A stretch of 64,000 bases of DNA from Aggregatilinea lenta (GTDB lineage Bacteria; Chloroflexota; Anaerolineae; Aggregatilineales; Aggregatilineaceae): positions 186,001-250,000 of the forward strand of contig NZ_BFCB01000002.1 in assembly GCF_003569045.1 (NCBI RefSeq), written 5' to 3'. Positions 1 to 64,000 of the stretch are shown here, in pieces (positions within the stretch are counted from its first letter, which is position 1; each line of letters starts with the position of its first letter). The position numbers were made by a program, and so were the translations under genes. Below the pieces are notes generated by a model. That model was not told the origin of the DNA. It saw only the letters and a program-made list of their open reading frames with translations, and made no database searches.

Positions 1-168
1 AATCCGCGACGTATGTGCCGCGACCAGCGTCAGCCCTACGTAACACTCGCGGAAGAATTTCTCGTCGGGATACCAGAAGTGTGTGAACCCGGCCTGCTCG
101 ACCTGGCGGGCCAAAGCGATCAGGTCGCCTGGCTTCAGAAGGGGATCGACGAGCACACCGTAGTCCAT
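1..168 (-). CDS. LLM-class flavin-dependent oxidoreductase, N-terminal fragment
   Basis: The gene is cut by the window edge, so only the first 56 codons are visible. The start is the ATG at 168, with a modest AAGGA-type ribosome site just upstream. The protein begins MDYGVLVDPLLKPGDLI and continues with a WYPDEKFF segment and a LTLVAAHTSRI segment. This matches the first beta-alpha units of the luciferase-like (F420 or FMN dependent) TIM-barrel family, where the order is domain start, helix, 'W.PDE.F.rd', 'LtlaA..T.rI'. It is oriented like the BtpA-family gene next to it and may share its operon. The substrate cannot be inferred from this fragment. Confidence 0.65.
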   Translation of the reverse strand, partial: MDYGVLVDPLLKPGDLIALARQVEQAGFTHFWYPDEKFFRECYVGLTLVAAHTSRI

Positions 169-273
169 GACTCGAGCTTTCCTTAACGAAGTGCGGGGTA
201 AGACTCTGCCGGAACTGTGCCCGGCGGCGCGAACGAACGCGAACAAACCGGATGATACCGCGCCGGGCGGCGA

Positions 274-1071
274 TCAGCGCCCTGTTGCCGCCAAAAACCG
301 GCTGACGCGCTCAGGATCGACCGGATTCCAGGTATACCCGTCCTGTTTCAGGTACGATCCGACAATCGCCCCGTCTGCCACGTCCAGGAACGCAGCGATG
401 TTCTCTGCCTTGGTCCCGGTGTTGACCAAAACGGGCGTGCCGTCCACCGCGCCCTTCGCCTCTTGCAGCGCCGAGACGTTCGGTTCCGCGCCCGCCATCG
501 GGCCGGACACAAGCAGCCCGTCCGCCAGGCTGGATACGGCCACCGAGCGCGCGACCTGCGCGATGGTGCGGTTCCCCAGCGGTGAGGCGAACTCGGGCGC
601 GATGTTCATGAAGATCGCCACGTCTTCCGCGTCAAGGCGGCGGCGGTCGCGCAGCAGTTGGGCGGCGTCTGTGTTCCACAGCCCCATGTCGGATTCGTAC
701 GTGCCGGTAGCGACCTCTCGAATGAACGAAGCCCCGGTTGCCGCCGCGATGTTGAGCGCGGCCTGCGCGTCCCACAGGAAGTCCACACCAAAGGGGCGAT
801 CCCGGGGAGCCAGCTCGGTGACGATGTGCGTCATAACAGCCACGCCTTCGTACCCCGCCTGGAAGGTATAGGGGCGATCCCCTTCGTTACAGAACATCAC
901 GGCGTCGAAGTCGGCATCCAGCAGAATCTCGAGATCGGACTTCATCGAGGCGATCATCCCCTTGATGCCCTTTTCCGCATCATAGAGCGGCGTGCCAGGC
1001 AGCGGCGGCACATGGGCCATGGCGATAATCGGTTTACGATGCGGAAATAAATCAGCAAAACGATTTTTCAT
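274..1071 (-). CDS. BtpA/SgcQ family TIM-barrel protein
   Basis: This is a 265-residue protein of the BtpA family (BtpA of cyanobacteria, SgcQ of enteric sugar clusters). The family marks are the start segment IIAMAHVPPLPGTP, the GVDFLWDAQAALNIAAATGASFIR region, the LLVSGPMAGAEP loop, and the C-terminal VLVNTGTKAENI and GAIVGSYLK motifs. I chose the ATG at 1071; an open frame runs 30 codons further upstream but crosses the regulatory dyads and looks non-coding. The family's chemistry is not settled. Its repeated position beside sugar regulators and transporters suggests a metabolic role. It is divergent from a DeoR-type regulator, a likely controller. Confidence 0.75.
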   Translation of the reverse strand: MKNRFADLFPHRKPIIAMAHVPPLPGTPLYDAEKGIKGMIASMKSDLEILLDADFDAVMFCNEGDRPYTFQAGYEGVAVMTHIVTELAPRDRPFGVDFLWDAQAALNIAAATGASFIREVATGTYESDMGLWNTDAAQLLRDRRRLDAEDVAIFMNIAPEFASPLGNRTIAQVARSVAVSSLADGLLVSGPMAGAEPNVSALQEAKGAVDGTPVLVNTGTKAENIAAFLDVADGAIVGSYLKQDGYTWNPVDPERVSRFLAATGR

Positions 1072-1112
1072 GGCTGGCTTTCTCTTGTGTGCTTGCCAAG
1101 GAGAGAGAACAA

Positions 1113-1136
1113 TGTTTACTATTGTTATAATAAACA
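1113..1136. promoter_or_regulatory. Dyad 1 between btpA-like gene and deoR
   Basis: A 24-nt AT-rich inverted repeat has arms TGTTTACTAT and ATAATAAACA (9 of 10 pairs match) around a TGTT centre. It lies just upstream of the BtpA-family start and in the shared divergent promoter region. It is a candidate operator for the neighbouring DeoR-type regulator; binding is inferred. Confidence 0.5.
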
Positions 1137-1140
1137 CGAT

Positions 1141-1171
1141 TTTTGTTTGAAAGTCAACCATTCAAACAAAA
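1141..1171. promoter_or_regulatory. Dyad 2 between btpA-like gene and deoR
   Basis: A perfect inverted repeat has 11-nt arms, TTTTGTTTGAA and TTCAAACAAAA, separated by 9 nt. It starts only 4 nt after dyad 1 and shares its TGTTT/AAACA ends. The pair may be a double operator for the DeoR-type regulator, or a hairpin in the leader of the minus-strand transcript. Confidence 0.5.
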
Positions 1172-1341
1172 TTGGGGTATTTTCTGGTAGACCGTACAGT
1201 TTTCGGCCTCCTTCTTTTGGTATAAAGGACAAATTTTCGCGTTATCGGAAGAAAGTGAGCTGGTATAAGATGAGAGCGCGCGTTATCCACAGCGCTTGAT
1301 GTGCCGAGGCCCTACCTATCACCGACCAGGGGAACACCGAT

Positions 1342-2115
1342 ATGCAGGCGAAACGACGAAAATATATCCTGGACCTCTTGATGGAACATCACGGTGTCAG
1401 CGTCACCGAGCTGTGCGAGCGCCTGAACGTCTCCGAAATGACCATCCGGCGCGACCTGCGCGCACTCGAATTGGAAGGTCTGCTGCGACGCACGCATGGC
1501 GGCGCGGTCAGCAACCTGGGCCGCAGCTACGAGCCACTGCTGCGCGTCCGTGCCGAAGAGAACACGGATCAAAAGGCGTCCATTGGCAAAAAGGCTGCCG
1601 AGATGGTCGAGGACGGCCACAGCATCGCGCTCGACGTGGGCACGACGACGCTAGAAATCGCGCGGGCGCTGCGGGATAAGCATAACCTCACCATTATCAC
1701 CGCCAGCCTACCGATCGCATTGGAGATTGTGTCCAACTTTTCGATGGAATCGGACGTGCGCTTGATCCTGACCGGCGGCATCGTCCGCCCCGGTGAGCTG
1801 TCGATGGTGGGCGAAATCGCGCGTCATACTTATGCCACGCTGCATGTAGACATCGCGTTCATCGGTGCGGGCGGGATCAGCCCCGCCGTAGGCATCACCG
1901 AATTCAACCTGGACGATACGCAGATCAAGCAGGAACTTCTTCGCACCGCACAACGCAAAGTCCTCGTGGCCGACAGCTCCAAGTTCGGACGCACGACGTT
2001 TGCAACCATCGCGCCGCTGTCCGCAATCGATACTATCGTCACCGATACGGGGATCACACCGGAGATGTTGAAGACCTTACATGACCGGCACATTCGGGTG
2101 ATATTGGCCGAGTAA
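1342..2115 (+). CDS. DeoR family transcriptional regulator
   Basis: This 257-residue protein has the full DeoR layout. The N-terminal winged helix-turn-helix is recognisable from VSVTELCERLNVSEMTIRRDL and LLRRTHGGAV (about residues 17-55). The C-terminal sugar-phosphate sensor domain shows IALDVGTTTLEIARAL, the LTGG.VRPGELSMVG segment and VLVADSSKFGR. The ATG at 1342 follows an AGGGGA element. Members of this family usually repress neighbouring sugar or polyol genes and respond to a phosphorylated sugar. The divergent BtpA-family gene and the two intergenic dyads make local control likely. The effector is unknown. Confidence 0.85.
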   Translation: MQAKRRKYILDLLMEHHGVSVTELCERLNVSEMTIRRDLRALELEGLLRRTHGGAVSNLGRSYEPLLRVRAEENTDQKASIGKKAAEMVEDGHSIALDVGTTTLEIARALRDKHNLTIITASLPIALEIVSNFSMESDVRLILTGGIVRPGELSMVGEIARHTYATLHVDIAFIGAGGISPAVGITEFNLDDTQIKQELLRTAQRKVLVADSSKFGRTTFATIAPLSAIDTIVTDTGITPEMLKTLHDRHIRVILAE

Positions 2116-2367
2116 CTTTCCAATCCACCTGCTCGTGTACCGATCATCGCAGCTGGCATTCGTAGTAGGAAATCACGCCAGGGAAGGATACAGAAACGAG
2201 ATCGCTTTCCAGCAGTCAGCAGACTATGGCGGCAACGGGTGATTCCCGAATAAAGTTGGTTAACTTAGTGCGAGGCAAAAAAAATTTCCAAACCCTCCGG
2301 AACGGCAGCTTAATCGCCCTAGCCTCAAGCCGCGTGAACAGATCATGTTACCGAAGCAGCGAACAAC

Positions 2368-2463
2368 GTCGTTGGATATGCGGTGTTGGGAGGTTTGCAT
2401 CACGACTATCGGAGGGTAGCGTAAGCGAAGAATCGCCAACGGATCGACTTTTGGGCCCCCACA
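2368..2463 (+). pseudogene. IS relic A: transposase 3' end plus terminal sequence
   Basis: The + strand codes VVGYAVLGGLHHDYRRVA followed by a stop at 2422, the C-terminal signature of IS481/IS3-type integrase-core transposases. Downstream is a terminal stretch ending TTTTGGGCCCCCACA at 2463. The last 66 nt align without gaps to relic B near 23.4 kb, with about 50 matching positions by eye. Nothing earlier in the 480-nt gap (2116-2367) is recognisably coding, so the rest of the element has been lost or has decayed. The segment 2464-2596 up to the permease stop shows nothing I can identify. Confidence 0.7.
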
Positions 2464-2596
2464 ACCGTATCACCACGTATCTTGACCCGTGTTTTGTTGC
2501 TACAGACCGGGCCTAATATCCATTCGTATTTACACACTCTACCACCCGTTTACTTGGTGCTTTTGTTGACCACTGTCATGTTAATGCCCGCAAACA

Positions 2597-3367
2597 TCAA
2601 GCTGCTGTCCGTGTGTATGTGCGCATCGCAAACAGATATGCGACGATCATTATCCCTAAGCACCACGCGAGTGCAACCCAAATGTCATTGCCGACAGACT
2701 GCCCCGCGAGAAGGGAGCGCATCGCTTCGACGATGGATGTTACTGGCTGGTTTTCGGCAAAAGCACGGACGGCTGACGGCATCGAATCGGTGGGCACGAA
2801 CGCCGAGCTGATAAACGGAAGGAAAATGAGCGGGTAGGAAAAGGCGCTTACGCCGTCCACCGATTTTGCGGACAGTCCCGCAATTACCGCGATCCATGTC
2901 AAGGCCAGCGTAAACAGCGCGAGAATACCGGCCACGGCAAGCCATGACAAAACGCCTGCCGGCGAGCGGAAGCCCATAATGAGCGCTACGAGAATGATGA
3001 CAACAACCGAAATCGCATTGGATACCAGCGAGGTCAGCACATGCCCCCACAGCGGGGCCGAACGCGCAATCGGCATGGAGTGGAACCGCTCGAAGATGCC
3101 TCTTTGCATATCCATAAACAGACGGTAAGACGTATAGGCGGTACCGCTTGCAATTGCAATCAGCAGGATGCCGGGCAGCAGGTAATTCACATAGTTGTCC
3201 GTGCCGGTTTGAATCGCGCCGCCAAACACATAGACGAACAGCAGCAGCATCGCGATCGGAGTGATGGTGACCGTGATGATGGTATCCATGCTGCGGAAAA
3301 TATGGCGCATGGAACGTCCCAGCATAACGCCCATATCGCTGAAAAAGTGTTTCTTGATTGCTTCCAT
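2597..3367 (-). CDS. ABC-2 type exporter permease (DrrB-like)
   Basis: This 256-residue integral membrane protein has about six hydrophobic segments. It shows the ABC-2 permease signature near the C-terminal third (FLPFISSAFVPTDSMP, then A.NQPVTSIVEAMRSLL). The family exports drugs or lipids together with a separate ATPase. The start lies directly after the stop of the upstream ATPase gene, and an AGGAGG ribosome site sits in the end of that gene, indicating coupled translation. The pair is divergent from a MarR-type regulator. Substrate unknown. Confidence 0.85.
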   Translation of the reverse strand: MEAIKKHFFSDMGVMLGRSMRHIFRSMDTIITVTITPIAMLLLFVYVFGGAIQTGTDNYVNYLLPGILLIAIASGTAYTSYRLFMDMQRGIFERFHSMPIARSAPLWGHVLTSLVSNAISVVVIILVALIMGFRSPAGVLSWLAVAGILALFTLALTWIAVIAGLSAKSVDGVSAFSYPLIFLPFISSAFVPTDSMPSAVRAFAENQPVTSIVEAMRSLLAGQSVGNDIWVALAWCLGIMIVAYLFAMRTYTRTAA

Positions 3368-4129
3368 TTACTTTTCCTCCTTTTTGTTGATGATTGCGAG
3401 GAATATCTCCTCCAGTGTCGGCTGTTTTTCCACATACTCCACTTTTGCGGGCGGGAACAGCTTTTTTAGCTCCGCGAGGGTGCCGTTGGCGATAATCCTG
3501 CCCTCATGTAAAATGGCAATTTGATCGGCAAGCTGTTCAGCTTCCTCCAGATGCTGCGTGGTCAGGAATACCGTCGTGCCGCCGTTAGCAAGTTCTTTGA
3601 CAACCTTCCAGACTTCAATACGCGCCTCGGGGTCTAGCCCGGTAGTCGGCTCGTCGAGAAAAATAAGCTGAGGTTTTCCGATCAGGCTCATAGCGATGTC
3701 GACTCTGCGGCGCATACCGCCTGAATAGGTGGAAACTCTGCGGTCGGCGGCGTCGGTCAGGCCGAAGCGTTTCAGCAGATCGTCCGCGACCTGACGCGGA
3801 TTTTTGACGTGCCGCAGCCTGGCGATCAGGATCAGATTTTCTCGCCCGGTCAAGATCTCGTCGACAGCGGCGAATTGCCCGGTCAGACTGATCGACTGCC
3901 GCACATAGTCAGGCTTTGCCGCAACGTCGAATCCGTTTGCAGCGGCGGTTCCGCCGTCGTATTTGAGCAAGGTGGTGAGGATTTTGACAATCGTCGTCTT
4001 GCCCGCGCCGTTGGAGCCGAGCAGAGCGAAAATACTGCCTTTTTCCACCGTAAAATCCACGCCCTTCAGGACCTGAAGCTTTCCGTAGGACTTTTGCAGC
4101 CCTTTCACTTGGATTGCCTGGTTTTGCAT
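3368..4129 (-). CDS. ABC exporter ATP-binding protein (DrrA-like)
   Basis: This is the ATPase partner of the adjacent permease. It has Walker A (GSNGAGKTT), the signature motif YSGGMRRRVDIAMSL and Walker B (LIFLDEPTTGLDPEAR), followed by a DrrA-type C-terminal tail. The ribosome site AAGGAG is best spaced for the ATG at 4129 (MQNQAIQVKGLQ). A GTG at 4138 and an ATG at 4135 lie too close to it. The length of 253 residues is a little short for DrrA. The divergent MarR-type gene suggests the exporter is repressed until an inducer appears. Confidence 0.88.
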   Translation of the reverse strand: MQNQAIQVKGLQKSYGKLQVLKGVDFTVEKGSIFALLGSNGAGKTTIVKILTTLLKYDGGTAAANGFDVAAKPDYVRQSISLTGQFAAVDEILTGRENLILIARLRHVKNPRQVADDLLKRFGLTDAADRRVSTYSGGMRRRVDIAMSLIGKPQLIFLDEPTTGLDPEARIEVWKVVKELANGGTTVFLTTQHLEEAEQLADQIAILHEGRIIANGTLAELKKLFPPAKVEYVEKQPTLEEIFLAIINKKEEK

Positions 4130-4201
4130 ATTCATCACTCCTTACCACTTGCGCCATCCCATGCTATAATGGGTTTAGTTTAGTTACTGAATTGAATGTA
4201 G

Positions 4202-4223
4202 TATAATTATCTTAGCAACTAAG
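4202..4223 (+). promoter_or_regulatory. Promoter/operator region of the marR-like gene
   Basis: A TATAAT box at 4202-4207 is followed by the dyad CTTAG-CAA-CTAAG at 4211-4223. A similar half-site TTAGTTACT lies at 4179-4188. The arrangement would allow the MarR-type regulator to repress its own gene and the divergent exporter. This is inferred from position and symmetry only. Confidence 0.45.
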
Positions 4224-4248
4224 GCAATAATACGCGGAGGAATATCAA

Positions 4249-5346
4249 TTGTCAAGTGGCTCTTTCGAAAAGCGTGAGGAACTGCTCGCCGAGTTTGCGC
4301 GGGAGGTGCGGCAGTTTAATGGCCTTAGTGCATCCTTTTTCCGGGCGGCAGCGGCGCAGGTCGGGATGAACGTCACTGACATACAGGTTACCAACATCCT
4401 GGATATTACCGGGCCGGCATCTGCTGGACAGCTTGCCGAGCTTATGGGCCTGACGACGGGCGCCATCACCGGGATGATCGACCGGTTGGAGAAGGCCGGA
4501 CTGGTGCGTCGGGAACGCGATCCGGAGGACGGGCGCCGGGTTATCGTCCGGCTCGCCCCGAACGAAGAGGCCCTGCGAAAGATGGGTCCGGTTTTTGATT
4601 CCATCGGGGGAAGCTGGGACGAGATCGCCTCTCAGTATAGTGATGAGCAAGTCGCCTTCCTGGTGGAGTTTCTCAAGCGCAGCAACGCGATGTCCAGGGA
4701 AGAGATTGTCCGGCTGCGCGAAGTGCCCGAAGGTGTAGGCAGCGACTTCTCCGCGCCGCTTGGCGATGTGGAGCGTGGGCGCCTTGTCGTTGCCGCCGGG
4801 ACATCCACTCTGATGGTGCGCGCGGTCACTGGAATGAGCGATCTCTGCCGGGCGAACTTCACCGGGTCGATGCCCACGGTGAAAGTGGAAGAAGGGACCA
4901 TAACCGTCCGCTATCCGCAGCGCCTCTGGCTGCTCGCCCGGCGCCAGCGTATGGCGGAGATCATGCTCAACACCGCGATCCCCTGGTACATTGTGATCCG
5001 GAGCGGGGGATCGGAGGTCACTGCCGAACTGGGCGGTCTGGATCTCCTCGAACTGGATGCCAATGGGGCAGGGAGCATGTTCCGCGTCGAACTCCCCGAA
5101 CCCTCACGCGCGGTTCCTATCCGGCTTGATGGCAGTGGGTCCGAGTTCACCGTCCGGCGCCCGCCGGGCGTCGCAGCTCGAGTCCACCTGAAAGGCTGGG
5201 GTTCTGGCGTCGTCTTCGATGATCAAACGGTCAGTGGCATGAGCAACGACGTGCGGCTGCAAAGTCCCAACTATGCAGGTGCAGCCCGGCGCTACGATAT
5301 TGAAACTTCCGGCAGCGGCAGCATGATTACCGTCGCCGCCAGTTGA
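4249..5346 (+). CDS. MarR family regulator with long C-terminal extension
   Basis: The start is the TTG at 4249, 8 nt after a clear GGAGG. Residues 1-145 form a MarR winged-helix domain (AGQLAELMGLTTGAITGMIDRLEKAGLVRRERDPEDGRR). The remaining ~215 residues are not part of a normal MarR protein (usually 140-170 residues). They are rich in Gly, Ser and Val and alternate in a beta-strand manner (SGSMPTVKVEEGTITVRYP, DGSGSEFTVRRPPG, SGSGSMITV), resembling the beta-helical domains of DUF4097/LiaF-like proteins. This part could be a sensor or a protein-interaction surface. Divergence from the DrrAB-type exporter points to local control. Confidence 0.75.
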   Translation: MSSGSFEKREELLAEFAREVRQFNGLSASFFRAAAAQVGMNVTDIQVTNILDITGPASAGQLAELMGLTTGAITGMIDRLEKAGLVRRERDPEDGRRVIVRLAPNEEALRKMGPVFDSIGGSWDEIASQYSDEQVAFLVEFLKRSNAMSREEIVRLREVPEGVGSDFSAPLGDVERGRLVVAAGTSTLMVRAVTGMSDLCRANFTGSMPTVKVEEGTITVRYPQRLWLLARRQRMAEIMLNTAIPWYIVIRSGGSEVTAELGGLDLLELDANGAGSMFRVELPEPSRAVPIRLDGSGSEFTVRRPPGVAARVHLKGWGSGVVFDDQTVSGMSNDVRLQSPNYAGAARRYDIETSGSGSMITVAAS

Positions 5347-5904
5347 TGGTCAACCGATGCATAGAGGTCGTGAGGCGCGGAAATTACGTCTGAACTCGAA
5401 ATGGTCATTACGCTGCTCTCTCGCAGCGATTTGACGCAAGTGGTGGCAAACTGACACGCCTAGATTTTGTGAAGCAACAGATTAGAGGAGGAAAAATCAC
5501 TGACAAGGAGTTTGTGCCATTTCTCAATGAAGCATATCAGGGAAGTCTCCCTACACTCTGTTGGTAGGTGTTGGCACAAGGGTCAATACCTCTCGAATGG
5601 ACCAGATACGGCCAGTTAGCTCGGCGGCCCTTGGCGTTCGTTGAACGTGTGCTTACACGTTTTACATTAAAATCGTTTCGCCCTTTCGCCTGTTTTGCCG
5701 CAGCGAATGATACTGCCGCGCTCCGATTCGCCATAACCCGGGCCGTCTTTATTCGGGCAGAAACCTCCTGCTGCTACCAGCCCGCTCATGATTATTCCCC
5801 TGCGTTGTTTAAAGCAGCTCGTGGGGAACGAAACGACCACGCAGCTTCGTCCCATCACTGCGCGGTCAGGAGGTCTGTGATCCACAAACACTATTCTGCC
5901 CGAC
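5347..5904. other. 558-nt gap with no recognised gene
   Basis: No convincing gene is seen. A 57-codon open frame at 5394-5567 (+) reads like protein (RLDFVKQQIRGGKITDKEF) but has no in-frame ATG, so it may be a gene remnant. A perfect 7-nt-arm inverted repeat AACGTGT-GCTT-ACACGTT lies at 5644-5661. Neither was assigned a function. Confidence 0.4.
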
Positions 5905-7071
5905 TCAGTCGGATTTCAGCGCCAGGACGGTTGTCATGCGCGCAGCGCGATAGGCGGGGTATAGTCCTGCCGCGATACCGACATACGCGGCCAATGTCAG
6001 AGCGATCAGGGCTAACTGAGCAGGGATCGCGATCAGGTTGCCGCCCAGGTCGGACACGGAGATCGTCGCGTTCATGAAGCTGATCGTGTCGGAAGTGGTT
6101 CCCATGCTGTTCAACACGGAATTCACCCCGTACTGGAACACGTAACACAGCCCCAACCCCGCGATGCCGCCAATCAGCCCAACCATGCCCGCTTCGCTCA
6201 GAAAGATGGTGAGGATCGCCCTGTCCGTCGCGCCGACAGCTTTCATCAAGCCGATTTCGCGCGTCCGTTCGAGGATCGCCATCGTCATCGTGTTGGCAAC
6301 GCCGAACGCCGCGACCAGCAACGGGACGCCGCCGACGGCGGTCAGCATTAGGCGCATCGTACCGAAGAAGTCGTTGATCTGCGACAGGTATGATCCCATA
6401 CCGGACGCGTTATAGCCCAGCTCGGTCAGCGTATCCAGCACGTCGCCTGCCATTTCGCGGCTGGAAGCCTGCACCAGGATCTGGTCGTAGACGAGATCGT
6501 CGGCGTCGATTTCCGAGCCGGAAATGCGCTCGTTAAGGTCGATGACGGTGGTGATCGGCAGAAAGATGGACGAGTCTTGCGACGAGCCGGAACTCAGGAT
6601 GCCGGTCGCCTCAAGTGTCACCGAGCGGTAGCTGGTGCCCTGGGTGTAAACGCGCATCTCGAGGTCCTGACCCATCAGCGCGACTTCCATGGCGGTATAG
6701 GTGTCGGAATCGGGATCGTAGAAGTTTTCCTGGAGCGACGCACCAATCAGCGCCCCATAGGGATCGCTGGCGCTGAGTGAAAGCGTCCCTTCTGCCACAT
6801 CAACGCCGAGATACGCGGTGGTTGAGGGATAGATGCCATACACCCGCCCCGATCCGCGCAAGCCGCTCGCGCGCAGATCGATCGTTCCGTCCAGCGACAG
6901 GATGGGAACCACCGCGCTGACATCCGGCTGGCTGGCGATCTCCTCGACCGCATCCATATCCAGGGTCGGGCTGGTGTCGTCCCGGCGGAAGCCGCTGCTG
7001 ATCGTGATCTGCGTCAGCGACGCGCTGTCCCCGATCCCGGCCTCGGCAGCCCGGTCGTCAGCGCGATCCAT
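5905..7071 (-). CDS. FtsX/MacB-like ABC permease, N-terminally truncated
   Basis: This 388-residue protein matches the MacB-type permease family: a periplasmic-type domain, then three C-terminal membrane segments with the FtsX signature (ERTREIGLMKAVGATDRAI) and the end motif GLYPAYRAARMTTVLALKS. The N-terminal transmembrane helix that normally precedes the periplasmic domain is missing. The frame starts directly at sequence equivalent to the residues just after that helix (ITISSGF). No cognate ATPase gene is adjacent. It is therefore probably a decayed or non-functional permease, unless a start outside the visible frame restores the helix. Confidence 0.6.
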   Translation of the reverse strand: MDRADDRAAEAGIGDSASLTQITISSGFRRDDTSPTLDMDAVEEIASQPDVSAVVPILSLDGTIDLRASGLRGSGRVYGIYPSTTAYLGVDVAEGTLSLSASDPYGALIGASLQENFYDPDSDTYTAMEVALMGQDLEMRVYTQGTSYRSVTLEATGILSSGSSQDSSIFLPITTVIDLNERISGSEIDADDLVYDQILVQASSREMAGDVLDTLTELGYNASGMGSYLSQINDFFGTMRLMLTAVGGVPLLVAAFGVANTMTMAILERTREIGLMKAVGATDRAILTIFLSEAGMVGLIGGIAGLGLCYVFQYGVNSVLNSMGTTSDTISFMNATISVSDLGGNLIAIPAQLALIALTLAAYVGIAAGLYPAYRAARMTTVLALKSD

Positions 7072-7353
7072 ATTCTCTCAAATTAGGTTCTTGACCCCAC
7101 AAGCAGGTGCAATGAGCCTAGAACATGCTTTTCATCTGGTCAGGTTGAAGGATTTCGACTGCGCGGACTCCTTCAACGGATTTGATCTGGACAGCGGAAT
7201 ATTCATCCATGACGATCACTTGCTTTATCTCACGGATACCCTGGGATGGATAGAAGCCTCCTGCATTGGGGGATTTAACCGGTACTCACTCTTTTTGGCA
7301 GTTGCGGCCCCGTGACCGCAACTGCCATTGATAGGGCATAACCACATCCCGGC

Positions 7354-8385
7354 TCAGGCCGTGACAAACCCCTCCGATTTCCAGACCTGCGCGTCTTTCC
7401 CCACCAGATAACCTTCGCTGCCAGGGAAGCGCTTCAGAGTCGCCAGCCCCTCGTCTGGCCCCAGGACCATCATTGCGGTCGCCAGCGCATCCGCCAGGGC
7501 GCAGCGCTCCGCGATAACGGTCGCGCTGGCGAGCGTCGGAGCGGAAAGCCCTGTCCTGGGATCGAGGATGTGGTGCAGCGAAAAATCGGACGTATATGGC
7601 TGCATATAATCCCCGGACGTCGCCACCGCCTTGTTCACGATTTCGATGGCGCCGAGAGAAGGCGCGCCATCCGCCCGTGGCGCCTCGATGCCGATCCGCC
7701 ACGGGCGAGTCTGCTTCTCCCCCGCCCCGACGAGATCGCCGCCCGCCTCGACCAGCACGTCCGTAAACCCGTTTGCGCGCAGCACCTGCACGCCCTCATC
7801 GACGATGTAGCCCTTGGCGATGCCGTCCAACGTGATCGCCATGCCGGGCCGCTCGAACACGACGCGGCTGCCGTCGAGCGTCAGCCCGGCACAGCCCACG
7901 CACGCCCGCGCCGCCTCGACCGTTTCGGCATCCGGCAGCGGCCCACCGCCTGCCAGCGCCGCCTGATACAGATCCGTCAGCGGCTTGATCGTCACGTCGA
8001 ACGCGCCGCCCGTCTGCGCGGCGATTTGCTGCGCGTCGGCCAGAACACGCGTGAGGTGCTCGCTCGCCCTGTCTAGCGATCCGGCGCTGTTCAACTGCGA
8101 AAGCTGGCTGTCCGCGCGGTAGTGGCTCAGGATCGCCTCAAGCGCCTGCATATGATCCAGGCACGCGCCGATTGCCGCCTTCCCTGCACGCTCATCCGGC
8201 GTGATCAGCGTCAGGTTGATCAGCGTGCCCATCAGCAGCCGCGTCTCAGAAACCGCCTCTGCCGAATCGGGCCGGTCCCAGCCCAGCTTGTACGCGGTCG
8301 CTGCGCCAATACTCCCTGCCGCCACAATGCGCAGGAACGTGCGGCGGCTCAACGTTCGGTTCTGCGTCATGTGTGCCATGCTCAC
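7354..8385 (-). CDS. apbE: FAD:protein FMN transferase (ApbE), Tat-type signal
   Basis: ApbE attaches FMN covalently to a Thr in FMN-binding domains outside the cytoplasm. The N-terminus has a twin-arginine type signal (LSRRTFLRIVAAG). Family motifs include MGTLINLTL, the SQLSQLNSAG region, the GGAFDVTIKPL segment, LDGIAKGYIVDEG and the VEAGGDLVGAG segment. The GTG at 8385 overlaps the upstream stop by 4 nt (GTGA), which suggests translational coupling; an ATG at 8379 is the alternative. It is the last gene of the reductive dehalogenase cluster. Its likely target is the DGVTGATYTS site of the FMN-domain protein at 8573-9793. Confidence 0.9.
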   Translation of the reverse strand: MSMAHMTQNRTLSRRTFLRIVAAGSIGAATAYKLGWDRPDSAEAVSETRLLMGTLINLTLITPDERAGKAAIGACLDHMQALEAILSHYRADSQLSQLNSAGSLDRASEHLTRVLADAQQIAAQTGGAFDVTIKPLTDLYQAALAGGGPLPDAETVEAARACVGCAGLTLDGSRVVFERPGMAITLDGIAKGYIVDEGVQVLRANGFTDVLVEAGGDLVGAGEKQTRPWRIGIEAPRADGAPSLGAIEIVNKAVATSGDYMQPYTSDFSLHHILDPRTGLSAPTLASATVIAERCALADALATAMMVLGPDEGLATLKRFPGSEGYLVGKDAQVWKSEGFVTA

Positions 8386-8609
8386 GCATCTCCTGCCATG
8401 TCACTGTGATTGTAGTAAGTCGGCACGGGACGCGGCGTCGCCTCGACCGTCGGCACGTAGGACGTGTTGTCCTCAGACGTGCTGGTATCCAGCGTATCCG
8501 CCACATTCATCGCCATCTGCACGGCCAGCAAACTCATCGTGACCACGGCGAAGATCACGATCACCAGTTCGATCACGCGATCCTTTTGCGTGGGTTGATC
8601 TTTTCCCAT
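8382..8609 (-). CDS. Small single-span membrane protein of the rdh cluster
   Basis: This is a 75-residue protein if translation starts at the ATG at 8609 (MGKDQPTQKDRV); an ATG at 8624 would add 5 residues. It has one strongly hydrophobic segment (about residues 12-35) followed by a Thr/Pro-rich, probably extracytoplasmic tail. It overlaps the 3' end of the FMN/Fe-S gene and the 5' end of apbE, so it sits in a tightly packed operon. I do not recognise a family. A small accessory subunit of the membrane electron-transfer complex is a reasonable guess from position. Confidence 0.6.
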   Translation of the reverse strand: MGKDQPTQKDRVIELVIVIFAVVTMSLLAVQMAMNVADTLDTSTSEDNTSYVPTVEATPRPVPTYYNHSDMAGDA

Positions 8610-9793
8610 AGCTCTTTCACCCATTGACGAATGACACGAATGAGTTCCACCACCGAGTCGACCGGGCACAGGTAATGACACCACGGGCGTTTGACGAATA
8701 GCGCGGCGATTAGCACCAGCGCCAGCACTACGAACTGAAGCGTGCTGCCAACAAAGCTAAACAGCGTCCCGAAGATCTCGAAGCTCGCCAGCCCCGGATT
8801 GCGGAAAAACACGCCCAACAGAATCGCGGCGAGGGCCAGCCCACGCTTGGTCCAGGTGAGCCAATCGCGGTGACGGCGCAGCGGGTACGTCTTCGCACCG
8901 CCGATGAGGCCCAGGCATTCCTGCGCCGCACCAAACGGGCAGAACCATTCGCAGTACGGATTTTTGTTATCGACCGTGAACACGAACAGGATTCCGCCGA
9001 GCAGCAGATACCAGTACAGGTTCGTCTGCCACTGCGGCCAGTACCCCAAAACGAGCTTGGCGAAGTAGGCCAGGGTCAGCGGGGCGTTATACAGGAAGCC
9101 CAGCACGATCAGGCCCGCCAGCATCGATCCCCACCGCGCCTGTTTTTTGTACTTGAATCCGCGCCGGTGGCCGAAGAACCCGACGGCGAACAGCGCTAGC
9201 ACTGCGATCTCCGGCACGCCGAACTTGATCGACGGCGATTCCTGCGCCGGGACCTCAAGCCCCAGGTGTTTCGCCGCCAGACGGCTGCCGTCCAGCGCGG
9301 CCTCGGCCAGCCCGCGCGAGGTATACGTCGCGCCGGTCACGCCGTCCACATCTTCGCCTACTTCGAACGCATCCTGGTACGATTTACCGGACAACTGGTC
9401 GATGAAGCCCTTGTTCTCGACCCGCTCGAACCATGCGGGCGTTTCCTTATCGCTGACCACACTCACGCCTGTGATCTGGCCATCCAGATCGACCGCGACG
9501 GCCAGCTCGACCGGCCCGCCGTACCCGTTCGCAGCCCCGATCGCCACATAGCCCAGCCGCTCGTCTTCACCGGCTCCGGCCCAGGCTGCGTAAACGCCGT
9601 TCTCGACGCGCGTGAAGTGATCCGCCGCTGGCAGCGCTTCCTTCACCGCTCCCATCAAATCCTGCTCGGCCCGCGCCGCGCCTATCACCCACACGACCGC
9701 GACCAGGCTCAATGTCAGCAGCGCCAGAATCCGCTCGATCTTACGCTTATTCTGGCGTGGCTTCGTTCCATTTCCAGTTACCGCCATGCTCAC
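8573..9793 (-). CDS. PceC/NosR-like membrane protein with FMN-binding and CxxxCP motifs
   Basis: The order is an N-terminal membrane helix (about 20-40) and an extracytoplasmic FMN-binding domain (about 45-175) with the flavinylation motif DGVTGATYTS, predicted Thr156. Then come several membrane helices with two polyferredoxin-type motifs, CEWFCPFGAAQEC (281-293) and CHYLCP (372-377). This is the layout of NosR and of PceC/RdhC proteins found beside reductive dehalogenases. The inferred role is electron transfer from the quinone pool or cytoplasm toward the dehalogenase. The GTG at 9793 overlaps no gene; the ATG at 9787 is an equally possible start. apbE downstream would supply the covalent FMN. 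Confidence 0.85.
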   Translation of the reverse strand: MSMAVTGNGTKPRQNKRKIERILALLTLSLVAVVWVIGAARAEQDLMGAVKEALPAADHFTRVENGVYAAWAGAGEDERLGYVAIGAANGYGGPVELAVAVDLDGQITGVSVVSDKETPAWFERVENKGFIDQLSGKSYQDAFEVGEDVDGVTGATYTSRGLAEAALDGSRLAAKHLGLEVPAQESPSIKFGVPEIAVLALFAVGFFGHRRGFKYKKQARWGSMLAGLIVLGFLYNAPLTLAYFAKLVLGYWPQWQTNLYWYLLLGGILFVFTVDNKNPYCEWFCPFGAAQECLGLIGGAKTYPLRRHRDWLTWTKRGLALAAILLGVFFRNPGLASFEIFGTLFSFVGSTLQFVVLALVLIAALFVKRPWCHYLCPVDSVVELIRVIRQWVKELWEKINPRKRIA

Positions 9794-11131
9794 CTATCCC
9801 AGCACCTTGATCTCGTCCAGCAGCGCCTGGGCGCGTTCTTTCCCCGGCTCATTTTGACTGCGCGTATACACATCGATGGCCTGGGTCCCGCAATCGGCGG
9901 CCTGCTCGGCCAGGTCCAGATCCACATACGCCAGCGCCAGCATACACAACTGTTCGCCTTCCAACTCAGATAATTCCGCCTGCCGCGCCAGTTCCAGAGC
10001 CTGCGTGTGATAGCGCAGCGCTTCGGCGGGCTGTCCCTGCTCGGCATACGTGACGCCGATCCGTCCCACCAGATACGCTTCGTCTTTGGTTCGCTGAAGC
10101 CGCCGCGCCGCGTCCAATGCCTGACGATAAAGATCCAGAGCCGCGTCGAGCTGGCCGGACATCCGGCACGACTCGCCGAAACTGATCAACAGGTTCAGCT
10201 CTTTATTCGCGTCAGAAATCGATCGAGCCAGCGCGAGGGCATCCTTCAACGTGTCGTGCGCCAGCACCACGTTCTCCAGCCGGAACGCCGCCAGCGCCCG
10301 CGATTCCAACAGCGCGAAGGCCGCCGTGTGATCGCCCAGAGCCTGGGCCAGCGGGATGGCACGCCCGGCCAGCTCGACGACACGCGCCGCATCGCTGAAG
10401 CTGGCGTAACACTCAACCAGCCCACGCAGCGCGATCAGCTCGATGCCCGGCAGGTCGCGCTCGCCCTTGACGGCCAACGCCTGCTTGAACGGCTCAATCG
10501 CCTCGGCATAGCGGTCCTGCCACTTGAGCACCGTACCCAGGTTGACCAGATGCTCCGCCTCTGCCGGGGCGTCGGCCAGGTCCTGCGCGAGCGTGCATGC
10601 TCGTTGAATGTAAGCCGCCGCATCGTCCAGCGCCGCCGATGCAATGCTGACGTTACCCATCACGGCAGCGGCGCTCATTTGCCGCCGCTTGTCGCCCAAC
10701 TGCTCCGCGAGCCGCCGCGCGTGGCCGAGCTTCTGAAGCGCGATCACCGGCTCGCCGGATCGCACCAGGATCTGCGCCTCGGTGAGCAGCGCATCGCACT
10801 TAATGCCCCGGTCGTTCAGAGCGTCCGCGATCCGCGCGATCTGGGCCACCGCCTCGTAGGCCGTGTGATAGCGCTCGATATCCTGGAAGGCCACCGCTTG
10901 CGCGCTCAGGACCTGCACCTGAACCGTACGATCGTCCAGGTGTGCGGCCAACGACAGCGCCTCGTCGAACGCCGCGATGCCCGCCTCGTAGTCTTCCGCC
11001 TCGAACAGCGCCAGCGCCAGGTTGGTCAACGCGAAGACGATCCCCTGAGGATCGTCGTTCTGGCGCGCGCGTTGGACTCGATCCTGCCACTGGCGCATAC
11101 GCGCCGGTGACGTCTCTTGCTCTGTGATCAT
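9794..11131 (-). CDS. Tetratricopeptide repeat protein in the rdh cluster
   Basis: This ~445-residue protein consists almost entirely of TPR-like helix pairs. It is Ala/Leu/Asp rich, with repeated patterns such as LTNLALALFEAEDYEAGIAA, LGTVLKWQDRYAEAIEPF and RIGVTYAEQGQPAEALRYH. The ATG at 11131 (MITEQETSPARM) has a GGAG six nt upstream; earlier in-frame starts are badly placed relative to it. No signal peptide is seen, so it is probably cytoplasmic. TPR proteins scaffold protein complexes. Position between the anchor gene and the PceC-like gene suggests a role in maturation or assembly of the dehalogenase, which is an inference. Confidence 0.75.
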   Translation of the reverse strand: MITEQETSPARMRQWQDRVQRARQNDDPQGIVFALTNLALALFEAEDYEAGIAAFDEALSLAAHLDDRTVQVQVLSAQAVAFQDIERYHTAYEAVAQIARIADALNDRGIKCDALLTEAQILVRSGEPVIALQKLGHARRLAEQLGDKRRQMSAAAVMGNVSIASAALDDAAAYIQRACTLAQDLADAPAEAEHLVNLGTVLKWQDRYAEAIEPFKQALAVKGERDLPGIELIALRGLVECYASFSDAARVVELAGRAIPLAQALGDHTAAFALLESRALAAFRLENVVLAHDTLKDALALARSISDANKELNLLISFGESCRMSGQLDAALDLYRQALDAARRLQRTKDEAYLVGRIGVTYAEQGQPAEALRYHTQALELARQAELSELEGEQLCMLALAYVDLDLAEQAADCGTQAIDVYTRSQNEPGKERAQALLDEIKVLG

Positions 11132-11229
11132 TGTCATCTCCGTTGGCAGCGTGGATCGCGGCGGGCACGAGGTGGAACGCATGCAGCGCCCTTCCCCGTG
11201 CCGCCGTCAAGGTCAGGCCGGAATCGGAA

Positions 11230-11532
11230 CTACGCCTGCTTTGCGGCCTTCGGCCCGATGCCCATCAGCCGCCACAGGCCCACGCCCAGAATCAGGCAAA
11301 CCAACAGGCCAAGCAGCATAATCTTGAAGCCCGCGCTGGCTTCATTTTCACCGGCCAGCGTGCCGTAGACATAAATGCTCATGCAGACCATGCTGTACCA
11401 GATCAGCGCCAACAGACCCTTCCACCACGTCAGCACCCAACCGCGATCCTCGGCGAACGCTTTGAAGGCAAAGCCGATCAGGACGAGGATCACACCCATC
11501 AACAGCCAGAAGATGTCGCTCCCGAAAAACAT
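11230..11532 (-). CDS. RdhB/PceB-like membrane anchor
   Basis: This is a 100-residue hydrophobic protein with three predicted helices (about 5-25, 35-57, 67-90). It lies 2 nt downstream of the dehalogenase gene. RdhB-type proteins are ~90-105 residues with three helices and hold the exported catalytic subunit at the outer face of the membrane. The sequence is too divergent to assign by motif alone. Size, topology and position support the call. Confidence 0.75.
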   Translation of the reverse strand: MFFGSDIFWLLMGVILVLIGFAFKAFAEDRGWVLTWWKGLLALIWYSMVCMSIYVYGTLAGENEASAGFKIMLLGLLVCLILGVGLWRLMGIGPKAAKQA

Positions 11533-11534
11533 AC

Positions 11535-13073
11535 TCAGCCTCTTTCGTGGGGATTCACTATGTTGATGTCCAGATAACGGTCGGAATGCAGCCAGGTCGG
11601 CTCCGGGCGGAAGCTGGCAAACGTGCCATCAGGCTGGCGGCGGTATTCGATCGCGTCCGGGTAGTCAAAGAAGTTCTTCTGGAGGAACAGCAGGCCGCTG
11701 CTGACCAGCCCCGTGGGATCGCGCGGGTCCAGCGTGCGCGCCACGTCGTGCAGCCAGTTGTCTTTACGGCTGAAGGGGCAGGTCGCCACACACAGACGAC
11801 AGCCCATCGGGCCAAGCGACTCGCGCCAGTAGTTGTAGCACGCGCCGTTGTTGATGTACCAGTGCTCGTAGCCGCGCAGCACCATGCCGTCGTAGTCATC
11901 TTCCATCGAGATCGCGCCGGACGGGCAGGACTCCGCGCACAGCTTACACTTCTTGCAGAACTCTTCCACGCCGTAGCTGATGGGCCGGTCGATTTCCATC
12001 GGCAGGCTGGTGGTCACAACTGCCATACGGCAGTTGCCGCCCAGCTCAGGCGTGATGCAATAGCCGGTGCGGCCCACTTCGCCCATACCAGCCTCGATCG
12101 CGTGCGGGGGCACGATCAAGTCATAGTTCGCGAACGGCGAGTGCGTGCGAGCCGGATAGCCCAGGTACTTCAGGCAGTTTTCCAGGCGCAGCGCCGCCGT
12201 CGAGACGCGGTCGTAGCCCTCGTAGCTGGTCGACCCCTGCGGGCTGGACATGATCGTGTCCCACTCCATTGGCACGCCCACCACGATGGCATATTCCCAG
12301 TGCGCGGGCATCTCGGAGAAGTCATAGTCCGCCGGGCAGCCCCGCCAGCCTTCGCTGTAGATCCAGTCGGGGTTGGTCTTGGTAATCCGGCACAGAGTCG
12401 CGCCGTAGCGGTGCGCGATTTCCTTGATGAACTCGGACGCCAGCGTCGGAGTTTTGAACGGAACCGCATCCCCGATCATGTCGCTATCTTCCGGCTCGGC
12501 CTTGTTGATACCGGGCTTCTGAAAGTCCGAGATTTCGGGCGGCGCGGCGGGCTTGGGCAGGAAGTTGCGGTGCGACTCGAACCCGGCGGAGTACGCCTCT
12601 GCCAGCAGGTAATAATTGCCGAACTGCTGCCGGTCCTGCGAGTTGGTGGGGATGGTTTCGGTGATCGTCTTGTAGTCCCACTCGACGCGCTCAGGAAATT
12701 CCCGGTAGAACTCGATCAGCTTTTCGGGCAGATCCAGCTCTTCCAGCGGCTCGTCCAGCGTCCAGCTCCCGTGCGTGTTGAGTGCCGCCTGGAACGTGGC
12801 CACGCGCCCGAACACGTAGTCGGTCGTCATGCTGGGGCGGCGCGCTTCGCTGACCGCCACGTGCGCCGGGCCGTCGAACTCGAACGGCCCCCGGTTAAAG
12901 AACTGCGTCGCGGGGTTGAACGATTCCCACCCGGTGTACGAGTCAGCGCTCGATCCCGCGTTGACGCCCGCCGCAACCAGACCACCGGCTTGCGCGGCAA
13001 CACCCGCAAGCCCGGCAACCTTCAAAAAGCTGCGGCGAGAAAGGCCAAGAGATGTTTTTTGTTCTGCACTCAT
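11535..13073 (-). CDS. Reductive dehalogenase catalytic subunit (RdhA family)
   Basis: This 512-residue protein has a Tat signal (LSRRSFLKVAGLAG, residues ~11-24) followed by the RdhA catalytic region and two C-terminal Fe-S motifs. The first is CKKCKLCAESCP (Cys 373, 376, 379, 383). The second is C412-x12-C425-x2-C428-x3-C432-P, the relaxed spacing typical of RdhA rather than QueG. The family uses a corrinoid to remove halogens from organohalides as a respiratory electron acceptor. The ATG at 13073 is 8 nt after GGAGG. A cobalamin riboswitch precedes the gene, an anchor gene follows, and a two-component system is divergent. The substrate cannot be predicted. Confidence 0.92.
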   Translation of the reverse strand: MSAEQKTSLGLSRRSFLKVAGLAGVAAQAGGLVAAGVNAGSSADSYTGWESFNPATQFFNRGPFEFDGPAHVAVSEARRPSMTTDYVFGRVATFQAALNTHGSWTLDEPLEELDLPEKLIEFYREFPERVEWDYKTITETIPTNSQDRQQFGNYYLLAEAYSAGFESHRNFLPKPAAPPEISDFQKPGINKAEPEDSDMIGDAVPFKTPTLASEFIKEIAHRYGATLCRITKTNPDWIYSEGWRGCPADYDFSEMPAHWEYAIVVGVPMEWDTIMSSPQGSTSYEGYDRVSTAALRLENCLKYLGYPARTHSPFANYDLIVPPHAIEAGMGEVGRTGYCITPELGGNCRMAVVTTSLPMEIDRPISYGVEEFCKKCKLCAESCPSGAISMEDDYDGMVLRGYEHWYINNGACYNYWRESLGPMGCRLCVATCPFSRKDNWLHDVARTLDPRDPTGLVSSGLLFLQKNFFDYPDAIEYRRQPDGTFASFRPEPTWLHSDRYLDINIVNPHERG

Positions 13074-13162
13074 CAATTATGCCTCCGCGCAAAAAATAGA
13101 ATGTCTCATCGAGGACGATGAGGGCTGCCTGGCCCGCGCGTTTTCCATGCCGGTCAACACCG

Positions 13163-13205
13163 AAAAAAACAAAAACGCACCGGCCACGTGTTACGTGACG
13201 GCGCG
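13163..13205 (-). terminator. Intrinsic terminator of the riboswitch expression platform
   Basis: Read on the minus strand, a GC-rich hairpin (inner stem CACGT-AAC-ACGTG, extended by CGCGCCG pairing with CGGTGCG) is followed by TTTTTGTTTTTTT. It lies between the cobalamin aptamer and rdhA. Premature termination would be the regulatory output. Confidence 0.8.
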
Positions 13206-13206
13206 C

Positions 13207-13312
13207 TTTGACGCGAAGCGTAAGCCTCGAATATGGGGTTCCTGGCTTCCCAAGTCTGGGTCTCAGTTGCGCGACAGCGCCGGAATTGCACCGGCTTCCC
13301 CCTATTGATGGG
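13207..13312 (-). promoter_or_regulatory. Cobalamin riboswitch upstream of rdhA
   Basis: On the minus strand the leader contains the conserved core GGGAAGCCGGTGCAATTCC, then GGCGCTGTCGCGCAACTG (the B12 box), and further on AAGCCAGGAACCCC. These match, in order, the strongly conserved segments of the cobalamin aptamer. A rho-independent terminator follows at once. RdhA needs a corrinoid cofactor. The element may tie rdh transcription to corrinoid supply; whether bound cobalamin turns the operon on or off cannot be read by eye. Confidence 0.87.
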
Positions 13313-13316
13313 GGCC

Positions 13317-13322
13317 ATTATA
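13317..13322 (-). promoter_or_regulatory. -10 element of the rdhA transcript
   Basis: A perfect TATAAT on the minus strand sits just ahead of the cobalamin aptamer. No good -35 hexamer is seen 16-18 nt upstream, which fits a promoter that needs an activator. Confidence 0.6.
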
Positions 13323-13367
13323 GGAAATGTGACCAGTTGCAGCATTGGCCCAAAGTTCAATCTTGCG

Positions 13368-13383
13368 TTGGACTAAAGTCCAA
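13368..13383. promoter_or_regulatory. Dyad TTGGACT-AA-AGTCCAA between rdhA and the two-component genes
   Basis: This perfect inverted repeat has 7-nt arms. Its centre is about 65 nt upstream of the start expected from the rdhA TATAAT box, a usual position for a NarL-type activator. It is a candidate binding site for the response regulator encoded at 15122-15784. Confidence 0.55.
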
Positions 13384-13425
13384 TACACTATTCCACCAAC
13401 TGCTGGATAATCGTGCAGTAGAAAG

Positions 13426-15132
13426 ATGCGCCCGATTAGCGTTACAATCCCACTCTTACCGAAAAATAGCTTGAGTTACAGATCTATGATGGCATCCGGC
13501 ATCAAACCCAACCGCCTTTTCACTGAACCGCTCATCAAACGCCTTTCCATCCAGTTCCTGATTCTGGGAATCCTGCCTACCGTGCTGCTGACCATCCTGC
13601 CGACGCTCTACCTGCTCACGCACGGCATCGAGCCGTTAAGCGAAACGCTGTTGGTTATGGGGCTGGCGCAGGGCCTCGTGTTTCTGATGGTCGTGTTCAC
13701 CGGCGCGATGATCACCTTTCAGCGGCTCGCCATCCCTGTGCAGGAGCTGATCAAGGGTGCCGAGGCTATCGCCGGGGGCAATCTGACCTACCGCGTTCCC
13801 GTGCGCCGGACCGATCGTGAGATGATGCGGCTCATGGAGCGATTCAACTCGATGGCCGCCTCGGTGGAAAGCATGCGCAACAACATTGAGGAGCAGCGGC
13901 AGACCCTCCAATACGCACTGGCCGAGCGTGAGCAGGAATTCGAGGTGATCCTGAACGTCGCCCGCCAGATCAACCGCCAATCGAACGTCACTCAATCGAC
14001 CCAGCGCGCCCTTGCCATTGCGCAGGCGAATCTGGGGAGCGATTTCATCTCGCTTCTGCTGCTCGATGACAACAAGCAGATCTCATCGATCGTGTCCACC
14101 TGCCTCGATTGCGGATCGCCCACCGTGTGCCAGGATCAATGTACATCGCGCAAGCTGCTCAACCGGGCTTTGCACCGGATGCAGCCGACCCTGCTTCTAC
14201 AGGCGACCGAAACGCGGAACTGCGTCAGAGTCTGGGATACGCACACCCGCGAGCCGGAAATGGATGAGGCTCTGATCGAGGCGCTGGACGATCTCAACGT
14301 ACACAAGATGCACATTCGCCCCCTAATCACCCAGGATCGCGTAATCGGCCATCTGGTCATGATGCGCCATCGCGTGCAGCACATTCCCGCGCGCAACTCG
14401 ACACTGATGGAAATGCTGGCCGAACTGATCACGATCATCCTCGAAAACCGGCAGCTTCAGAACAAGGCACGCAAGCTGACTATCATGGAGGAACGTCACC
14501 GGCTGGCCAGCGAGCTGCACGATTCCGTGACCCAATCGCTCTTCACGCTGAGCCTGACGGCGCGCGGGCTGAAATCCTCGCTAGGATCGGTGGGGGCCAT
14601 GTCCGACGCAAACCAGCAGGCGCTCGACGTCCTGGTCGGGCAGACCAAGATCGTACAGAAGGAAATGCGCACGCTGATCAACGAGCTGCGCCCGATCGAT
14701 TTGGAAGCGAACAGCCTCGAAGACGCGCTGCGCCAGCACATCCAAAGCCTGCGCTGCTCGACCAATACGGAAGTTCAGTTCACCATTGACGGCAGTCTCG
14801 AAGCGCTGCCCAAACCGGTTCAGCGCAACCTCAACCGCATCGTACAGGAAGCGCTCAGCAACATCGCGCGCCACGCCAGCGCACAACATACCACTATCGA
14901 TCTGGCGATCCGTGACGATCTGGCAACACTCAACATTCGGGACGACGGTCAAGGCTTCGACCTGCGCGCCGTCGCCCTGCAACAGTCCGCTTCGCTGGGC
15001 CTGATCAGCATGCGCGAGCGAACGGAGATGCTCGGCGGAACGCTGTTGGTGCGCTCTCAGCCCGGCACTGAAACCGTCATCACCGCACGAATTCCGATCT
15101 GTCAGCAGGTGGAGCAGGACGATGGCAGCTGA
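13426..15132 (+). CDS. Sensor histidine kinase (NarX/LiaS-like, HisKA_3) with Cys cluster
   Basis: The order is two membrane helices (about 40-65 and 75-97), a HAMP linker, a coiled coil (150-175), a GAF-like domain (about 180-345), a HisKA_3 dimerisation domain with ERHRLASELHDS (His365), and a HATPase domain with RIVQEALSNIARHA and DDGQGF. In the GAF-like region four cysteines are clustered as C226-x2-C229-x5-C235-x3-C239, plus Cys266. This could bind a metal or Fe-S centre and sense redox or oxygen. An ATG at 13486 (MASGIKPNRL) is an alternative start; neither has a strong ribosome site. It overlaps the response regulator gene by 11 nt and is divergent from rdhA. Confidence 0.87.
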   Translation: MRPISVTIPLLPKNSLSYRSMMASGIKPNRLFTEPLIKRLSIQFLILGILPTVLLTILPTLYLLTHGIEPLSETLLVMGLAQGLVFLMVVFTGAMITFQRLAIPVQELIKGAEAIAGGNLTYRVPVRRTDREMMRLMERFNSMAASVESMRNNIEEQRQTLQYALAEREQEFEVILNVARQINRQSNVTQSTQRALAIAQANLGSDFISLLLLDDNKQISSIVSTCLDCGSPTVCQDQCTSRKLLNRALHRMQPTLLLQATETRNCVRVWDTHTREPEMDEALIEALDDLNVHKMHIRPLITQDRVIGHLVMMRHRVQHIPARNSTLMEMLAELITIILENRQLQNKARKLTIMEERHRLASELHDSVTQSLFTLSLTARGLKSSLGSVGAMSDANQQALDVLVGQTKIVQKEMRTLINELRPIDLEANSLEDALRQHIQSLRCSTNTEVQFTIDGSLEALPKPVQRNLNRIVQEALSNIARHASAQHTTIDLAIRDDLATLNIRDDGQGFDLRAVALQQSASLGLISMRERTEMLGGTLLVRSQPGTETVITARIPICQQVEQDDGS

Positions 15133-15784
15133 TTCGCGCATTCGAGTGCTTCTGGTAGACGATCACCAGATGGTACGCCAGGGACTGATCTTTTTCCTAT
15201 CTACGCAGCCCGGCATCGAGGTCGTCGGCCAGGCCGCATCGGGTGAAGAAGCGCTGGCGCTGGTCCAGGCGCTGTCCCCGGATGTCGTGCTGATGGATAT
15301 TGTACTGCCAGGGCTTGACGGCATCGAAGCGCTGCACCAAATTGGTAAGACCCACCCCAGCACGGATGTGATCGTGCTGAGCAGCTTCATCGATGACACG
15401 AAGCTCAAGCAGGCGATCCAGGCCGGTGCGGCAGGATATTTGATGAAGGACGTCGATCCCGAAGAACTCGCACAGGCCATCCATGCCACCCGGCGCGGCG
15501 AGATCTACCTGCATCCCAAAGCGGCGCGGCGGCTGGCCGAGATGCTGCGCCCCGGCCCGGACGAGCAGCAGGAGCCGCCCCCGGCTGTGCTCACCGAGCG
15601 CGAGCTTCAGGTGCTGGAGCTGGTCACGCGCGGCCTGAGCAACCAGGAAATCGCGGCGGAATTAAGCATCACGCTCAAAACGGTGAAGGCCCACGTCAGC
15701 AGTATCCTGCAAAAGTTGGGGCTGGAAAACCGTGTCCAGGCAACCCTCTACGCGCTGCGCCACCAAATCGTTGAACTTGATTGA
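15122..15784 (+). CDS. NarL/LuxR-type response regulator
   Basis: This 220-residue protein has a receiver domain with VLLVDDHQMVRQG, the phospho-acceptor in VVLMDIVLPGLDG, and the conserved Lys in YLMKDV. A LuxR-type helix-turn-helix follows (LTERELQVLELVTRGLSNQEIA, KTVKAHVSSILQKLG). It overlaps the kinase gene and is its obvious partner. Given the divergent arrangement, its target is probably the rdh operon through the dyad at 13368-13383. Rdh operons of Dehalococcoides often carry comparable two-component pairs. Confidence 0.9.
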   Translation: MAADSRIRVLLVDDHQMVRQGLIFFLSTQPGIEVVGQAASGEEALALVQALSPDVVLMDIVLPGLDGIEALHQIGKTHPSTDVIVLSSFIDDTKLKQAIQAGAAGYLMKDVDPEELAQAIHATRRGEIYLHPKAARRLAEMLRPGPDEQQEPPPAVLTERELQVLELVTRGLSNQEIAAELSITLKTVKAHVSSILQKLGLENRVQATLYALRHQIVELD

Positions 15785-15831
15785 ATGTTCCAGATCTGAC
15801 TCGCCACCCGCCATTCCAACGCGATCAACGC

Positions 15832-16667
15832 CGTTGTCTCAAACGTGAATGTCGCGTCACTGAGTGTGCATGATGTATTGTCCGGCGTGAAGCTGATAGT
15901 TACATCGTCAGTTGGCTGCGAGGTGAGCACGACATCGAATGTGCCGATGGCACCTTCCGTCAGGTTCAACGTGGTCGGCGCGATCGTGATCCCAGCAGTA
16001 TCGTTATCGGTGATATTCACGGTGACGTCGGCGGGATCGATGGCGTTATAGGCTGCATCTGTGCCGGGCGCAATTGTGATTTGGATGGTGCAGACGCTGT
16101 TTGATTCGTCGAGACAATTATCGGTGGTCGTCACCGTTATCTGGTTGTGAGTAGCCCAGCCAGCGGGCGCGATTGTGAGCGTCGAAGCGCTGACGGAGCA
16201 CGCAGCGCTGTTAGGCGTTATGTTGAACAGGACATTACCGGTTGGCTGCGAGGTCAGCCTAATGTCGAATGTACCCGTGATCCCTTCCGTCAGGGTCAGC
16301 GTGGCCGGTGTCACTGTTACGCCTGCCGTATCGTTATCCCGCACGGTACGGGTAATCGTGGTGATCGAAGGCACGATTCCGCTGTAGTCGCTGCCCGTGC
16401 TCGTTGCCGCGCCCAGCGTGATCGTGCACGTGCGATTCGGCGTGTCGATGCTGTCATCGACTCCGGTGATTGCGACAGTGGTCGCCCCCAGCTTGCCGGT
16501 GTAAAGGTTACTGATGCCGGAACGGTGCATACTGTGGGTGTGGTGGAGGTCAGCGGAACCGTTACATTCGCCGTGGGGGCGCCGTTCAAGGCCACCGCAA
16601 AGGACGTGGAGGCATTTTCCACAAAATTGGCTGTCGTGTTATTCACCGCGATCTGGGACGGTGCAAA
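15832..16667 (-). pseudogene. Calx-beta-type repeat adhesin fragment, frameshifted
   Basis: Read on the minus strand, the sequence gives FAPSQIAVNNTTANFVEN and VCTVPASVTFTPASW, then shifts frame near 16490-16505. It continues as TTVAITGVDDSIDTPNRTC and two or more repeats with VRDNDTAGVTV, ITDNDTAGITI, LTLTEGITGTFDIRLTSQP and LNLTEGAIGTFDVVLTSQP. These are Calx-beta-like modules of large surface proteins. The similarity stops abruptly at about 15832 and no start or signal peptide is present. The piece is therefore an internal remnant of a larger gene, interrupted by at least one frameshift. Confidence 0.75.
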
Positions 16668-16801
16668 CGCGGCCTGAACGATCCTGTCCGCAGTCATCGA
16701 AACGCAATAGGCGCGCCAACTCATGCCAGCATTAGCGCGCAACTCGACCTCGTCCAGCCCTCCAACATCGCTGCGTTTCGAAACTCCGTCGTGCAACAGA
16801 G

Positions 16802-17680
16802 TCAGCCCTTCAGCCCGCCCGCCGTCAGGCCACGAATGAACTGGCGCTGGGCAACGAGGAACACCAGAATCATCGGCAGCGCGGCGATGACCAGCCCGGC
16901 CATTACGACCGTGAACTCCGAGCGCAGTGTGCTCATGAACGACATGATGCCGATGGGCAGCGTGCGCAGGTCGTCCGACTCGATGAACGTCAGGGCAAAC
17001 ATGAATTCGTTCCAGGCAGTCATGGCTTGCAGGACCATCGCGGAGGCGATCATGGGGCGACTCAACGGGATCACGATATGCCAGAACACGCGCACCGGCC
17101 CCGCCCCATCGATCAGACCCGCCTCCTCGATTTCCCGCGGCAACCCCAGCAGGTACGAGCGCAGCAGAAAAGTGTTGAACGGGATGCCAAACGCGACGTA
17201 GGGCAGAATCATAGCGAGGTAGGTGTTGTAAATGCCGAGCTTCACCAGCGTGCGAAACAGCGGGATCAGCGCGACCTGAGGCGCAAGCATCAGCCCGCCG
17301 AGGATAAACAGGAACCAGAACGTGCGGCCAGGAAAATCGAAGCGTGCCAGCGCGTACGCGGCCATCGTGCTGAGTGCCACGGTGACTACTGTCGTCACGC
17401 TCGTGACCAGGACACTATTGAGGATGTAGCGCGCGATACCGTAGTCCCAGGCGCGCTGATAGTTGTCCCACAGGGGCTCTTTGGGAAGCGCCCACGTGCT
17501 TTCGAACAGGTCAATATCCGTCTTAAGCGAGTTGGTGATGATCCAGACCATCGGGTAGAGCGCGATGACGGCTAGCACCAGGAACAGCACGTAGACGAGC
17601 AGCTTGCTGACCAGCCGGCCCACGTTCACGTGAAATGTCCTGGAAGGAGTAGTGCTGGACTGCGTGCGAAGGGTGTCCAT
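16802..17680 (-). CDS. ABC sugar transporter permease (MalG-type)
   Basis: This 292-residue inner-membrane protein has six predicted helices and the conserved cytoplasmic EAA loop (EEAGLIDGAGPVRVFWHIVIPLSRP). It is a carbohydrate uptake family 1 permease. It starts directly after the stop of the MalF-type gene. Context (kinase, SIS deglycase, GntR repressor) suggests uptake of fructosamines or related amino sugars, like FrlM of Bacillus. No ATPase gene is present in this operon, so a shared MsmX-like ATPase elsewhere is likely. Confidence 0.87.
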   Translation of the reverse strand: MDTLRTQSSTTPSRTFHVNVGRLVSKLLVYVLFLVLAVIALYPMVWIITNSLKTDIDLFESTWALPKEPLWDNYQRAWDYGIARYILNSVLVTSVTTVVTVALSTMAAYALARFDFPGRTFWFLFILGGLMLAPQVALIPLFRTLVKLGIYNTYLAMILPYVAFGIPFNTFLLRSYLLGLPREIEEAGLIDGAGPVRVFWHIVIPLSRPMIASAMVLQAMTAWNEFMFALTFIESDDLRTLPIGIMSFMSTLRSEFTVVMAGLVIAALPMILVFLVAQRQFIRGLTAGGLKG

Positions 17681-18595
17681 CTACTCTGTCTCCCTGCTCA
17701 TAGTGCCGTTGAAACGGATCTGGGCGAACGACAGCGCAAACGTGATGAGGAACATCACCCCGGCCAGCGCCGAGGCGTAGCCCATTTCGTCGTTGCGAAA
17801 CCCGACACGGTACAGGTAGTTGCCGAGCACCTCGCTCGCGTGATTCGGACCGCCCGCCGTCATCACCCACACGATGTCAAACACCTTGAACGCGCCGATG
17901 ACGGTAATTGTCGTCATGACCAGGAAAGTTTCGCGCACGCCCGGTACTGTGATATGCCAGAACTGCTGAAGGCCGTTCGCCCCGTCGATACGGGCCGCCT
18001 CGTACAGCTCGTGCGGGATAGCCTGGATCGCCACGATAAACAGGATCATCACGTAGCCGGTCCACTGCCACTGTGAGACACCGATCACGGAGAAGATCGC
18101 CGTGCCTTCTTCGCCCAGCCAGGTGTGTTTCACCGCTGCGAGCCCGATTTCGTCCAACACCTGGTTCACGAGACCGGTCGAGGGATTGAGCATCAACATC
18201 CACGTGATGCCGATGATGGTGACCGCCAGCACCGAGGGCAGGAACAGGACTGTACGGAAAAAACTACTCGAGAAACGCGAAAGTAAAGTTGATTCGAGCA
18301 GCGCGGCGAGGCCCAGGCTGAAACAGACCTGCACGGCGACGGAAATCACGGCGTACCAAATGTTATTCTTGATGCTGGTATAAAAGATCGGATCGTCAAA
18401 GACGCGCCGGTAATTATCGAGGCCGACATAGCGCCAGTTTTCCTGGCCGGAGAAGGTGTTCCAATTGTAGAGGCTTGAACGAAAATTCTCGACGATGGGA
18501 TGGTAGACGAACACGATCATGATGATCAGCGTCGGGAGCAGGAACAAATACGGCGTAACGTACTTTCTCCACCTGGACAGACCCAAACTTGCCAT
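17681..18595 (-). CDS. ABC sugar transporter permease (MalF-type)
   Basis: This 304-residue permease has six predicted helices and an EAA loop (ELYEAARIDGANGLQQFWHITVPGV). A double purine-rich ribosome site (GAGGAG and AAGGAG) precedes the ATG. It forms a heterodimer with the next gene's product and is the counterpart of FrlN. Confidence 0.87.
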   Translation of the reverse strand: MASLGLSRWRKYVTPYLFLLPTLIIMIVFVYHPIVENFRSSLYNWNTFSGQENWRYVGLDNYRRVFDDPIFYTSIKNNIWYAVISVAVQVCFSLGLAALLESTLLSRFSSSFFRTVLFLPSVLAVTIIGITWMLMLNPSTGLVNQVLDEIGLAAVKHTWLGEEGTAIFSVIGVSQWQWTGYVMILFIVAIQAIPHELYEAARIDGANGLQQFWHITVPGVRETFLVMTTITVIGAFKVFDIVWVMTAGGPNHASEVLGNYLYRVGFRNDEMGYASALAGVMFLITFALSFAQIRFNGTMSRETE

Positions 18596-18684
18596 ACTCC
18601 TTGCTCCTCATCAGGTCATACAAAGGGCGCGAGGGGATGGCCACGCGGACCATCCCCAACCCGATCGAACGAGGGCCAAAAGTT

Positions 18685-19986
18685 TTATTCCGTGGCGGCT
18701 TCGGCCTGGACCTGAACCGCAATATCGTGGACTTTCTGCATCACGCTTTCCGGGCTTTCGGAGCCGCTGAGCACGGCCTGCATGCCGGGCAGATAGACCT
18801 CAACGATCTTGATGTCGATGTCGGTGTCCAGCCACAGGGCCATACCGCTCGCTTCATTGAGCCGCTGAAGGGCATCGACTACCAGCGGTAGCGCCGTTTC
18901 CTCAGTGGCCGCGCCGACCACTGCGCTCGGGATGCCGAGCTGACGCACATATTCCTCACCGCGCTCAGGCGACAACATGAAGTGTAGGAAGGCGATGGCC
19001 TCTTCGGGGTGCTCGCTCTCGGCGGACACCATGAACCCGTCCGGCGCACCGGTCATCAGGTTCTGGTCGCCTGCGCCGCCCGTGCCGCTGGGGAACACGA
19101 AGTAGCCGAACGCATCCGCGCCCATGTCGTCCGCGATCATTTGGAACTCTTCCAGCTCGACGAACATCATACCGGCGCGCCCCGCGACGAAGCTGGCGCG
19201 GGCCAGACTGTGCTGGAGCGCGTTCGCGCCGTCGTTGAAGTAACCTTCATCGTTGAGCAGCTTAAAGCGGGCCAAAGCCTCGACGTAACCGGGATCGGTG
19301 AACAGCGTGTCAGGATCGGCCTCGAGCAGATAGTCGGCAGAACGCACTTCGGGGGCAACCAGTTTGGCGTTGAAGTCGCCAATGTAGTGCGACGATGCCC
19401 AGGGGAACTCGTTACCGAAGGCGATCGGGATGATGCTCGCGTCCTTCAGTGCCTGGCAAGCGGCGAGAAATTCGTCCCAGGTGGTAGGTTCGGCCAAGCC
19501 GAGGTCTTCGAACATCTGCTTGTTGTAGACCATGAACTTGGCGTTGATGCGCATCGGCAGGCCGTAGAGGTGACCATCCAGCTTATACGGCTCGAGGGCG
19601 CTGGCGACGATCTGGTCTTCCCAGTCGGTCCCATAGAAGTAGTCGTCGAGCGGCAAGGCACGCCCGGAGCGAGCGAACTTCCAGGAGAATTCACCGGCCC
19701 ACGAGAAGAAGACATCCGGCACTTCGCCGCTGGCCATGACGACGCGGATCTTGTCTTTGTAGGGTTCGTCGGCGACGGCTTCCATCTCGACGTTAATGTT
19801 CGGATATTCGGCCTCGAACTGGTCAATCACCCACTCGTAGTAGGCGATATGCTCAGGCTCGGGCCATTTGTGGAAAAAGCGGATGGTGACAGGCTCATCC
19901 TGTGCAGCGGTAATGCCTACTCCACCGACCAACAGGCTGACGAGCACCAGCACAATGAGCAGCTTGCCAAAACGGCGCCTATGCAT
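18685..19986 (-). CDS. Sugar ABC transporter substrate-binding protein
   Basis: This 433-residue protein is exported. The signal is KLLIVLVLVSLLVGGVGITAAQ and the mature part is a family-1 extracellular solute-binding protein (TIRFFHKWPEPEHI near the N-terminus). The ATG at 19986 is preferred because a GGAGG lies 8 nt upstream inside an apparent longer frame. Near the end are PEEAIAFLHFMLSPERGEEY and VYLPGMQAVLSGSESPESVM, common in this family. No lipobox Cys is seen. It is the equivalent of FrlO by position. Confidence 0.85.
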   Translation of the reverse strand: MHRRRFGKLLIVLVLVSLLVGGVGITAAQDEPVTIRFFHKWPEPEHIAYYEWVIDQFEAEYPNINVEMEAVADEPYKDKIRVVMASGEVPDVFFSWAGEFSWKFARSGRALPLDDYFYGTDWEDQIVASALEPYKLDGHLYGLPMRINAKFMVYNKQMFEDLGLAEPTTWDEFLAACQALKDASIIPIAFGNEFPWASSHYIGDFNAKLVAPEVRSADYLLEADPDTLFTDPGYVEALARFKLLNDEGYFNDGANALQHSLARASFVAGRAGMMFVELEEFQMIADDMGADAFGYFVFPSGTGGAGDQNLMTGAPDGFMVSAESEHPEEAIAFLHFMLSPERGEEYVRQLGIPSAVVGAATEETALPLVVDALQRLNEASGMALWLDTDIDIKIVEVYLPGMQAVLSGSESPESVMQKVHDIAVQVQAEAATE

Positions 19987-20105
19987 CTTTTTTGCCTCCA
20001 TATAGTCTATTTTTTGTTGCGTGAATCACTAAATGACGTTGACTGATTGCGCCACGTTACGTGCATGCAGTCTGGCGATAGGGCTCTCCTTTCGATCGGC
20101 GTACC

Positions 20106-20918
20106 TCACTGCGGAATTGGCATTCCATGTCCAAAAGCGCCGTAGTAGCGGCATGTCTCAGCCGCCGATTCTGCCGCTTTGCTCATTGCCTCCCGAATCG
20201 CCACACCGCCGAGATACTCGACCAGAAAACGGGCCGCGAATGAATCGCCTGCACCCAGGGTATCCACGACCTCGGTGTCCACGATGCCCTGGCGGTAAAA
20301 CCGCTCGCCATCGAAGACGGTCGCGCCGTCCTTCCCCTGAGTTACCAGCACCAAACGTGGACCCTGGGCGGAAATCCACCGCATTAAATCTTCGACCGCC
20401 TCATACTCGCGATCGGGGTAAGAGAGAAGCGCGATGTTTACCCACGGCAAGCATTCCGCCAGATAGTCGCGCTTCCAATCCGAAGAAAAATCGAATGCCA
20501 GTACAGGTGTCGTTTGGCTGAGTTCGGGAAGCTGGCGTTCGATATGGCTGTAGATGCTGGTATGCATCAGGTCATGCTGGCCAATGTACTCCAGGTCGTC
20601 GGGCGTCAGGTCAATCTGTGTGGTGACGCCATGCGTTGCCGGTCCAAAGACGCGGTCGCCATCGACAACCGTCACCTCACCGCGCGCGTTCGGGCCATCC
20701 ATCACCCGGCAGTGCGAGATATCGATCCCCTCGTCTTCGAGCGCGCGCAGCAGCAGATGTCCATAGACATCGTTGCCGAACCAGCCAAGGTAGCTGGTGG
20801 GATGCCCGTAGCGGTGCGCGAGCACCGCCACATTCACCGCATTACCGCCCGGGAACATCATGCCCAGATGCAGGTATTGATCGACAGTGTTGTCGCCGAC
20901 CCCGATCACACGGACCAC
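20106..20918 (-). CDS. frlD: Fructosamine kinase-like protein, PfkB family (FrlD-like)
   Basis: This 270-residue PfkB-type kinase has the N-terminal GVGDNTVDQYLHLGMMFPGGNAVN segment and the C-terminal ATP site DTLGAGDSFAARFLVEYLGG with the catalytic Asp. FrlD phosphorylates fructoselysine or other fructose-amino acids at O6. The linked FrlB-like deglycase (ending 1 nt away) and FrlR-like repressor support this specific role. Without them only 'sugar kinase' could be said. Confidence 0.8.
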   Translation of the reverse strand: MVRVIGVGDNTVDQYLHLGMMFPGGNAVNVAVLAHRYGHPTSYLGWFGNDVYGHLLLRALEDEGIDISHCRVMDGPNARGEVTVVDGDRVFGPATHGVTTQIDLTPDDLEYIGQHDLMHTSIYSHIERQLPELSQTTPVLAFDFSSDWKRDYLAECLPWVNIALLSYPDREYEAVEDLMRWISAQGPRLVLVTQGKDGATVFDGERFYRQGIVDTEVVDTLGAGDSFAARFLVEYLGGVAIREAMSKAAESAAETCRYYGAFGHGMPIPQ

Positions 20919-20919
20919 G

Positions 20920-21939
20920 CTAGTACTCCGTCTTCCACATGTAGCGGCGGGTAGTGAGGGGGTGGTTGTGCCACACTGCCAGATGCGCCGGAATGCGACT
21001 GACCGCTGATTCCAGCACCATTGGCGCGAGGACGGGCCGCACTGCCGGGTCGATACCCTTCATCTCCAGATCCTTCGAGTCGTAGATCATCAGCCGTTCG
21101 GTGTACTTCTTGCAGAAACGCACCACGCGTTCGGCTTCGGGGCGGCTGGGATCTTCGCCCAGCAACAGCAGCATGGGTGTCGTCTCGTCCACCACCTCGA
21201 ATGGTCCATGGAAGAATTCGGCGGCGACGACCGGGTGCACGTGCATCCACTGCATTTCCATCAGGACACACACACCCAGCACGTAGGCCGTGCTGAACAT
21301 CGGTCCCGAGGCCAAGACGTACATAATGCGGTCCTCGTGGTAAATACGTGCTTCTTCCGTCGCCCGGGCGTCGTTGGCGATGGCGGTATCCGCCAGAACA
21401 TTGGGGAGCACTCCTAGCGACGACATAATCTGCTCGTGCAGGGTCCAGCCCGGCTCGATTTCCTTCAGGAAGGCGCTGACGAAAGCCTGGGTCAGCATGA
21501 ACGCGCCGTAGTACCCCGCCTGCGTCTCACCATAGAGCAGTGAATGGGTCACACTTACGGCCAGCGGAGAATCGCCCTTCTGGGTCACGCCGACGGTCGT
21601 GCACGGCTTGTCGCTGAGGAAGTGCGCCGCTTCGACCGTTTCCGGCGTCGTGCCGGAATGGGAGCCGAGGATGACCAGCGTCTTGTCGTCAATAGCCGCC
21701 GGGTTTTGGTGCACAAACTCGGCGGGGAAGTAACGCCGAACCTCAAGCGTGGTGGCGATGCGCTGTGCCCAGTATTCCTGAATCGACATGCTGCGATTTG
21801 GCGCGCCACACCCAACGAAATACAGGCGAGTGAAGCCTTTCTTGCCCAGCTCACCACCCAACGCAGCAGCAGCCTGGAGGCTGCTACTGGCCTGCGCCAG
21901 GGAGCCAATAAACCCGTCACGATCGAAGTCTACAGCCAT
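20920..21939 (-). CDS. frlB: Fructosamine 6-phosphate deglycase-like SIS protein (FrlB-like)
   Basis: This 339-residue protein has two SIS domains, as in glucosamine-6-phosphate synthase relatives, with FVGCGAPNRSM and ILGSHSGTTPETVEAA. The C-terminal half carries EFFHGPFEVVDETTPML and the terminal HPLTTRRYMWK, both characteristic of FrlB. It would split fructosamine 6-phosphate into glucose 6-phosphate and an amino acid. It is the first gene after the repressor-bound region and lies directly upstream of the kinase gene. Confidence 0.82.
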   Translation of the reverse strand: MAVDFDRDGFIGSLAQASSSLQAAAALGGELGKKGFTRLYFVGCGAPNRSMSIQEYWAQRIATTLEVRRYFPAEFVHQNPAAIDDKTLVILGSHSGTTPETVEAAHFLSDKPCTTVGVTQKGDSPLAVSVTHSLLYGETQAGYYGAFMLTQAFVSAFLKEIEPGWTLHEQIMSSLGVLPNVLADTAIANDARATEEARIYHEDRIMYVLASGPMFSTAYVLGVCVLMEMQWMHVHPVVAAEFFHGPFEVVDETTPMLLLLGEDPSRPEAERVVRFCKKYTERLMIYDSKDLEMKGIDPAVRPVLAPMVLESAVSRIPAHLAVWHNHPLTTRRYMWKTEY

Positions 21940-22048
21940 CGGAATTCTCTCCTATGTCACAGATATGAAGCGCACGGCATGCACAATCCAAACCGCACAG
22001 CTTGGAAACAACCTGAGCGTTATGGTGTATGGTACAACTTCTGGTATC

Positions 22049-22060
22049 TGGTATAGACCA
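22049..22060. promoter_or_regulatory. FrlR-type operator upstream of frlB
   Basis: TGGTATAGACCA is a near-palindrome matching the core of the perfect operator at 22862-22879 (TGGTCTAGACCA) at 11 of 12 positions. It lies between frlB and the gntR gene, so it could control the frl structural genes. Confidence 0.65.
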
Positions 22061-22080
22061 ACTAAAACAAAAAAAACAGG

Positions 22081-22848
22081 CTATAGCTCCAGGTCGCGAT
22101 AAGTCCGAAAAGCCACGCGATCCGGATGGTTGACCGATTTCAGGTACTCGACGCTGCGGCCGTTGGTGTCGTACACCACCGAGCGCATGAACAGCACCGG
22201 ATCGCCAGTATGCAATTCGAGTAGGTCGGCTTCTTCCTGCAAGCAACGAGAGATCTTCACGGTACCGTCGCTCGTGATCAAATTGATTCCGTACCGGTCA
22301 CGCAGCAGGTTGTAGAATGACACATTTAGTTCCAGATCCTCGCGTGACAGATCCGATACGTAAGCCCTGGGAATGTAGCTGGTCTCGATGCAGAACGGCA
22401 CATCGTTTACCAGTCGCAGCCGCCGGATCAGGACCACCGGCTCACCGACTCGAAGTCCGAGGTAGGTCGCCACCTTGCGCGGCGCACGCACCACGTCATA
22501 TTCCAGCAGCCGCCCACCCGCTTCAGCGCCGGACTGCGCCAACAACTGCGTCAGGCTGAGCGGGTGCTCGGTGCCAACATGACGCACGACGTGCGGCTCA
22601 CGAACGTACGTCCCGCTGGTTGAACGGCGCTCGAGCAGTCCCAGATCGATCAGATTCTCAATCGCTCGCCGCACAGTCATGCGGCTGACGCCCAGCATTT
22701 CCGACAGCTCACGCTCAGACGGAATCTGGTCACCGGGTCCATACTCGACATCCTCGATCATCTCCTGCAGCGTTTCCTGAACCTGCAAATACAACGGCGC
22801 GTGATGGCTGGAGAGGAAGTCGGAGAGCTGTGTATTGGTTGCTGTCAT
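22081..22848 (-). CDS. frlR: GntR/HutC family repressor (FrlR-like)
   Basis: This 255-residue protein has an N-terminal GntR winged helix (PLYLQVQETLQEMIED, GDQIPSERELSEMLGVSRMTVRRAIENL) and a C-terminal UTRA effector domain (RLRLVNDVPFCIETSYIPRA, GDPVLFMRSVVYDTNGRSVEY). UTRA proteins sense small, often phosphorylated, sugars. Matching operator-like sequences flank the gene on both sides, consistent with control of itself and of frlB onward. Confidence 0.85.
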   Translation of the reverse strand: MTATNTQLSDFLSSHHAPLYLQVQETLQEMIEDVEYGPGDQIPSERELSEMLGVSRMTVRRAIENLIDLGLLERRSTSGTYVREPHVVRHVGTEHPLSLTQLLAQSGAEAGGRLLEYDVVRAPRKVATYLGLRVGEPVVLIRRLRLVNDVPFCIETSYIPRAYVSDLSREDLELNVSFYNLLRDRYGINLITSDGTVKISRCLQEEADLLELHTGDPVLFMRSVVYDTNGRSVEYLKSVNHPDRVAFRTYRDLEL

Positions 22849-22861
22849 GGTTATTTTTGGT

Positions 22862-22879
22862 TGTTGGTCTAGACCAACA
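22862..22879. promoter_or_regulatory. Perfect FrlR-type operator upstream of frlR
   Basis: TGTTGGTCTAGACCAACA is an exact 18-nt palindrome typical of GntR/HutC operators (GGTCTAGACC core). It lies just downstream of the promoter at 22891-22919, where bound repressor would block transcription. Confidence 0.8.
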
Positions 22880-22890
22880 TCTACTCCTAC

Positions 22891-22919
22891 ACTTTATGAG
22901 ATTACGGGTTCTTTGTCAA
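22891..22919 (-). promoter_or_regulatory. frlR promoter
   Basis: On the minus strand there is TTGACA (22914-22919), a 17-nt spacer and TAAAGT (22891-22896). The consensus -35 and ideal spacing make this a strong sigma-70-type candidate. Confidence 0.65.
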
Positions 22920-23109
22920 GCCTATCCAACCTGATTTCCCCTCGATTGTAAAGCAGAAGGCCCCGGTCAAACAAATCCTGTTGTCTCAAAATATCCATAC
23001 ACCCCAGAGTTGAGGCGAGAAACAGCCTGATCCAACTGGTAAAATGGCATATTGCAGACACCGTTGCGCTGATCGAGGACATGGCGATCAACAATCAAAC
23101 GTAGCTGCA

Positions 23110-23479
23110 GACAGATGGATTCAGGTGGTTAAGACGCCTGTACGCGCACCGAAAGCCAATGCGATCTGTGATGACCGAAGGGAATGCCAAAGGGTACGAT
23201 TCATCGGAAGCGTAAGATGCGAATGCCTGGATCGCGTGGTGATTTTGAGTGAAGGCGGCTGTACCATCTGATGGATGAATACGTTACGACTTCAACCGCT
23301 CCCGATCACACCAGGGAACTGGGCAACGCATTCCAGACCCACCAAACCATGATGGTCATCCAACCCCGGTGAGGACGACACGAGTCATCGGACGCCCTGT
23401 GCTTGCGGGACTCCATCACGACTATCAGTGGGTCGCTAGACCGAGAAATCGCCCTCGGGTAGAGTTTTTGACCCCCACA
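23110..23479 (+). pseudogene. IS relic B: IS481/IS3-type transposase C-terminus
   Basis: Pieced together over several frames, the + strand encodes KTPVRAPKANAIC, RFIGSVRCECLD, LMDEYV, RSHQGTGQRIPDPP and VIGRPVLAGLHHDYQWVA. This is the order of the last third of an integrase-core transposase. At least two frameshifts and a stop inactivate it. It ends with GAGTTTTTGACCCCCACA at 23479. The 3' 66 nt align without gaps to relic A. It lies just outside the end of the ureide/glycine region. Confidence 0.8.
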
Positions 23480-23663
23480 GCTGAAACTAACGCCCCACTC
23501 CTGCGAAAAAGCATCTCAAGCAAAAGTTGGTTCGTGATCGACTTTTTGCTCCTTCCCAGCACCATTTGCCACGTAGGCGAATCATGGTGTTCATGAGTTT
23601 TTTTGACCCAATCGCTTTACCTTCTTTCAGAGTAATGGTTGAACCGTATACAGTCATGCCGTC

Positions 23664-23797
23664 CACAACATGACTGTCTTGCGACAACTGGCGCTCAACA
23701 TCATCAAGAAGGACATGTCCGGTGGCAGTATTCGCACATACATTTCAAGGCTGGCCTCGATATCACCTTCCTCGAAACGCTGCAAGACCAAATTTGA
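23664..23797 (+). pseudogene. ISAs1/H-repeat-type transposase C-terminal relic
   Basis: The + strand reads HNMTVLRQLALNIIKKD, then after a frameshift KAGLDITFLETLQDQI and a stop at 23797. 'HN.tvLRq.AlNllk' followed by 'kaG.d..fl..ll' is the C-terminal end of ISAs1-family (H-repeat associated) transposases. No upstream part is recognisable. This is a second, unrelated IS relic at the same boundary as relic B. Confidence 0.65.
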
Positions 23798-23839
23798 TTG
23801 AATCGCCCCGCGCTGCCCCAGACCTATACCGGATTTTCT

Positions 23840-23862
23840 CGTGTCTGGTTACTCTAGACACG
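23840..23862. terminator. Hairpin downstream of gcvT
   Basis: The arms CGTGTCT and AGACACG are perfect, with a 9-nt loop. On the + strand the hairpin is followed by GGGCATTTTT. It may terminate transcription from either side, since gcvT ends at 23899 on the minus strand. The T-run on the gcvT side is poor. Confidence 0.45.
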
Positions 23863-23898
23863 GGGCATTTTTGAGATTACGGGCAGTTTATAGCGTTC

Positions 23899-25026
23899 TT
23901 AACGACGATAGGCAGGGGTGTAAAACGGACGCTTCACCACAACCGCTTTCCGCGCCTTGTCCCGGATCATGATGTCAATCTCGGTGCCGACTTTCGACAG
24001 CTCGCTGGGGACATAGGCCATGCCCAGGTAGCGCTGCGCCGTGGGGGCAAACATGCCAGTCGTGACGAAGCCAACTTCCTGACCATTGTGGACGACAGGG
24101 TATCCATGACGCGGCACGCCCCGGTCAACGAGTTCAAAACCGATGAGAACGCGAGCCGGTTGTTCCAGCTTGATCTTCAGCAACGCATCCCGGCCACAGA
24201 AATTCTTATCAAAACCCACTGCAAACGTGAGCCGGGCTTCGATGGGCGAGATGTCGGCGGCAATTTCGTGGCCGTAAAGCGGCATGCACGGTTCAAAACG
24301 CAGGCTGTCGCGCGCCGCCAACCCGATCGGCAGCACGCCATCGGCTTCACCCGCTGCCAGAATACCGGTCCACACCTTGAGGGCATATTCCGCAGGGAAG
24401 TAAAGCTCAAAACCATCTTCGCCGGTATAGCCCGTCCGGCCAAACAGAACCTCTACATCATCAAAGATGGTAGCGGTGACAGCTGTGAACCGGGGCACGC
24501 CCTGTAGATTCACCTGGGTGAGCCGGTCTAAAATCTCTGGGGCTTTAGGGCCTTGAAAAGCCAGCATGTACGTTTCATCAGAGATATCGGTCACAGTAAC
24601 GTCAAAACCGACGGCTTGCGCTTGCGCCCAGGCTACATCCTTAGCCCGGTTGCTGGCGTTGATCGCGATGAAGAAGTACGGGCGGCCACTGGCGTCAGGG
24701 TCCGGCAGCTTGTACACAAAAACATCGTCTACTATGCCACCATCCTGGTAGCACATCAGCGAATAATGGGCACTGAACACGCCCATCTGGGCCACGTTGT
24801 AAGTCACCAGCCAGTTGACAAATGCCTCGGCGTCCGGCCCGCGCACTTCCATCTGACCCATGTGATCAATGTCAAACAGTCCTGCCGCCTCACGGGTGGC
24901 CCGATGCTCTTCGATTGGCCCGGTCGGATATTGGACGGGCATTTCCCAACCGGCAAACGGAACCATCCGCCCGCCGTTCTCAACATGCCATGCGTGCAAA
25001 TTGGTGTATTTTAAGGCTTGTGCCAT
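23899..25026 (-). CDS. gcvT: Glycine cleavage system T protein (aminomethyltransferase)
   Basis: This 375-residue enzyme transfers the methylene group from H-protein-bound aminomethyl to tetrahydrofolate, releasing ammonia. Family signatures are present: RMVPFAGWEMPVQY, AGLFDIDHMGQMEVRG, YSLMCYQDGGIVDDVFVYKL, RTGYTGEDGFELYFP and GLAARDSLRFEPCMPLYGHE. The ATG at 25026 is 8 nt after GGAGG; the apparent longer frame begins with a TTG inside that ribosome site. It is the last gene of the gcvH-gcvP-gcvT run. Confidence 0.95.
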   Translation of the reverse strand: MAQALKYTNLHAWHVENGGRMVPFAGWEMPVQYPTGPIEEHRATREAAGLFDIDHMGQMEVRGPDAEAFVNWLVTYNVAQMGVFSAHYSLMCYQDGGIVDDVFVYKLPDPDASGRPYFFIAINASNRAKDVAWAQAQAVGFDVTVTDISDETYMLAFQGPKAPEILDRLTQVNLQGVPRFTAVTATIFDDVEVLFGRTGYTGEDGFELYFPAEYALKVWTGILAAGEADGVLPIGLAARDSLRFEPCMPLYGHEIAADISPIEARLTFAVGFDKNFCGRDALLKIKLEQPARVLIGFELVDRGVPRHGYPVVHNGQEVGFVTTGMFAPTAQRYLGMAYVPSELSKVGTEIDIMIRDKARKAVVVKRPFYTPAYRR

Positions 25027-25054
25027 TTTCACTCCCTCCAACTTGAAATGTTGA

Positions 25055-25085
25055 ATTCTGGGGGCAGTTGAACAACCCCCAGAAT
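25055..25085 (-). repeat. Perfect hairpin between gcvP and gcvT
   Basis: The arms ATTCTGGGGG and CCCCCAGAAT are exact complements with an 11-nt loop. There is no T-run, so it is more likely an mRNA processing or stabilising hairpin within the operon than a terminator. Confidence 0.6.
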
Positions 25086-25122
25086 CCAGTAGCTCCTAAT
25101 CAATTCCCTGCTAACTTCTATA

Positions 25123-28074
25123 TTAGACGTATTCTTCAATCGGTATGCAGGTGCAAACCAGATTGCGATCGCCGTAGACATTGTCAATTCGGCCCACGTA
25201 CGGCCAGAACTTAGACTTGCGAGTGAAGGCAGACGGGAAGGCCGCCTGTTCTCGCGTATAGGGGCGGTCCCACTCGGCGCTGGTCACCACTCTGGCCGTA
25301 TGCGGTGCGTGGGCCAGCGGGCTGTCTTCATGGGCAATTTTGCCGTCTTGAATGTCCTGAATCTCGCCGCGAATGGCGATCATCGCGTCACAGAACCGGT
25401 CCAGCTCTTCCAACGATTCGCTTTCCGTCGGCTCGATCATCAGCGTGCCCGGCACCGGGAACGACATCGTTGGCGCATGGAACCCAAAGTCCATCAGCCG
25501 CTTGGCAACATCATCCACCGTCACGAAGTCTTTGAGATGCCGCAGTTCCACGATGCACTCATGGGCCACACGGCCATGCTTGCCCCGGTACAGCACCGGG
25601 AAATAGGGTTCCAGTCGTTGGGCGATGTAGTTGGCATTCAGAATCGCCATTTGCGTTGCGACCGTCAGCCCCCAGTCCCCCATCATAGCGATGTAGGCAT
25701 ACGAGATGGGCATGACGCCGGCACTGCCCCACGGTGCGGAGGACACCGCGCCGATGGAGTGTTCGCCCCCCACCCCGGCTACGACCGCGCTGGTAGGCAA
25801 GAACTTCACGAGGTGCGCCGCCACGCCGATCGGCCCAACACCGGGGCCGCCGCCGCCATGCGGAATAGCAAACGTCTTGTGCAGATTCAGGTGGCACACG
25901 TCGGCGCCAAAGTTAGCCGCCGGACGCGTCAGCCCGACCAGAGCGTTCATGTTCGCCCCATCGAGGTAAACCTGTCCGCCATGTGCGTGGATGATGCTGC
26001 AGATTTCCTCAATGGCTTCTTCGTACACGCCGTGGGTGGAGGGGTACGTCACCATCAACGCCGCCAGATTATCTTCGTGCTGGGTGGCTTTGGCCCTCAG
26101 ATCGTCCACGTCGATGTTCCCGTTTTCATCACAGCTAACGACGACGACGTTCATACCCGCCATCGCAGCGCTGGCGGGATTGGTGCCATGCGCTGAGCTG
26201 GGAATCAGGCACACGTTGCGGTGCCCTTCCCCGCGCGATTTGTGATAGGCCCGGATGACGAGCATCCCCGCATATTCGCCGGATGCGCCGGAGTTCGGCT
26301 GCAGGGAAATCGCCGCGAAACCTGTGATCTCCGCCAGCCACGACTCCAACCGCCGGAACAGCTCCCGGTAGCCCTGCGTCTGATCGGCAGGCGCAAACGG
26401 GTGCATCTGGCTGAATTCCGGCAGCGTAATGGATAGCATTTCTACTGCCCCATTGAGCTTCATGGTGCAGGATCCCAGCGGGATCATGGAGTGCGTCAGC
26501 GACAGATCCCGGTTTTGCAGCCACGTGATGTAGCGCATCATCTTCGTTTCGGAGTGGTAGCTGTTGAAAACGGGATGCGTGAGGTACTCACTGTGACGCT
26601 GATGAGGTGCATCATAGTTCAGGTTGACCAGATCCGCCAGGCTTTCAGCATCGGCGTTCACGCCGAAGAGTTCCAGAAGCGTCTTCAGATCCTCGACGCT
26701 GGTCGCCTCGTCCAACGTGACGCCGGTTGCGCTGTCCTCGTAATAACGAAGATTGATTTCCCTTGACTGGGCAGCATCTCGAATGGCGGCCTGACTGCGC
26801 GGGCCGCCGCTGATCTTCAGCGTATCAAACACAGGCGCATCATTGACGGTATACCCCGCTTGGCGCACACCAGCCGCCAGCACACCCGTCATAAGACGCA
26901 CCCGCTGCGCTATCCGGCGCAGTCCATCCGGGCCGTGATAAACCACATACATGGAGGCCATGATCGCCAGCAGAACCTGCGCCGTGCAGATATTGCTGGT
27001 CGCCTTGTCGCGGCGGATGTGCTGTTCGCGGGTTTGCAGCGCCAAGCGGTAGCCGGGATTGCCGTTCGCGTCAATGGATGCGCCAATAAGCCGCCCCGGC
27101 ATGATGCGCTGGTACTTTTCCAGCGTCGCCATGTAGGCAGCGTGAGGGCCACCAAAGCCCATGGGCACGCCGAACCGCTGCGTGTTGCCGATGGCCACGT
27201 CCGCGCCAAATTCACCGGGTGGGCGCAGCAGCGCGAGAGACAAAATATCAGCAGCGACCACAACGAGCGCGCCGTTTCCATGCGCTTTCTCGGCAAACGG
27301 ACCGTAGTCTAAAATGTCGCCTTCAGTCGTGGGATATTGCAGCAGAACCCCGAAGGTTTCTTGCGCAAAGTCATACGTTTCGTGACTGCCGACAATCACC
27401 TGGATGCCCAGCGGTTCGGCGCGCGTTTGCACCACAGCGATGGTCTGCGGGTGACAAAGCTCGGACACGAAAAAGGTGTTGGCGGTGGATTTACGTGGCA
27501 GCGCACGCTGGCACAGGGTCATCGCTTCCGCTGCCGCCGTGCCTTCATCCAGCAGGGAGGCGTTCGCAATTTCCAGGCCGGTCAGGTCGCTGACCATGGT
27601 CTGGAAGTTGATAAGGGCTTCCAAACGGCCCTGCGAAATCTCCGGCTGGTAGGGCGTGTATTGGGTGTACCAGCCGGGATTTTCCAGAATGTTGCGCTGG
27701 ATCACGGACGGGGTCACCGTGCCGGTATAACCCATCCCGATGAAAGACCGGAACAGTTTATTCTGCGCCGCCAGTTGGCGCAGTTCATTGAGTACGGCAG
27801 TTTCACTGCGCGGCGGTTCCAGATTCAGGTGGCCATCCATGCGGATGGACTGGGGCACAGCCTGTTCGACCAGTTCCTCCAACGAGGACAGGCCCAGCGT
27901 ATCCAGCATATGGGTCACATCATGGCTGCGCGGGCCGATGTGGCGCTTGACAAACCGATCTGCCGGTTTGAGTAAATCGCGGTTGCACAGCTTGGCCTGG
28001 GTTTGAGCCGAAGTGTCATGGCTGGCTTCGATAAAGTCCTGCCAGTTCGTCTGGGGGTAACCTTGCATGCTCAT
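25123..28074 (-). CDS. gcvP: Glycine dehydrogenase (decarboxylating), single-chain P protein
   Basis: This 983-residue enzyme decarboxylates glycine with PLP and passes aminomethyl to lipoyl-GcvH. The chain is the fused type (both halves in one polypeptide, as in E. coli). The N-terminal half has [29 protein letters not shown] and the [15 protein letters not shown] segment. The C-terminal half has [26 protein letters not shown] and the PLP-lysine region [17 protein letters not shown]. The ATG at 28074 follows GGAG by 7 nt. Its neighbours gcvH and gcvT complete the system; the L protein is not in the window. Confidence 0.96.
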
Positions 28075-28164
28075 ATAATTTCTCCGGTAGTATTCAGGAG
28101 CAGATGACCGGTCGCCTGACAGTTATCCTCAACCGGCAACCAGTCAATAACTGCTAACCGGCGG

Positions 28165-28554
28165 TTAACCCCGGTCTTCCAGATATTGGGTGTAGGCGGC
28201 GGCATCCATGAGGGCCTTCAGTTCGTCCGGGTTGCCAATCTTGATTTTGACCATCCAGGCCGCGCCATAAGGATCGCTGTTAACCAGCTCGGGTGTCTCG
28301 ACAAGGGCCTCGTTCACCGCCGTGATCTCGCCCGATATGGGCATATACAGGTCGCTGGTTGCCTTCACCGATTCGGCAGTGCCAAATGCGTCACCGATGC
28401 CTAGAACTTCTCCCACATCGGGCAGTTCCAGATAGACGATATCCGACATGGCGTCCTGCGCGTGGTCGGTGATACCGGCGATGGCTTCATCGCCTTCGAT
28501 TTTGAGCCATTCATCTTCTTTTGTATACAGCAGTCCAGCTTCAACTTTGCTCAT
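28165..28554 (-). CDS. gcvH: Glycine cleavage system H protein
   Basis: This 129-residue lipoyl carrier has GITDHAQDAMSDIVYLELPDVG and the lipoylation site ESVKATSDLY, where Lys64 is the predicted attachment point. It shuttles the aminomethyl group from GcvP to GcvT. It lies 90 nt upstream of gcvP in the same direction. Confidence 0.95.
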   Translation of the reverse strand: MSKVEAGLLYTKEDEWLKIEGDEAIAGITDHAQDAMSDIVYLELPDVGEVLGIGDAFGTAESVKATSDLYMPISGEITAVNEALVETPELVNSDPYGAAWMVKIKIGNPDELKALMDAAAYTQYLEDRG

Positions 28555-28670
28555 TTTTGTTTCTCCTGAATATAAAAAGGTGAATTTCTTGCTTTAGGCC
28601 ACCACAACGCCAAATAAGACCCAAAAACGGGTGTTAGACCTCGCAGATTTTTGAAGCCTGCCCGGGATAG

Positions 28671-30086
28671 CTAACATTCGATTACGTTGACCGGAATAAG
28701 GGCAGCCAACCCGCCTTCGGACGTTTCTTTGTACTTATCGCTCATGTCCAGCGCTGTTTGCCAGAGCGTTGCGATCACCGCATCCAATGACACCTTCGCA
28801 TGCTGGGGCGCCCTGTCCAGCGCGATATTCGCCGCAGTAATCGCCTTCATGGCTCCCATGGCGTTGCGCTCAATGCAGGGAATCTGCACAAGCCCGCCGA
28901 CGGGATCGCAGGTCAGTCCCAGGTGGTGTTCCATCGCAATCTCAGCCGCCATTAATGCCTGATCGACCGTTCCGCCGAGGCATTCTGTCAGCGCGCCCGC
29001 TGCCATGGCCGACGAAACGCCAATTTCGGCCTGACAGCCCCCCTGTGCCGCAGAAATCGTCGCGCCTTTTTTGAACAAACAGCCGATTTGACCGGCAACC
29101 AGCAAAAAACGAAGAATGTCGTCTTCGCTGGCCCGCTGTGTCACAGCATAATAGATGAGCACTGAGGGTAATACGCCTGCGGAGCCATTGGTGGGGGCGG
29201 TGACTACCCGTCCAAAGGCGGCGTTTTCTTCATTGACGGCCATCGCCAAACAGCTAATGAGCTTGACCATCTGCCGAAACGTATAGGAGCGCGATTTCAA
29301 GTGCTCAAGCCACACGTCGGGTGTGGCGTGGAAGACATCGCCCACCAGTTTGCGGTGCATGTCGGCGGCACGGCGCACGACCGACAGCCCGCCCGGCAGG
29401 TTGCCTTCCGTATGGCATCCTCGATAGGCGCAGGCGAGCATGGTTTCCCAAATTTGGTTCAGCCCGGCGCGAATCTGCTCCGGGGAGCGCCAGACCTGCT
29501 CATTCTGCCACACGAGTTCCCACCATTGAAGCTGGAACTCGCGACAATGGCTCTCGACATCGCGCGCCAGATCGCAGGGAAAGGGCAGCTTGACTGGATT
29601 ATCGACCGCAGCAAGCCCGCCTTCTTTTACGATGAAACCTCCCCCGACCGAATAATACGTCATCGACAGTCGTTCGGAGCCCAAATACGCGGTAAACCTT
29701 ATCCCATTGGGGTGATAGGGAAGCCGCTGATCGTAGTAGAAGATGATGTCGGTCGCAGTATCAAAAGGGATTGTCCGTCGAGCAACCAGGCTGATGGTTT
29801 GGTCGTCACCGATTTCCTTGATCCTGGTCGTGATGGCGGCCAGATCGCAGGTGACCGGGTCCTCCCCGCTCAGGCCCATCAAAACGGCGATATCTGTACC
29901 ATGCCCCTTGCCCGTTTTGGCCAGCGATCCGTACAGCTCCACACTGATTCGTTTGACGTCGTCGAAATGACCAAGTGCCTGCAATTCGTGGAGGAAGTGT
30001 TCGGCTGCGCGCCAGGGGCCCATCGTATGGGAACTGGAAGGCCCCACCCCAATCTTCAGGATGTCAAAGACGCTGATTCGCTGCAT
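28671..30086 (-). CDS. sdaA: L-serine ammonia-lyase, iron-sulfur dependent, single chain
   Basis: This 471-residue enzyme deaminates L-serine to pyruvate. The beta and alpha domains are fused as in E. coli SdaA. Signatures are [64 protein letters not shown] and [21 protein letters not shown]; the last two carry the Fe-S cysteines. With gcvTPH and glyA in the same region it would take two glycines to serine and then to pyruvate. Confidence 0.95.
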
Positions 30087-30199
30087 TGTTTTTGCTCGAT
30101 TGGTACGTCACGCGTCGTAGCTGGATTGCTGTCTGCACAAATTCGCAGGGGGATCTTTGCAAAACGCGAATCCAAGGCTCTCTGCAACAATTGTGTGTT

Positions 30200-30240
30200 C
30201 CTGCAATCACCGCACGATTCACCACGGCGGTGATTGCAGG
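30200..30240 (-). terminator. Long perfect hairpin downstream of the first carbamoyltransferase
   Basis: Exact 14-nt arms (CCTGCAATCACCGC and its complement) surround a 13-nt loop, in the gap between the carbamoyltransferase stop (30256) and sdaA. No strong T-run follows, so it may be a weak terminator or a processing site separating the ureide genes from the sda/gcv genes. Confidence 0.5.
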
Positions 30241-30255
30241 CAGCGGATGTTTTCG

Positions 30256-31308
30256 TTACGGAACGATGCAGGCCATCACGCCCTTCTGGGCGTGCAGACG
30301 GTTTTCGGCCTCGTCGTAGCAGGCATAACCCCACTTGCCGTCCAAGACTTCATTGGAGACTTCAGCGCCGCGTTCGCACGGCAGGCAGTGCATGTACTGC
30401 GCGTCGGGCTTGGCCATGTTCATGCGCTTTTCGTCGGCAATCCAACCCGTGTACTTGCCGAAGAGCTTCATCATCTCGTCCTTCTGCGGTTCCTTCGTAA
30501 CCGGCGGCAGCAGGTCGAGACAGACGTAGTTCTTGGCGTAGACGATATCGGAACCTTCGCAGGCATCTTCCATCCGGTCCGACACCGTGTAGGAGCCGCC
30601 GCTGGCTTCGGCGTTGGCCTTGATCTGCGCTTCGATCTCGGGATCGATCCGCATTTCCGCCGGATGAGAGAACACAACATCTGCCCCAAACAGGCTGGCA
30701 ACGTACATGAAATCATGGTGGGGAGCGATGGGCTTCTTGGGGCTGGTCCCGTAGGTCCAGGTCACACCGATCTTGCGACCGTTCAACTTCTTGCCGAACA
30801 TTTCCCACAGCGTCATCGCATCAGCCATGCCCTGGCACGGGTGGTAGATGTTGTCTTCCATGTTGATGACCGGCACCTGCGAACCGCGAGCGAATTCCTG
30901 GATGATGCGGAACGCCTTGTCATATTCCCAACCGACCACGTCGCCCAGGATGCGGACCGCGATCGCGTCACCCATACGGGACAGCACGCGGGCCATATCG
31001 ACGATGCGCTCGGACGCATAACCCAGGTCTTCCCCTTCCAGGGTGGGCAGCCGGGTCGCTGAGGGTTCCAGGAAGTGCGCGTGGCCGCCCAGCTGGTAGA
31101 TGCCCGCCTCAAAGCTGTTGCGGGTACGCAGGCTGGGGTTGAAGAACATCATGAACAAGGTGCGGCGGCGCAGCACGTCGTCATGGTAGCGACGCATCGT
31201 ATTGTCGGCCTTCAACTGCAAGCCGACTTCCAGCATTGTTTCGATTTCAGCCTTCGAAAAATCCTGCAAGCGCAAGAAATCGCGCCCCTTCAGGCCTTCC
31301 GTGATCAT
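30256..31308 (-). CDS. Carbamoyltransferase, acetylornithine/YgeW-like (candidate oxamate carbamoyltransferase)
   Basis: This 350-residue protein of the aspartate/ornithine carbamoyltransferase superfamily is supported from an ATG at 31308 by AAGGG 7 nt upstream. The phosphate-binding motif is SLRTR (59-63), the variant seen in acetylornithine-type enzymes rather than STRTR. It also has NIYHPCQGMADAMTLWE and MHCLPCERG near the C-terminus. Genes of this type in purine or ureide clusters are thought to cleave a carbamoyl group to carbamoyl phosphate. Next to the KARI-like dehydrogenase and the AllE-like gene, the best candidate substrate is oxalurate (giving oxamate). Arginine metabolism is less likely because no arg genes are nearby. 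Confidence 0.8.
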   Translation of the reverse strand: MITEGLKGRDFLRLQDFSKAEIETMLEVGLQLKADNTMRRYHDDVLRRRTLFMMFFNPSLRTRNSFEAGIYQLGGHAHFLEPSATRLPTLEGEDLGYASERIVDMARVLSRMGDAIAVRILGDVVGWEYDKAFRIIQEFARGSQVPVINMEDNIYHPCQGMADAMTLWEMFGKKLNGRKIGVTWTYGTSPKKPIAPHHDFMYVASLFGADVVFSHPAEMRIDPEIEAQIKANAEASGGSYTVSDRMEDACEGSDIVYAKNYVCLDLLPPVTKEPQKDEMMKLFGKYTGWIADEKRMNMAKPDAQYMHCLPCERGAEVSNEVLDGKWGYACYDEAENRLHAQKGVMACIVP

Positions 31309-31403
31309 TTCAGTTCCCTTTCTTGGTTCATTGAATAATTGATTGGACAACCTACAGCGGTTGTCAGCCTATCAAACAGGACTTGCCTGGTAGTTTTTGC
31401 GCC

Positions 31404-32390
31404 CTACCCCTCGCCAAAGAGATCGCGCCATTCGTGGCCCGTCTCCTCCATCTTGGAGTCCGCTCCGGTTCGCCGCATCCGCTGCAAACGGGGCATTCCT
31501 AACTGCCACTCTTCCATCCAGCGGGCCGCGAACTCGCCCCGTTCGGTTTCTTCGAAAACCTTCTGGATTTCTTCGTAATCGATGACGCGGGGACCGGTCA
31601 TGCGCACGGCAAATTCGCAAGTGCGGCTGCTGCGTTCGGAGATGTAAGCCTCGATGCCGATCTCGTCCATGACGTCAATCACAGTACGCAGCGAGCGAAT
31701 CGCTTTGGCATAGGCGAAGAAGGGTGGATAGCCATTCTCGACCATGGTGTTGAACACGGCTTTCATCAGGTGAATGGTCCCGCCGTACAGCACCTGTTCC
31801 TCAAAGTTATCCCCCTCCGTTTCGTGCTGAAACGAAAGCTCGACGACGCCGACGCGGGTACTGCCAACCCCTTTGGCAATCGCCAGGGCGATGTCCAGCG
31901 CCTCGCCAGTCACATCCTGATCGACGCTGACCGCGCCATAAATACCGGAACCCTCCAGGAATTTCTTTCGCACCATGTGACCCGGCGAATTGGGCACAAA
32001 TAAGACGACGTTAACGTCCTTAGGCGGGACAATTGCGCCGTAAAGAATGTTGAACCCGTGGGCAAAACTGAGTGTGGCGTTCGGTTTCAGGTTGTTGCGG
32101 ATTTCCCGGTTGTATACGGCGGGCTGGGCAGGGTCGGCCAACAAAACGTGAATAACGTCAGCCCGGCCAGTGGCTTCGGCAATGGACATCACTTCAAAGC
32201 CATCTGCTTCGGCCTTATCCCAATCTGGGAAACGATCGCGCGGGCCAGCTCCCACGATGACATTGAGGCCGCTGTCACGCAGGCAAAGCGCCTGTGGGCC
32301 GCCCTGAATGCCATAGCCTAGCACGGCGACTACTTTGTCTTTGAGTACATCCAGGCTTACATCTTCGTCATGATAGACTTTGTTATCCAC
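31404..32390 (-). CDS. KARI-like NAD(P)H dehydrogenase lacking two metal ligands
   Basis: This 328-residue homologue of ketol-acid reductoisomerase starts at a GTG with AAGGAG 8 nt upstream. It keeps the Rossmann motif GYGIQG (25-30), AHGFNI, the PNSPGHMVR loop and the first metal pair Asp194/Glu198. In the C-terminal knotted domain the second metal pair (Glu and Glu of the normal YFEC.HE motif) is Lys229 and Ser233. Isomerisation needs both pairs, so it is unlikely to make branched-chain amino acid precursors. A comparable KARI-like gene has been proposed as ureidoglycolate dehydrogenase in purine clusters of other bacteria. The cluster position (between allE-like and carbamoyltransferase genes) supports oxidation of ureidoglycolate to oxalurate. 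Confidence 0.78.
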   Translation of the reverse strand: MDNKVYHDEDVSLDVLKDKVVAVLGYGIQGGPQALCLRDSGLNVIVGAGPRDRFPDWDKAEADGFEVMSIAEATGRADVIHVLLADPAQPAVYNREIRNNLKPNATLSFAHGFNILYGAIVPPKDVNVVLFVPNSPGHMVRKKFLEGSGIYGAVSVDQDVTGEALDIALAIAKGVGSTRVGVVELSFQHETEGDNFEEQVLYGGTIHLMKAVFNTMVENGYPPFFAYAKAIRSLRTVIDVMDEIGIEAYISERSSRTCEFAVRMTGPRVIDYEEIQKVFEETERGEFAARWMEEWQLGMPRLQRMRRTGADSKMEETGHEWRDLFGEG

Positions 32391-32617
32391 GTTGTTTTCT
32401 CCTTGCTACAGTCAAGTTGTAGCCATAGGGGTCTTGCAGTCCGATGTAGTCTTCAACGATGGCTCAGACGACTTCCGTCTTGCAGCCTGGCCAGCAACAA
32501 CCTCCATGATCGATGTAGCTTTTCGTCGCGATCCGGATGTGACGGGTGAGCATGAGGAGTCAAAGACCTTATTCGCCCGGCAGCTCATGTCTCCGCACAC
32601 AGGCACGGCACGCAGCC

Positions 32618-33397
32618 TTACAGCTCGTCGATGTAATCACGATTGACATCCTTGTAGAGGATGTAGCGTCCCGTCTCCCAACCCGTCGCCGCGAAATATT
32701 GCGGGCAGAACGGAGCCATGTAGATGTAATCGTCCTTTTTGACCTCAATCAAATCGCCATTGAGGTAGTAAAAGCCGCGCCCGTCCAGCATATAAAGGCC
32801 GTGTTCCATGATGTGCGATTCCACGAAGCCAAAATGCGTGCCCGGCTCGAAGATGAGCAGGTTGAAGGCCATGTCGTAGCCCAGCTCGTTGTCGTAAGGA
32901 ATCAGGTGCTTTTCGACATAGGTGTCTTCGGGAACTGCTTCCACGTCCTTCTCGTTGGTAATAATCGGATCTGGAATAGCAACACCCTCCAGCTCTATGT
33001 AACGGCGGCGCAGCCACAGCATCCGCGTGACAGCGTCACTGTTATTGACAAGCGTGAAAGGGTGGTCAGGCGGCAGCCAGATGGTTCCGCCCTGGATCAA
33101 TTCGTGGGTCTCTCCGGCCAGTTCAAACGTCGCTTCGCCTTCCAGGACAAACAGAAAATGCTGAAAGCCGTCATTGACCGGCTGTTTCGTGCCGCCGCCG
33201 GACTGGATGACCATTTCGTACTCCACGAATTTGGCACCCAGAGCCGGGGTGGTCATGATCTTGGCTTTGGTATCGCGCCAGTTAGGTAAAGTGCTGTTCA
33301 CCCGATCCGCTTGCGTCAGAATGATATAGCTGCCTGGCTTGGTAATGGACCGACTTCTTGATGTAATATCGGCATCAAGGTGTGCAAAATTCGCCAT
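32618..33397 (-). CDS. allE: (S)-ureidoglycine aminohydrolase-like bicupin (AllE-like)
   Basis: This 259-residue protein has two cupin domains. The first includes GFQHFLFVLEGEATFELAGE with WLPPDHPFTLVN, and the second FVESHIMEHGLYMLDGRGFYYL, followed by DYIYMAPFCPQYFAA. The second-domain H..E.H-type residues give the Mn site. AllE converts (S)-ureidoglycine to (S)-ureidoglycolate with release of ammonia. The length and double cupin match the family. An allantoinase gene lies in the same region. The ATG at 33397 follows a GAGGAG element. Confidence 0.88.
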   Translation of the reverse strand: MANFAHLDADITSRSRSITKPGSYIILTQADRVNSTLPNWRDTKAKIMTTPALGAKFVEYEMVIQSGGGTKQPVNDGFQHFLFVLEGEATFELAGETHELIQGGTIWLPPDHPFTLVNNSDAVTRMLWLRRRYIELEGVAIPDPIITNEKDVEAVPEDTYVEKHLIPYDNELGYDMAFNLLIFEPGTHFGFVESHIMEHGLYMLDGRGFYYLNGDLIEVKKDDYIYMAPFCPQYFAATGWETGRYILYKDVNRDYIDEL

Positions 33398-33445
33398 GCT
33401 ACTCTCCTCATTTGTACGAAGACCTGAAGAATCTTTCAGGGTTCG

Positions 33446-34654
33446 TCACATGCTGTTACGCCAGCGCAGTGCTAACAAGGTTAAAAACCGGGTCGCCTCA
33501 ACCAACTGCTCAACGGACACATGTTCATCCGTGGCATGACCGACGACCGGGTCGCTGGGGCCAAAGATGACGATGGGGAATCCGTCACCGGCGAACCACC
33601 GCCCGTCACTCGTCTGCACGTACCCTGTCAGTTCTTGCGGCTGCCCGGTCACGTCTTGCAGGGCCGTCCGGGCACACTGGACGAAAGGATCGTCAGGGGC
33701 GGTGTTGATGTTGGGCGCGACTGTCCCTGTGGAAAACAGCTCGTATTGCAGCGGTTCAACCGTGGCGTTGTATTCGTCCAGCAGCGTCTCAATCTCCGCC
33801 ATCGCTGCGTCGCGTGTTTCGCCGGGCAGCAGCCGCCGGTCCATTTCGACTTTGCAAGTCGCTGGCACGATGTTCCACTGCAGCCCACCCTGGATCTTGC
33901 CGATATTCAGAGTGGCAGGAGGCAGGTAGGAGTGCGTTTTGGCGGCCAACCGGGGCAGCAACTTCTGTTCCAGCCAGGTCAGGACACGAGCCATTTTCAG
34001 CACGGCATTATCACCAGCCCACGTCATGGCCCCGTGCGTGCTCTTGCCAAACACGGTCAGATCGATGCCGCACGCCACCCGCTCGGCGATGGCTACCCGG
34101 TTGCTGGTCTGTTCTCCCACGACCATGAAATCGGGCTTCAAATGCTGGCTGTCACGCAGCCAGCGCGTACCCTGCTGTGCGCCCGATTCTTCATCGGCCA
34201 CCACAGCGACCTGAAGCCGCCCGTTCAACGCCACCCCGGCGCGCGCCAACGTCACCAGCGCCATGATCTGGGCGGCGACACTGCCCTTATCATCGCCCGC
34301 GCCGCGCCCATAAATCAGGCCATCCTCCACCACGCCGGAAAAAGGCGGGTGACGCCACATGGCCGGATCGCCGGGCGCTACGGTGTCGATGTGCGCGTGG
34401 TAGAGTAACGTCGGACCTTCCGCTGGGCCGGGCAGCGCCGCGATCAGGTTGGGCTGGTGTGTGTTAGAGGTCAGGATCTGGAAGGGAATACCGTTTGCAG
34501 TCAATGCATCGTCAATGACGGCAACGGCGGCCCGGCAGTCCCCTGGCGGGAAATCACTCCGCTGCTGGATGATCGCTTGCAGCAGACCGACGACTTCGGA
34601 TTTCTCTATCGAATCCAAAATCTGGTTTTCCAGCGCCGTTTTTCCAGCCAACAT
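33446..34654 (-). CDS. M20 family metallohydrolase (ArgE/DapE/YgeY-like; candidate allantoate amidohydrolase)
   Basis: The ATG at 34654 (MLAGKTALENQILD) gives 402 residues. A frame extends 52 codons upstream, but that part runs through two hairpins and looks non-coding. Metal-site motifs are YHAHIDTVAPGD, YGRGAGDDKG and VVADEESGAQQG, with a VGHATDEHVSVEQ end typical of M20 enzymes. It is closer to ArgE/DapE/YgeY than to the AllC hydantoinase-carbamoylase branch. Within this cluster it is the only candidate for turning allantoate into ureidoglycine. Another amide bond cleavage is equally possible. Confidence 0.75.
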   Translation of the reverse strand: MLAGKTALENQILDSIEKSEVVGLLQAIIQQRSDFPPGDCRAAVAVIDDALTANGIPFQILTSNTHQPNLIAALPGPAEGPTLLYHAHIDTVAPGDPAMWRHPPFSGVVEDGLIYGRGAGDDKGSVAAQIMALVTLARAGVALNGRLQVAVVADEESGAQQGTRWLRDSQHLKPDFMVVGEQTSNRVAIAERVACGIDLTVFGKSTHGAMTWAGDNAVLKMARVLTWLEQKLLPRLAAKTHSYLPPATLNIGKIQGGLQWNIVPATCKVEMDRRLLPGETRDAAMAEIETLLDEYNATVEPLQYELFSTGTVAPNINTAPDDPFVQCARTALQDVTGQPQELTGYVQTSDGRWFAGDGFPIVIFGPSDPVVGHATDEHVSVEQLVEATRFLTLLALRWRNSM

Positions 34655-34685
34655 CACGCATGCTCTCTCGGACGGCCAAAAGCTG

Positions 34686-34722
34686 GAGACCGGAAGCTCA
34701 TATCGGGCCGTTTTCCGGTCTC
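34686..34722 (-). repeat. Perfect hairpin upstream of the M20 gene
   Basis: The arms GAGACCGGAA and TTCCGGTCTC are exact complements. The hairpin lies in the gap between the carbamate kinase and M20 genes and may be an intercistronic processing or attenuating structure. Confidence 0.55.
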
Positions 34723-34767
34723 TGATTTCCAGTTTTCTGCCGTACTTTTCAAACAGGCAGTTAAGGC

Positions 34768-34806
34768 CCCCCACCCCTGCGCCGCGTATATAGGGAGAGG
34801 TGGGGG
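34768..34806 (-). repeat. Second hairpin in the same gap
   Basis: The arms CCCCCACC and GGTGGGGG are exact, with a 23-nt loop. It lies just after the carbamate kinase stop, so it could protect the 3' end of that message segment. Confidence 0.5.
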
Positions 34807-34834
34807 ACATAAAGTGCAGATTCTCGAAAGTCTC

Positions 34835-35788
34835 TTAGGCGACGATGGTCGTCCCCGTTTCGCCGTGCAGTGCTTTGGCGATGTTTTCGGGGTTCGTGAT
34901 GATCGCTTTCTTGCCACCCCGCTCCAGGAACCAGATCACGGCCTGAATCTTGGGGGCCATGCTGCCCTTAGCGAAATGCGTGCCTTCGGCAAGATACGCC
35001 TTGGCTTCTTCCAGCGTGATTTGGTCCAGATAGGTTTGGTCCGGCTTGCCGAAATTGAGGGCGACCTTTTCAACCGCCGTGCTGATGATCAGCAGCTCGG
35101 CACCGATTGCAGTGGCCAGCAGTGACGAGGCATAGTCCTTATCGATCACGGCGGCAACGCCTTCCAGTTTGCCAGACTCATCAGCCACAACGGGGATACC
35201 ACCACCGCCTACAGTGATGACGCAGGTACCGCCGCTGATCAGCTGTTTGATCGCAGGTTCTTCAACGACCCGCTTGGGCAAAGGAGAAGGCACAACCCGA
35301 CGCCAGCCGCGCCCGGCATCCTCAACGACATCCCACCCATCCTTGGCCTTCTTTTCCATCGCCTCGGCTTCATCCATAAAGGAGCCGATCGGCTTAATCG
35401 GGTTTTGAAAAGCAGGGTCGTTGCGATCCACTTCTACCTGGGTGACGACAGTGGCGACGGGCTTCTGGATGCCGCGTTCGAGGAATTCATTGTAGAGATT
35501 CTGCTGTAGGCCGTAGCCGGTCGCGCCCTGAGTATCCGCCCCGCAGACGTCCAGCGGCACTTCATGGACGCCTTCTACTTTGTAGGCAATTTCCGAGCGG
35601 CGCAGGACAAACCCAACCTGCGGGCCATTCCCGTGACCAATGGCGACCGTCCAGCCGTCTTCAACCATATTGGCGATATGGAAACTGGTTTCCTTGATCG
35701 CCTGATATTGATCCTCGATACTTTGGTGCGCTTTGCTTTTGATCAGGGAATTTCCCCCAATCGCGATTACCGCGATTTTCTCAGACAT
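34835..35788 (-). CDS. arcC: Carbamate kinase, catalytically complete
   Basis: This 317-residue enzyme makes ATP from carbamoyl phosphate and ADP. All family motifs are intact: AIGGNSLI, IGHGNGPQVG, PIKPIGSF, GRGWRRVVPSPLP, VGGGGIPVV, the catalytic VIDKDYAS, and KGSMAPKIQA. It lies downstream of the ATC-like carbamoyltransferase and upstream of the M20 gene. The natural role is to recover energy from carbamoyl phosphate released during ureide breakdown, as AllK/YqeA does. The ATG follows AAGGA by 7 nt. Confidence 0.93.
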   Translation of the reverse strand: MSEKIAVIAIGGNSLIKSKAHQSIEDQYQAIKETSFHIANMVEDGWTVAIGHGNGPQVGFVLRRSEIAYKVEGVHEVPLDVCGADTQGATGYGLQQNLYNEFLERGIQKPVATVVTQVEVDRNDPAFQNPIKPIGSFMDEAEAMEKKAKDGWDVVEDAGRGWRRVVPSPLPKRVVEEPAIKQLISGGTCVITVGGGGIPVVADESGKLEGVAAVIDKDYASSLLATAIGAELLIISTAVEKVALNFGKPDQTYLDQITLEEAKAYLAEGTHFAKGSMAPKIQAVIWFLERGGKKAIITNPENIAKALHGETGTTIVA

Positions 35789-35862
35789 CAGTTGGTCCTT
35801 TTCATGTTCCGTGCAAAATCAGGGAGCGGTTGCACATAGTGACGACTCGCAGCCGGCTTCAA

Positions 35863-35925
35863 ACAATAGGGAATCGACTCAAGTGGAGTACTGGCTTCAA
35901 ACAAGAACCTGCCGTTCCCTATTGT
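35863..35925. repeat. Inverted repeat with nested direct repeat
   Basis: ACAATAGGGAA (35863-35873) and TTCCCTATTGT (35915-35925) are exact complements 41 nt apart. The 12-mer GGCTTCAAACAA occurs twice (35855-35866 and 35893-35904). The segment fills most of the gap between the ATC-like gene and the carbamate kinase gene. Function unknown. Confidence 0.5.
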
Positions 35926-35991
35926 GGGCGCGTCACAAAGCTGTCATCTGTCTCTGTGCTGTCAGCTTTCGATGAACGTTTGGAATAGCCG

Positions 35992-36993
35992 TCATACACC
36001 CAAAATGCTGGCGACCAGCGCCATGCGAATGGAAACGCTGTAAGCAATCGCTTCAAAGTACTGCTGGTTGGGGGTGGTATCGATGCGCAAGTCCATCTCG
36101 CCAGCCCGGCGCGGCAGCGTGTGGGTCACGTGAACGATGCGACCCTCTTCCTGGCGAACTTTGTCCAGTGTTTCGAAGCGAACGTAATAGTCGTCCATGA
36201 TTTTCTTGAACGCGTCTGCCTCTGCCCCCTTGGGCGCGCTGCAACCGGGCAGATAAACCAGATCCATGCCAGCGATGAGTTCATTGAAACCATCTTGCGT
36301 GAGGTCAAATTCCTCTTTAACGTTGCCGCCGACCGCGGCCAATTTATCCATGACTTCTGGAGGTGTGCGGTTGGATTTGGGGCAGGCTAATGTGACATCA
36401 GCGCCCAACCGGGCCAGTCCGTAGGCCATAGAATGACCGGTACGAGCCGCGACCAGATCCGCACTGGCGATACAGACTTTGACGCCTTCTACCTTGTTGT
36501 GGGTACGCCACAGTGTGTACATATCCAGCAATGCCTGAGTAGGGTGTTCCCAGTGCCCAAACCCGCCGCTGATGACCGGCGCGTCAGAGTAAGTGACAGC
36601 GTCACGGGCATCCACGTCATTCGGATGGCGCAGCACGATGACATTGGCGTATTTCGAGACCACCTTTATCATGTCGGCCAGGCTTTCCTCTTTGGCAATT
36701 GAAGAGGAAACCATCGGCGTAGCTTCAGTGATCACCGCGCCACCGAGGCGATGCATCGCCGTTTCAAAGCTCATCCGGGTGCGGGTGCTGGGCTGGAAGA
36801 AAAGCGCAGCCATCACGTTACCCGTCAGCAACGGGACTGCCGAACGATTCCAAGGCTCCAGTGCACGAGCCAATTCGAACAAGCCATATATCTGGTCATT
36901 TGTCAGGTCGTTGATTGAAAGTAAACTCTTACCTTCATAATCAATATTGCGGACCAAAGAACGCACTGTCTTTATTGCGTTTTCATTTGCCAT
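35992..36993 (-). CDS. ATCase-like carbamoyltransferase (candidate ureidoglycine carbamoyltransferase)
   Basis: This 333-residue superfamily member has carbamoyl-phosphate motifs PSTRTR (68-73) and EHPTQALLDMYTL, the HPTQ form typical of aspartate carbamoyltransferase. The aspartate-binding motif of true PyrB (TRxQxER) is replaced by LPGCSAPKG, and HPLPR by THTLPRR, so aspartate is probably not the substrate. An ATCase paralogue acting on ureidoglycine (UGTCase) has been proposed for actinobacterial purine catabolism, and this gene fits: an adjacent carbamate kinase gene, allE-like and KARI-like genes nearby. Its promoter region holds 11-nt-period repeats. Confidence 0.8.
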   Translation of the reverse strand: MANENAIKTVRSLVRNIDYEGKSLLSINDLTNDQIYGLFELARALEPWNRSAVPLLTGNVMAALFFQPSTRTRMSFETAMHRLGGAVITEATPMVSSSIAKEESLADMIKVVSKYANVIVLRHPNDVDARDAVTYSDAPVISGGFGHWEHPTQALLDMYTLWRTHNKVEGVKVCIASADLVAARTGHSMAYGLARLGADVTLACPKSNRTPPEVMDKLAAVGGNVKEEFDLTQDGFNELIAGMDLVYLPGCSAPKGAEADAFKKIMDDYYVRFETLDKVRQEEGRIVHVTHTLPRRAGEMDLRIDTTPNQQYFEAIAYSVSIRMALVASILGV

Positions 36994-37744
36994 CTTATAT
37001 CTATCCTTGTTTTCCTGTGATTCAGAAAATCCAACACCTAACTAACATCCATTTTGCGCAGAGGCTGTTCGAAGGCTCCCCATCCGGCCTCAAAAGGCGG
37101 ATCTATTGGATGCCCCTCCCCCACAGGGCGGAATGACCGGGGAGCGGGGCAAATGGTCTCTCACAGAAACTGTGCAGCATGATGGAAGTTGTCGTTTTCT
37201 CACTTAGTGCAATCTAACATGAGAGGAGTAAGGGGTGCATAAGGCCGATATAAAGAATTCATAAGGATTATTGGAGGGGAAAAATGTGGCTTATTTTTTT
37301 GACCCGATTGAGCCGCTTGATCAGCGCGTAATTCCATTTTTTGAGGGAGAAAATCTCCTTTTCATATGCCTGTTACGCCATCAACCTTAAGGCCATACTG
37401 AGTTGAGGCCGCACTTTGATTTACGCATTAGCTGATATATACTACAGGGACTTATTCGAGGGGGTATGAAACAGTATGTTTCAGAATCTCGACAACAAAG
37501 AGTCATTGGTCGGTTAAGTACGTTCGTAACCGCCAGAACTTCGCTGCCACGACAGGCAAGTATGCAAAAACGCCCTCGATTCAGCCAGAGGTTTGGCACA
37601 CGGTAAGCCGCCACATCCAAAAATGATGCTTATACGAACCACTACGATATATGATGCCCGCCCACTCAATGATTCACAGTTATCTCACCCTTTTTACCCA
37701 AAAGCATTGGCGACGTACTTCATTGGCTTGGAGGTCAATAATTA
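36994..37744. other. 751-nt divergent regulatory gap
   Basis: No convincing gene is present. A 46-codon frame at about 37466-37606 (+) starts with ATG but has no recognisable content. The gap holds the 11-nt-period repeat array at 37228-37266 and AT-rich stretches upstream of the degenerate carbamate kinase gene. Confidence 0.5.
37228..37266 (+). promoter_or_regulatory. Site P1: four tandem ATAAGG-type repeats, 11-nt period
   Basis: GTAAGG (37228), ATAAGG (37239), ATAAAG (37250) and ATAAGG (37261) recur at exactly 11 nt and are followed by ATTATTGGAG. The same array occurs at 53294 and 61205, each time upstream of a minus-strand transcription unit. A TTAGAT at 37212-37217 could be the -10 box toward the ATCase-like gene. 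Direct repeats at 11 nt are the usual target of OmpR/PhoB-type regulators, and one is encoded 2.3 kb away. Confidence 0.75.
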
Positions 37745-38710
37745 ATGAGCGAAGGGATCGTTATTCTCGTTAATGGAGAAGTGCTTGCTAGCAGCCATGC
37801 GTCAAAGATAACCGAGCAAAAAAGTAGTGCGGAACAGCTTGCTACAGGGTTACTCCCGATCTTGTCTAGTGACCTGAATGTTGCCGTCATGCACGGCAAT
37901 AAACCGCAAGTCGGTTACGTCCTGTTCAGGTCCGAACTGGCGAGTCATGTTCTTCATCAAATCCCTTTGGACGTATGCGGAGCCGACACTCAGGGCGCGA
38001 CCGGGTATATGTTATCCCAGGCGATCTCAAATGCTTTGCGACAAAAAAACCACGAACGCGGCGTGATGTCCGTTGTTACACAAACAATCATCGATTCCGG
38101 CAAAGAACACTTCGAAGAACCGACTAAACAGATTGGACCCTGGTTGGATCATGAGAAGGCGGAGCAACGACGTCAGGTTTATGGATGGGATATCGTTGAA
38201 GAACCAGGATACGGATACCGGCGTGTTGTGGCGTCTCCTCCCCCAGAAGAAATTGTCGAAATCGAAGGCATTAGGCAGTTGTATCAGTCAGGGCTGATTG
38301 TAATCGCTGCCGGTGGAGGTGGCGTGCCCGTGATCGTCAACGAAAAAGGACTGCTGGAAGGAGCTGAAGCAGTCGTAGATACAGATTGGGTCGCTTGTGA
38401 GCTGGCGAAGCAGCTCGGCGCAAGAATATTGTTCATGATCGTCGAAGATGATACCAAGTTCATTATGTCGGGATTTGGCATCAATAACTATGTCCATTTG
38501 ACTCGTGAAGATTTGAGAAGAGTACTGGAAAACGCAGCATTCTCGTCGAATATGGTGATGCGGAAGCTGCATTCCGCCAATGCATATCTTCAGAGCGGGG
38601 GATCTCAGGTAATCATCACGACTTTAGAGAAACTTACGCCAACCCTCCAAAAGGAAAGCGGCTTGTGGCTTGGAGATCGTAATTCAACGGTTGATTTGTC
38701 CGCACTATAA
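37745..38710 (+). CDS. Carbamate kinase homologue with degenerate active site
   Basis: This 321-residue protein aligns over its full length with carbamate kinase but has lost key residues. GGN is VNG (9-11), HGNGPQ is HGNKPQ (50-55), GRGWR is GYGYR (155-159). The catalytic Lys of IDKD is Thr213 (VDTD), and GSMxPK is NMVMRK (269-274). Still present are Lys128 of the K.IGP motif and GGGGVPV (190-196). Phosphotransfer is therefore unlikely, but ligand binding may persist. It is followed by a degenerate histidine-kinase homologue and a response regulator and is clearly AT-richer than its neighbours. I infer a sensor for carbamoyl phosphate, ADP/ATP or a ureide. The start follows GGAGGT. Confidence 0.85.
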   Translation: MSEGIVILVNGEVLASSHASKITEQKSSAEQLATGLLPILSSDLNVAVMHGNKPQVGYVLFRSELASHVLHQIPLDVCGADTQGATGYMLSQAISNALRQKNHERGVMSVVTQTIIDSGKEHFEEPTKQIGPWLDHEKAEQRRQVYGWDIVEEPGYGYRRVVASPPPEEIVEIEGIRQLYQSGLIVIAAGGGGVPVIVNEKGLLEGAEAVVDTDWVACELAKQLGARILFMIVEDDTKFIMSGFGINNYVHLTREDLRRVLENAAFSSNMVMRKLHSANAYLQSGGSQVIITTLEKLTPTLQKESGLWLGDRNSTVDLSAL

Positions 38711-38715
38711 ATGCT

Positions 38716-39528
38716 ATGGGTGACACCGCTTTCTATTCTGGACGCAACCCAGAGGATACGCTTATGGAAGATACCCGAAGCTCAGGCATGGACTCAGATC
38801 CGAATTTGCACCGGGCAAATGAACGTCTGCGCATAACCAACCAGATGTTATGGTCGTTACTCGCCGACATTTCAAAAAAGATGCAGAGTTCTTCAGCAGC
38901 TATAAAGGCTTCGGTATCGAGTTTGCTGGGGTATGATATTGTTTTGGGCATGGCCGCCCAGCATGAGCTTTTGGAAATCATTGAAAGCAGTACAGACCAA
39001 GTGTCAAAAAACATCATGCTTTTGACCTTGGTATCGAAAATGGCAACTGATACCTTTATAATCAATCCGGAGCCAACTGAAGTTCCCGAAATACTCTCAT
39101 CCGTAAATGGAACGGTCGCCAAAAACTATCCGGATCTGCCGCTTGACTTGAATGTCCAGACGCCAGGAAAACCGGCGTACGTCGATTATGAATATCTATC
39201 CATTGCCCTTGTGATGCTGTGTGAGCTGATCATACAAATGCAGCCATCACCACGCCCGCTAAGTATTGCTGCTGTAGAATCAAAAGATCACTGGGCTGTT
39301 GATATTGGCGAAGTTAATCAGGAAGTGCTTGACACGTTGTTGAAGGCTTCCGCCAGCGGATCCGATGAACTTCTCCAGGATGCCCATCTGCTCCCAACGC
39401 GAAGGCTTCAACTTTATGTCGTATATGAAATACTTGAGCGACTATCCATTAAAATCTCAACACTGTCGTCGGATACAGACGAACCGGTATATATTCGACT
39501 GATGATACCAGTTGTAAATATAAATTAG
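38716..39528 (+). CDS. Pseudo-histidine kinase, KdpD-like HisKA/HATPase remnant
   Basis: This 270-residue soluble protein begins 5 nt after the previous gene; an ATG at 38764 with GAGG upstream is an alternative start. Residues ~40-115 resemble a HisKA dimerisation domain of the KdpD kind (SLLADISKKMQSSSAAIKAS). The expected S-H-[DE]-L-R-T-P-L is S-K-K-M-Q-S-S-S, so the phospho-accepting His is Lys54. The C-terminal half keeps the HATPase length and strand pattern, but the N-box, DxGxG and GxGLGL boxes are absent (LCELIIQM, VDIGEV, LQLYVVYEILERL). It is probably a signalling scaffold linking its neighbours. Confidence 0.7.
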   Translation: MGDTAFYSGRNPEDTLMEDTRSSGMDSDPNLHRANERLRITNQMLWSLLADISKKMQSSSAAIKASVSSLLGYDIVLGMAAQHELLEIIESSTDQVSKNIMLLTLVSKMATDTFIINPEPTEVPEILSSVNGTVAKNYPDLPLDLNVQTPGKPAYVDYEYLSIALVMLCELIIQMQPSPRPLSIAAVESKDHWAVDIGEVNQEVLDTLLKASASGSDELLQDAHLLPTRRLQLYVVYEILERLSIKISTLSSDTDEPVYIRLMIPVVNIN

Positions 39529-39559
39529 CGCATGAACCGCATCGCAGGTAGATCTCATT

Positions 39560-40273
39560 GTGCTTATGACGACCAATAACATTCTCCTCATCAGTGATGA
39601 ACTAAACTTGCTGCGGACGCTGCGGCGTAATTTGCTTAGTCGGGGCTATGAAGTCGTAGTAGCCTGGGATGAAAAAGATATTTCCTATTTCGTTGATAAC
39701 CTGAATGCCTGCCTATTTATTATCAATCCGGACTTTGAAGTACTTGAAATTAACGGATTAGATATCGTTCGAAAAATCCGAGAGCGCAGTAATGCGCCAA
39801 TCATTGTCCTGTCTGCCGTTGGCTCGGAAGACTTGAAAATCCAGGCCATGGATCTGGGCGCTGATGACTATCTGGTTATGCCTTTTGGCATGGGGGAATT
39901 TTTAGCCAGAGTCCGTGTCGCGCTGCGCAGATGGTCTTCACAAACATCCGCGATTACTCAGGAAAACAGGATTATTCTCTCTGGAAAACTAATCATCAAT
40001 CCGGATACGCGGCAAGTCATAATCAATGGCGAAACCATTCATCTCACGCCATTGGAGTATGACTTGCTGTATTATCTGGCAAAAAATCAAGGAAGAGTCA
40101 TTGCTCACCGCGAATTACTGCGAGAGATTTGGGGGCCAGAATATGGCGATGAGCGAGAGTATTTGCGCGTTTTTGTTTCCCAAATCCGCAAAAAAGTTGA
40201 AGAAGACCCCGCCCGCCCAGCTTACATACTCACTGAACCTCGAATTGGATATAGATTCGCCGATAAAGAATAG
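39560..40273 (+). CDS. OmpR/KdpE-type response regulator with atypical receiver
   Basis: This 237-residue regulator starts at a GTG at 39560; an ATG at 39566 is an alternative. The receiver has the acidic residues in ISDE (13-14), a candidate phospho-acceptor Asp58 in FIINPDFEV, and LSA at 85-86. The invariant Lys is Met107 (DYLVMPFG). The C-terminal winged helix is intact (LIINPDTRQVII, LTPLEYDLLYYLAKNQG, EYLRVFVSQIRKKVEED, GYRFA) and matches KdpE best. Loss of Lys usually goes with phosphorylation-independent signalling. It is the obvious candidate to bind the 11-nt-period repeats at 37.23, 53.29 and 61.21 kb. Confidence 0.85.
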   Translation: MLMTTNNILLISDELNLLRTLRRNLLSRGYEVVVAWDEKDISYFVDNLNACLFIINPDFEVLEINGLDIVRKIRERSNAPIIVLSAVGSEDLKIQAMDLGADDYLVMPFGMGEFLARVRVALRRWSSQTSAITQENRIILSGKLIINPDTRQVIINGETIHLTPLEYDLLYYLAKNQGRVIAHRELLREIWGPEYGDEREYLRVFVSQIRKKVEEDPARPAYILTEPRIGYRFADKE

Positions 40274-40370
40274 GCGAATCGCATTGGCATTTCGCCAGAC
40301 CTCATCCGCCAGTGATCTCAAGGTTAAAGTGACGGGTAAAACGTGGCAGCACAGGGTTGACAATGCCTAT

Positions 40371-40393
40371 AGGGCGGGTTTGCAGCCCGCCCT
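40371..40393 (+). terminator. Intrinsic terminator after the response regulator
   Basis: A perfect hairpin AGGGCGGG-TTTGCAG-CCCGCCCT is followed by GCTTTTCG. It ends the degenerate-kinase module and lies between the converging transcripts of that module and allB. Confidence 0.75.
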
Positions 40394-40477
40394 GCTTTTC
40401 GTTCCCGCATTTAAATAAGAGCATCAAACCCGCCTGGTCAGGGCAGTTCTACGCCTACAAAACTGATTTGCCGTCCA

Positions 40478-41857
40478 TCAACCCTTGCTTGGCGCACTGG
40501 TGGCCCTTTTTAGCAAACGACCATGGCCGGGCTGGGCGACAATCTTCCCGTCCTCGAAAACCTTTTTGCCCCGCACAATCGTCAACTCGACTTGTCCTTT
40601 GAACGTATAACCGACATAGGCACTCTGTTGGTGCTGGCTAAACAAATCGTCGGCGGCCAGTGTCCAGGTCTTGTCCAAATCAACGATGGTGATGTCGGCA
40701 TCGGAACCGGGTAGCAGCGCACCTTTTTGAGGATACAAGCCAAATATGCGGGCTGGATTAGCGCCCATCATTTTAACCAATCGCGATAACGGCAGGCCGC
40801 GGTTATGATAGCCCTCGGTCAACATCGCTGGCAGCATGGCCTGAACACCCGTAATACCTCCCCAGGCTTCCCAGATATTGCCGTTACCCTTGATTTTGTC
40901 GGCCTTGGGACAGGGCGAATGATCAGAAGCAATTGTGTCTACCATGCCCGCCAGGACGCAATCCCATAACTTTTCTACCTCGTCGCGTTCGCGGAGTGGT
41001 GGGGCGCATTTAGCGTCCGGGCCAATGCGGACAAAGTCATCATTGTCGAAGAAAAGGTAATGCGGGCACGTTTCCACCGTGACGTGGACACCTTGCTGTT
41101 TGGCCTCTGCAACAGCATAGATACCATCAGCGGTGGTCGTATGAACGATATGGAGATTGCCGCCGGTTACTTTGGCCCAGTAGATGGCGCGTTTGTCAGC
41201 CTCCAGCTCGGCAAAGGGCGGGCGTGATTCTGACCATGCGCGGCGGTCGGTGCGGCCAGTAGCTTGAATTTGTTGGGCCAAAAAGCGGGTGACATATTCG
41301 CTTTCTGCATGGACGCCAACGACATTGCCCAGTTCGCGTGATTTGACTAACCCACCATACAGGATGTCATCATTGATACGGCGAAAGTCCACGCCGCTTT
41401 CGCTCATGAAGCCTTTGAAGGCAACGACGCCCTCTTCGTGGAGGTCTTCCAACTCGTCCAGGTTATTGTCGACCAGCCCACCCCAGTGAGCATAATCGAC
41501 GACAGATTGGTTCTTGACCGCTTCACGTTTATGGAGAAGCTTGGCGCGGTCGATGGAAGGCGGCGTGGCGTTAAGCGGCATCTCTATGAAAGTGGTTACG
41601 CCGCCCGCCGCCGCCGCCATGCTGCCGGCTTGATAGCCTTCCCAATGCTCGCGGCCCGGCTCGTTGAAGTGGACGTGATCATCCACAATCCCCGGTAGGA
41701 TAGCTTTGCCCTGAGCATCTATGGTTTCCTGGGCAGCAATATCCCTGTTTCCGGCTACTAACTCAACAATTTTCCCATCGGCGATGACGACGCCGCCATG
41801 AAATGTGGTTTCTTCAGTAACGACCAATCCGTTTTTGACGTACAAATCTACGCCCAT
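40478..41857 (-). CDS. allB: Allantoinase
   Basis: This 459-residue cyclic amidohydrolase opens the hydantoin ring of allantoin to give allantoate. The allantoinase form of the metal-binding motif is present (DDHVHFNEPGREHWEGY, His61 and His63), followed by AAAAGGVTTFIEMPLNATPP. Carboxylated Lys148 lies in VVAFKGFM, with His183 (GVHAES), His239 (HIVHTTT) and Asp311 (ASDHSPC). 'MPLN..P' and the WEG segment separate it from dihydropyrimidinase. A strong AGGAGG precedes the ATG. It is the most secure marker that the region handles allantoin. Confidence 0.93.
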   Translation of the reverse strand: MGVDLYVKNGLVVTEETTFHGGVVIADGKIVELVAGNRDIAAQETIDAQGKAILPGIVDDHVHFNEPGREHWEGYQAGSMAAAAGGVTTFIEMPLNATPPSIDRAKLLHKREAVKNQSVVDYAHWGGLVDNNLDELEDLHEEGVVAFKGFMSESGVDFRRINDDILYGGLVKSRELGNVVGVHAESEYVTRFLAQQIQATGRTDRRAWSESRPPFAELEADKRAIYWAKVTGGNLHIVHTTTADGIYAVAEAKQQGVHVTVETCPHYLFFDNDDFVRIGPDAKCAPPLRERDEVEKLWDCVLAGMVDTIASDHSPCPKADKIKGNGNIWEAWGGITGVQAMLPAMLTEGYHNRGLPLSRLVKMMGANPARIFGLYPQKGALLPGSDADITIVDLDKTWTLAADDLFSQHQQSAYVGYTFKGQVELTIVRGKKVFEDGKIVAQPGHGRLLKRATSAPSKG

Positions 41858-41892
41858 TACTTCCCTCCTACAACGGGCCTGAGTGGTTGCCT

Positions 41893-42525
41893 CTACAACT
41901 TAGGGACTGGCAAGAAAAACAGTTCGCCGATTTTGGTGTATTCCACCGGGCCACCCAGTCGGGTGATGGGCTTCATTGCGATAGTATCGATCAAACCCAA
42001 TTCCCGTCGGTATAGTTCCTCGCGCAAATGGAAACGTATGACTCGGCCCAAAACCATCACGTTAGTAGAGCCGTCAACAGGGACGATTTGGGTAACCCGG
42101 CATTCCATCGCCACAGGCGCTTCCGCTACACGGGGAGGACGGATGTCGACAGATGGCACAGCCGTTAGCCCTGCCTGCTCAATCTCACTCACTCCAGACG
42201 GCCATTCCATTGCCGTACATGCCATGGCGTCGGCCATCGCTTCGTCAACCATGTGACAGACAAACTCTCCCCACTGGCGCACGTTGCGCAGGGTATCCTT
42301 CTCTCTCGGTACTCGTCGGCGGTAGGAAACCGAGAACATGATGGTCGGTGGAAAGCCAGCGATAGCATTAAAGAAGGAAAATGGGGCCAGGTTAACCGCG
42401 CCATTCGTGCCAATTGTCGAAATCCAGGCGATGGGACGCGGAGCAACAATACTGGTCAGCAAATGATACGGCGCAGCGTCGATCATCTCCTCTGACACAA
42501 AAGAAATCATTCGAGGCGCAGCCAT
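41893..42525 (-). CDS. Flavin reductase-like FMN-binding split-barrel protein
   Basis: This 210-residue protein of the flavin reductase/flavoredoxin family has LTSIVAPRPIAWISTIG and NLAPFSFFNAIAGFPPTIMFS, the FMN-binding face of the split barrel. These proteins reduce or carry FMN. It lies between livF and allB with short gaps, so it is probably co-transcribed. It may provide reduced flavin to an oxygenase or oxidoreductase, but no partner is obvious. Confidence 0.8.
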   Translation of the reverse strand: MAAPRMISFVSEEMIDAAPYHLLTSIVAPRPIAWISTIGTNGAVNLAPFSFFNAIAGFPPTIMFSVSYRRRVPREKDTLRNVRQWGEFVCHMVDEAMADAMACTAMEWPSGVSEIEQAGLTAVPSVDIRPPRVAEAPVAMECRVTQIVPVDGSTNVMVLGRVIRFHLREELYRRELGLIDTIAMKPITRLGGPVEYTKIGELFFLPVPKL

Positions 42526-42534
42526 CTTCGCCAG

Positions 42535-43242
42535 CTAAAGTCCCAGGTAAGCCCGGCGCACGTGTTCGTTCTCCAGCATGTCCGCGCCTGGTCCCTTGAG
42601 GACGACACGACCGTTTTCTAGCACAAACGCCCGGCTAGAGATTTCGCACGACATACGCACGTTCTGTTCGACCAGCAGAACGGTCACACCCATTTCCTGA
42701 TTGATTTGTTGAGCCAGGTCAAATACCTGCTGCACCAGCTTAGGAGCTAATCCCAGCGAGGGTTCATCCAGCATCAGCAACCTCGGCCCGGCCATCAAAC
42801 CGCGACCCACGGCCAGCATCTGCTGCTCACCCCCAGACAGCGTACCGGCCATTTGCGAGGTCCGCTCTTTTAGTCGAGGGAACATACTGAAGACGGAATC
42901 GAGACGTCCGTTAATCACTTCCTTGTCTTTGGTCAGGAAAGCGCCCATATGCAGGTTCTCTCGAACCGACATATCCGGGAAGAGCAGCCGGCCTTCCGGT
43001 ACGTGAATAACACCATCGGCTACCGTCCGGTTCGGCGGCTGGTCACTGATCACCTTATCCCCAAAACGGATCGAACCGCTTTGTGGCTTTAAGACACCTG
43101 ATATCGCTCTGAGTAGCGTTGTTTTACCGGCGCCATTGGCGCCAATGACAGCTACCAATTCCCCTTGCTGAATGTCCAGAGAGACATCAAAGAGTACCTG
43201 GGTGTCGCCATAGGCGACATCAATATTATTAACTTGCAGCAT
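42535..43242 (-). CDS. livF: Branched-chain amino acid/urea-type ABC transporter ATPase LivF
   Basis: The ATG at 43242 (MLQVNNIDVAYGD) gives 235 residues, the normal LivF length, and overlaps the end of livG. Motifs are Walker A GANGAGKTT, signature LSGGEQQMLAVGRGLM and Walker B LLMLDEPSLGLAP. With livG, livM and livH it forms an uptake system of the hydrophobic amino acid family, which also includes urea and amide importers. Genomic context points to a ureide or purine-derived substrate. Confidence 0.92.
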   Translation of the reverse strand: MLQVNNIDVAYGDTQVLFDVSLDIQQGELVAVIGANGAGKTTLLRAISGVLKPQSGSIRFGDKVISDQPPNRTVADGVIHVPEGRLLFPDMSVRENLHMGAFLTKDKEVINGRLDSVFSMFPRLKERTSQMAGTLSGGEQQMLAVGRGLMAGPRLLMLDEPSLGLAPKLVQQVFDLAQQINQEMGVTVLLVEQNVRMSCEISSRAFVLENGRVVLKGPGADMLENEHVRRAYLGL

Positions 43243-43960
43243 GAGCGGCTTCCTCTCCCAGGTACGCATCAATAACAGCTCTATTCTGAACAACTGCTTG
43301 TGGCTCACCCTCGGCAATCTTCTCGCCCTGATAGATCACCACGATGCGATCGGCCAGCGACATAATCACTTTCATGACATGTTCCACCAACAACAACGCA
43401 ATGCCTTGTTGGCTGATCTGGCGCACCAGCTCAATCATCTCATCCGTTTCCTTTGGCCTTAACCCAGCCATTGCCTCGTCCAGCAAGATCATTTTTGGGC
43501 CAGTAGCCAACACCTTCGCTATCTCCAGCCGTTTCCGGCCTGCCACTGACAGGCCGCCAGCCAGTTGCTCGGACATACTGCCCATCCTCAGAAATTCCAG
43601 GGTTTCATGGGCCTTTTGCTGCGCTTCCTGCTTGTTATTGGTGCGGTTATAAGCGCCAACAATGACATTGTCCAACACGCTGAGCTGTGGGAAAGGTTTG
43701 ACGACCTGAAAGGTGCGGGTCAAACCCAATTTGCATATCTGGTCGGGTCTGCGCTTGGTTATATTCTGGCCATTAAAAATAACCTGACCTTCGTCTGGTT
43801 TGTAGTAGCCAGAAATCATGTTGAAAGCGGTTGTTTTCCCGGCGCCATTAGGACCGATCATGCCTAATATTTCGCCCTGATTCACGCTCAAGCTCAAATC
43901 ATTTACGGCCACCAGGCCGCCAAATCGTTTGGTTATGTTGCGTACTTCGAGCAATGGCAT
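43229..43960 (-). CDS. livG: ABC transporter ATPase LivG
   Basis: This 243-residue ATPase has the LivG start LEVRNITKRFGGLVAVNDLSL, Walker A GPNGAGKTT, a slightly degenerate signature (LSVAGRKRLEIAKVL) and Walker B MILLDEAMAGLRP. Family members often have LSYGQQR at the signature, so the SVAGRKR form is a normal subgroup variant. It pairs with LivF. Confidence 0.92.
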   Translation of the reverse strand: MPLLEVRNITKRFGGLVAVNDLSLSVNQGEILGMIGPNGAGKTTAFNMISGYYKPDEGQVIFNGQNITKRRPDQICKLGLTRTFQVVKPFPQLSVLDNVIVGAYNRTNNKQEAQQKAHETLEFLRMGSMSEQLAGGLSVAGRKRLEIAKVLATGPKMILLDEAMAGLRPKETDEMIELVRQISQQGIALLLVEHVMKVIMSLADRIVVIYQGEKIAEGEPQAVVQNRAVIDAYLGEEAAHAAS

Positions 43961-43972
43961 TGTCGTCTAATC

Positions 43973-45025
43973 CTATTCGTTGGTTCTCGTTACGCGGCGC
44001 TGCAATTTGAGGAAGGCTTTGTGTAGTACGCCCGTTACACCACGCGGCATCAGCAGGACCACCAGGATGAGAAACGAACCATAAACGATCAGCGTCATGC
44101 CGCTGCGTCCACCGGACAGCGTGCCTCGGACAAATTCAGCCAACGGTTTATTGAGAATACCACCCAGAACCGGCCCGGCCAGACTGCCCAACCCGCCAAT
44201 GATAGGGGCCGCCATCATGATTTCCACATTTAGCCCCAAATCAAACACCTGCGGCGGTTCGATGTAGGTCACATACATCATGTAGAATCCGCCACCAACC
44301 CCAGCCATCGCTGCGCCAATGACGAGTGCCAGCGTATTGTAGTGTGAGGTGTTAACGCCTAATGCCGACGCTGCTGCCTCATCTTCACGGATGGCAATGA
44401 AATATTTACCCATTTTGGACTGGTAAATGAAGTATTGCACCAGGACGCCGATGGTCGTCAGCACCAAAATGATGTAGAGGTAAGGCTCCTTGGAACTGAA
44501 GATCATTTTACTAAAACCAGCGTCCCTGAGTGACAAGCCCATGCCGACGGCCCCGCCGACATACTCCCATTTGAGAAAAAAGGTCTTCATAGCCACCATC
44601 AGGGCGATGGTAAACAGCGCAAAGTAGTCCATCTTCAGGCCATACCGCAGCGCAATAAATGCCACAACGCGGCCCAGCAAACCGGCCACTACCCCACCGG
44701 CAAGGATGCCTACCCACGGCGTAATCCCATACGTGTTATTCAGCACAACGGTCGTGTAGGCGCCAACCGCCAAAAATATGATATGGGCGATGACCAACTG
44801 CCCCGAAAAACCGGCGACGATGTTCCAGGAAATGCCGGTAAAAATGTACAGCGTGGTGAGGACCATGATGCCCATGTAGTAGGGCGATTCGACAAACAGC
44901 GACACCACACCGATCAATGCCAGTACGACAAGGCTGATCAGCAGTTGGATTTGATCCCAATCACCTAATAGTTGTCGCAGCCAACTGCGCCGGGATACCC
45001 CTAAAGTCTTGGTTGATAGTTCCAC
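43973..45025 (-). CDS. livM: ABC transporter permease LivM
   Basis: This 350-residue membrane protein has about nine to ten helices and the LivM signature GMYVTYIEPPQVF-like region (FYMMYVTYIEPPQVFDLGLNV), followed by GGLGSLAGPVLGGI. The start is a GTG at 45025 with AAGGGG upstream. It forms the permease dimer with LivH. Confidence 0.92.
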   Translation of the reverse strand: MELSTKTLGVSRRSWLRQLLGDWDQIQLLISLVVLALIGVVSLFVESPYYMGIMVLTTLYIFTGISWNIVAGFSGQLVIAHIIFLAVGAYTTVVLNNTYGITPWVGILAGGVVAGLLGRVVAFIALRYGLKMDYFALFTIALMVAMKTFFLKWEYVGGAVGMGLSLRDAGFSKMIFSSKEPYLYIILVLTTIGVLVQYFIYQSKMGKYFIAIREDEAAASALGVNTSHYNTLALVIGAAMAGVGGGFYMMYVTYIEPPQVFDLGLNVEIMMAAPIIGGLGSLAGPVLGGILNKPLAEFVRGTLSGGRSGMTLIVYGSFLILVVLLMPRGVTGVLHKAFLKLQRRVTRTNE

Positions 45026-45027
45026 GA

Positions 45028-45909
45028 CTATATCCCCTTCTTTTTGCCAAAGAGGCCAGACGGCTTGAACAGCAGGATGAGGATGAACACGAGCATGCTG
45101 GCAATGATTTTTACGTCGCCGCCAAAATAGAACCCGGCAAATGCTTCAACAAGGCCAATAATCAAGCCGCCAATAAATGCGCCAATAAAGTTACCCATGG
45201 TTCCCAAAACAACGACGACGAAGGCCGTTACGGCGAAGGTTTGGCCCACGGTAGGGATCATCCGATAGTTCGGGGTCAGGAGAGAACCGCCAACAGCCGT
45301 CACTGCTACGCCCAGACCAAATGTGAGCATGTAGATAGACTTCACGTTAATCCCCATGAGCAGTGCCCCACTCCGGGATTGGGAAACGGCCCGGATCGCG
45401 GCCCCTGTGCGGGTCTTCTGCAAGAACATGTAGAGAACCAACGAGATGATCATCGCTGCAAAAAAAGCCACCGTGCGCGGCACGCTGAAGCGTATCCCCT
45501 GATATACAAACACTTCTGTCTCGTAAGAAACGCGCACGACGCGAGGTTGGGCCGTCCAGAAAAACTGCACCAGACCGGTGATGAGTGTCGAAACGCCCAG
45601 CAACAAAATAATCTGGTTAAGCGGGTGTGCATCCAAAACCCGGTTTACCAGTCCCCACTGAATCACCGCCCCCAGGACAAAAATGAGTAGGGCCGAAATG
45701 GGGAGAGACAGGTACGGGTCCAGCCCTAAAAGATCGAACGCCCAATAAGAGACGTACATTCCCAACATCAGGAATTCACCATGGGCAAAGTTCAAGATAA
45801 GCATCACGCCATAAATCAAAGTTAAACCAATTGCAACCAGCGCATAGATCGCTCCCGTAAAGAGCCCATTTACGATGGTTTGCAGGAATATATCAGTCGT
45901 CATAGTCAT
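45028..45909 (-). CDS. livH: ABC transporter permease LivH
   Basis: This 293-residue membrane protein has the family's N-terminal NGLFTGAIYALVAIGLTLIYG and the GILFSVLALVV-like core with AIRAVSQSRSGALLMGIN. It ends 2 nt before livM begins. The upstream neighbour is an RbsC-type permease of a different transporter class, and both systems are transcribed in the same direction behind one binding protein. Confidence 0.92.
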   Translation of the reverse strand: MTMTTDIFLQTIVNGLFTGAIYALVAIGLTLIYGVMLILNFAHGEFLMLGMYVSYWAFDLLGLDPYLSLPISALLIFVLGAVIQWGLVNRVLDAHPLNQIILLLGVSTLITGLVQFFWTAQPRVVRVSYETEVFVYQGIRFSVPRTVAFFAAMIISLVLYMFLQKTRTGAAIRAVSQSRSGALLMGINVKSIYMLTFGLGVAVTAVGGSLLTPNYRMIPTVGQTFAVTAFVVVVLGTMGNFIGAFIGGLIIGLVEAFAGFYFGGDVKIIASMLVFILILLFKPSGLFGKKKGI

Positions 45910-45935
45910 AGGAGTGCCTTCCGGACGTTATCCTT

Positions 45936-46940
45936 TTAGCGGCTCAAAAGATATTGGCGGAATCCCTGCAATGCGGTGGCAAAAACCAAAACAGTCCCTT
46001 GCATCGCATATTGCCAATGAATCGACAAACCCAGCACGACCACCAGGTTCAGGAGCATAATGAGCAAAGCCACGCCAGCAGCCGTACCGAACATATTTCC
46101 GCGCCCACCTGTGAACGTGGTGCCGCCAACAACGGCTGCCGCAATGGAGTTCATGTTGTAGTCACCGCCGAGCCGCAGATCCACATAACCGATGTAGCCG
46201 CTCAACAGCAAGCCACCCAAAAGCGCCAAGACGGAACAGGCCACATGGGCCGAAATCAGAACCCAATCCACGTTAACACCAGCATAGCGAGCAGCGCCTG
46301 GATTGCCTCCTACCGCATAAACCCACCGGCCAAACCGGGTGTAGCGCAGCACAAAAATGACGATGGCGTTGACAACTAACCAGACGAGCAAGGCCGCCGG
46401 GATAGGACCAATCGATTCTATGCTCATTGACCGCAGCAAATTGGGGACCGTACCGCTGGCCTGCCCCTTGGTGTAAGCCAGCCGCGCCCCACCAACGAAG
46501 ACAAGCATGCCAAACGTCGCTACGAACGGCGGCACATGGCGTTTGGCCACTAAAAAACCGTTGGCCAACCCTATCAGCGCGGCAATGCCAACGGCTTCCA
46601 CCAGCGAAATGGCGATGGAGTTACCGGATTCTGTCTGCACCACAATCACAGCACCCAAAGCCAACACAGCGCTCACGGACATATCGATGGAGCGGTTCAA
46701 CAGAACCAGGGTTTGCCCTATGGTCACGACGCCCAGTACAGCGATCTGGATGGAGACAGTTTTCAAGTTAGCCGAAGTGAAAAAAGCCGGTGCAAAGATG
46801 GCGGCAGCGATCATAACCACCACAATCATGATAGGAGCAGCCCATTGTCCAGCCAAGTCTACCGCGCGCACCAAGCGGGGTGTTGGCCGGAAGCCAGAGA
46901 ATAGGGTGAACTTCTTAGGAGTGAAAGTTGGGTTATTCAT
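45936..46940 (-). CDS. RbsC-type ABC permease 2
   Basis: This 334-residue permease of the ribose/xylose/purine-nucleoside (BPD_transp_2) group has ~10 helices. Signatures are GQTLVLLNRSIDMSVSAVLAL, VGIAALIGLANGFLVAKRHVPPFVATFG and AAAVVGGTTFTGGRGN. Its ATG overlaps the stop of the other RbsC-type gene (ATGA). It forms a heterodimer with that protein and is energised by the RbsA-type ATPase. Confidence 0.9.
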   Translation of the reverse strand: MNNPTFTPKKFTLFSGFRPTPRLVRAVDLAGQWAAPIMIVVVMIAAAIFAPAFFTSANLKTVSIQIAVLGVVTIGQTLVLLNRSIDMSVSAVLALGAVIVVQTESGNSIAISLVEAVGIAALIGLANGFLVAKRHVPPFVATFGMLVFVGGARLAYTKGQASGTVPNLLRSMSIESIGPIPAALLVWLVVNAIVIFVLRYTRFGRWVYAVGGNPGAARYAGVNVDWVLISAHVACSVLALLGGLLLSGYIGYVDLRLGGDYNMNSIAAAVVGGTTFTGGRGNMFGTAAGVALLIMLLNLVVVLGLSIHWQYAMQGTVLVFATALQGFRQYLLSR

Positions 46941-47938
46941 AGTGCTCCCAATCTCTTGGATTTGTAAGCAGCCACAGCAACCAGGACAATCACCCCTAAG
47001 ACCAACTGCTGGTAGAAGATGTTGACCTGCACCAGATTAAAAAAGTTCGACAACAGCGTGAGGAGAAGCACTCCCCCCAGTGTGCCGAAGACAGATCCCC
47101 GCCCACCGTACAGACTGATTCCCCCCACAGCCGAAGCCACGATGGCCTGGAAAGTCATGCCTTCGGCGGCGTTGGGATCGCCTACACCAGTACGAGACAG
47201 AAGAAATAGGCCCGCTAACGCCGCAAAAGCAGAACTCAGCATATACGCCAACACGACGCTGCGATTCACCCGGATGGCCGAAAGCTTGGCAACCTGCGGT
47301 GAGCCACCTACGGCATAAATCTTGCGTCCCGGACGTGATTGGGTGGTAAAGAGCCAAGCTGCCAGCCAAACCAATGCCATCACAATCACATTGACAGGAA
47401 TTATGCCAACCTTGGCATCATAGATTTGGAGGTAGGCATCGGGTATCCCGCGAATGGGCGTGGTGGAGATAGCGAGGTTAATGCCCCTCAACACGAAGGA
47501 AACGCCAAAGGTGATGATGAAGGGGACGGCATTGGTTCGAGTGATCAGCAGACCATTCAGCCCGCCCAGGACGATGCCCATCGCCGTGCCTAGCAGCCAC
47601 AGCGGGATGATCAAATCAGGATTGCTATCATACGCCGCAAAAATGGTCGCAACCGTCAGCCCGACCAACCGGGACACTTGCTCCTGGGAAATGTCCATGC
47701 CGCCGGTTAAGAGAACCGCCGTCTGCCCTATCGCCAGCAAGCCCAACACAACCGACTGCCGCAGAATGTTGATCATATTCTGCGTGGTCAGGAACTTATC
47801 CGAGAAATACGAGCCGGTTACAATCAGCAGCAAAATGAAAAAATAGATCAACAGGACGGTGCCGTTGTTACGAGCAAATGCCAACCACCGCCGCGAAGAT
47901 GCCCTCTCACTTCTAACAGTAACTTCAGCTATAGCCAT
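46937..47938 (-). CDS. RbsC-type ABC permease 1
   Basis: This 333-residue permease has GQTAVLLTGGMDISQEQVSRL, GLNGLLITRTNAVPFIITFG and AVGGISLYGGRGSVFGTLGG. A GGAGGG sequence precedes the ATG. Two non-identical permeases with one double ATPase is the layout of YtfT/YjfF-like and nucleoside importers, rather than of the RbsC homodimer. Confidence 0.9.
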   Translation of the reverse strand: MAIAEVTVRSERASSRRWLAFARNNGTVLLIYFFILLLIVTGSYFSDKFLTTQNMINILRQSVVLGLLAIGQTAVLLTGGMDISQEQVSRLVGLTVATIFAAYDSNPDLIIPLWLLGTAMGIVLGGLNGLLITRTNAVPFIITFGVSFVLRGINLAISTTPIRGIPDAYLQIYDAKVGIIPVNVIVMALVWLAAWLFTTQSRPGRKIYAVGGSPQVAKLSAIRVNRSVVLAYMLSSAFAALAGLFLLSRTGVGDPNAAEGMTFQAIVASAVGGISLYGGRGSVFGTLGGVLLLTLLSNFFNLVQVNIFYQQLVLGVIVLVAVAAYKSKRLGAL

Positions 47939-47981
47939 ATTTGCCCTCCGGCTATGGTAAAACGCTTTTCAGCAAGAGCCG

Positions 47982-49511
47982 CTATTGATGTGTCGCCGTC
48001 GCCAGATGCATAATCGCTTCTTCCGAAGCCTCCGCACGCGAAATCTCACCGGCCATCCGTCCCTCATGCAGCACCAAAATACGGTCACTCATCCCCAGCA
48101 GTTCCGGCAAATCCGAGGACACCATGATAATGCCAACGCCTTGCCGGGCAATTTCCCGCATGCGCATGTAAATCTCCGCTTTTGCGCCCACATCAATACC
48201 GCGCGTCGGCTCATCAAAGACAATCACCTTGGGCTGGGCCATCAACCATTTGGCCAGAACGACCTTTTGTTGATTGCCGCCGCTCAAATTGCCGGACGCC
48301 AGCTCCGGTTGGGGCGGTCGAACGCCCAGGTCCTGGATAGCCGAAAGTACCGGATTCCGTTCATTGCGTTTGAGGATTATCCGCCATTTTTCTAACCGGG
48401 ATAGGTTCGGCAGGGTAATGTTGAATCGGTTGCTTTGATCCAAAATCAGGCCATATGCCTTGCGGTCTTCCGGAATTAAAACGACACCAGCGCGAGCGGC
48501 CCTCGCCGGTGTCATCCGGGCAGCCTGTCCAAAATAGATGATTTCGCCGCATGTAATCTTGGCCAGCCCCACCAGGGCGCGGGCAATGGTGGTGCGCCCG
48601 CTTCCTCCCAGCCCGGCCAGCCCGACAATTTCTCCACCCCGCACCTGAAAGTTAATATCAAAAACCGTATTCTCAATGCACAAATCACGGATTTCGAGCA
48701 AAACCTTTCCCGGTTCTGCCGCCATATCCACTGATGGATACATATCCGTCAGTTCACGACCGACCATCAACCGGACCAGCTCATCCTCATTGGTCTCCGA
48801 AACCTGTTTTGTCGCCATCGTCTGGCCGTCCTTCAAAACCGTTACCCGGTCGGCCAGCTCAAAGATTTCATTGAGGCGATGTGAAATGTAGATGATGCCG
48901 TGACCCTCGCTGCGCAAAGCGCGGATAACTTCAAAAAGACGGTTCAGGTCGCGGCTGGGCAGCACGGCTGACGGCTCATCCATAATCAGGATGCGGGCAT
49001 TGATGGCAAGCGCTTTCGCAATCTCGACGAGCTGTTGTTCGCCAACGGTGAGATCCTTGACCAGCGCGTTAGGATCAATGTGGTTGTGCGCGCCTAAACG
49101 CTCCAGCAATGCGTATGCTTGTTTGGCCCGTTCCCTGGTGTTGATCAATCCCCAGGGTCTCATGGGCGGAGTCGTCAAGAAGATGTTCTCGGCGACCGAC
49201 ATATCCTGTAAAAGATTGAATTCCTGGTAGACGACTGCTATACCAAGCTGGCGAGCCTGTTCTGGAGACAGCACATCATATTCGGCGTTCCCGACACTGA
49301 TCGTGCCTTTATCGGGCGAATATGCGCCCGTGATCATCTTAATCAGGGTCGATTTACCGGCTCCGTTTTCACCCACAAGGGCATGCACTTCGCCCGCACG
49401 CAGGTCAAACGAAACACCAGCCAGAGCATGAATACCACTAAAGGTTTTGTGAATGTCGTTCAGAGCCAGGATGGTATTCGCAGGGTCAGTTGAGCTTGTG
49501 GGTTCAGCCAT
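47982..49511 (-). CDS. RbsA-type duplicated ABC ATPase
   Basis: This 509-residue protein has two ATPase domains. The first has Walker A GENGAGKST, a variant signature LTVGEQQLVEIAKAL and Walker B ILIMDEPSAVLP. The second has the typical altered Walker A GLGGSGRTT, a full signature LSGGNQQKV and VIVFDEPTRGIDVG. It drives the two RbsC-type permeases. It lies downstream of the two-headed binding protein gene across a 308-nt gap with a strong hairpin. Confidence 0.92.
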   Translation of the reverse strand: MAEPTSSTDPANTILALNDIHKTFSGIHALAGVSFDLRAGEVHALVGENGAGKSTLIKMITGAYSPDKGTISVGNAEYDVLSPEQARQLGIAVVYQEFNLLQDMSVAENIFLTTPPMRPWGLINTRERAKQAYALLERLGAHNHIDPNALVKDLTVGEQQLVEIAKALAINARILIMDEPSAVLPSRDLNRLFEVIRALRSEGHGIIYISHRLNEIFELADRVTVLKDGQTMATKQVSETNEDELVRLMVGRELTDMYPSVDMAAEPGKVLLEIRDLCIENTVFDINFQVRGGEIVGLAGLGGSGRTTIARALVGLAKITCGEIIYFGQAARMTPARAARAGVVLIPEDRKAYGLILDQSNRFNITLPNLSRLEKWRIILKRNERNPVLSAIQDLGVRPPQPELASGNLSGGNQQKVVLAKWLMAQPKVIVFDEPTRGIDVGAKAEIYMRMREIARQGVGIIMVSSDLPELLGMSDRILVLHEGRMAGEISRAEASEEAIMHLATATHQ

Positions 49512-49819
49512 TTTTATCTTTCAGTCTATGTAACAAAGAATTAGAGGTCTCCCTGGCAAGTGTTATTGGCGAAACGGAGCCAGGGACGACTATGGTTCGG
49601 GGGAGACATGACGAACCAACTGGCTCAAGGTGGGTGGTTTTGTCCACCTGACCAACCACATTTGGTCGACTGAAGGAGTCTTTTTCTTGTATCCTCCTGA
49701 CAACACTTGAGCCGGAGAATACGGACCGGAAACAACCACCTAAGCCTTAATAAACAGGGAAGAGGTTCCCTGCCAAGCTGACGGCTTGGCAGGGAACAGA
49801 AACCTACTGTACCTGTTGG
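49512..49819. other. 308-nt gap between binding protein and ATPase genes
   Basis: No gene is seen. The gap contains the strong hairpin at 49765-49797 and a weaker GGTGG/CCACC pairing near 49630-49655. It is presumably part of the operon transcript. Confidence 0.5.
49765..49797 (-). terminator. Perfect 14-bp hairpin after the binding protein gene
   Basis: The arms GTTCCCTGCCAAGC and GCTTGGCAGGGAAC are exact, with a 5-nt loop. Such structures after binding-protein genes commonly stabilise or partly terminate the message, giving more binding protein than transporter. No T-run of usable length follows, so it is an attenuator or stabiliser rather than a full stop. Confidence 0.6.
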
Positions 49820-52180
49820 CTACTTGCGTTCAAAACCACCATCAATGTAGCTTTGGACATCAACTGCTGCGGGTGGAATGAAGTCGTCGTTCAGTTCAGG
49901 TACATACCACTGCAGGAAATCGCTGTTGTCGTAGGGTTCAGCGCCATCCATCAACGTACGGAGGCTGATGAACTTGGTGACTGGCTTGCCCTGCAGAATG
50001 TCAACTGCCGCTTGCAGGCAATACCGTGACATTGAGGGCGGATCCGGCGAGCCAACGAATTCGTAGTTATATTCTTCGGCCAAACGGAGGAACCCATTGG
50101 GCACGTTGACCATGGCAAACTTGGGCGGTTCAACACTGGCATCTTCGAAAGCCAGGGCCGCACCCAGAGCCATTTCACCACCGCCGGCCCACACCCCATC
50201 AATTTCCGGGTGGGCGGCCATGATGGCTTCCATCTTCTGCTTCGCCGTAGCGATGTTCCACTGTGCGTATTCCGTGGCGATGATCTCAATGCCGGGGTAC
50301 TGGCTGAGGGCGTCCAACGCTGCCGCCTGCCAGGTTTCGGTGGAGTCCACACCGGCGATACCGTTGAAGACCACGACTTTTCCTTCGCCGCCCATCAGTT
50401 CGGCCAGACCAACGCCGGACTTGTAGGCAACTTCGTAGAAGTCAACGTCGATACGGGTGGTGAAATCGTCACCTTCGATCCCGTTGGCGCACAGGATGAC
50501 CGGGATTCCTTCCTGGATAGCGCGACGGATGACGGTGGTAGAGGCGGCGCGACCCAGCGGCTCGACGACAATCGCGTCCGGCTGCTGCACGATGAAGTTT
50601 TCGATGTCGCTGATCTGCTGGTTGGCATCGTTGGTGACGGCGGTGAGCACCGGCTGCGCCAGGATGCCTTCTTCTACCAGTTGATCGCCGTACGCGGAGA
50701 TGGTGACGTTGTAGGTGTTGCCCCAGCCGTTGCTGGCGTCCTGCTGCGACACGGCGATGACGTACGGGCCGTCTTTCTTGTACTGGGACGTATCCACTTC
50801 GGTGGCCATGTCGGCCAGGATAGCCTGCGAGTAGTCAGAGCTGAGCGCGGCTGCATTAACCTCATCACTGTTGAGGTAGGCCATGAGATCCGACGTCGGC
50901 GCAGACTGTGCTGATTCGGTAGCCTGCGTGATCGGTGCGCCTTCGATGGGGCCATCGCGGTCATCCCAACCGGGGACCGGCCACACCACTTCAGCCGCAG
51001 CCAGGTCTTCCGGCCACACAGCAACCATCTGGCCGTTCTGCCACTGCGCGATCACCGTGGCAGCCTGTTCCAACCGGCCTTTTTCGTCGAAGGAAACTTC
51101 GGGCCACTGGAAGCCCCATTTGCCCTCACCGTCGGTGAACGTCGTGGTGCGCAGCGTTTCGGCCAGCACCTTGGGGTCGGTGGAGCAAGCGGCTTCCAGA
51201 GCATCGGCCAGGAGCCACGTAGAAGCATAGGTCGTGTTGTACGTGCCGCCCAGATCCTGCCCGGTGTATTCCTTGAAGCGCGCCTTCAGGTCTTCGCTGA
51301 CGTTCAGGGCGCTCACAGGGGCAAAGTCCTGGGTGATGATGAGGCCGTCCGCCACATCCGCGCCTGCTTCGTCGAGGAAGAAGGTGCTGCCGAAACCGGA
51401 ACCGAGGGAGATCATCCCCATCTTGGGATAGTAGCCCTGTTCCTTGGCCTGCTTGGCGAGCTGGGGAGCCTGATTGTTCCCGAGCACGAACCACACATCC
51501 GGGTCCGCGGACTTGACGCGCAGGATGGTGTCGGTGAAGTCCTGAGCGTTGCCTTCGTAGGTGAAGCTCGCCAGCAGCTCGATGCCTTCGGTTTCGATGC
51601 CGTGCTTCCAGGCCTCTTCAACTTCAGCGCCAAAGGTGAAGTTGGGGACCGTGATCACAGCCGTTTGCGCGCCCATCGACTTCGCCCAGGCGACGTCGTC
51701 AGCACCCCAACCCTGCAGGGTGGATACCGTCTGGAACACGTACTTCAGACCGCGATCGGTCACCGTACCGTCGAGGGCGTTGGGGACGATATAGGGCACT
51801 TCGTGCTGCTCGGCGATTTCCGAAGCGGGCAGAGTCGTGCCGCTAAGAGCGGAGCCCATGACCGCCACAACGCCTTCCTGCGTGATGAGGCGTTCCATTT
51901 CGGAGTTACCGGCTGCGGCCTTGCCTTCGGTGTCGCCCTTTACCAGTTCGAGCTGGGCGCCACCCAGGCAGGCGATACCGCCAGCCGCGTTGATTTCATC
52001 AATGGCCATCTGGTGTGACAGGATATAAGGATCGCCAGCCCAACCGGCATCGGCGCCGGTCAACGGATACAGAGCGCCAACTTTGATGACCTGAGGATCT
52101 TGTGCGGCAACGCTGCCGGTGAAGGGCAGAACCATGCTGGCGATCAGTAATAATGCAATGAGGCTTCGTTTTTGCAACAT
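49820..52180 (-). CDS. Two-headed substrate-binding protein (LivK-type fused to RbsB-type)
   Basis: This 786-residue exported protein is translated from the ATG at 52180, directly after AGGAGG; a longer frame starts inside this ribosome site. After a signal peptide (RSLIALLLIASMVLPFTGSVAAQ) come two complete periplasmic binding modules. Residues ~30-415 are a Leu/Ile/Val-binding (Peripla_BP_6) type: IKVGALYPLTGADAGWAGD, LVKGDTEGKAAAGNSEMERL, DADFGTT-like AVITVPNFTFGAEV. Residues ~470-740 are a ribose-binding (Peripla_BP_4) type: GPYVIAVSQQDASNGWGNTY, QQISDIENFIVQQPDAIVVEP. Normal proteins carry one module (330-400 residues). It heads genes for an RbsA/C/C transporter and a LivHMGF transporter, so one protein may serve both. 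Confidence 0.9.
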   Translation of the reverse strand: MLQKRSLIALLLIASMVLPFTGSVAAQDPQVIKVGALYPLTGADAGWAGDPYILSHQMAIDEINAAGGIACLGGAQLELVKGDTEGKAAAGNSEMERLITQEGVVAVMGSALSGTTLPASEIAEQHEVPYIVPNALDGTVTDRGLKYVFQTVSTLQGWGADDVAWAKSMGAQTAVITVPNFTFGAEVEEAWKHGIETEGIELLASFTYEGNAQDFTDTILRVKSADPDVWFVLGNNQAPQLAKQAKEQGYYPKMGMISLGSGFGSTFFLDEAGADVADGLIITQDFAPVSALNVSEDLKARFKEYTGQDLGGTYNTTYASTWLLADALEAACSTDPKVLAETLRTTTFTDGEGKWGFQWPEVSFDEKGRLEQAATVIAQWQNGQMVAVWPEDLAAAEVVWPVPGWDDRDGPIEGAPITQATESAQSAPTSDLMAYLNSDEVNAAALSSDYSQAILADMATEVDTSQYKKDGPYVIAVSQQDASNGWGNTYNVTISAYGDQLVEEGILAQPVLTAVTNDANQQISDIENFIVQQPDAIVVEPLGRAASTTVIRRAIQEGIPVILCANGIEGDDFTTRIDVDFYEVAYKSGVGLAELMGGEGKVVVFNGIAGVDSTETWQAAALDALSQYPGIEIIATEYAQWNIATAKQKMEAIMAAHPEIDGVWAGGGEMALGAALAFEDASVEPPKFAMVNVPNGFLRLAEEYNYEFVGSPDPPSMSRYCLQAAVDILQGKPVTKFISLRTLMDGAEPYDNSDFLQWYVPELNDDFIPPAAVDVQSYIDGGFERK

Positions 52181-52480
52181 TTTTCCTCCTGTTAAGGAAA
52201 GCAAAATAACATGCAGTTGTGACGTGCTATTAAAGAAGATTTGAATGCGACTCCTTTTTTACTAGTGTCCTTGTTAAGGACCGCCAGATGAAAACGGGTG
52301 ACACGCGATGAAACACTCTGCACGAAATGGCGACAATGGAGCTGTGATGCAGGCTTTGAACAGACTATCAAAATCAAATGCAATCGATGAGACTCAATGC
52401 AGTTGCGTAAAACAACCGCCGCTGGTTATCTATGGTGATTTCGGCAAGTCAAACGAAACGTTCCGTGTCCTTGTCAAACC
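52181..52480. other. 300-nt promoter gap of the transport operon
   Basis: No gene is seen. The gap separates the racemase stop from the binding-protein start. I saw no 11-nt-period repeats like those at P1-P3, so this operon may have a different promoter or be read through from upstream. Confidence 0.4.
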
Positions 52481-53224
52481 CTAACGATAAACAGTGCCGA
52501 AAACTTCGGGCAAACCAATAATTGGCTTATGTCCAGGTTGAGCATAGGCGCGCTTTTTACTGGTGGTAACGCCGCAGCCGATCAAACCTTCCAGCAATTT
52601 CAAAGCACAAACGACGCCGTCCAAAACGGGAACACCTAAAGCAGCCTGTAATTCCTTGTCCATGCCGGCCATTCCGGCACAGCCCAGGCAAATTACTTCG
52701 GCGTCATCTTCGTCGATAGCCTGCCGGGCAGTCTTCAAGATCAGGTTGGTCGTTTCTGCCGGGCTGCTTTCTTCGAGTGCCAGGACGGGCATACGGGTGG
52801 AACGGACCGAAGCGCAGCGGTCAGCCAATCCGTAGTGGCGTACCGCGTCTCGGAGCAGCGGTTCCCATTCTTCATTGGTGGTGACCACGCTGAAGCTGTA
52901 GCCCAACATACAGGCGACGTACATGGATGCTTCGGCAATGCCTAAAACGGGTTTCTCGGTAATTTCGCGCAGGGCATAAATAGTCGGGTGGTCGCTGTAA
53001 CAGGCAATCACAAAGGCATCGAAATCATTCATGTGGTTGATAGCCAGTTCGAGTGTTCCGGGGGAGCTGAGCAATTCGTCGTAAATACCTTCAATAGACC
53101 GGGGGCCAGCCGTGGGATTCATCGCAACAGCCGTTGTTCCTGGAAAGGCATAGCGATCAGCGATGGCCTGCACTCGCTTGGTGAATTCTTCCGATGTGTT
53201 GGGATTGATCAGCAGTATACGCAT
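52481..53224 (-). CDS. Asp/Glu/hydantoin racemase family protein, probable allantoin racemase
   Basis: The ATG at 53224 (MRILLINPNTSEEF) gives 247 residues. The two catalytic cysteines of the family are in FVIACYSDHP and VICLGCAGMAGM, with the start motif INPNTS typical of allantoin and hydantoin racemases. Allantoin formed from urate is racemised so that stereospecific enzymes can use all of it. Together with allB this is the best reading. Hydantoin racemase is the alternative. Repeat array P2 lies about 70 nt upstream. Confidence 0.8.
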   Translation of the reverse strand: MRILLINPNTSEEFTKRVQAIADRYAFPGTTAVAMNPTAGPRSIEGIYDELLSSPGTLELAINHMNDFDAFVIACYSDHPTIYALREITEKPVLGIAEASMYVACMLGYSFSVVTTNEEWEPLLRDAVRHYGLADRCASVRSTRMPVLALEESSPAETTNLILKTARQAIDEDDAEVICLGCAGMAGMDKELQAALGVPVLDGVVCALKLLEGLIGCGVTTSKKRAYAQPGHKPIIGLPEVFGTVYR

Positions 53225-53293
53225 TGACTCTTTGTGCTCCACCGCTCTTGTGCCCTTATGTGTGAACTGTATCACAGGGAGGATTTTGGATAC

Positions 53294-53321
53294 ATAAGGG
53301 GGCTATAAGGAATTCATAAAG
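53294..53321 (+). promoter_or_regulatory. Site P2: three ATAAGG-type repeats, 11-nt period, upstream of the racemase gene
   Basis: ATAAGG (53294), ATAAGG (53305) and ATAAAG (53316) recur at exactly 11 nt, with the same internal AATTC spacer as in P1. The array is in the short gap between the amidohydrolase stop and the racemase start and has the same orientation relative to its downstream minus-strand gene as P1 and P3. Confidence 0.72.
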
Positions 53322-53358
53322 ATTGTCATTTATGAAGCAACGTGTTGCCTGGACAGGC

Positions 53359-54654
53359 TCACCCATTTTCAACAAACTTGCCAGCTAAAGTACCCTGGTA
53401 AAGATGGCTGATGGTTTGGTTGGTGGCCATAATGCGGCCATTTTTCACCACGTATGCCTTCTCCGCCTGCCCGACTATGGCTGCCGATGGCGTAGGTGCA
53501 TCGAGGATGACAAAATCCGCCGTGCAGCCCGGCTGCAAACCATAATGAGGTAAGCGCAGCGCCCGCGCCGCATTGACGGTGCTCATGCGCAGGATAGTGT
53601 TGAACTCCTCCACCGTATCCATGTGCGCGCCGTAAGCCAGGATCAGGCCCTCCTCCAGTAAATCGAAGTTGCCCATCGGACGCAGTGCGTCGCGCACGTT
53701 GTTGGAGGCATAGGTGACATTTACGCCAGCGGCCAAAAGCTCTTTGACGCGCGTCAGGCCGCGGCGCACGTTATGCGTATCGTCCCGCCCCAGCCGGTAT
53801 AAATCAGGCTGGCTGATGATATTGAGATTGGCTTCGCGGATTAAGGCGATGGCTTCGGCAGCGACCTTCGGCGTGGCGACGCCCAGCGTACAGGCATGGC
53901 CGACCGTCACCCTGCCCTGATAGCCGCGTTCGATGGTCTGTTGCGCAATGTAGACCGTTTCCAGTTCATCGAACGTCACGCTTTGAGGAATGCTCAGATC
54001 AGCGTGAATGTCCAGGTCCACATCCAGTTCCATGGCCAGATCGAAGGCGGCATCGATGTGGGCGCGCCAGTCGATGCGACCGTCTCCCATCACGTCCAGG
54101 TTGCTCGCCCCTCCCATCACGTCCGCGCCAATGCGAAATGCCTCGCGGAATAAAGGGGCATTGTCCGGGTGATTGATCAAGCCTTGCTGCGGAAAGGTAA
54201 CGATCTGCACCGTAACCCGTCCCGCATATTTCTCCTTGACCCGCTGTAAGGCTTCGACGTGTTTCAGCCCTACCTCCCGGTCTACGTGGCACTGGGCCCG
54301 CAGCGCCGTGACGCCATGCCGGGAAGCCAGCTCCAGCGCGGCGCTGGCCCGTCGCTCGATGTCTTCGGGTGTAAAGTCGCGGCGGCGGCGTTCTACAGAC
54401 TGGTTCAGTCCGTAGTGGGACAGATAGGGTTCCGGTCGCCCAGGCGTCTGCCAATCGTTCATCAAGGCGATGTCGAGATGCAGGTGACTTTCGACAAAGC
54501 CAGGAATCAGCAGGCGGCCATCGCCCGCGATCTCCTGGGCCGCCACGACGTTCAGACTCACGCCGCGCTCGACGATCGCGCCGTCCTTGACGGCCAGATC
54601 GACCAACGCCGGTTCGCCTTCAATGCGAACGTTCCGCACCACCAGATCAATCAT
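53359..54654 (-). CDS. CodA/AtzC-like amidohydrolase (deaminase-like)
   Basis: The ATG at 54654 (MIDLVVRNVRI) gives 431 residues. The fold is that of cytosine deaminase-like amidohydrolases: ESHLHLDIALMND, the QIVTFPQQGLIN segment, DLDIHADLS, VGHACTLG and YASNNVRDALRPMGNFDLL. The usual HxDE (Glu acting as proton shuttle) reads HADL, and the distal metal Asp region (GHDDV in CodA) reads SNNVRDA. Chemistry may therefore differ from cytosine deamination; members act on cytosine, creatinine, isocytosine and N-alkyl triazines. It lies between the racemase and SHMT genes. Confidence 0.72.
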   Translation of the reverse strand: MIDLVVRNVRIEGEPALVDLAVKDGAIVERGVSLNVVAAQEIAGDGRLLIPGFVESHLHLDIALMNDWQTPGRPEPYLSHYGLNQSVERRRRDFTPEDIERRASAALELASRHGVTALRAQCHVDREVGLKHVEALQRVKEKYAGRVTVQIVTFPQQGLINHPDNAPLFREAFRIGADVMGGASNLDVMGDGRIDWRAHIDAAFDLAMELDVDLDIHADLSIPQSVTFDELETVYIAQQTIERGYQGRVTVGHACTLGVATPKVAAEAIALIREANLNIISQPDLYRLGRDDTHNVRRGLTRVKELLAAGVNVTYASNNVRDALRPMGNFDLLEEGLILAYGAHMDTVEEFNTILRMSTVNAARALRLPHYGLQPGCTADFVILDAPTPSAAIVGQAEKAYVVKNGRIMATNQTISHLYQGTLAGKFVENG

Positions 54655-54752
54655 GGTTTGCTGCCTTTCCTTGTATGAGTGCCCTGTTCTGCGACCATTC
54701 ACAGGGCCTTCCAACACCGCCGCACGCGTTTTTCAGATGGATAACCCCGTCT

Positions 54753-56066
54753 TTATGCCTGGAACAGTGGGAACTGTGTCGCCAGCGCTTTCACGTCGTC
54801 TCGCATGGACAACAAGAACGGATCCTGGTCCGCCTGAGCCTTAAAGGCTTTCACAAAGGCGGTCCGCTGCTTCGGATCTTCCGGGAGTATTTCATCCTTG
54901 ACGTGCTCCACCACCTGGGCGATCCACCGCCCGATCTGCGCCATTTCCGTTTCTTTCATGCCCCGCGTGGTCACCATGGGCGTGCCCAAACGCAGCCCTG
55001 ATGGATAGAAGGGTGAGCCGGGCTCGTCTGGGATCGTATTACGGTTGGCATACATTCCGGCGACATCCATCGCATACGCCACCTGCGTGCCCGAACCGAC
55101 GCCGTACGGCATCAGATCGACCACCATCAGGTGATTTTCGGTGCCGCCGCCGACCAGCTTCAGTCCTTCCGCACACAGCGTCGCCGCCAGGGTATCCGCA
55201 TTGCGGCGCATTTGGTGAGCATACTGGCGGAATCCGGGTTGTGCGGCTTCTTCCAAAGCGACGGCAATCCCGGCGGTCGTTGCGTTGTGCGGGCCACCTT
55301 GCAGCCCGGGAATGATGGCTTTGTCAATCCTGCCGCCCAGTTTCGGATCGCGCTCAAGGCCGCGCTCCGTTACCAGAATGATGGCGCCGCGTGGACCGCG
55401 CAGCGTTTTGTGCGTGGTCGTCATGATCACGTCTGCATACGGGACTGGGGAAGGATGTTCGCCGCCGATAATGAGGCCGGTGATGTGTGAGGTGTCGGCC
55501 ACCAGCCATGCGCCGACCGCATCGGCGACTTCACGGAAGCGCGAAAAATCCAGCGTGAAGGGATAGGAGGTCGTCCCGGCGATGATCATCTTGGGCTGGT
55601 GTTGTTCAGCCAGGGCGAGCACGCGATCGAAATCGATCCGGGCATTTTCGCCCAACTCGTACTGGATCGAGCGATAATGCGTCCCGGAAAAGGTCACCTT
55701 CGGATGGCCGTGCGTGAGATGCCCGCCCCCACCCAAAGACATGCCCATCAGCGCATCTCCCGGCTCCAGCAAGGCAAACTGGATGGCCGAGTTCGCCGGG
55801 GAACCGGAGTAGGCCTGCACGTTGGCAAATGGCACGCCGAAAAGTGTTTTAGCGCGGTCGATCGCCAGATTTTCTAGCTGGTCAATAATCTGGTTGCCTT
55901 CGTAATATCGTTTGCCGGGATAGCCTTCGGAATATTTACTCGACAGGCAGGAAGCCAGCACTCCCGTAACCTGCGGCGACATGTGATTCTCTGAAGGAAT
56001 CAGGCCTATCTTTTCGAGCTGCCGCTTTTCTTCTTGTTCGATGAGCTGGTAAACGAGATCGGACAC
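54753..56066 (-). CDS. glyA: Serine hydroxymethyltransferase
   Basis: This 437-residue PLP enzyme interconverts glycine and serine with methylene-tetrahydrofolate. Signatures are IGLIPSENHMSP, SKYSEGYPGKRYYEGNQ, VQAYSGSPANSAIQFAL, GGHLTHGH and the PLP-lysine region TTTTHKTLRGPRGAI. The usual D.AHIAGL segment reads ADTSHITGL. The start is a GTG with GGAGG about 10 nt upstream. It probably works with GcvPHT and SdaA: one glycine gives methylene-THF, and a second is converted to serine and then pyruvate. Confidence 0.92.
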   Translation of the reverse strand: MSDLVYQLIEQEEKRQLEKIGLIPSENHMSPQVTGVLASCLSSKYSEGYPGKRYYEGNQIIDQLENLAIDRAKTLFGVPFANVQAYSGSPANSAIQFALLEPGDALMGMSLGGGGHLTHGHPKVTFSGTHYRSIQYELGENARIDFDRVLALAEQHQPKMIIAGTTSYPFTLDFSRFREVADAVGAWLVADTSHITGLIIGGEHPSPVPYADVIMTTTHKTLRGPRGAIILVTERGLERDPKLGGRIDKAIIPGLQGGPHNATTAGIAVALEEAAQPGFRQYAHQMRRNADTLAATLCAEGLKLVGGGTENHLMVVDLMPYGVGSGTQVAYAMDVAGMYANRNTIPDEPGSPFYPSGLRLGTPMVTTRGMKETEMAQIGRWIAQVVEHVKDEILPEDPKQRTAFVKAFKAQADQDPFLLSMRDDVKALATQFPLFQA

Positions 56067-56092
56067 CGGATACTTTCCTCCATAAGCGAAGT

Positions 56093-56139
56093 AAGGGCAG
56101 CAGAAGTAGATTTGGCCCGATCTCTACCAAGCTGCCCTT
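56093..56139 (-). repeat. Hairpin upstream of glyA
   Basis: The arms AAGGGCAGC and GCTGCCCTT are exact, with a 29-nt loop, immediately upstream of the glyA ribosome site. It may be an mRNA processing or translation-control structure. Confidence 0.5.
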
Positions 56140-56229
56140 GTTTACTTGAAAGGGGCAAGAGGATAGCTTATGCCCCCGTTAAAAATTCGCGTACCAGAAG
56201 CTTTTTGGCATGCTGTTCCATCCTCCCCC

Positions 56230-56258
56230 GGCGACAGCCCAGGAGCAAGGCTGTCGCC
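56230..56258 (-). repeat. Perfect hairpin between the DAO-family gene and glyA
   Basis: The arms GGCGACAGCC and GGCTGTCGCC are exact, with a 9-nt loop. There is no clear T-run. It lies 64 nt after the flavoprotein stop, so it is likely a 3'-end stabiliser or partial terminator. Confidence 0.55.
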
Positions 56259-56322
56259 TGAAGGAGAGGAGGAAAAAATGGATCAGTGTGTGTCCATCAC
56301 ACGCCAACAAAAGGTGTAGCTG

Positions 56323-57507
56323 TTACCAGGTGACTTTGTGGTGCTGTTCCAGCTCTTTTTCAAAGCGGGACAGCGGCAGCCGCTCGATGAACCAGGACTT
56401 CTCACCGGTCATGAGGTAATGCGCGATGTCGCGGCCAATGGTCGGCCCTTCGATGACGCCGTTGCCGCCCGCACCGATCGCCAGCACGTAGCCTTCCACC
56501 GGGGACTCACCCAAAATCGGCATGTAGTCCTTCGGTTCGGCACGGTAGCCGACCCAGTCGTTGGCGACTGACGATTCCAGCAGACGAGGATAGTGCTGCA
56601 GCAACTCTTCGGTCAGGAAGTCCCAGAAGTACGGATCGGTGCCGCCGGTCATGGGCAGCTCGTCCGGGTTCCAGAGGCCCGCATGTTCCGGGTTGTTCAG
56701 GTCCATTGTGAGGTGGGCCTTGCAGATGAAGATGTTGTCCTTGTCCTTGCGAGCATAAAAACGGGGGTATTTGAGAACCGGGAACGGATAGCCGAGGGGT
56801 TTCTGCGGTTCCAGAATGAACACTTCGGCTTTGGTGTGGATGATCGGCAGCTCCAACCCAACCAGCTTGCCGAAGAAGGGCGTCCACGGGCCGGTCGCGT
56901 CCACCAGCACGTCCAGGTCGAAATGGCCGCTGGTGGTGTCCACGCCGGTGACTTTGTTGTTTTCAACGACGATGCCGGTCACTTCGGTACCAATCATAAC
57001 ATTGGCACCGTTTTTCCTGGCCCAGCGGCCCAATGTGCTGGAAATCATGGTGGGATCGACAAAGCCGTCATCCGGCGAGTAGGCCGCGCCCAAAATGCCA
57101 TCCAGTGTCAGGTCGGGAATGATCTGGCGGATTTTTTCCGGATCTTTCCAGTATTCAGCAGTATAGCCGGACGCCCTGGCGAGGTCAACAGCCTGCAGGC
57201 CATACATTTCATACTGCGGATAAGGCGCAACCAGCAGGGTGCCGGTTTTTTCAAACCCGGCTGAACCCGGCTCTTGTGCTTCCATATCCATATAAAACCG
57301 GAAACCAAAGAGACGAACCGACCAGAACTCGTGAGGCAGGGAATCGTCAATCAGACAGTGTGTCCCGGCGGACTTGGCTGTCGTGCCTGAACCGAGCGTG
57401 TTCTTTTCAAACAGAAAGACTTCTACGTCTTCGTTCTGGCTCAAATGATAGGCGACGGAAGTACCAATAATGCCGCCTCCAACAACACCAACGCGCTTCT
57501 TAGGCAT
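56323..57507 (-). CDS. FAD-dependent amino acid/amine dehydrogenase, DAO family
   Basis: This 394-residue flavoprotein starts at the ATG at 57507, with GGGAGAG upstream. The N-terminal Rossmann motif is VGVVGGGIIGTSVAYHL. DAO-family features follow: AKSAGTHCLID, FEKTGTLLVAPY, LDVLVDATGPWTPFF and the C-terminal GYVLAIGAGGNGVIEGPTIGRDIA. The single-domain layout resembles monomeric sarcosine oxidase, glycine oxidase and the FAD domain of dimethylglycine dehydrogenase. Because etfA, etfB, fixX and fixC are directly upstream, it probably passes electrons to ETF rather than oxygen. Candidate substrates are sarcosine, glycine or a ureide-derived amine. Confidence 0.82.
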   Translation of the reverse strand: MPKKRVGVVGGGIIGTSVAYHLSQNEDVEVFLFEKNTLGSGTTAKSAGTHCLIDDSLPHEFWSVRLFGFRFYMDMEAQEPGSAGFEKTGTLLVAPYPQYEMYGLQAVDLARASGYTAEYWKDPEKIRQIIPDLTLDGILGAAYSPDDGFVDPTMISSTLGRWARKNGANVMIGTEVTGIVVENNKVTGVDTTSGHFDLDVLVDATGPWTPFFGKLVGLELPIIHTKAEVFILEPQKPLGYPFPVLKYPRFYARKDKDNIFICKAHLTMDLNNPEHAGLWNPDELPMTGGTDPYFWDFLTEELLQHYPRLLESSVANDWVGYRAEPKDYMPILGESPVEGYVLAIGAGGNGVIEGPTIGRDIAHYLMTGEKSWFIERLPLSRFEKELEQHHKVTW

Positions 57508-57584
57508 TTCTCTCTCCCAAAGATTTTGAAGGTCGTGTTCCACGTTTCGATTACGGTTCACGACTGGTGGATACAGATTGACAA

Positions 57585-58550
57585 CTATCGGGCCAACTTA
57601 GCCGAACGGGCTTTCAGCGCGGCGACCAGGATCGGGACGAACTCGTGCAAGTCAGCGATAACGCCATAATCGGCCTGCGAGAAGATGCCAGCATTTTCGT
57701 CACTGTTGATGGCGACAATGGTCTTGGAATCGCGGATACCGACGACGTGCTGGATAGAACCGGAGATGCCCAGCGTGATGCACAAATCCGCGTGGATCTT
57801 TTTACCGGACAGCCCCAGCCATTCGGGGAACCAGTCGCGCTCGGAGGAAACGGGGCGGCTGCACGCCACCTGACCCTCGAACAGCGAGGCCAGTTCTTCA
57901 GCCAGTCCCAGGTGACTCTTGTCGCTCATCCCCATGCCGACGTCAACAATCACCGGGGCATCTTCCCAACGCACGCCAGCAGCGGCCTTTTCTTTGTATT
58001 CCAAAATGGTCATGGCGGGCTGCCGGATGGAAACATCCAGCGCGGTTACCACTGCCGAACCGTCCCGTTTGACCGCTTCAAACACCGCCGGAGCAACTGT
58101 TGCCAGCGCCGGTTGGGTCTTAATCTGGTACGTGTTGATCCCGACGCCGCTGTAAATCATGCACTGCGCCGTCACCACACCTTCGGCGCTAAAGTCGAAG
58201 TCAACGCAGAAAGAAGCGACACCGGCCCCCAGCCGGGCGGCAGTCCGAGCCGAAATCTCCAGCCCGGGCTTGGTCGCGCCGACCAGAACCAGCTCCGGCT
58301 TCACTTCCGCAATGACGCCCGCCAGCGCATCGGTATAGGTTTCGGGATTCAGGCCAACCAGCAGCGGGCTGGCGACGGTGTAGACGGTGTCCGCGCCCCA
58401 GGCGCCCAGGTCGGCCAGATCTTCAGGAACGGATTCCCCTAAATAAACCGCAGCAACGGCCATGCCCTTTTCGTCCGCGACCTGACGCGCTTTCCCCAGC
58501 AGTTCACGAACGACTTGATGCTTTTCTGAATAAACCAAAATGCCCGGCAT
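57585..58550 (-). CDS. etfA: Electron transfer flavoprotein alpha subunit (FixB/EtfA)
   Basis: This 321-residue subunit has the C-terminal FAD-binding signature LGISGSIQHVVGIRDSKTIVAINSD-type run and ADYGVIADLHEFVP. The ATG at 58550 overlaps the etfB stop (TGATG), so the two are translationally coupled. With EtfB it accepts electrons from a dehydrogenase. The FixC/FixX genes upstream would pass them to quinone. Confidence 0.93.
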   Translation of the reverse strand: MPGILVYSEKHQVVRELLGKARQVADEKGMAVAAVYLGESVPEDLADLGAWGADTVYTVASPLLVGLNPETYTDALAGVIAEVKPELVLVGATKPGLEISARTAARLGAGVASFCVDFDFSAEGVVTAQCMIYSGVGINTYQIKTQPALATVAPAVFEAVKRDGSAVVTALDVSIRQPAMTILEYKEKAAAGVRWEDAPVIVDVGMGMSDKSHLGLAEELASLFEGQVACSRPVSSERDWFPEWLGLSGKKIHADLCITLGISGSIQHVVGIRDSKTIVAINSDENAGIFSQADYGVIADLHEFVPILVAALKARSAKLAR

Positions 58551-59347
58551 CAAGCGCCCCCTTCGAGGATGTGATCGGCCAGAAGCAGATCGACCAGTTC
58601 ATTGGACAGGGCGTTCAGGTCATCGCCCTTGAGAATTTGCCGCTTGCGATGAACAACCACACCTTCGGCGCTCACTTTTTCCAGGGCTGCTTTTTGCTGC
58701 AAATCGGCTGCGGACAGGCCAAGATCCGTTTCCACGTTCCAGATGTTGACCGGCTTCTTTTTGGCCTTCATGGCTTCCAGTAGCGTCGGGCGGCGCGGCG
58801 TGTTACTTTCTTCCACCACGCTGATCAGCGCAGGCAACGGCACGGACACGGTCTGCACGCTGTCTTCCAGATCGCGGTCAGCGACCAGTCGGCCATTCTC
58901 GATCGCAGCCGTGCGGGCGAACGAAATCAGGGGCATATTCAACGCTTCGGCCAGCCGGGGCGGCACCTGATAGGTAAAGCCATCATCACTGACCTCACCG
59001 CAAACGACGAGGTCTACGTCACCCAGTTTTTGGATGGCTTCGGCCAAAACCACAGCCGTTACGTCTGGCGCTACCTGTCCTTCGAGCGGATTTTCGATCA
59101 GTACCACTTCTTCCAACCCCATCGCCAATGCTTCGCGGAAGCTTTCTTTGGCGCTGACGGGACCGACAGTGATGGCATGGACGGTGCCGCCATAGGCTTC
59201 CTGCAAGCTGACCGCCATTTCCAGCACGTGCTTATCAATGACGCCCACCTTGTAAGGCACGCCCGCCATTTTCAGTTCTTTGCTCGCCGCATCAACCTTC
59301 ACTTCCGAGGCATCCAGCGAGTATTTAATACAGGCTACAATCTTCAA
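58550..59347 (-). CDS. etfB: Electron transfer flavoprotein beta subunit (FixA/EtfB)
   Basis: This 265-residue subunit shows IVACIKYSLDASEVKVD, the EAYGGTVHAITVGP segment, ADVTAVVLAEAI and the conserved L.SVVEE.N.PRRPTL-like run (LISVVEESNTPRRPTLLEAM). The start is a TTG at 59347, 8 nt after AGGAGG; the next internal ATG is too far downstream. It forms the ETF heterodimer with EtfA. Confidence 0.93.
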   Translation of the reverse strand: MKIVACIKYSLDASEVKVDAASKELKMAGVPYKVGVIDKHVLEMAVSLQEAYGGTVHAITVGPVSAKESFREALAMGLEEVVLIENPLEGQVAPDVTAVVLAEAIQKLGDVDLVVCGEVSDDGFTYQVPPRLAEALNMPLISFARTAAIENGRLVADRDLEDSVQTVSVPLPALISVVEESNTPRRPTLLEAMKAKKKPVNIWNVETDLGLSAADLQQKAALEKVSAEGVVVHRKRQILKGDDLNALSNELVDLLLADHILEGGA

Positions 59348-59423
59348 ACTGTTCCTCCTAAAATTGGGTCAAGGGTCTGACCGATTTTTCCGCGAAACTG
59401 ATGGAATTTATGGAGTGCTATTT

Positions 59424-59717
59424 CTATCCGTAACGAAAGACGATCCCAAAGCCGCCCTGCGGCGGATGCCACGTGATACCGCCGTTTCCGCCGCCTTCGC
59501 AGGCGATGGTGCACGTTCCACATTCCAGGCAGTTTTCGTAGCGGATCGCGACCTTGTCCTCTACCCAAACATACACGGCGGCGGGACACACCGTCAGGCA
59601 GGGCTTCAGGCCACAGTTAGCGCAGCGGCTGTGCTCGATGCTGATGTGGCTCTGCTCGTCGATTTCGTACTTGTCCAGCCCCAGCCGGTTATCCAAACTC
59701 AATACGCCCTGGGTCAT
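59424..59717 (-). CDS. fixX: Ferredoxin-like protein FixX
   Basis: This 97-residue protein of the FixX family has CANCGLKPCLTVCPAAVY and CLECGTCTIACE motifs, the FixX/ETF-QO Fe-S domain with one complete 4Fe-4S cluster motif in the second half. It overlaps the fixC stop by 4 nt (ATGA). It transfers electrons between FixC flavin and quinone. Confidence 0.93.
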   Translation of the reverse strand: MTQGVLSLDNRLGLDKYEIDEQSHISIEHSRCANCGLKPCLTVCPAAVYVWVEDKVAIRYENCLECGTCTIACEGGGNGGITWHPPQGGFGIVFRYG

Positions 59718-61006
59718 AGCGCCACCCCCCTGCCGATCTGGTATACGTCTTTGGCTAAATTCAACAGCGACACGTCATGATCCTTCATCCGGTCACGCAG
59801 CGCCCGGTACCCTTTCTTGCCCGGTTGGAGCTGTACCGAGAACATGTCTTCCATGATGGCGCATACCATGTCGGGATAAGTGCTGAACAGCCGATCGTTT
59901 TCCAGCAGCGGATACACATTTTTGAACGTCTGCATGTCCTTATAAACGGACGTCGCCTTGAAATATTCTTCGTAGGAGGCCAGGCCCGCCGCCGAAAAAT
60001 CCCCTTTGCCTGAGGCTTCGATAACAGCTTTGGCAGCCGCAGCAGCCGACGCGACGGCCACATCCATGCCCCGCAGCGTCATCACATTGTTCAGCAGGAG
60101 GCGGGCAGCACTGCCAGCGACTACGTAGCCATCACCATACAGTTGGGGAATGAGATGGAAACCGCCGCGATGGACCGTTTGCGCGGAATATTCGACCACT
60201 TCGCCGCCATGAATGAGCCGGGCAACAAAGGGGTGAGACTTGAATTCGTCAAGAATTTCGTGGGGCTGCTTTTTGCTCTTGTAGACACTGTCGATTTTGG
60301 CGACGACACCGAGTGAGAGCGTATCCCGGTTGGAGTAGATGAACCCCCCGCCCTGGACTCCCCCTGTGTGGCCTACCAGGGTATACGCCGCGCCTTCGTC
60401 GGCGGACAAACATTGGAAGCGGTCGGTGATCGTCTGTTCCGGCAACTGGATGATTTCTTTGATGCCGATAGAGACGTCTTTGGGGGAATACGCTTCACGC
60501 AGCCCGGCCTGCTTGAGCAGTTGGGAGCGCGTGCCTTCAGCAACGACGACGACTTGGGCACGCAGTTCATCCCCGCCAGCCTTGACACCGCAGACACGGC
60601 CATTTTCTACAATCAATTCATCGACTGTAAAACCGGGCATTACCATCGCGCCTGCCGCTTCGGCTTGTGCTGCCAGCCAGGGATCAAACTTCGCCCGCAG
60701 GACGCTAAAAGCATTGTAGTGTGGAGCAGAAGCTTCGGCGCGGTAATCTAGCGCCGTGGCTGCTGTATCGCCCAAAAAGACCACACTATGCCCGGTAATG
60801 GTCCGCTCTACCGGTGCATCCTTCCAGAAGTTGGGGAAAATCTCATCGTATATCTGAGCATAAATCAGCCCACCGGAGACGTTCTTGCTGCCTGGCTGCT
60901 GGCCTCGCTCAATGACCACGACGGAGAGACCGGCGTTTGCGCAAAGATACGCAGCTGTTGCTCCGGCTGGTCCGGCTCCCACAATCACGACATCAAATTC
61001 ATCCAT
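59714..61006 (-). CDS. fixC: ETF:quinone oxidoreductase-like flavoprotein FixC
   Basis: This 430-residue protein has the N-terminal FAD motif VVIVGAGPAGATAAYLCANAG and the FixC features ERGQQPGSKNVSGGLIY, LVGHTGGVQGGGFIYSN and YVVAGSAARLLLNNVMTLRGMD. Together with fixX and etfBA it makes a FixABCX-type set. The presence of the DAO dehydrogenase argues for simple ETF-to-quinone transfer. Electron bifurcation (NADH to quinone and ferredoxin) is the alternative known for FixABCX. Site P3 lies 200 nt upstream. Confidence 0.93.
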   Translation of the reverse strand: MDEFDVVIVGAGPAGATAAYLCANAGLSVVVIERGQQPGSKNVSGGLIYAQIYDEIFPNFWKDAPVERTITGHSVVFLGDTAATALDYRAEASAPHYNAFSVLRAKFDPWLAAQAEAAGAMVMPGFTVDELIVENGRVCGVKAGGDELRAQVVVVAEGTRSQLLKQAGLREAYSPKDVSIGIKEIIQLPEQTITDRFQCLSADEGAAYTLVGHTGGVQGGGFIYSNRDTLSLGVVAKIDSVYKSKKQPHEILDEFKSHPFVARLIHGGEVVEYSAQTVHRGGFHLIPQLYGDGYVVAGSAARLLLNNVMTLRGMDVAVASAAAAAKAVIEASGKGDFSAAGLASYEEYFKATSVYKDMQTFKNVYPLLENDRLFSTYPDMVCAIMEDMFSVQLQPGKKGYRALRDRMKDHDVSLLNLAKDVYQIGRGVAL

Positions 61007-61484
61007 GTTTACCTTACCTGATCAACTGCCCGGGTTACGAGGCGTGGGCGTAATCCTTGTCTAATTACAGAGCTGCAGCGACTGTGAAGGTGTCCGGCTC
61101 CCTATAAGCTGCCGTTTTCCACCAACGTATCGGCGGCATGGGCAACGCTCCGATTCACAGATCGGCGGAGCCTATCGCTACTTGTGAAATTTATCATGGG
61201 GCCGATAAGGGACATATAAGCAAGGCATAAAGAAAATATAAGGATTATGGAGCGGGTATTTTCCCAGGGAAACAATCCATCTGCGAACTTCGGACTGGGC
61301 AGTAAATATCCACCTGTGATGGATGTTCCAGTTCGTAACCAACGGGACATTTCGAGATGTGCTAAAACAATGGAGCAAGCAAGCGTTATTCTCTTGACTT
61401 TGAGGGAAAAAGAACTGGATCACCTCTTAAGAGGCTGAAGCAAGCAGTGCCCCTTAACGCCCCCAGGGGCTTCGAACTCGCGGA
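61007..61484. other. Regulatory gap upstream of fixC
   Basis: This 478-nt gap holds repeat array P3 (61205-61243) and a perfect 12-nt palindrome CCTCTTAAGAGG at 61423-61434. No convincing gene is seen in it. Confidence 0.45.
61205..61243 (+). promoter_or_regulatory. Site P3: four ATAAGG-type repeats, 11-nt period, upstream of fixC
   Basis: ATAAGG (61205), ATAAGC (61216), ATAAAG (61227) and ATAAGG (61238) recur at exactly 11 nt and are followed by ATTATGGAG, nearly the same flank as P1. A GATAAAT on the minus strand at 61189-61195 is a possible -10 box toward fixC. P3 would control the fixC-fixX-etfB-etfA-DAO-glyA run. Confidence 0.75.
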
Positions 61485-61703
61485 TTGCTTCGTTATTTGG
61501 TTAGCAGCGTTTCACATCCTCGAAATGCCTTACGGCACGCCCTTCCCTACCAAACCTCAAAACGATCTCAAACCCAAAAAGCTAGACGAAATGCCGAAAT
61601 CTGTGAACGTTACCGTCATGGCGAAGCGATTGGAGAACTAGCGGACGCTTTCCGTATTTCTATCCAACGCATTTCACAAATTGTGCACAGCCGGTGCAGT
61701 TGA
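61485..61703 (+). CDS. Small helix-turn-helix protein or fragment
   Basis: This 72-codon frame begins at a TTG without a good ribosome site. The C-terminal part (about 30-70) reads ARRNAEICERYRHGEAIGELADAFRISIQRISQIV, a sigma-70 region 4-like or transposase-type helix-turn-helix. The N-terminal part is not recognisable. It lies just upstream of IS relic C, so it may be part of a decayed mobile element rather than a working regulator. Confidence 0.4.
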   Translation: MLRYLVSSVSHPRNALRHALPYQTSKRSQTQKARRNAEICERYRHGEAIGELADAFRISIQRISQIVHSRCS

Positions 61704-61756
61704 GTGCTCCAACTAACATCCCCACCCTATCAAAGGATGATCTGAGTAAAATCAGC

Positions 61757-61842
61757 CCCGGATCAACTTTCTGCTTCACCATGACTAGCGACGGGCTGCC
61801 TGATCAAAAAAACGCCCGTAGATGGAGTTTTTGGCCCCCACA
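61757..61842 (+). pseudogene. IS relic C: transposase end and terminal sequence
   Basis: The + strand reads LLHHD, an in-frame stop, then RRAA and a stop. This is a mutated form of the GLHHDYRRVA transposase end seen in relics A and B. The terminal GAGTTTTTGGCCCCCACA ends at 61842. About 60 nt align with relic B without gaps. Its position and direct orientation make it the right-hand counterpart of relic B around the ureide/glycine region. Confidence 0.7.
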
Positions 61843-61914
61843 AGTCTTCGCTTCCCGCCAGTATTCCCGATCTTTGCTCCCATAACCAAATCAGCACAAC
61901 ATTTCCTGAGGATA

Positions 61915-61943
61915 TTGACTTAGGCGCAGTAATTCCTTATTAT
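61915..61943 (+). promoter_or_regulatory. Promoter of the iclR-type gene
   Basis: TTGACT (61915-61920), a 17-nt spacer and TATTAT (61938-61943) form a near-consensus sigma-70-type promoter. Expected transcription starts near 61950, just before the dyad at 61970-61990. Confidence 0.7.
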
Positions 61944-61969
61944 GAAAAATAGGTTCACATCTTGAAATT

Positions 61970-61990
61970 AATGTTCATTATTTGAACATT
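61970..61990. promoter_or_regulatory. IclR-type operator
   Basis: AATGTTCA-TTATT-TGAACATT is a perfect dyad with 8-nt arms, as is common for IclR-family repressors. It lies between the promoter and the chosen start codon, which suggests autorepression. Confidence 0.65.
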
Positions 61991-62020
61991 CGACCCCGTG
62001 CAGGTGAAAGGGCTTGTGTA

Positions 62021-62833
62021 GTGTCCAAATCCCCAGATAGGAGCGCGACGGTGACGAAAGCGTTGGCTGTGCTAGAAATAGTCGCCAACGCACCGCGCGG
62101 TCTCCAGCTGTCCGAAGTATCCGCTGAACTCGGCTTTGATCGCAGCACAACCTATCGCCTTCTCAACACTCTGATAGCTGCTGGTTATATCGTGCGCGAC
62201 GGTTCGAAGCGCTACAACTTGAGCTACCGGTTGGTCACCCTCAGCCGCCATCTCCTGGCGGATAACGAACGCTCACGTGCGAGCCGCGAGATCATGGAGT
62301 GGATCGCCCATGAAACCGGCGAGACGATCCACCTGTCTGCCCTGGACGGCATGGAAGAAGTTCTCATCCAGAGAGTCAAGGGGACTCAATTCCTCATCGT
62401 CGATTTTCAGATCGGAGAGCGTTTCAGCCTTCACTGCACATCGGTTGGCAAAGTCCTCCTGGCCTATCAGGATGAGCGCTTAATTGAGCAGGTGATTGCG
62501 GCAGGCCTGCCCCAAATGGCCTCGAACACCATCACGGATCCGGATCATTTGCGCCAGGAGCTGCGTCATATTCGGAGCACGGGGTATGCCATTGATGATC
62601 ACGAGTTGGCCGATCACATGCGCTGCATCTCCGTGCCCGTGTTTGAGGCCGATGGCCGGGTGATGGTCGGGTTGAGCATCTCAGGGCCAGATACACGCTT
62701 GTCCCTCGAAAAACTTGAGGAGTACAAGGTTCCGCTCTCCGAGGGTGCTCGTGAGTTATCGGAACGGCTGGGAGGCGCACCGAACTCCACCGCCACCTCC
62801 TTCATGAACTTGGATAGGAATGGTCACTCATAG
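62021..62833 (+). CDS. IclR family transcriptional regulator
   Basis: The GTG at 62021 (MSKSPDRSATVTKALAVLEIV) is preferred, giving 270 residues, because AAAGGG precedes it and the apparent earlier TTG start lies inside the operator dyad. The N-terminal winged helix is LQLSEVSAELGFDRSTTYRLLNTL. The IclR effector domain follows with SLHCTSVGKVLLAY, GYAIDDHELADHMRCISVPVF and VMVGLSISGP. Allantoin genes in enteric bacteria are controlled by an IclR member (AllR), but this gene lies beyond relic C and next to an aldehyde dehydrogenase gene, so it may control that gene instead. Confidence 0.88.
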   Translation: MSKSPDRSATVTKALAVLEIVANAPRGLQLSEVSAELGFDRSTTYRLLNTLIAAGYIVRDGSKRYNLSYRLVTLSRHLLADNERSRASREIMEWIAHETGETIHLSALDGMEEVLIQRVKGTQFLIVDFQIGERFSLHCTSVGKVLLAYQDERLIEQVIAAGLPQMASNTITDPDHLRQELRHIRSTGYAIDDHELADHMRCISVPVFEADGRVMVGLSISGPDTRLSLEKLEEYKVPLSEGARELSERLGGAPNSTATSFMNLDRNGHS

Positions 62834-62898
62834 GTGGTGGAGGGTAGCCGCGCACGACCTTCAATCGAGCAGCGCCCCTTCTAAAGGAGAGGTACCTG

Positions 62899-64000
62899 AT
62901 GAAAATGCTGATTGACAGTGCATGGCTTGAGTCCTCGAGCGGTGAGTGGGCCGAAGTCTGCAATCCCGCCGATGGAACCTATATCGACCGCGTGCCAAGC
63001 GCCACGTTGGAAGATGCGGCGCGTATGGTTCAAGCCGCTCAGTCCGGTAAGCGCCGGATGGCCGCTTTGCCCGCGCATGAACGAGCGGCGATTCTGATCC
63101 GCACCGCCACCCTGATTGAGGACCAGATCGACACGTTGGGTGAATTGCTCGCGCGCGAAAACGGCAAACCGATCATGCAAACGCGCGACGAAGTTCGTGT
63201 GGCAGCGCGCATCTTCCGCAGCTTCGGTGAAGAAGCAAAACGCCTCTTTGGCCGTGTCATCCCGATGGATGCGGTTCCAGGCAACGAGCGCCATGTCGCC
63301 ATGACCATCCGGCAGCCACTCGGCGTCGTCGCAGCGATCATTCCGTTCAACTACCCGGTTGAACTGTTCGCACACAAGGCCGCAGCCGGGCTTGCGGCGG
63401 GAAATGCCGTTGTCACCAAACCGCCACTGGAATGCCCGCTAACCCTACTGAAGGTGGCCGAGATCATGGAGGCTGCCGGCCTGCCCCGCGCTGCGCACCA
63501 GGTGATCACCGGAGACGGCGTGATGCTGGGCGAGTTCCTGGCATCACATCCCGACATTCAATTGGTGACAGTGACCGGCAGCACGGCCACCGGCAAGCGG
63601 GTTTCCGAGCTGGCTGCGAAAAACCTGAAACACGTGCATCTCGAGCTGGGTGGAAACGACGCGCAAATCATATGCGCCGACGCCGATCTTGATGTGGCTG
63701 CCGAAGCGGTCGTATTAGGGCGCCTGGCGCGGGGCAACGGGCAGATCTGCTGTGCCGTGAAACGCATTTTCGTCGAGGCCCCGGTATACGATCGGTTTGC
63801 AGAACTACTCAACGACAAAGCGCGGCGGCTCAAAGTTGGGAACCAGCTCGAAGAAGATACGGACGTTGGGCCGCTGATCCACAGCATCGCCGCCGAACGG
63901 GTCGAAACAGCCATCCGCCAGGCTGAGGCTGAGGGTGCGAAAGTGCTGACCGGCGGGCATCGTCGCGGCAACTTCATCGAGCCAACCGTTATCAGCAATG
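62899..64000 (+). CDS. NAD(P)-dependent aldehyde dehydrogenase, 3' end outside window
   Basis: The first 367 codons are visible. The ATG at 62899 follows AAAGGAGAGG. Family motifs are PLGVVAAIIPFNYPVELFAHKAAAGLAAGN with VTKPP, VTVTGSTATGKRVSELA, the general-base segment HLELGGNDAQI and the catalytic Cys region GQICCAVKRIFVEAPVYD. It resembles the succinate semialdehyde/lactaldehyde dehydrogenase group. The substrate is not clear. The IclR gene directly upstream is the probable regulator. Confidence 0.88.
   Translation, partial: MKMLIDSAWLESSSGEWAEVCNPADGTYIDRVPSATLEDAARMVQAAQSGKRRMAALPAHERAAILIRTATLIEDQIDTLGELLARENGKPIMQTRDEVRVAARIFRSFGEEAKRLFGRVIPMDAVPGNERHVAMTIRQPLGVVAAIIPFNYPVELFAHKAAAGLAAGNAVVTKPPLECPLTLLKVAEIMEAAGLPRAAHQVITGDGVMLGEFLASHPDIQLVTVTGSTATGKRVSELAAKNLKHVHLELGGNDAQIICADADLDVAAEAVVLGRLARGNGQICCAVKRIFVEAPVYDRFAELLNDKARRLKVGNQLEEDTDVGPLIHSIAAERVETAIRQAEAEGAKVLTGGHRRGNFIEPTVISN

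What the first reader, a model, noticed from the sequence alone, without database searches (positions are those of the whole stretch)
37745..40273. Putative pseudo-enzyme signalling module: degenerate carbamate kinase, pseudo-histidine kinase and atypical OmpR regulator
Three consecutive same-strand genes each carry the fold of a known family but have lost activity motifs. The carbamate kinase homologue has VDTD in place of VDKD, VNG for GGN and NMVMRK for GSMxPK. The KdpD-like protein has Lys54 where the phospho-His should be and lacks ATP-binding boxes. The KdpE-like receiver has Met107 for the invariant Lys. An intact carbamate kinase is encoded 2 kb away, so the degenerate copy is not needed for metabolism. 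The block is clearly AT-richer than its surroundings. Inference: the dead kinase senses carbamoyl phosphate, nucleotide or a ureide and signals through the scaffold to the regulator.
Basis: partly seen in the sequence, partly recalled or inferred. Interest (0 to 1): 0.88.

Follow-up and report, generated by a model that had tools for sequence, protein, structure and literature searches.

The report
Dead-enzyme switch for ureide genes
A bacterium carries three neighbouring genes whose proteins look like enzymes of signalling and metabolism but have lost residues needed for catalysis; related genomes keep the trio, and matching DNA control sites stand before genes that break down purine-derived nitrogen compounds, so the trio is probably a gene switch that works without passing on phosphate.

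Summary
Three same-strand genes at 37745-40273 encode carbamate-kinase-like, histidine-kinase-like and KdpE-like proteins, all lacking catalytic residues. The set recurs in three other genomes (two with the three genes together, one with the CK-like gene on another contig). Pseudo-CKs and pseudo-regulators each form one supported clade, so this is not decay. All four genomes carry at least parts of the same ureide cluster. New here: an operator of four 11-bp repeats resembling KdpE half-sites, then exactly 8 bp, then TGNTA, stands before 11 cluster genes in these genomes. A matrix trained without the window finds three sites in it, before three ureide gene runs, and nothing scoring 20 or more in 1.59 Mb of the same genome. 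The cluster contig of a genome where no module was found has none. Best reading: a phosphorylation-independent, KdpE-derived activator of the ureide regulon, gated by a pseudo-histidine kinase and a pseudo-carbamate kinase that keeps most carbamoyl-phosphate-side residues. Module and regulon are well supported by sequence; ligand, contacts and binding are inferred; nothing was tested at the bench.

The parts
37745..38710 (+). pseudo-carbamate kinase (321 aa): most carbamoyl-phosphate-side side chains kept, most nucleotide-side ones lost
   Evidence: AlphaFold2 model pLDDT 80 (residues 54-77 under 50), best Foldseek match P. furiosus CK 1e19
38716..39528 (+). pseudo-histidine kinase (270 aa): helical hairpin and CA-like domain without phospho-His, N box or G boxes
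39560..40273 (+). KdpE-like OmpR/PhoB-family regulator with pseudo-receiver (Ser12, Asn56, Met107) and winged-helix domain; true start may be ATG 39566
37228..37267 (-). operator A: four 11-bp repeats; 8 bp later TG-N-TAGATT at 37211-37219; faces CTase2, CK, M20 and ureidoglycine aminohydrolase genes
53283..53322 (-). operator B: same architecture (fourth repeat imperfect), TG-N-TACAGT at 53266-53274; faces the racemase gene and the binding-protein and ABC-transporter genes after it; the racemase ORF as listed starts inside the -10, so its true start is probably the ATG near 53224
61205..61244 (-). operator C: same architecture, TG-N-TAAATT at 61188-61196; faces the FixC-like, EtfBA, FAD oxidase, glyA and amidohydrolase genes
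36994..37744 (.). divergent intergenic region between the ureide genes and the module
35992..36993 (-). carbamoyltransferase CTase2, first gene behind operator A; used as marker of this ureide cluster
34835..35788 (-). intact carbamate kinase
   Evidence: TIGR00746 376 bits, cut-off 358
32618..33397 (-). (S)-ureidoglycine aminohydrolase
   Evidence: TIGR03214 263 bits, cut-off 200
40478..41857 (-). allantoinase
   Evidence: TIGR03178 523 bits, cut-off 358

Best explanation
The three genes encode a phosphotransfer-free descendant of a KdpD/KdpE-type two-component system that controls a ureide (allantoin) degradation regulon. The regulator keeps the KdpE-type DNA-recognition residues and binds, probably as two dimers, to four 11-bp direct repeats at a fixed distance from an extended -10 element, activating the catabolic genes. 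Because its phosphorylation site, first metal-binding acid and switch lysine are gone, its activity must be set another way. The most likely way is contact with the pseudo-histidine kinase, whose state is set by the pseudo-carbamate kinase. The latter keeps most side chains that hold carbamoyl phosphate and has lost most of those that hold and use the nucleotide, so it probably senses carbamoyl phosphate, the expected product of the pathway's carbamoyltransferases, or a close mimic. Well supported by sequence: the module, its loss of catalytic residues, its conservation, the operator and its placement. Inferred: that this regulator binds the operator, the sign of regulation, the contacts and the ligand.
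For: Conservation: all three genes together in L081 and L082, the HK/RR pair in L080, and a fifth pseudo-CK in the L080 genome. One clade for 5 pseudo-CKs against 20 true CKs (100/99) and for 4 pseudo-RRs against 78 (100/100). Third codon positions differ more than first and second in all 22 module pairs compared. The four pseudo-RRs have S/G/G/N at the first acidic position (78 of 78 controls D or E) and M at the Lys position (77 of 78 controls K, 1 Q). H is K/R/R/S in the four pseudo-HKs. CK audit over 5 pseudo-CKs: side chains N55, K131, R163, V213 kept in 18 of 20 cells; eight nucleotide-side residues kept in 10 of 40 (roles from PMC3659122, sections 9-11 read). Linkage: CTase2 occurs (E <= 1e-90) in 3 of 396 class genomes, two of which, one being the window's own, carry the module; the other two module genomes carry it too. 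Operator: 11 sites in four genomes, chosen by repeats alone, all 11 with exactly 8 bp to TGNTA; pattern match 3 in the window against 0 in 100 shuffles; a matrix from 8 non-window sites scores the window sites 66.6, 62.4 and 57.3, with nothing at 20 or more in 1,586,000 other bases of the genome; nothing at 10 or more in the 19,663-bp cluster contig of G162, where no module was found. E. coli KdpE half-sites are TTTATA and TTTACA, 5 bp apart (PMC3264566, passages); KdpE's R193, R200 and T215 fall on residues kept in all four pseudo-RRs.
Against: No experiment. Assignment of the operator to this regulator is by family, co-occurrence and a resembling site near one related RR (L084). Two further CK residues do not fit a fully kept carbamoyl-phosphate site: G56 of the oxyanion hole is K/K/K/A/G and D157 is E/E/E/I/V; counting both there gives 19 of 30 kept. 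In G214 the pseudo-CK lies beside the true CK on another contig from the HK/RR pair, and it is a different subtype that keeps K216, K278, S274 and M275 and has lost R163. Cluster genes are about 78-91% identical between window and G214, but the pseudo-RR only 60%, the pseudo-HK 33% and the pseudo-CK 36%, so the module's history differs from the cluster's or it evolves much faster. The pseudo-HKs are poorly conserved (31-39% identity). The amidohydrolase gene before the L081 module matched no window cluster gene. An IclR-family regulator (61982-62833) also lies in the window. The ligand is untested.
Confidence: 0.65

Rival explanations
1. The regulator is constitutively active and controlled only by its own level; the pseudo-HK and pseudo-CK tune it weakly or act elsewhere.
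For: In L082 the module follows the racemase gene behind an operator, allowing positive autoregulation. Expression-level control of a constitutively active pseudo-receiver is discussed in PMC12632262 (section 19 read). The pseudo-HK is poorly conserved.
Against: Each of the 4 genomes with the HK/RR pair also has a pseudo-CK; a purely constitutive factor needs neither partner.
Confidence: 0.15
2. The pseudo-CK is a regulatory subunit of the true carbamate kinase or a carbamoyltransferase, and the pseudo-HK/RR pair is a separate switch.
For: In G214 the pseudo-CK lies between CTase2 and the true CK, away from the HK/RR pair.
Against: In three genomes a pseudo-CK is directly upstream of the pseudo-HK (gaps 5 and 26 bp, and an overlap); G214 carries the other pseudo-CK subtype.
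Confidence: 0.12
3. The operators belong to another OmpR-family regulator (for example a canonical KdpE paralogue in this genome) and the module is unrelated to them.
For: The genome has KdpD-like kinases and RRs elsewhere, and the strongest related site outside the cluster is at a locus with a phosphorylatable KdpE-like RR (L084).
Against: No site at 20 or more in the own-genome stretches scanned, which include a locus that I read as KdpD/KdpE-like (L258); sites occur with the module in four genomes and are absent from the G162 cluster contig.
Confidence: 0.05
4. The genes are decaying remnants.
For: Loss of catalytic motifs, faster divergence than the cluster enzymes, and AT-rich composition.
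Against: Open frames in all four genomes (the L082 regulator runs off its contig end after 234 residues), one clade each for CK and RR, shared replacements, codon-position pattern of selected genes, kept DNA-binding residues, and matching operators.
Confidence: 0.02

Closest known systems
[quoted passage not shown]
   Same: KdpE is the best NCBIfam model for the regulator (179 bits) and KdpE is among its closest PDB chains; half-sites at 11-bp period with TTTAT/TTTAC cores; KdpE R193/R200/T215 equivalents kept
   Different: 179 bits against a KdpE cut-off of 325; phosphorylation site, first acid and Lys lost; four half-sites instead of two; kinase partner dead, with no sensor domain found; target is a ureide cluster
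Bacterial atypical response regulators / pseudo-receivers (reviewed in PMC12632262)
   Same: Lacks conserved receiver active-site residues; output domain kept
   Different: Paired in an operon with a pseudo-histidine kinase and a pseudo-metabolic kinase; [quoted passage not shown]
Pseudo-histidine kinases DivL and RetS
   Same: Histidine-kinase fold used without normal phosphotransfer (DivL called pseudo-HK in the abstract of PMC9430884; RetS role recalled); both appear among the fold matches of the model
   Different: Here no sensor domain is recognised, the ATP-binding boxes are gone, and the partner regulator is dead too
Carbamate kinase (ArcC, AllK, YqeA; gene names recalled except AllK)
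   Same: Fold, most side chains around carbamoyl phosphate, 38-39% identity to the two true CKs of the same genome
   Different: Below every CK cut-off; most nucleotide and phosphotransfer residues replaced
AllS/AllR/ArcA control of allantoin genes in E. coli (PMC12535856, passages)
   Same: Control of a ureide pathway that ends in carbamoyltransferase and carbamate kinase; ArcA is also an OmpR-family regulator (recalled)
   Different: A LysR-type activator, a repressor and a phosphorylatable ArcA; no pseudo-enzyme module
Gal3p of yeast, a dead galactokinase paralogue used as sensor (recalled, no call)
   Same: Metabolic kinase copy turned into a regulator of its own pathway
   Different: Acts on a eukaryotic repressor, not through a two-component-derived pair

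Membership tests
Pseudo-receiver / atypical response regulator (definition in PMC12632262) | receiver-like domain lacking one or more of five conserved active-site residues | tested here: met
   first acid S/G/G/N, phospho-Asp Asn, Lys to Met in the four members; second acid and Ser kept
OmpR/PhoB-family transcription factor | receiver plus C-terminal winged helix | tested here: met
   Response_reg 50.5 bits and Trans_reg_C 78.9 bits, both over cut-off
OmpR/PhoB-family transcription factor | binds direct repeats | not testable with these tools
   operator repeats found; binding itself untested
KdpE (NF007820 equivalog) | score over the curated cut-off | tested here: not met
   179 against 325
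Active sensor histidine kinase | phospho-His and N/G boxes | tested here: not met
   K/R/R/S at the His position and no boxes in four members; no HisKA or HATPase_c hit (window protein only)
Pseudo-histidine kinase | DHp/CA fold lacking one or more kinase functions | tested here: met
   predicted fold only: model pLDDT 82.5; top match HK853, E 4e-12, probability 1.00
Pseudo-histidine kinase | integration into a signalling network | not testable with these tools
   operon and co-occurrence only
Carbamate kinase | curated model cut-off | tested here: not met
   233 against 358 (TIGR00746) and 240 against 266 (PRK12352)
Carbamate kinase | K209, D210 and K271 (E. faecalis) all present | tested here: not met
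   at least one is lost in each of 5 pseudo-CKs
Carbamoyl-phosphate sensor | binds carbamoyl phosphate and responds to it | not testable with these tools
   18 of 20 side-chain cells kept, or 19 of 30 with G56 and D157 counted; no binding data

The most novel reading that the evidence does not exclude
A complete signalling chain built from three dead enzymes: a carbamate kinase turned into a carbamoyl-phosphate sensor drives a pseudo-histidine kinase, which allosterically sets a pseudo-receiver KdpE descendant that activates the ureide regulon through a four-repeat operator, with no phosphotransfer at any step.
Probability: 0.4. Interest if true: 0.93.

Novelty: new variant of a known kind. 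Interest (0 to 1): 0.86.

Why it matters
How bacterial pseudo-receivers are switched is called a mystery in a 2025 review, whose characterised cases are mostly orphans (PMC12632262, abstract and section 5). Here a pseudo-receiver comes with its likely upstream partners, a likely operator and a defined metabolic regulon, so phosphorylation-independent control could be tested with three small proteins and one 65-bp DNA. If the ligand is carbamoyl phosphate, it would be a dedicated sensor for a labile, energy-rich metabolite; one full-text search with narrow phrases for such sensors returned no paper, which is weak evidence of absence.

Tried and rejected
Decay or import: rejected from orthologues, single clades, codon positions, and a third-position composition tilt repeated in the other loci. 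Alternative register: the regulator's Asp58 could align to the phospho-Asp position in the window protein alone; rejected because L080, L081 and L082 align Asn there and the four align without gaps in that stretch. Even so the first acid and the Lys are lost.

A first shuffle test of shared repeats crashed; it was replaced. The pattern was written with the window sites in view; the matrices were trained without them. No operator scoring 15 or more was found in L081 (contig starts inside the gene before the module), L234, L236 or L238; L227 has only 33 bp before CTase2. A 44-bp matrix gave one hit over its threshold of 30.3 in 1.26 Mb of 78 control loci (L084, 38.6). The 65-bp matrix gave two control hits at 20 or more, both L084 (27.2 and 25.2). 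The L083 hit (21.3) lies inside an ORF and is taken as chance. The broad profile searches returned mostly ordinary kinases. Of 89 loci have an H-box motif somewhere in the best frame. Of the 7 without it, 3 are the module itself (window twice, G214 once), 3 keep the His in a variant motif on reading, and 1 (L179, from G399) has Asn there. Lower rows without a locus were not examined, and those searches score only some candidates per genome. AlphaFold complexes could not be run.

Literature: searches listed no paper whose title or shown abstract describes a dead carbamate kinase in signalling or this module; I saw listings and abstract starts, and of four papers (PMC12632262, PMC3659122, PMC3264566, PMC12535856) the sections or passages cited. 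The library lacks most subscription journals.
Full report
What is there. The three ORFs are as described. The first is carbamate-kinase-like but under every curated CK cut-off; the second has no Pfam hit above cut-off; the third has a receiver and a winged helix, and KdpE is its best NCBIfam model at about half the cut-off. AlphaFold2 models of the first two (pLDDT 80.0, with residues 54-77 under 50, and 82.5) match carbamate kinases (best 1e19, E 3.9e-32) and histidine kinases (HK853 at the top, DivL and RetS further down) in the PDB.

Are the enzymes dead? For the CK-like protein I used residue roles from the Giardia and E. faecalis structures (PMC3659122, sections 9-11 read). Over five pseudo-CKs, four carbamoyl-phosphate-side side chains (N55, K131, R163, V213 of Giardia) are kept in 18 of 20 cells; eight nucleotide-side ones (N14, K216, D217, T236, Y245, S274, M275, K278) in 10 of 40. 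Two more residues count against a fully kept site: G56, whose backbone helps form the oxyanion hole, is K/K/K/A/G, and D157 of the auxiliary domain is E/E/E/I/V; with both included the first figure is 19 of 30. Each protein lacks at least one of K216, D217 and K278; the paper reports that D210N in E. faecalis (equivalent to D217) cut kcat over 1000-fold. These cells are not independent, since the proteins are related. The HK-like proteins have K, R, R and S at the phospho-His and no N or G boxes against 10 true kinases. The regulators have lost the first acid, the phospho-Asp and the Lys in all four members, while 78 related RRs keep an acid at the first position (61 D, 17 E) and 77 of 78 keep Lys. 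The automatic column count for the phospho-Asp failed because of the register problem; resolve it.

Is it conserved? A scan of genome contigs with the regulator alignment kept 80 loci. Two of them, L081 (titled Anaerolinea thermophila MAG) and L082 (titled Chloroflexi MAG), carry CK-like, HK-like and RR genes in the same order; L082 has two CK-like genes in tandem, and its RR runs off the contig end after 234 residues. A class sample of 396 genomes gave one further HK-like gene of this kind (G214, L010/L080) with its RR beside it. G214 has its own pseudo-CK on another contig, between CTase2 and the true CK. The five pseudo-CKs form one clade against 20 true CKs (100/99) and the four pseudo-RRs one clade against 78 (100/100); the tree tool warns of long branches in the CK tree. 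Third codon positions differ more than first and second in all 22 module pairs compared.

Is it tied to ureide genes? The window cluster holds allantoinase, ureidoglycine aminohydrolase, two carbamoyltransferases, CK, an M20 hydrolase, transporters, and glycine and serine enzymes. CTase2 occurs at E <= 1e-90 in 3 of 396 class genomes: G000 and G214, which have the module, and G162 (82% complete), in which no HK-like gene and no pseudo-CK was found; the RR was not sought there. The genomes of L081 and L082 also have CTase2 (74% and 73%). So 4 of the 5 CTase2 genomes I looked at carry the module. Ureidoglycine aminohydrolase was found in 3 of the 4 module genomes; it was missed in G880, a 2.6-Mb assembly. 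Two neighbours of the module elsewhere come from the same cluster: racemase (68% to the window's) in L082 and gcvT (84%) in L080. The amidohydrolase gene before the L081 module matched no window cluster gene, and its NCBIfam hits, like those of the molybdo-oxidoreductase genes near the L082 module, stay below cut-off.

The operator. Comparing intergenic regions showed tandem 11-bp repeats with core YCYTTAY. Eleven sites are now seen: three in the window, five in G214, two in G879 and one in G880 (chosen by repeat score alone). Each has four repeats, the fourth often imperfect, then exactly 8 bp, then TGNTA and a -10-like hexamer. In the window they face CTase2, the racemase and the FixC-like gene, the heads of three minus-strand gene runs; whether each run is one transcript is not known. 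The pattern with up to 2 mismatches matches 3 times in the window and never in 100 shuffles. A 65-bp matrix from the 8 non-window sites scores the window sites 66.6, 62.4 and 57.3 (lowest leave-one-out score 38.6). It finds nothing at 20 or more in 1,586,000 other bases of the same genome (80 stretches), two hits at 20 or more in 1,263,769 bases of 78 control loci (both L084), and nothing at 10 or more in the G162 cluster contig. L084 holds a phosphorylatable KdpE-like RR in the same weakly supported group as the pseudo clade; its repeats lie upstream of an 803-aa frame without an NCBIfam hit, the HK and the RR, which fits a shared DNA preference. E. coli KdpE uses TTTATA and TTTACA 5 bp apart (PMC3264566, passages). 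Its DNA-contact residues R193, R200 and T215 map to window R203, R210 and T225 (my reading of the alignment), which all four pseudo-RRs keep.

How it most likely works. In E. coli's oxamate branch a carbamoyltransferase releases carbamoyl phosphate (PMC11326118 abstract start), and carbamate kinase turns it and ADP into ATP (PMC3659122 abstract). A CK copy that can hold carbamoyl phosphate but not use it is a natural sensor. It would act on the pseudo-HK, and that on the pseudo-receiver, which activates from the four-repeat operator. Known here from sequence: gene order, lost residues, conservation, operator. Inferred: binding, sign, contacts, ligand. The last repeat lies where a -35 element would be, as in Pho-box type activation (recalled).

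What does not fit well. Window and G214 cluster enzymes are about 78-91% identical, but pseudo-RR 60%, pseudo-HK 33% and pseudo-CK 36%. Either the module evolves much faster or it was replaced independently. In G214 the HK/RR pair lies near an integrase-like gene (named from its sequence, not by a model) and apart from the pseudo-CK. These points keep the rival readings alive.

Comparison with the known. It meets the definition of a pseudo-receiver and fails those of KdpE, of an active histidine kinase and of carbamate kinase (see membership test). E. coli's allantoin regulators are of other kinds (PMC12535856, passages). I found no description of such a module in searches.

Noticed in passing
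window 49820-52204: A 794-aa solute-binding protein that, on reading, looks like two fused periplasmic binding proteins (a branched-chain-amino-acid type followed by a sugar type), next to genes for two kinds of ABC transporter; relatives 86% in G214 and 73% in G879.
   Followed up: no
window 31404-32390: Ketol-acid-reductoisomerase-like protein inside the ureide cluster, kept at 91% in G214 and 77% in G879. It is over the TIGR00465 ilvC cut-off (293 against 226) and just under that of PRK05479 (335 against 336), so it may be an ordinary IlvC or a ureide enzyme.
   Followed up: partly
L179 (G399, same family as the window genome): A 630-aa histidine-kinase-like frame with Asn at the His position; another possible pseudo-kinase, not close to the module.
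   Followed up: no
L233 and L237 (G214) against the window: The ureide cluster is about 78-91% identical across genomes of different families while the module is far more diverged, suggesting separate histories.
   Followed up: partly
L084:4160-4716: Similar 11-bp repeats upstream of an unnamed 803-aa frame, a histidine kinase and a phosphorylatable KdpE-like regulator in an Acidobacteria MAG; no TGNTA at the same spacing.
   Followed up: partly
window 61982-62833: IclR-family regulator divergent from the FixC-like gene run; its NCBIfam hits are all below cut-off, the best being PcaR/PcaU, BhcR and KdgR.
   Followed up: partly
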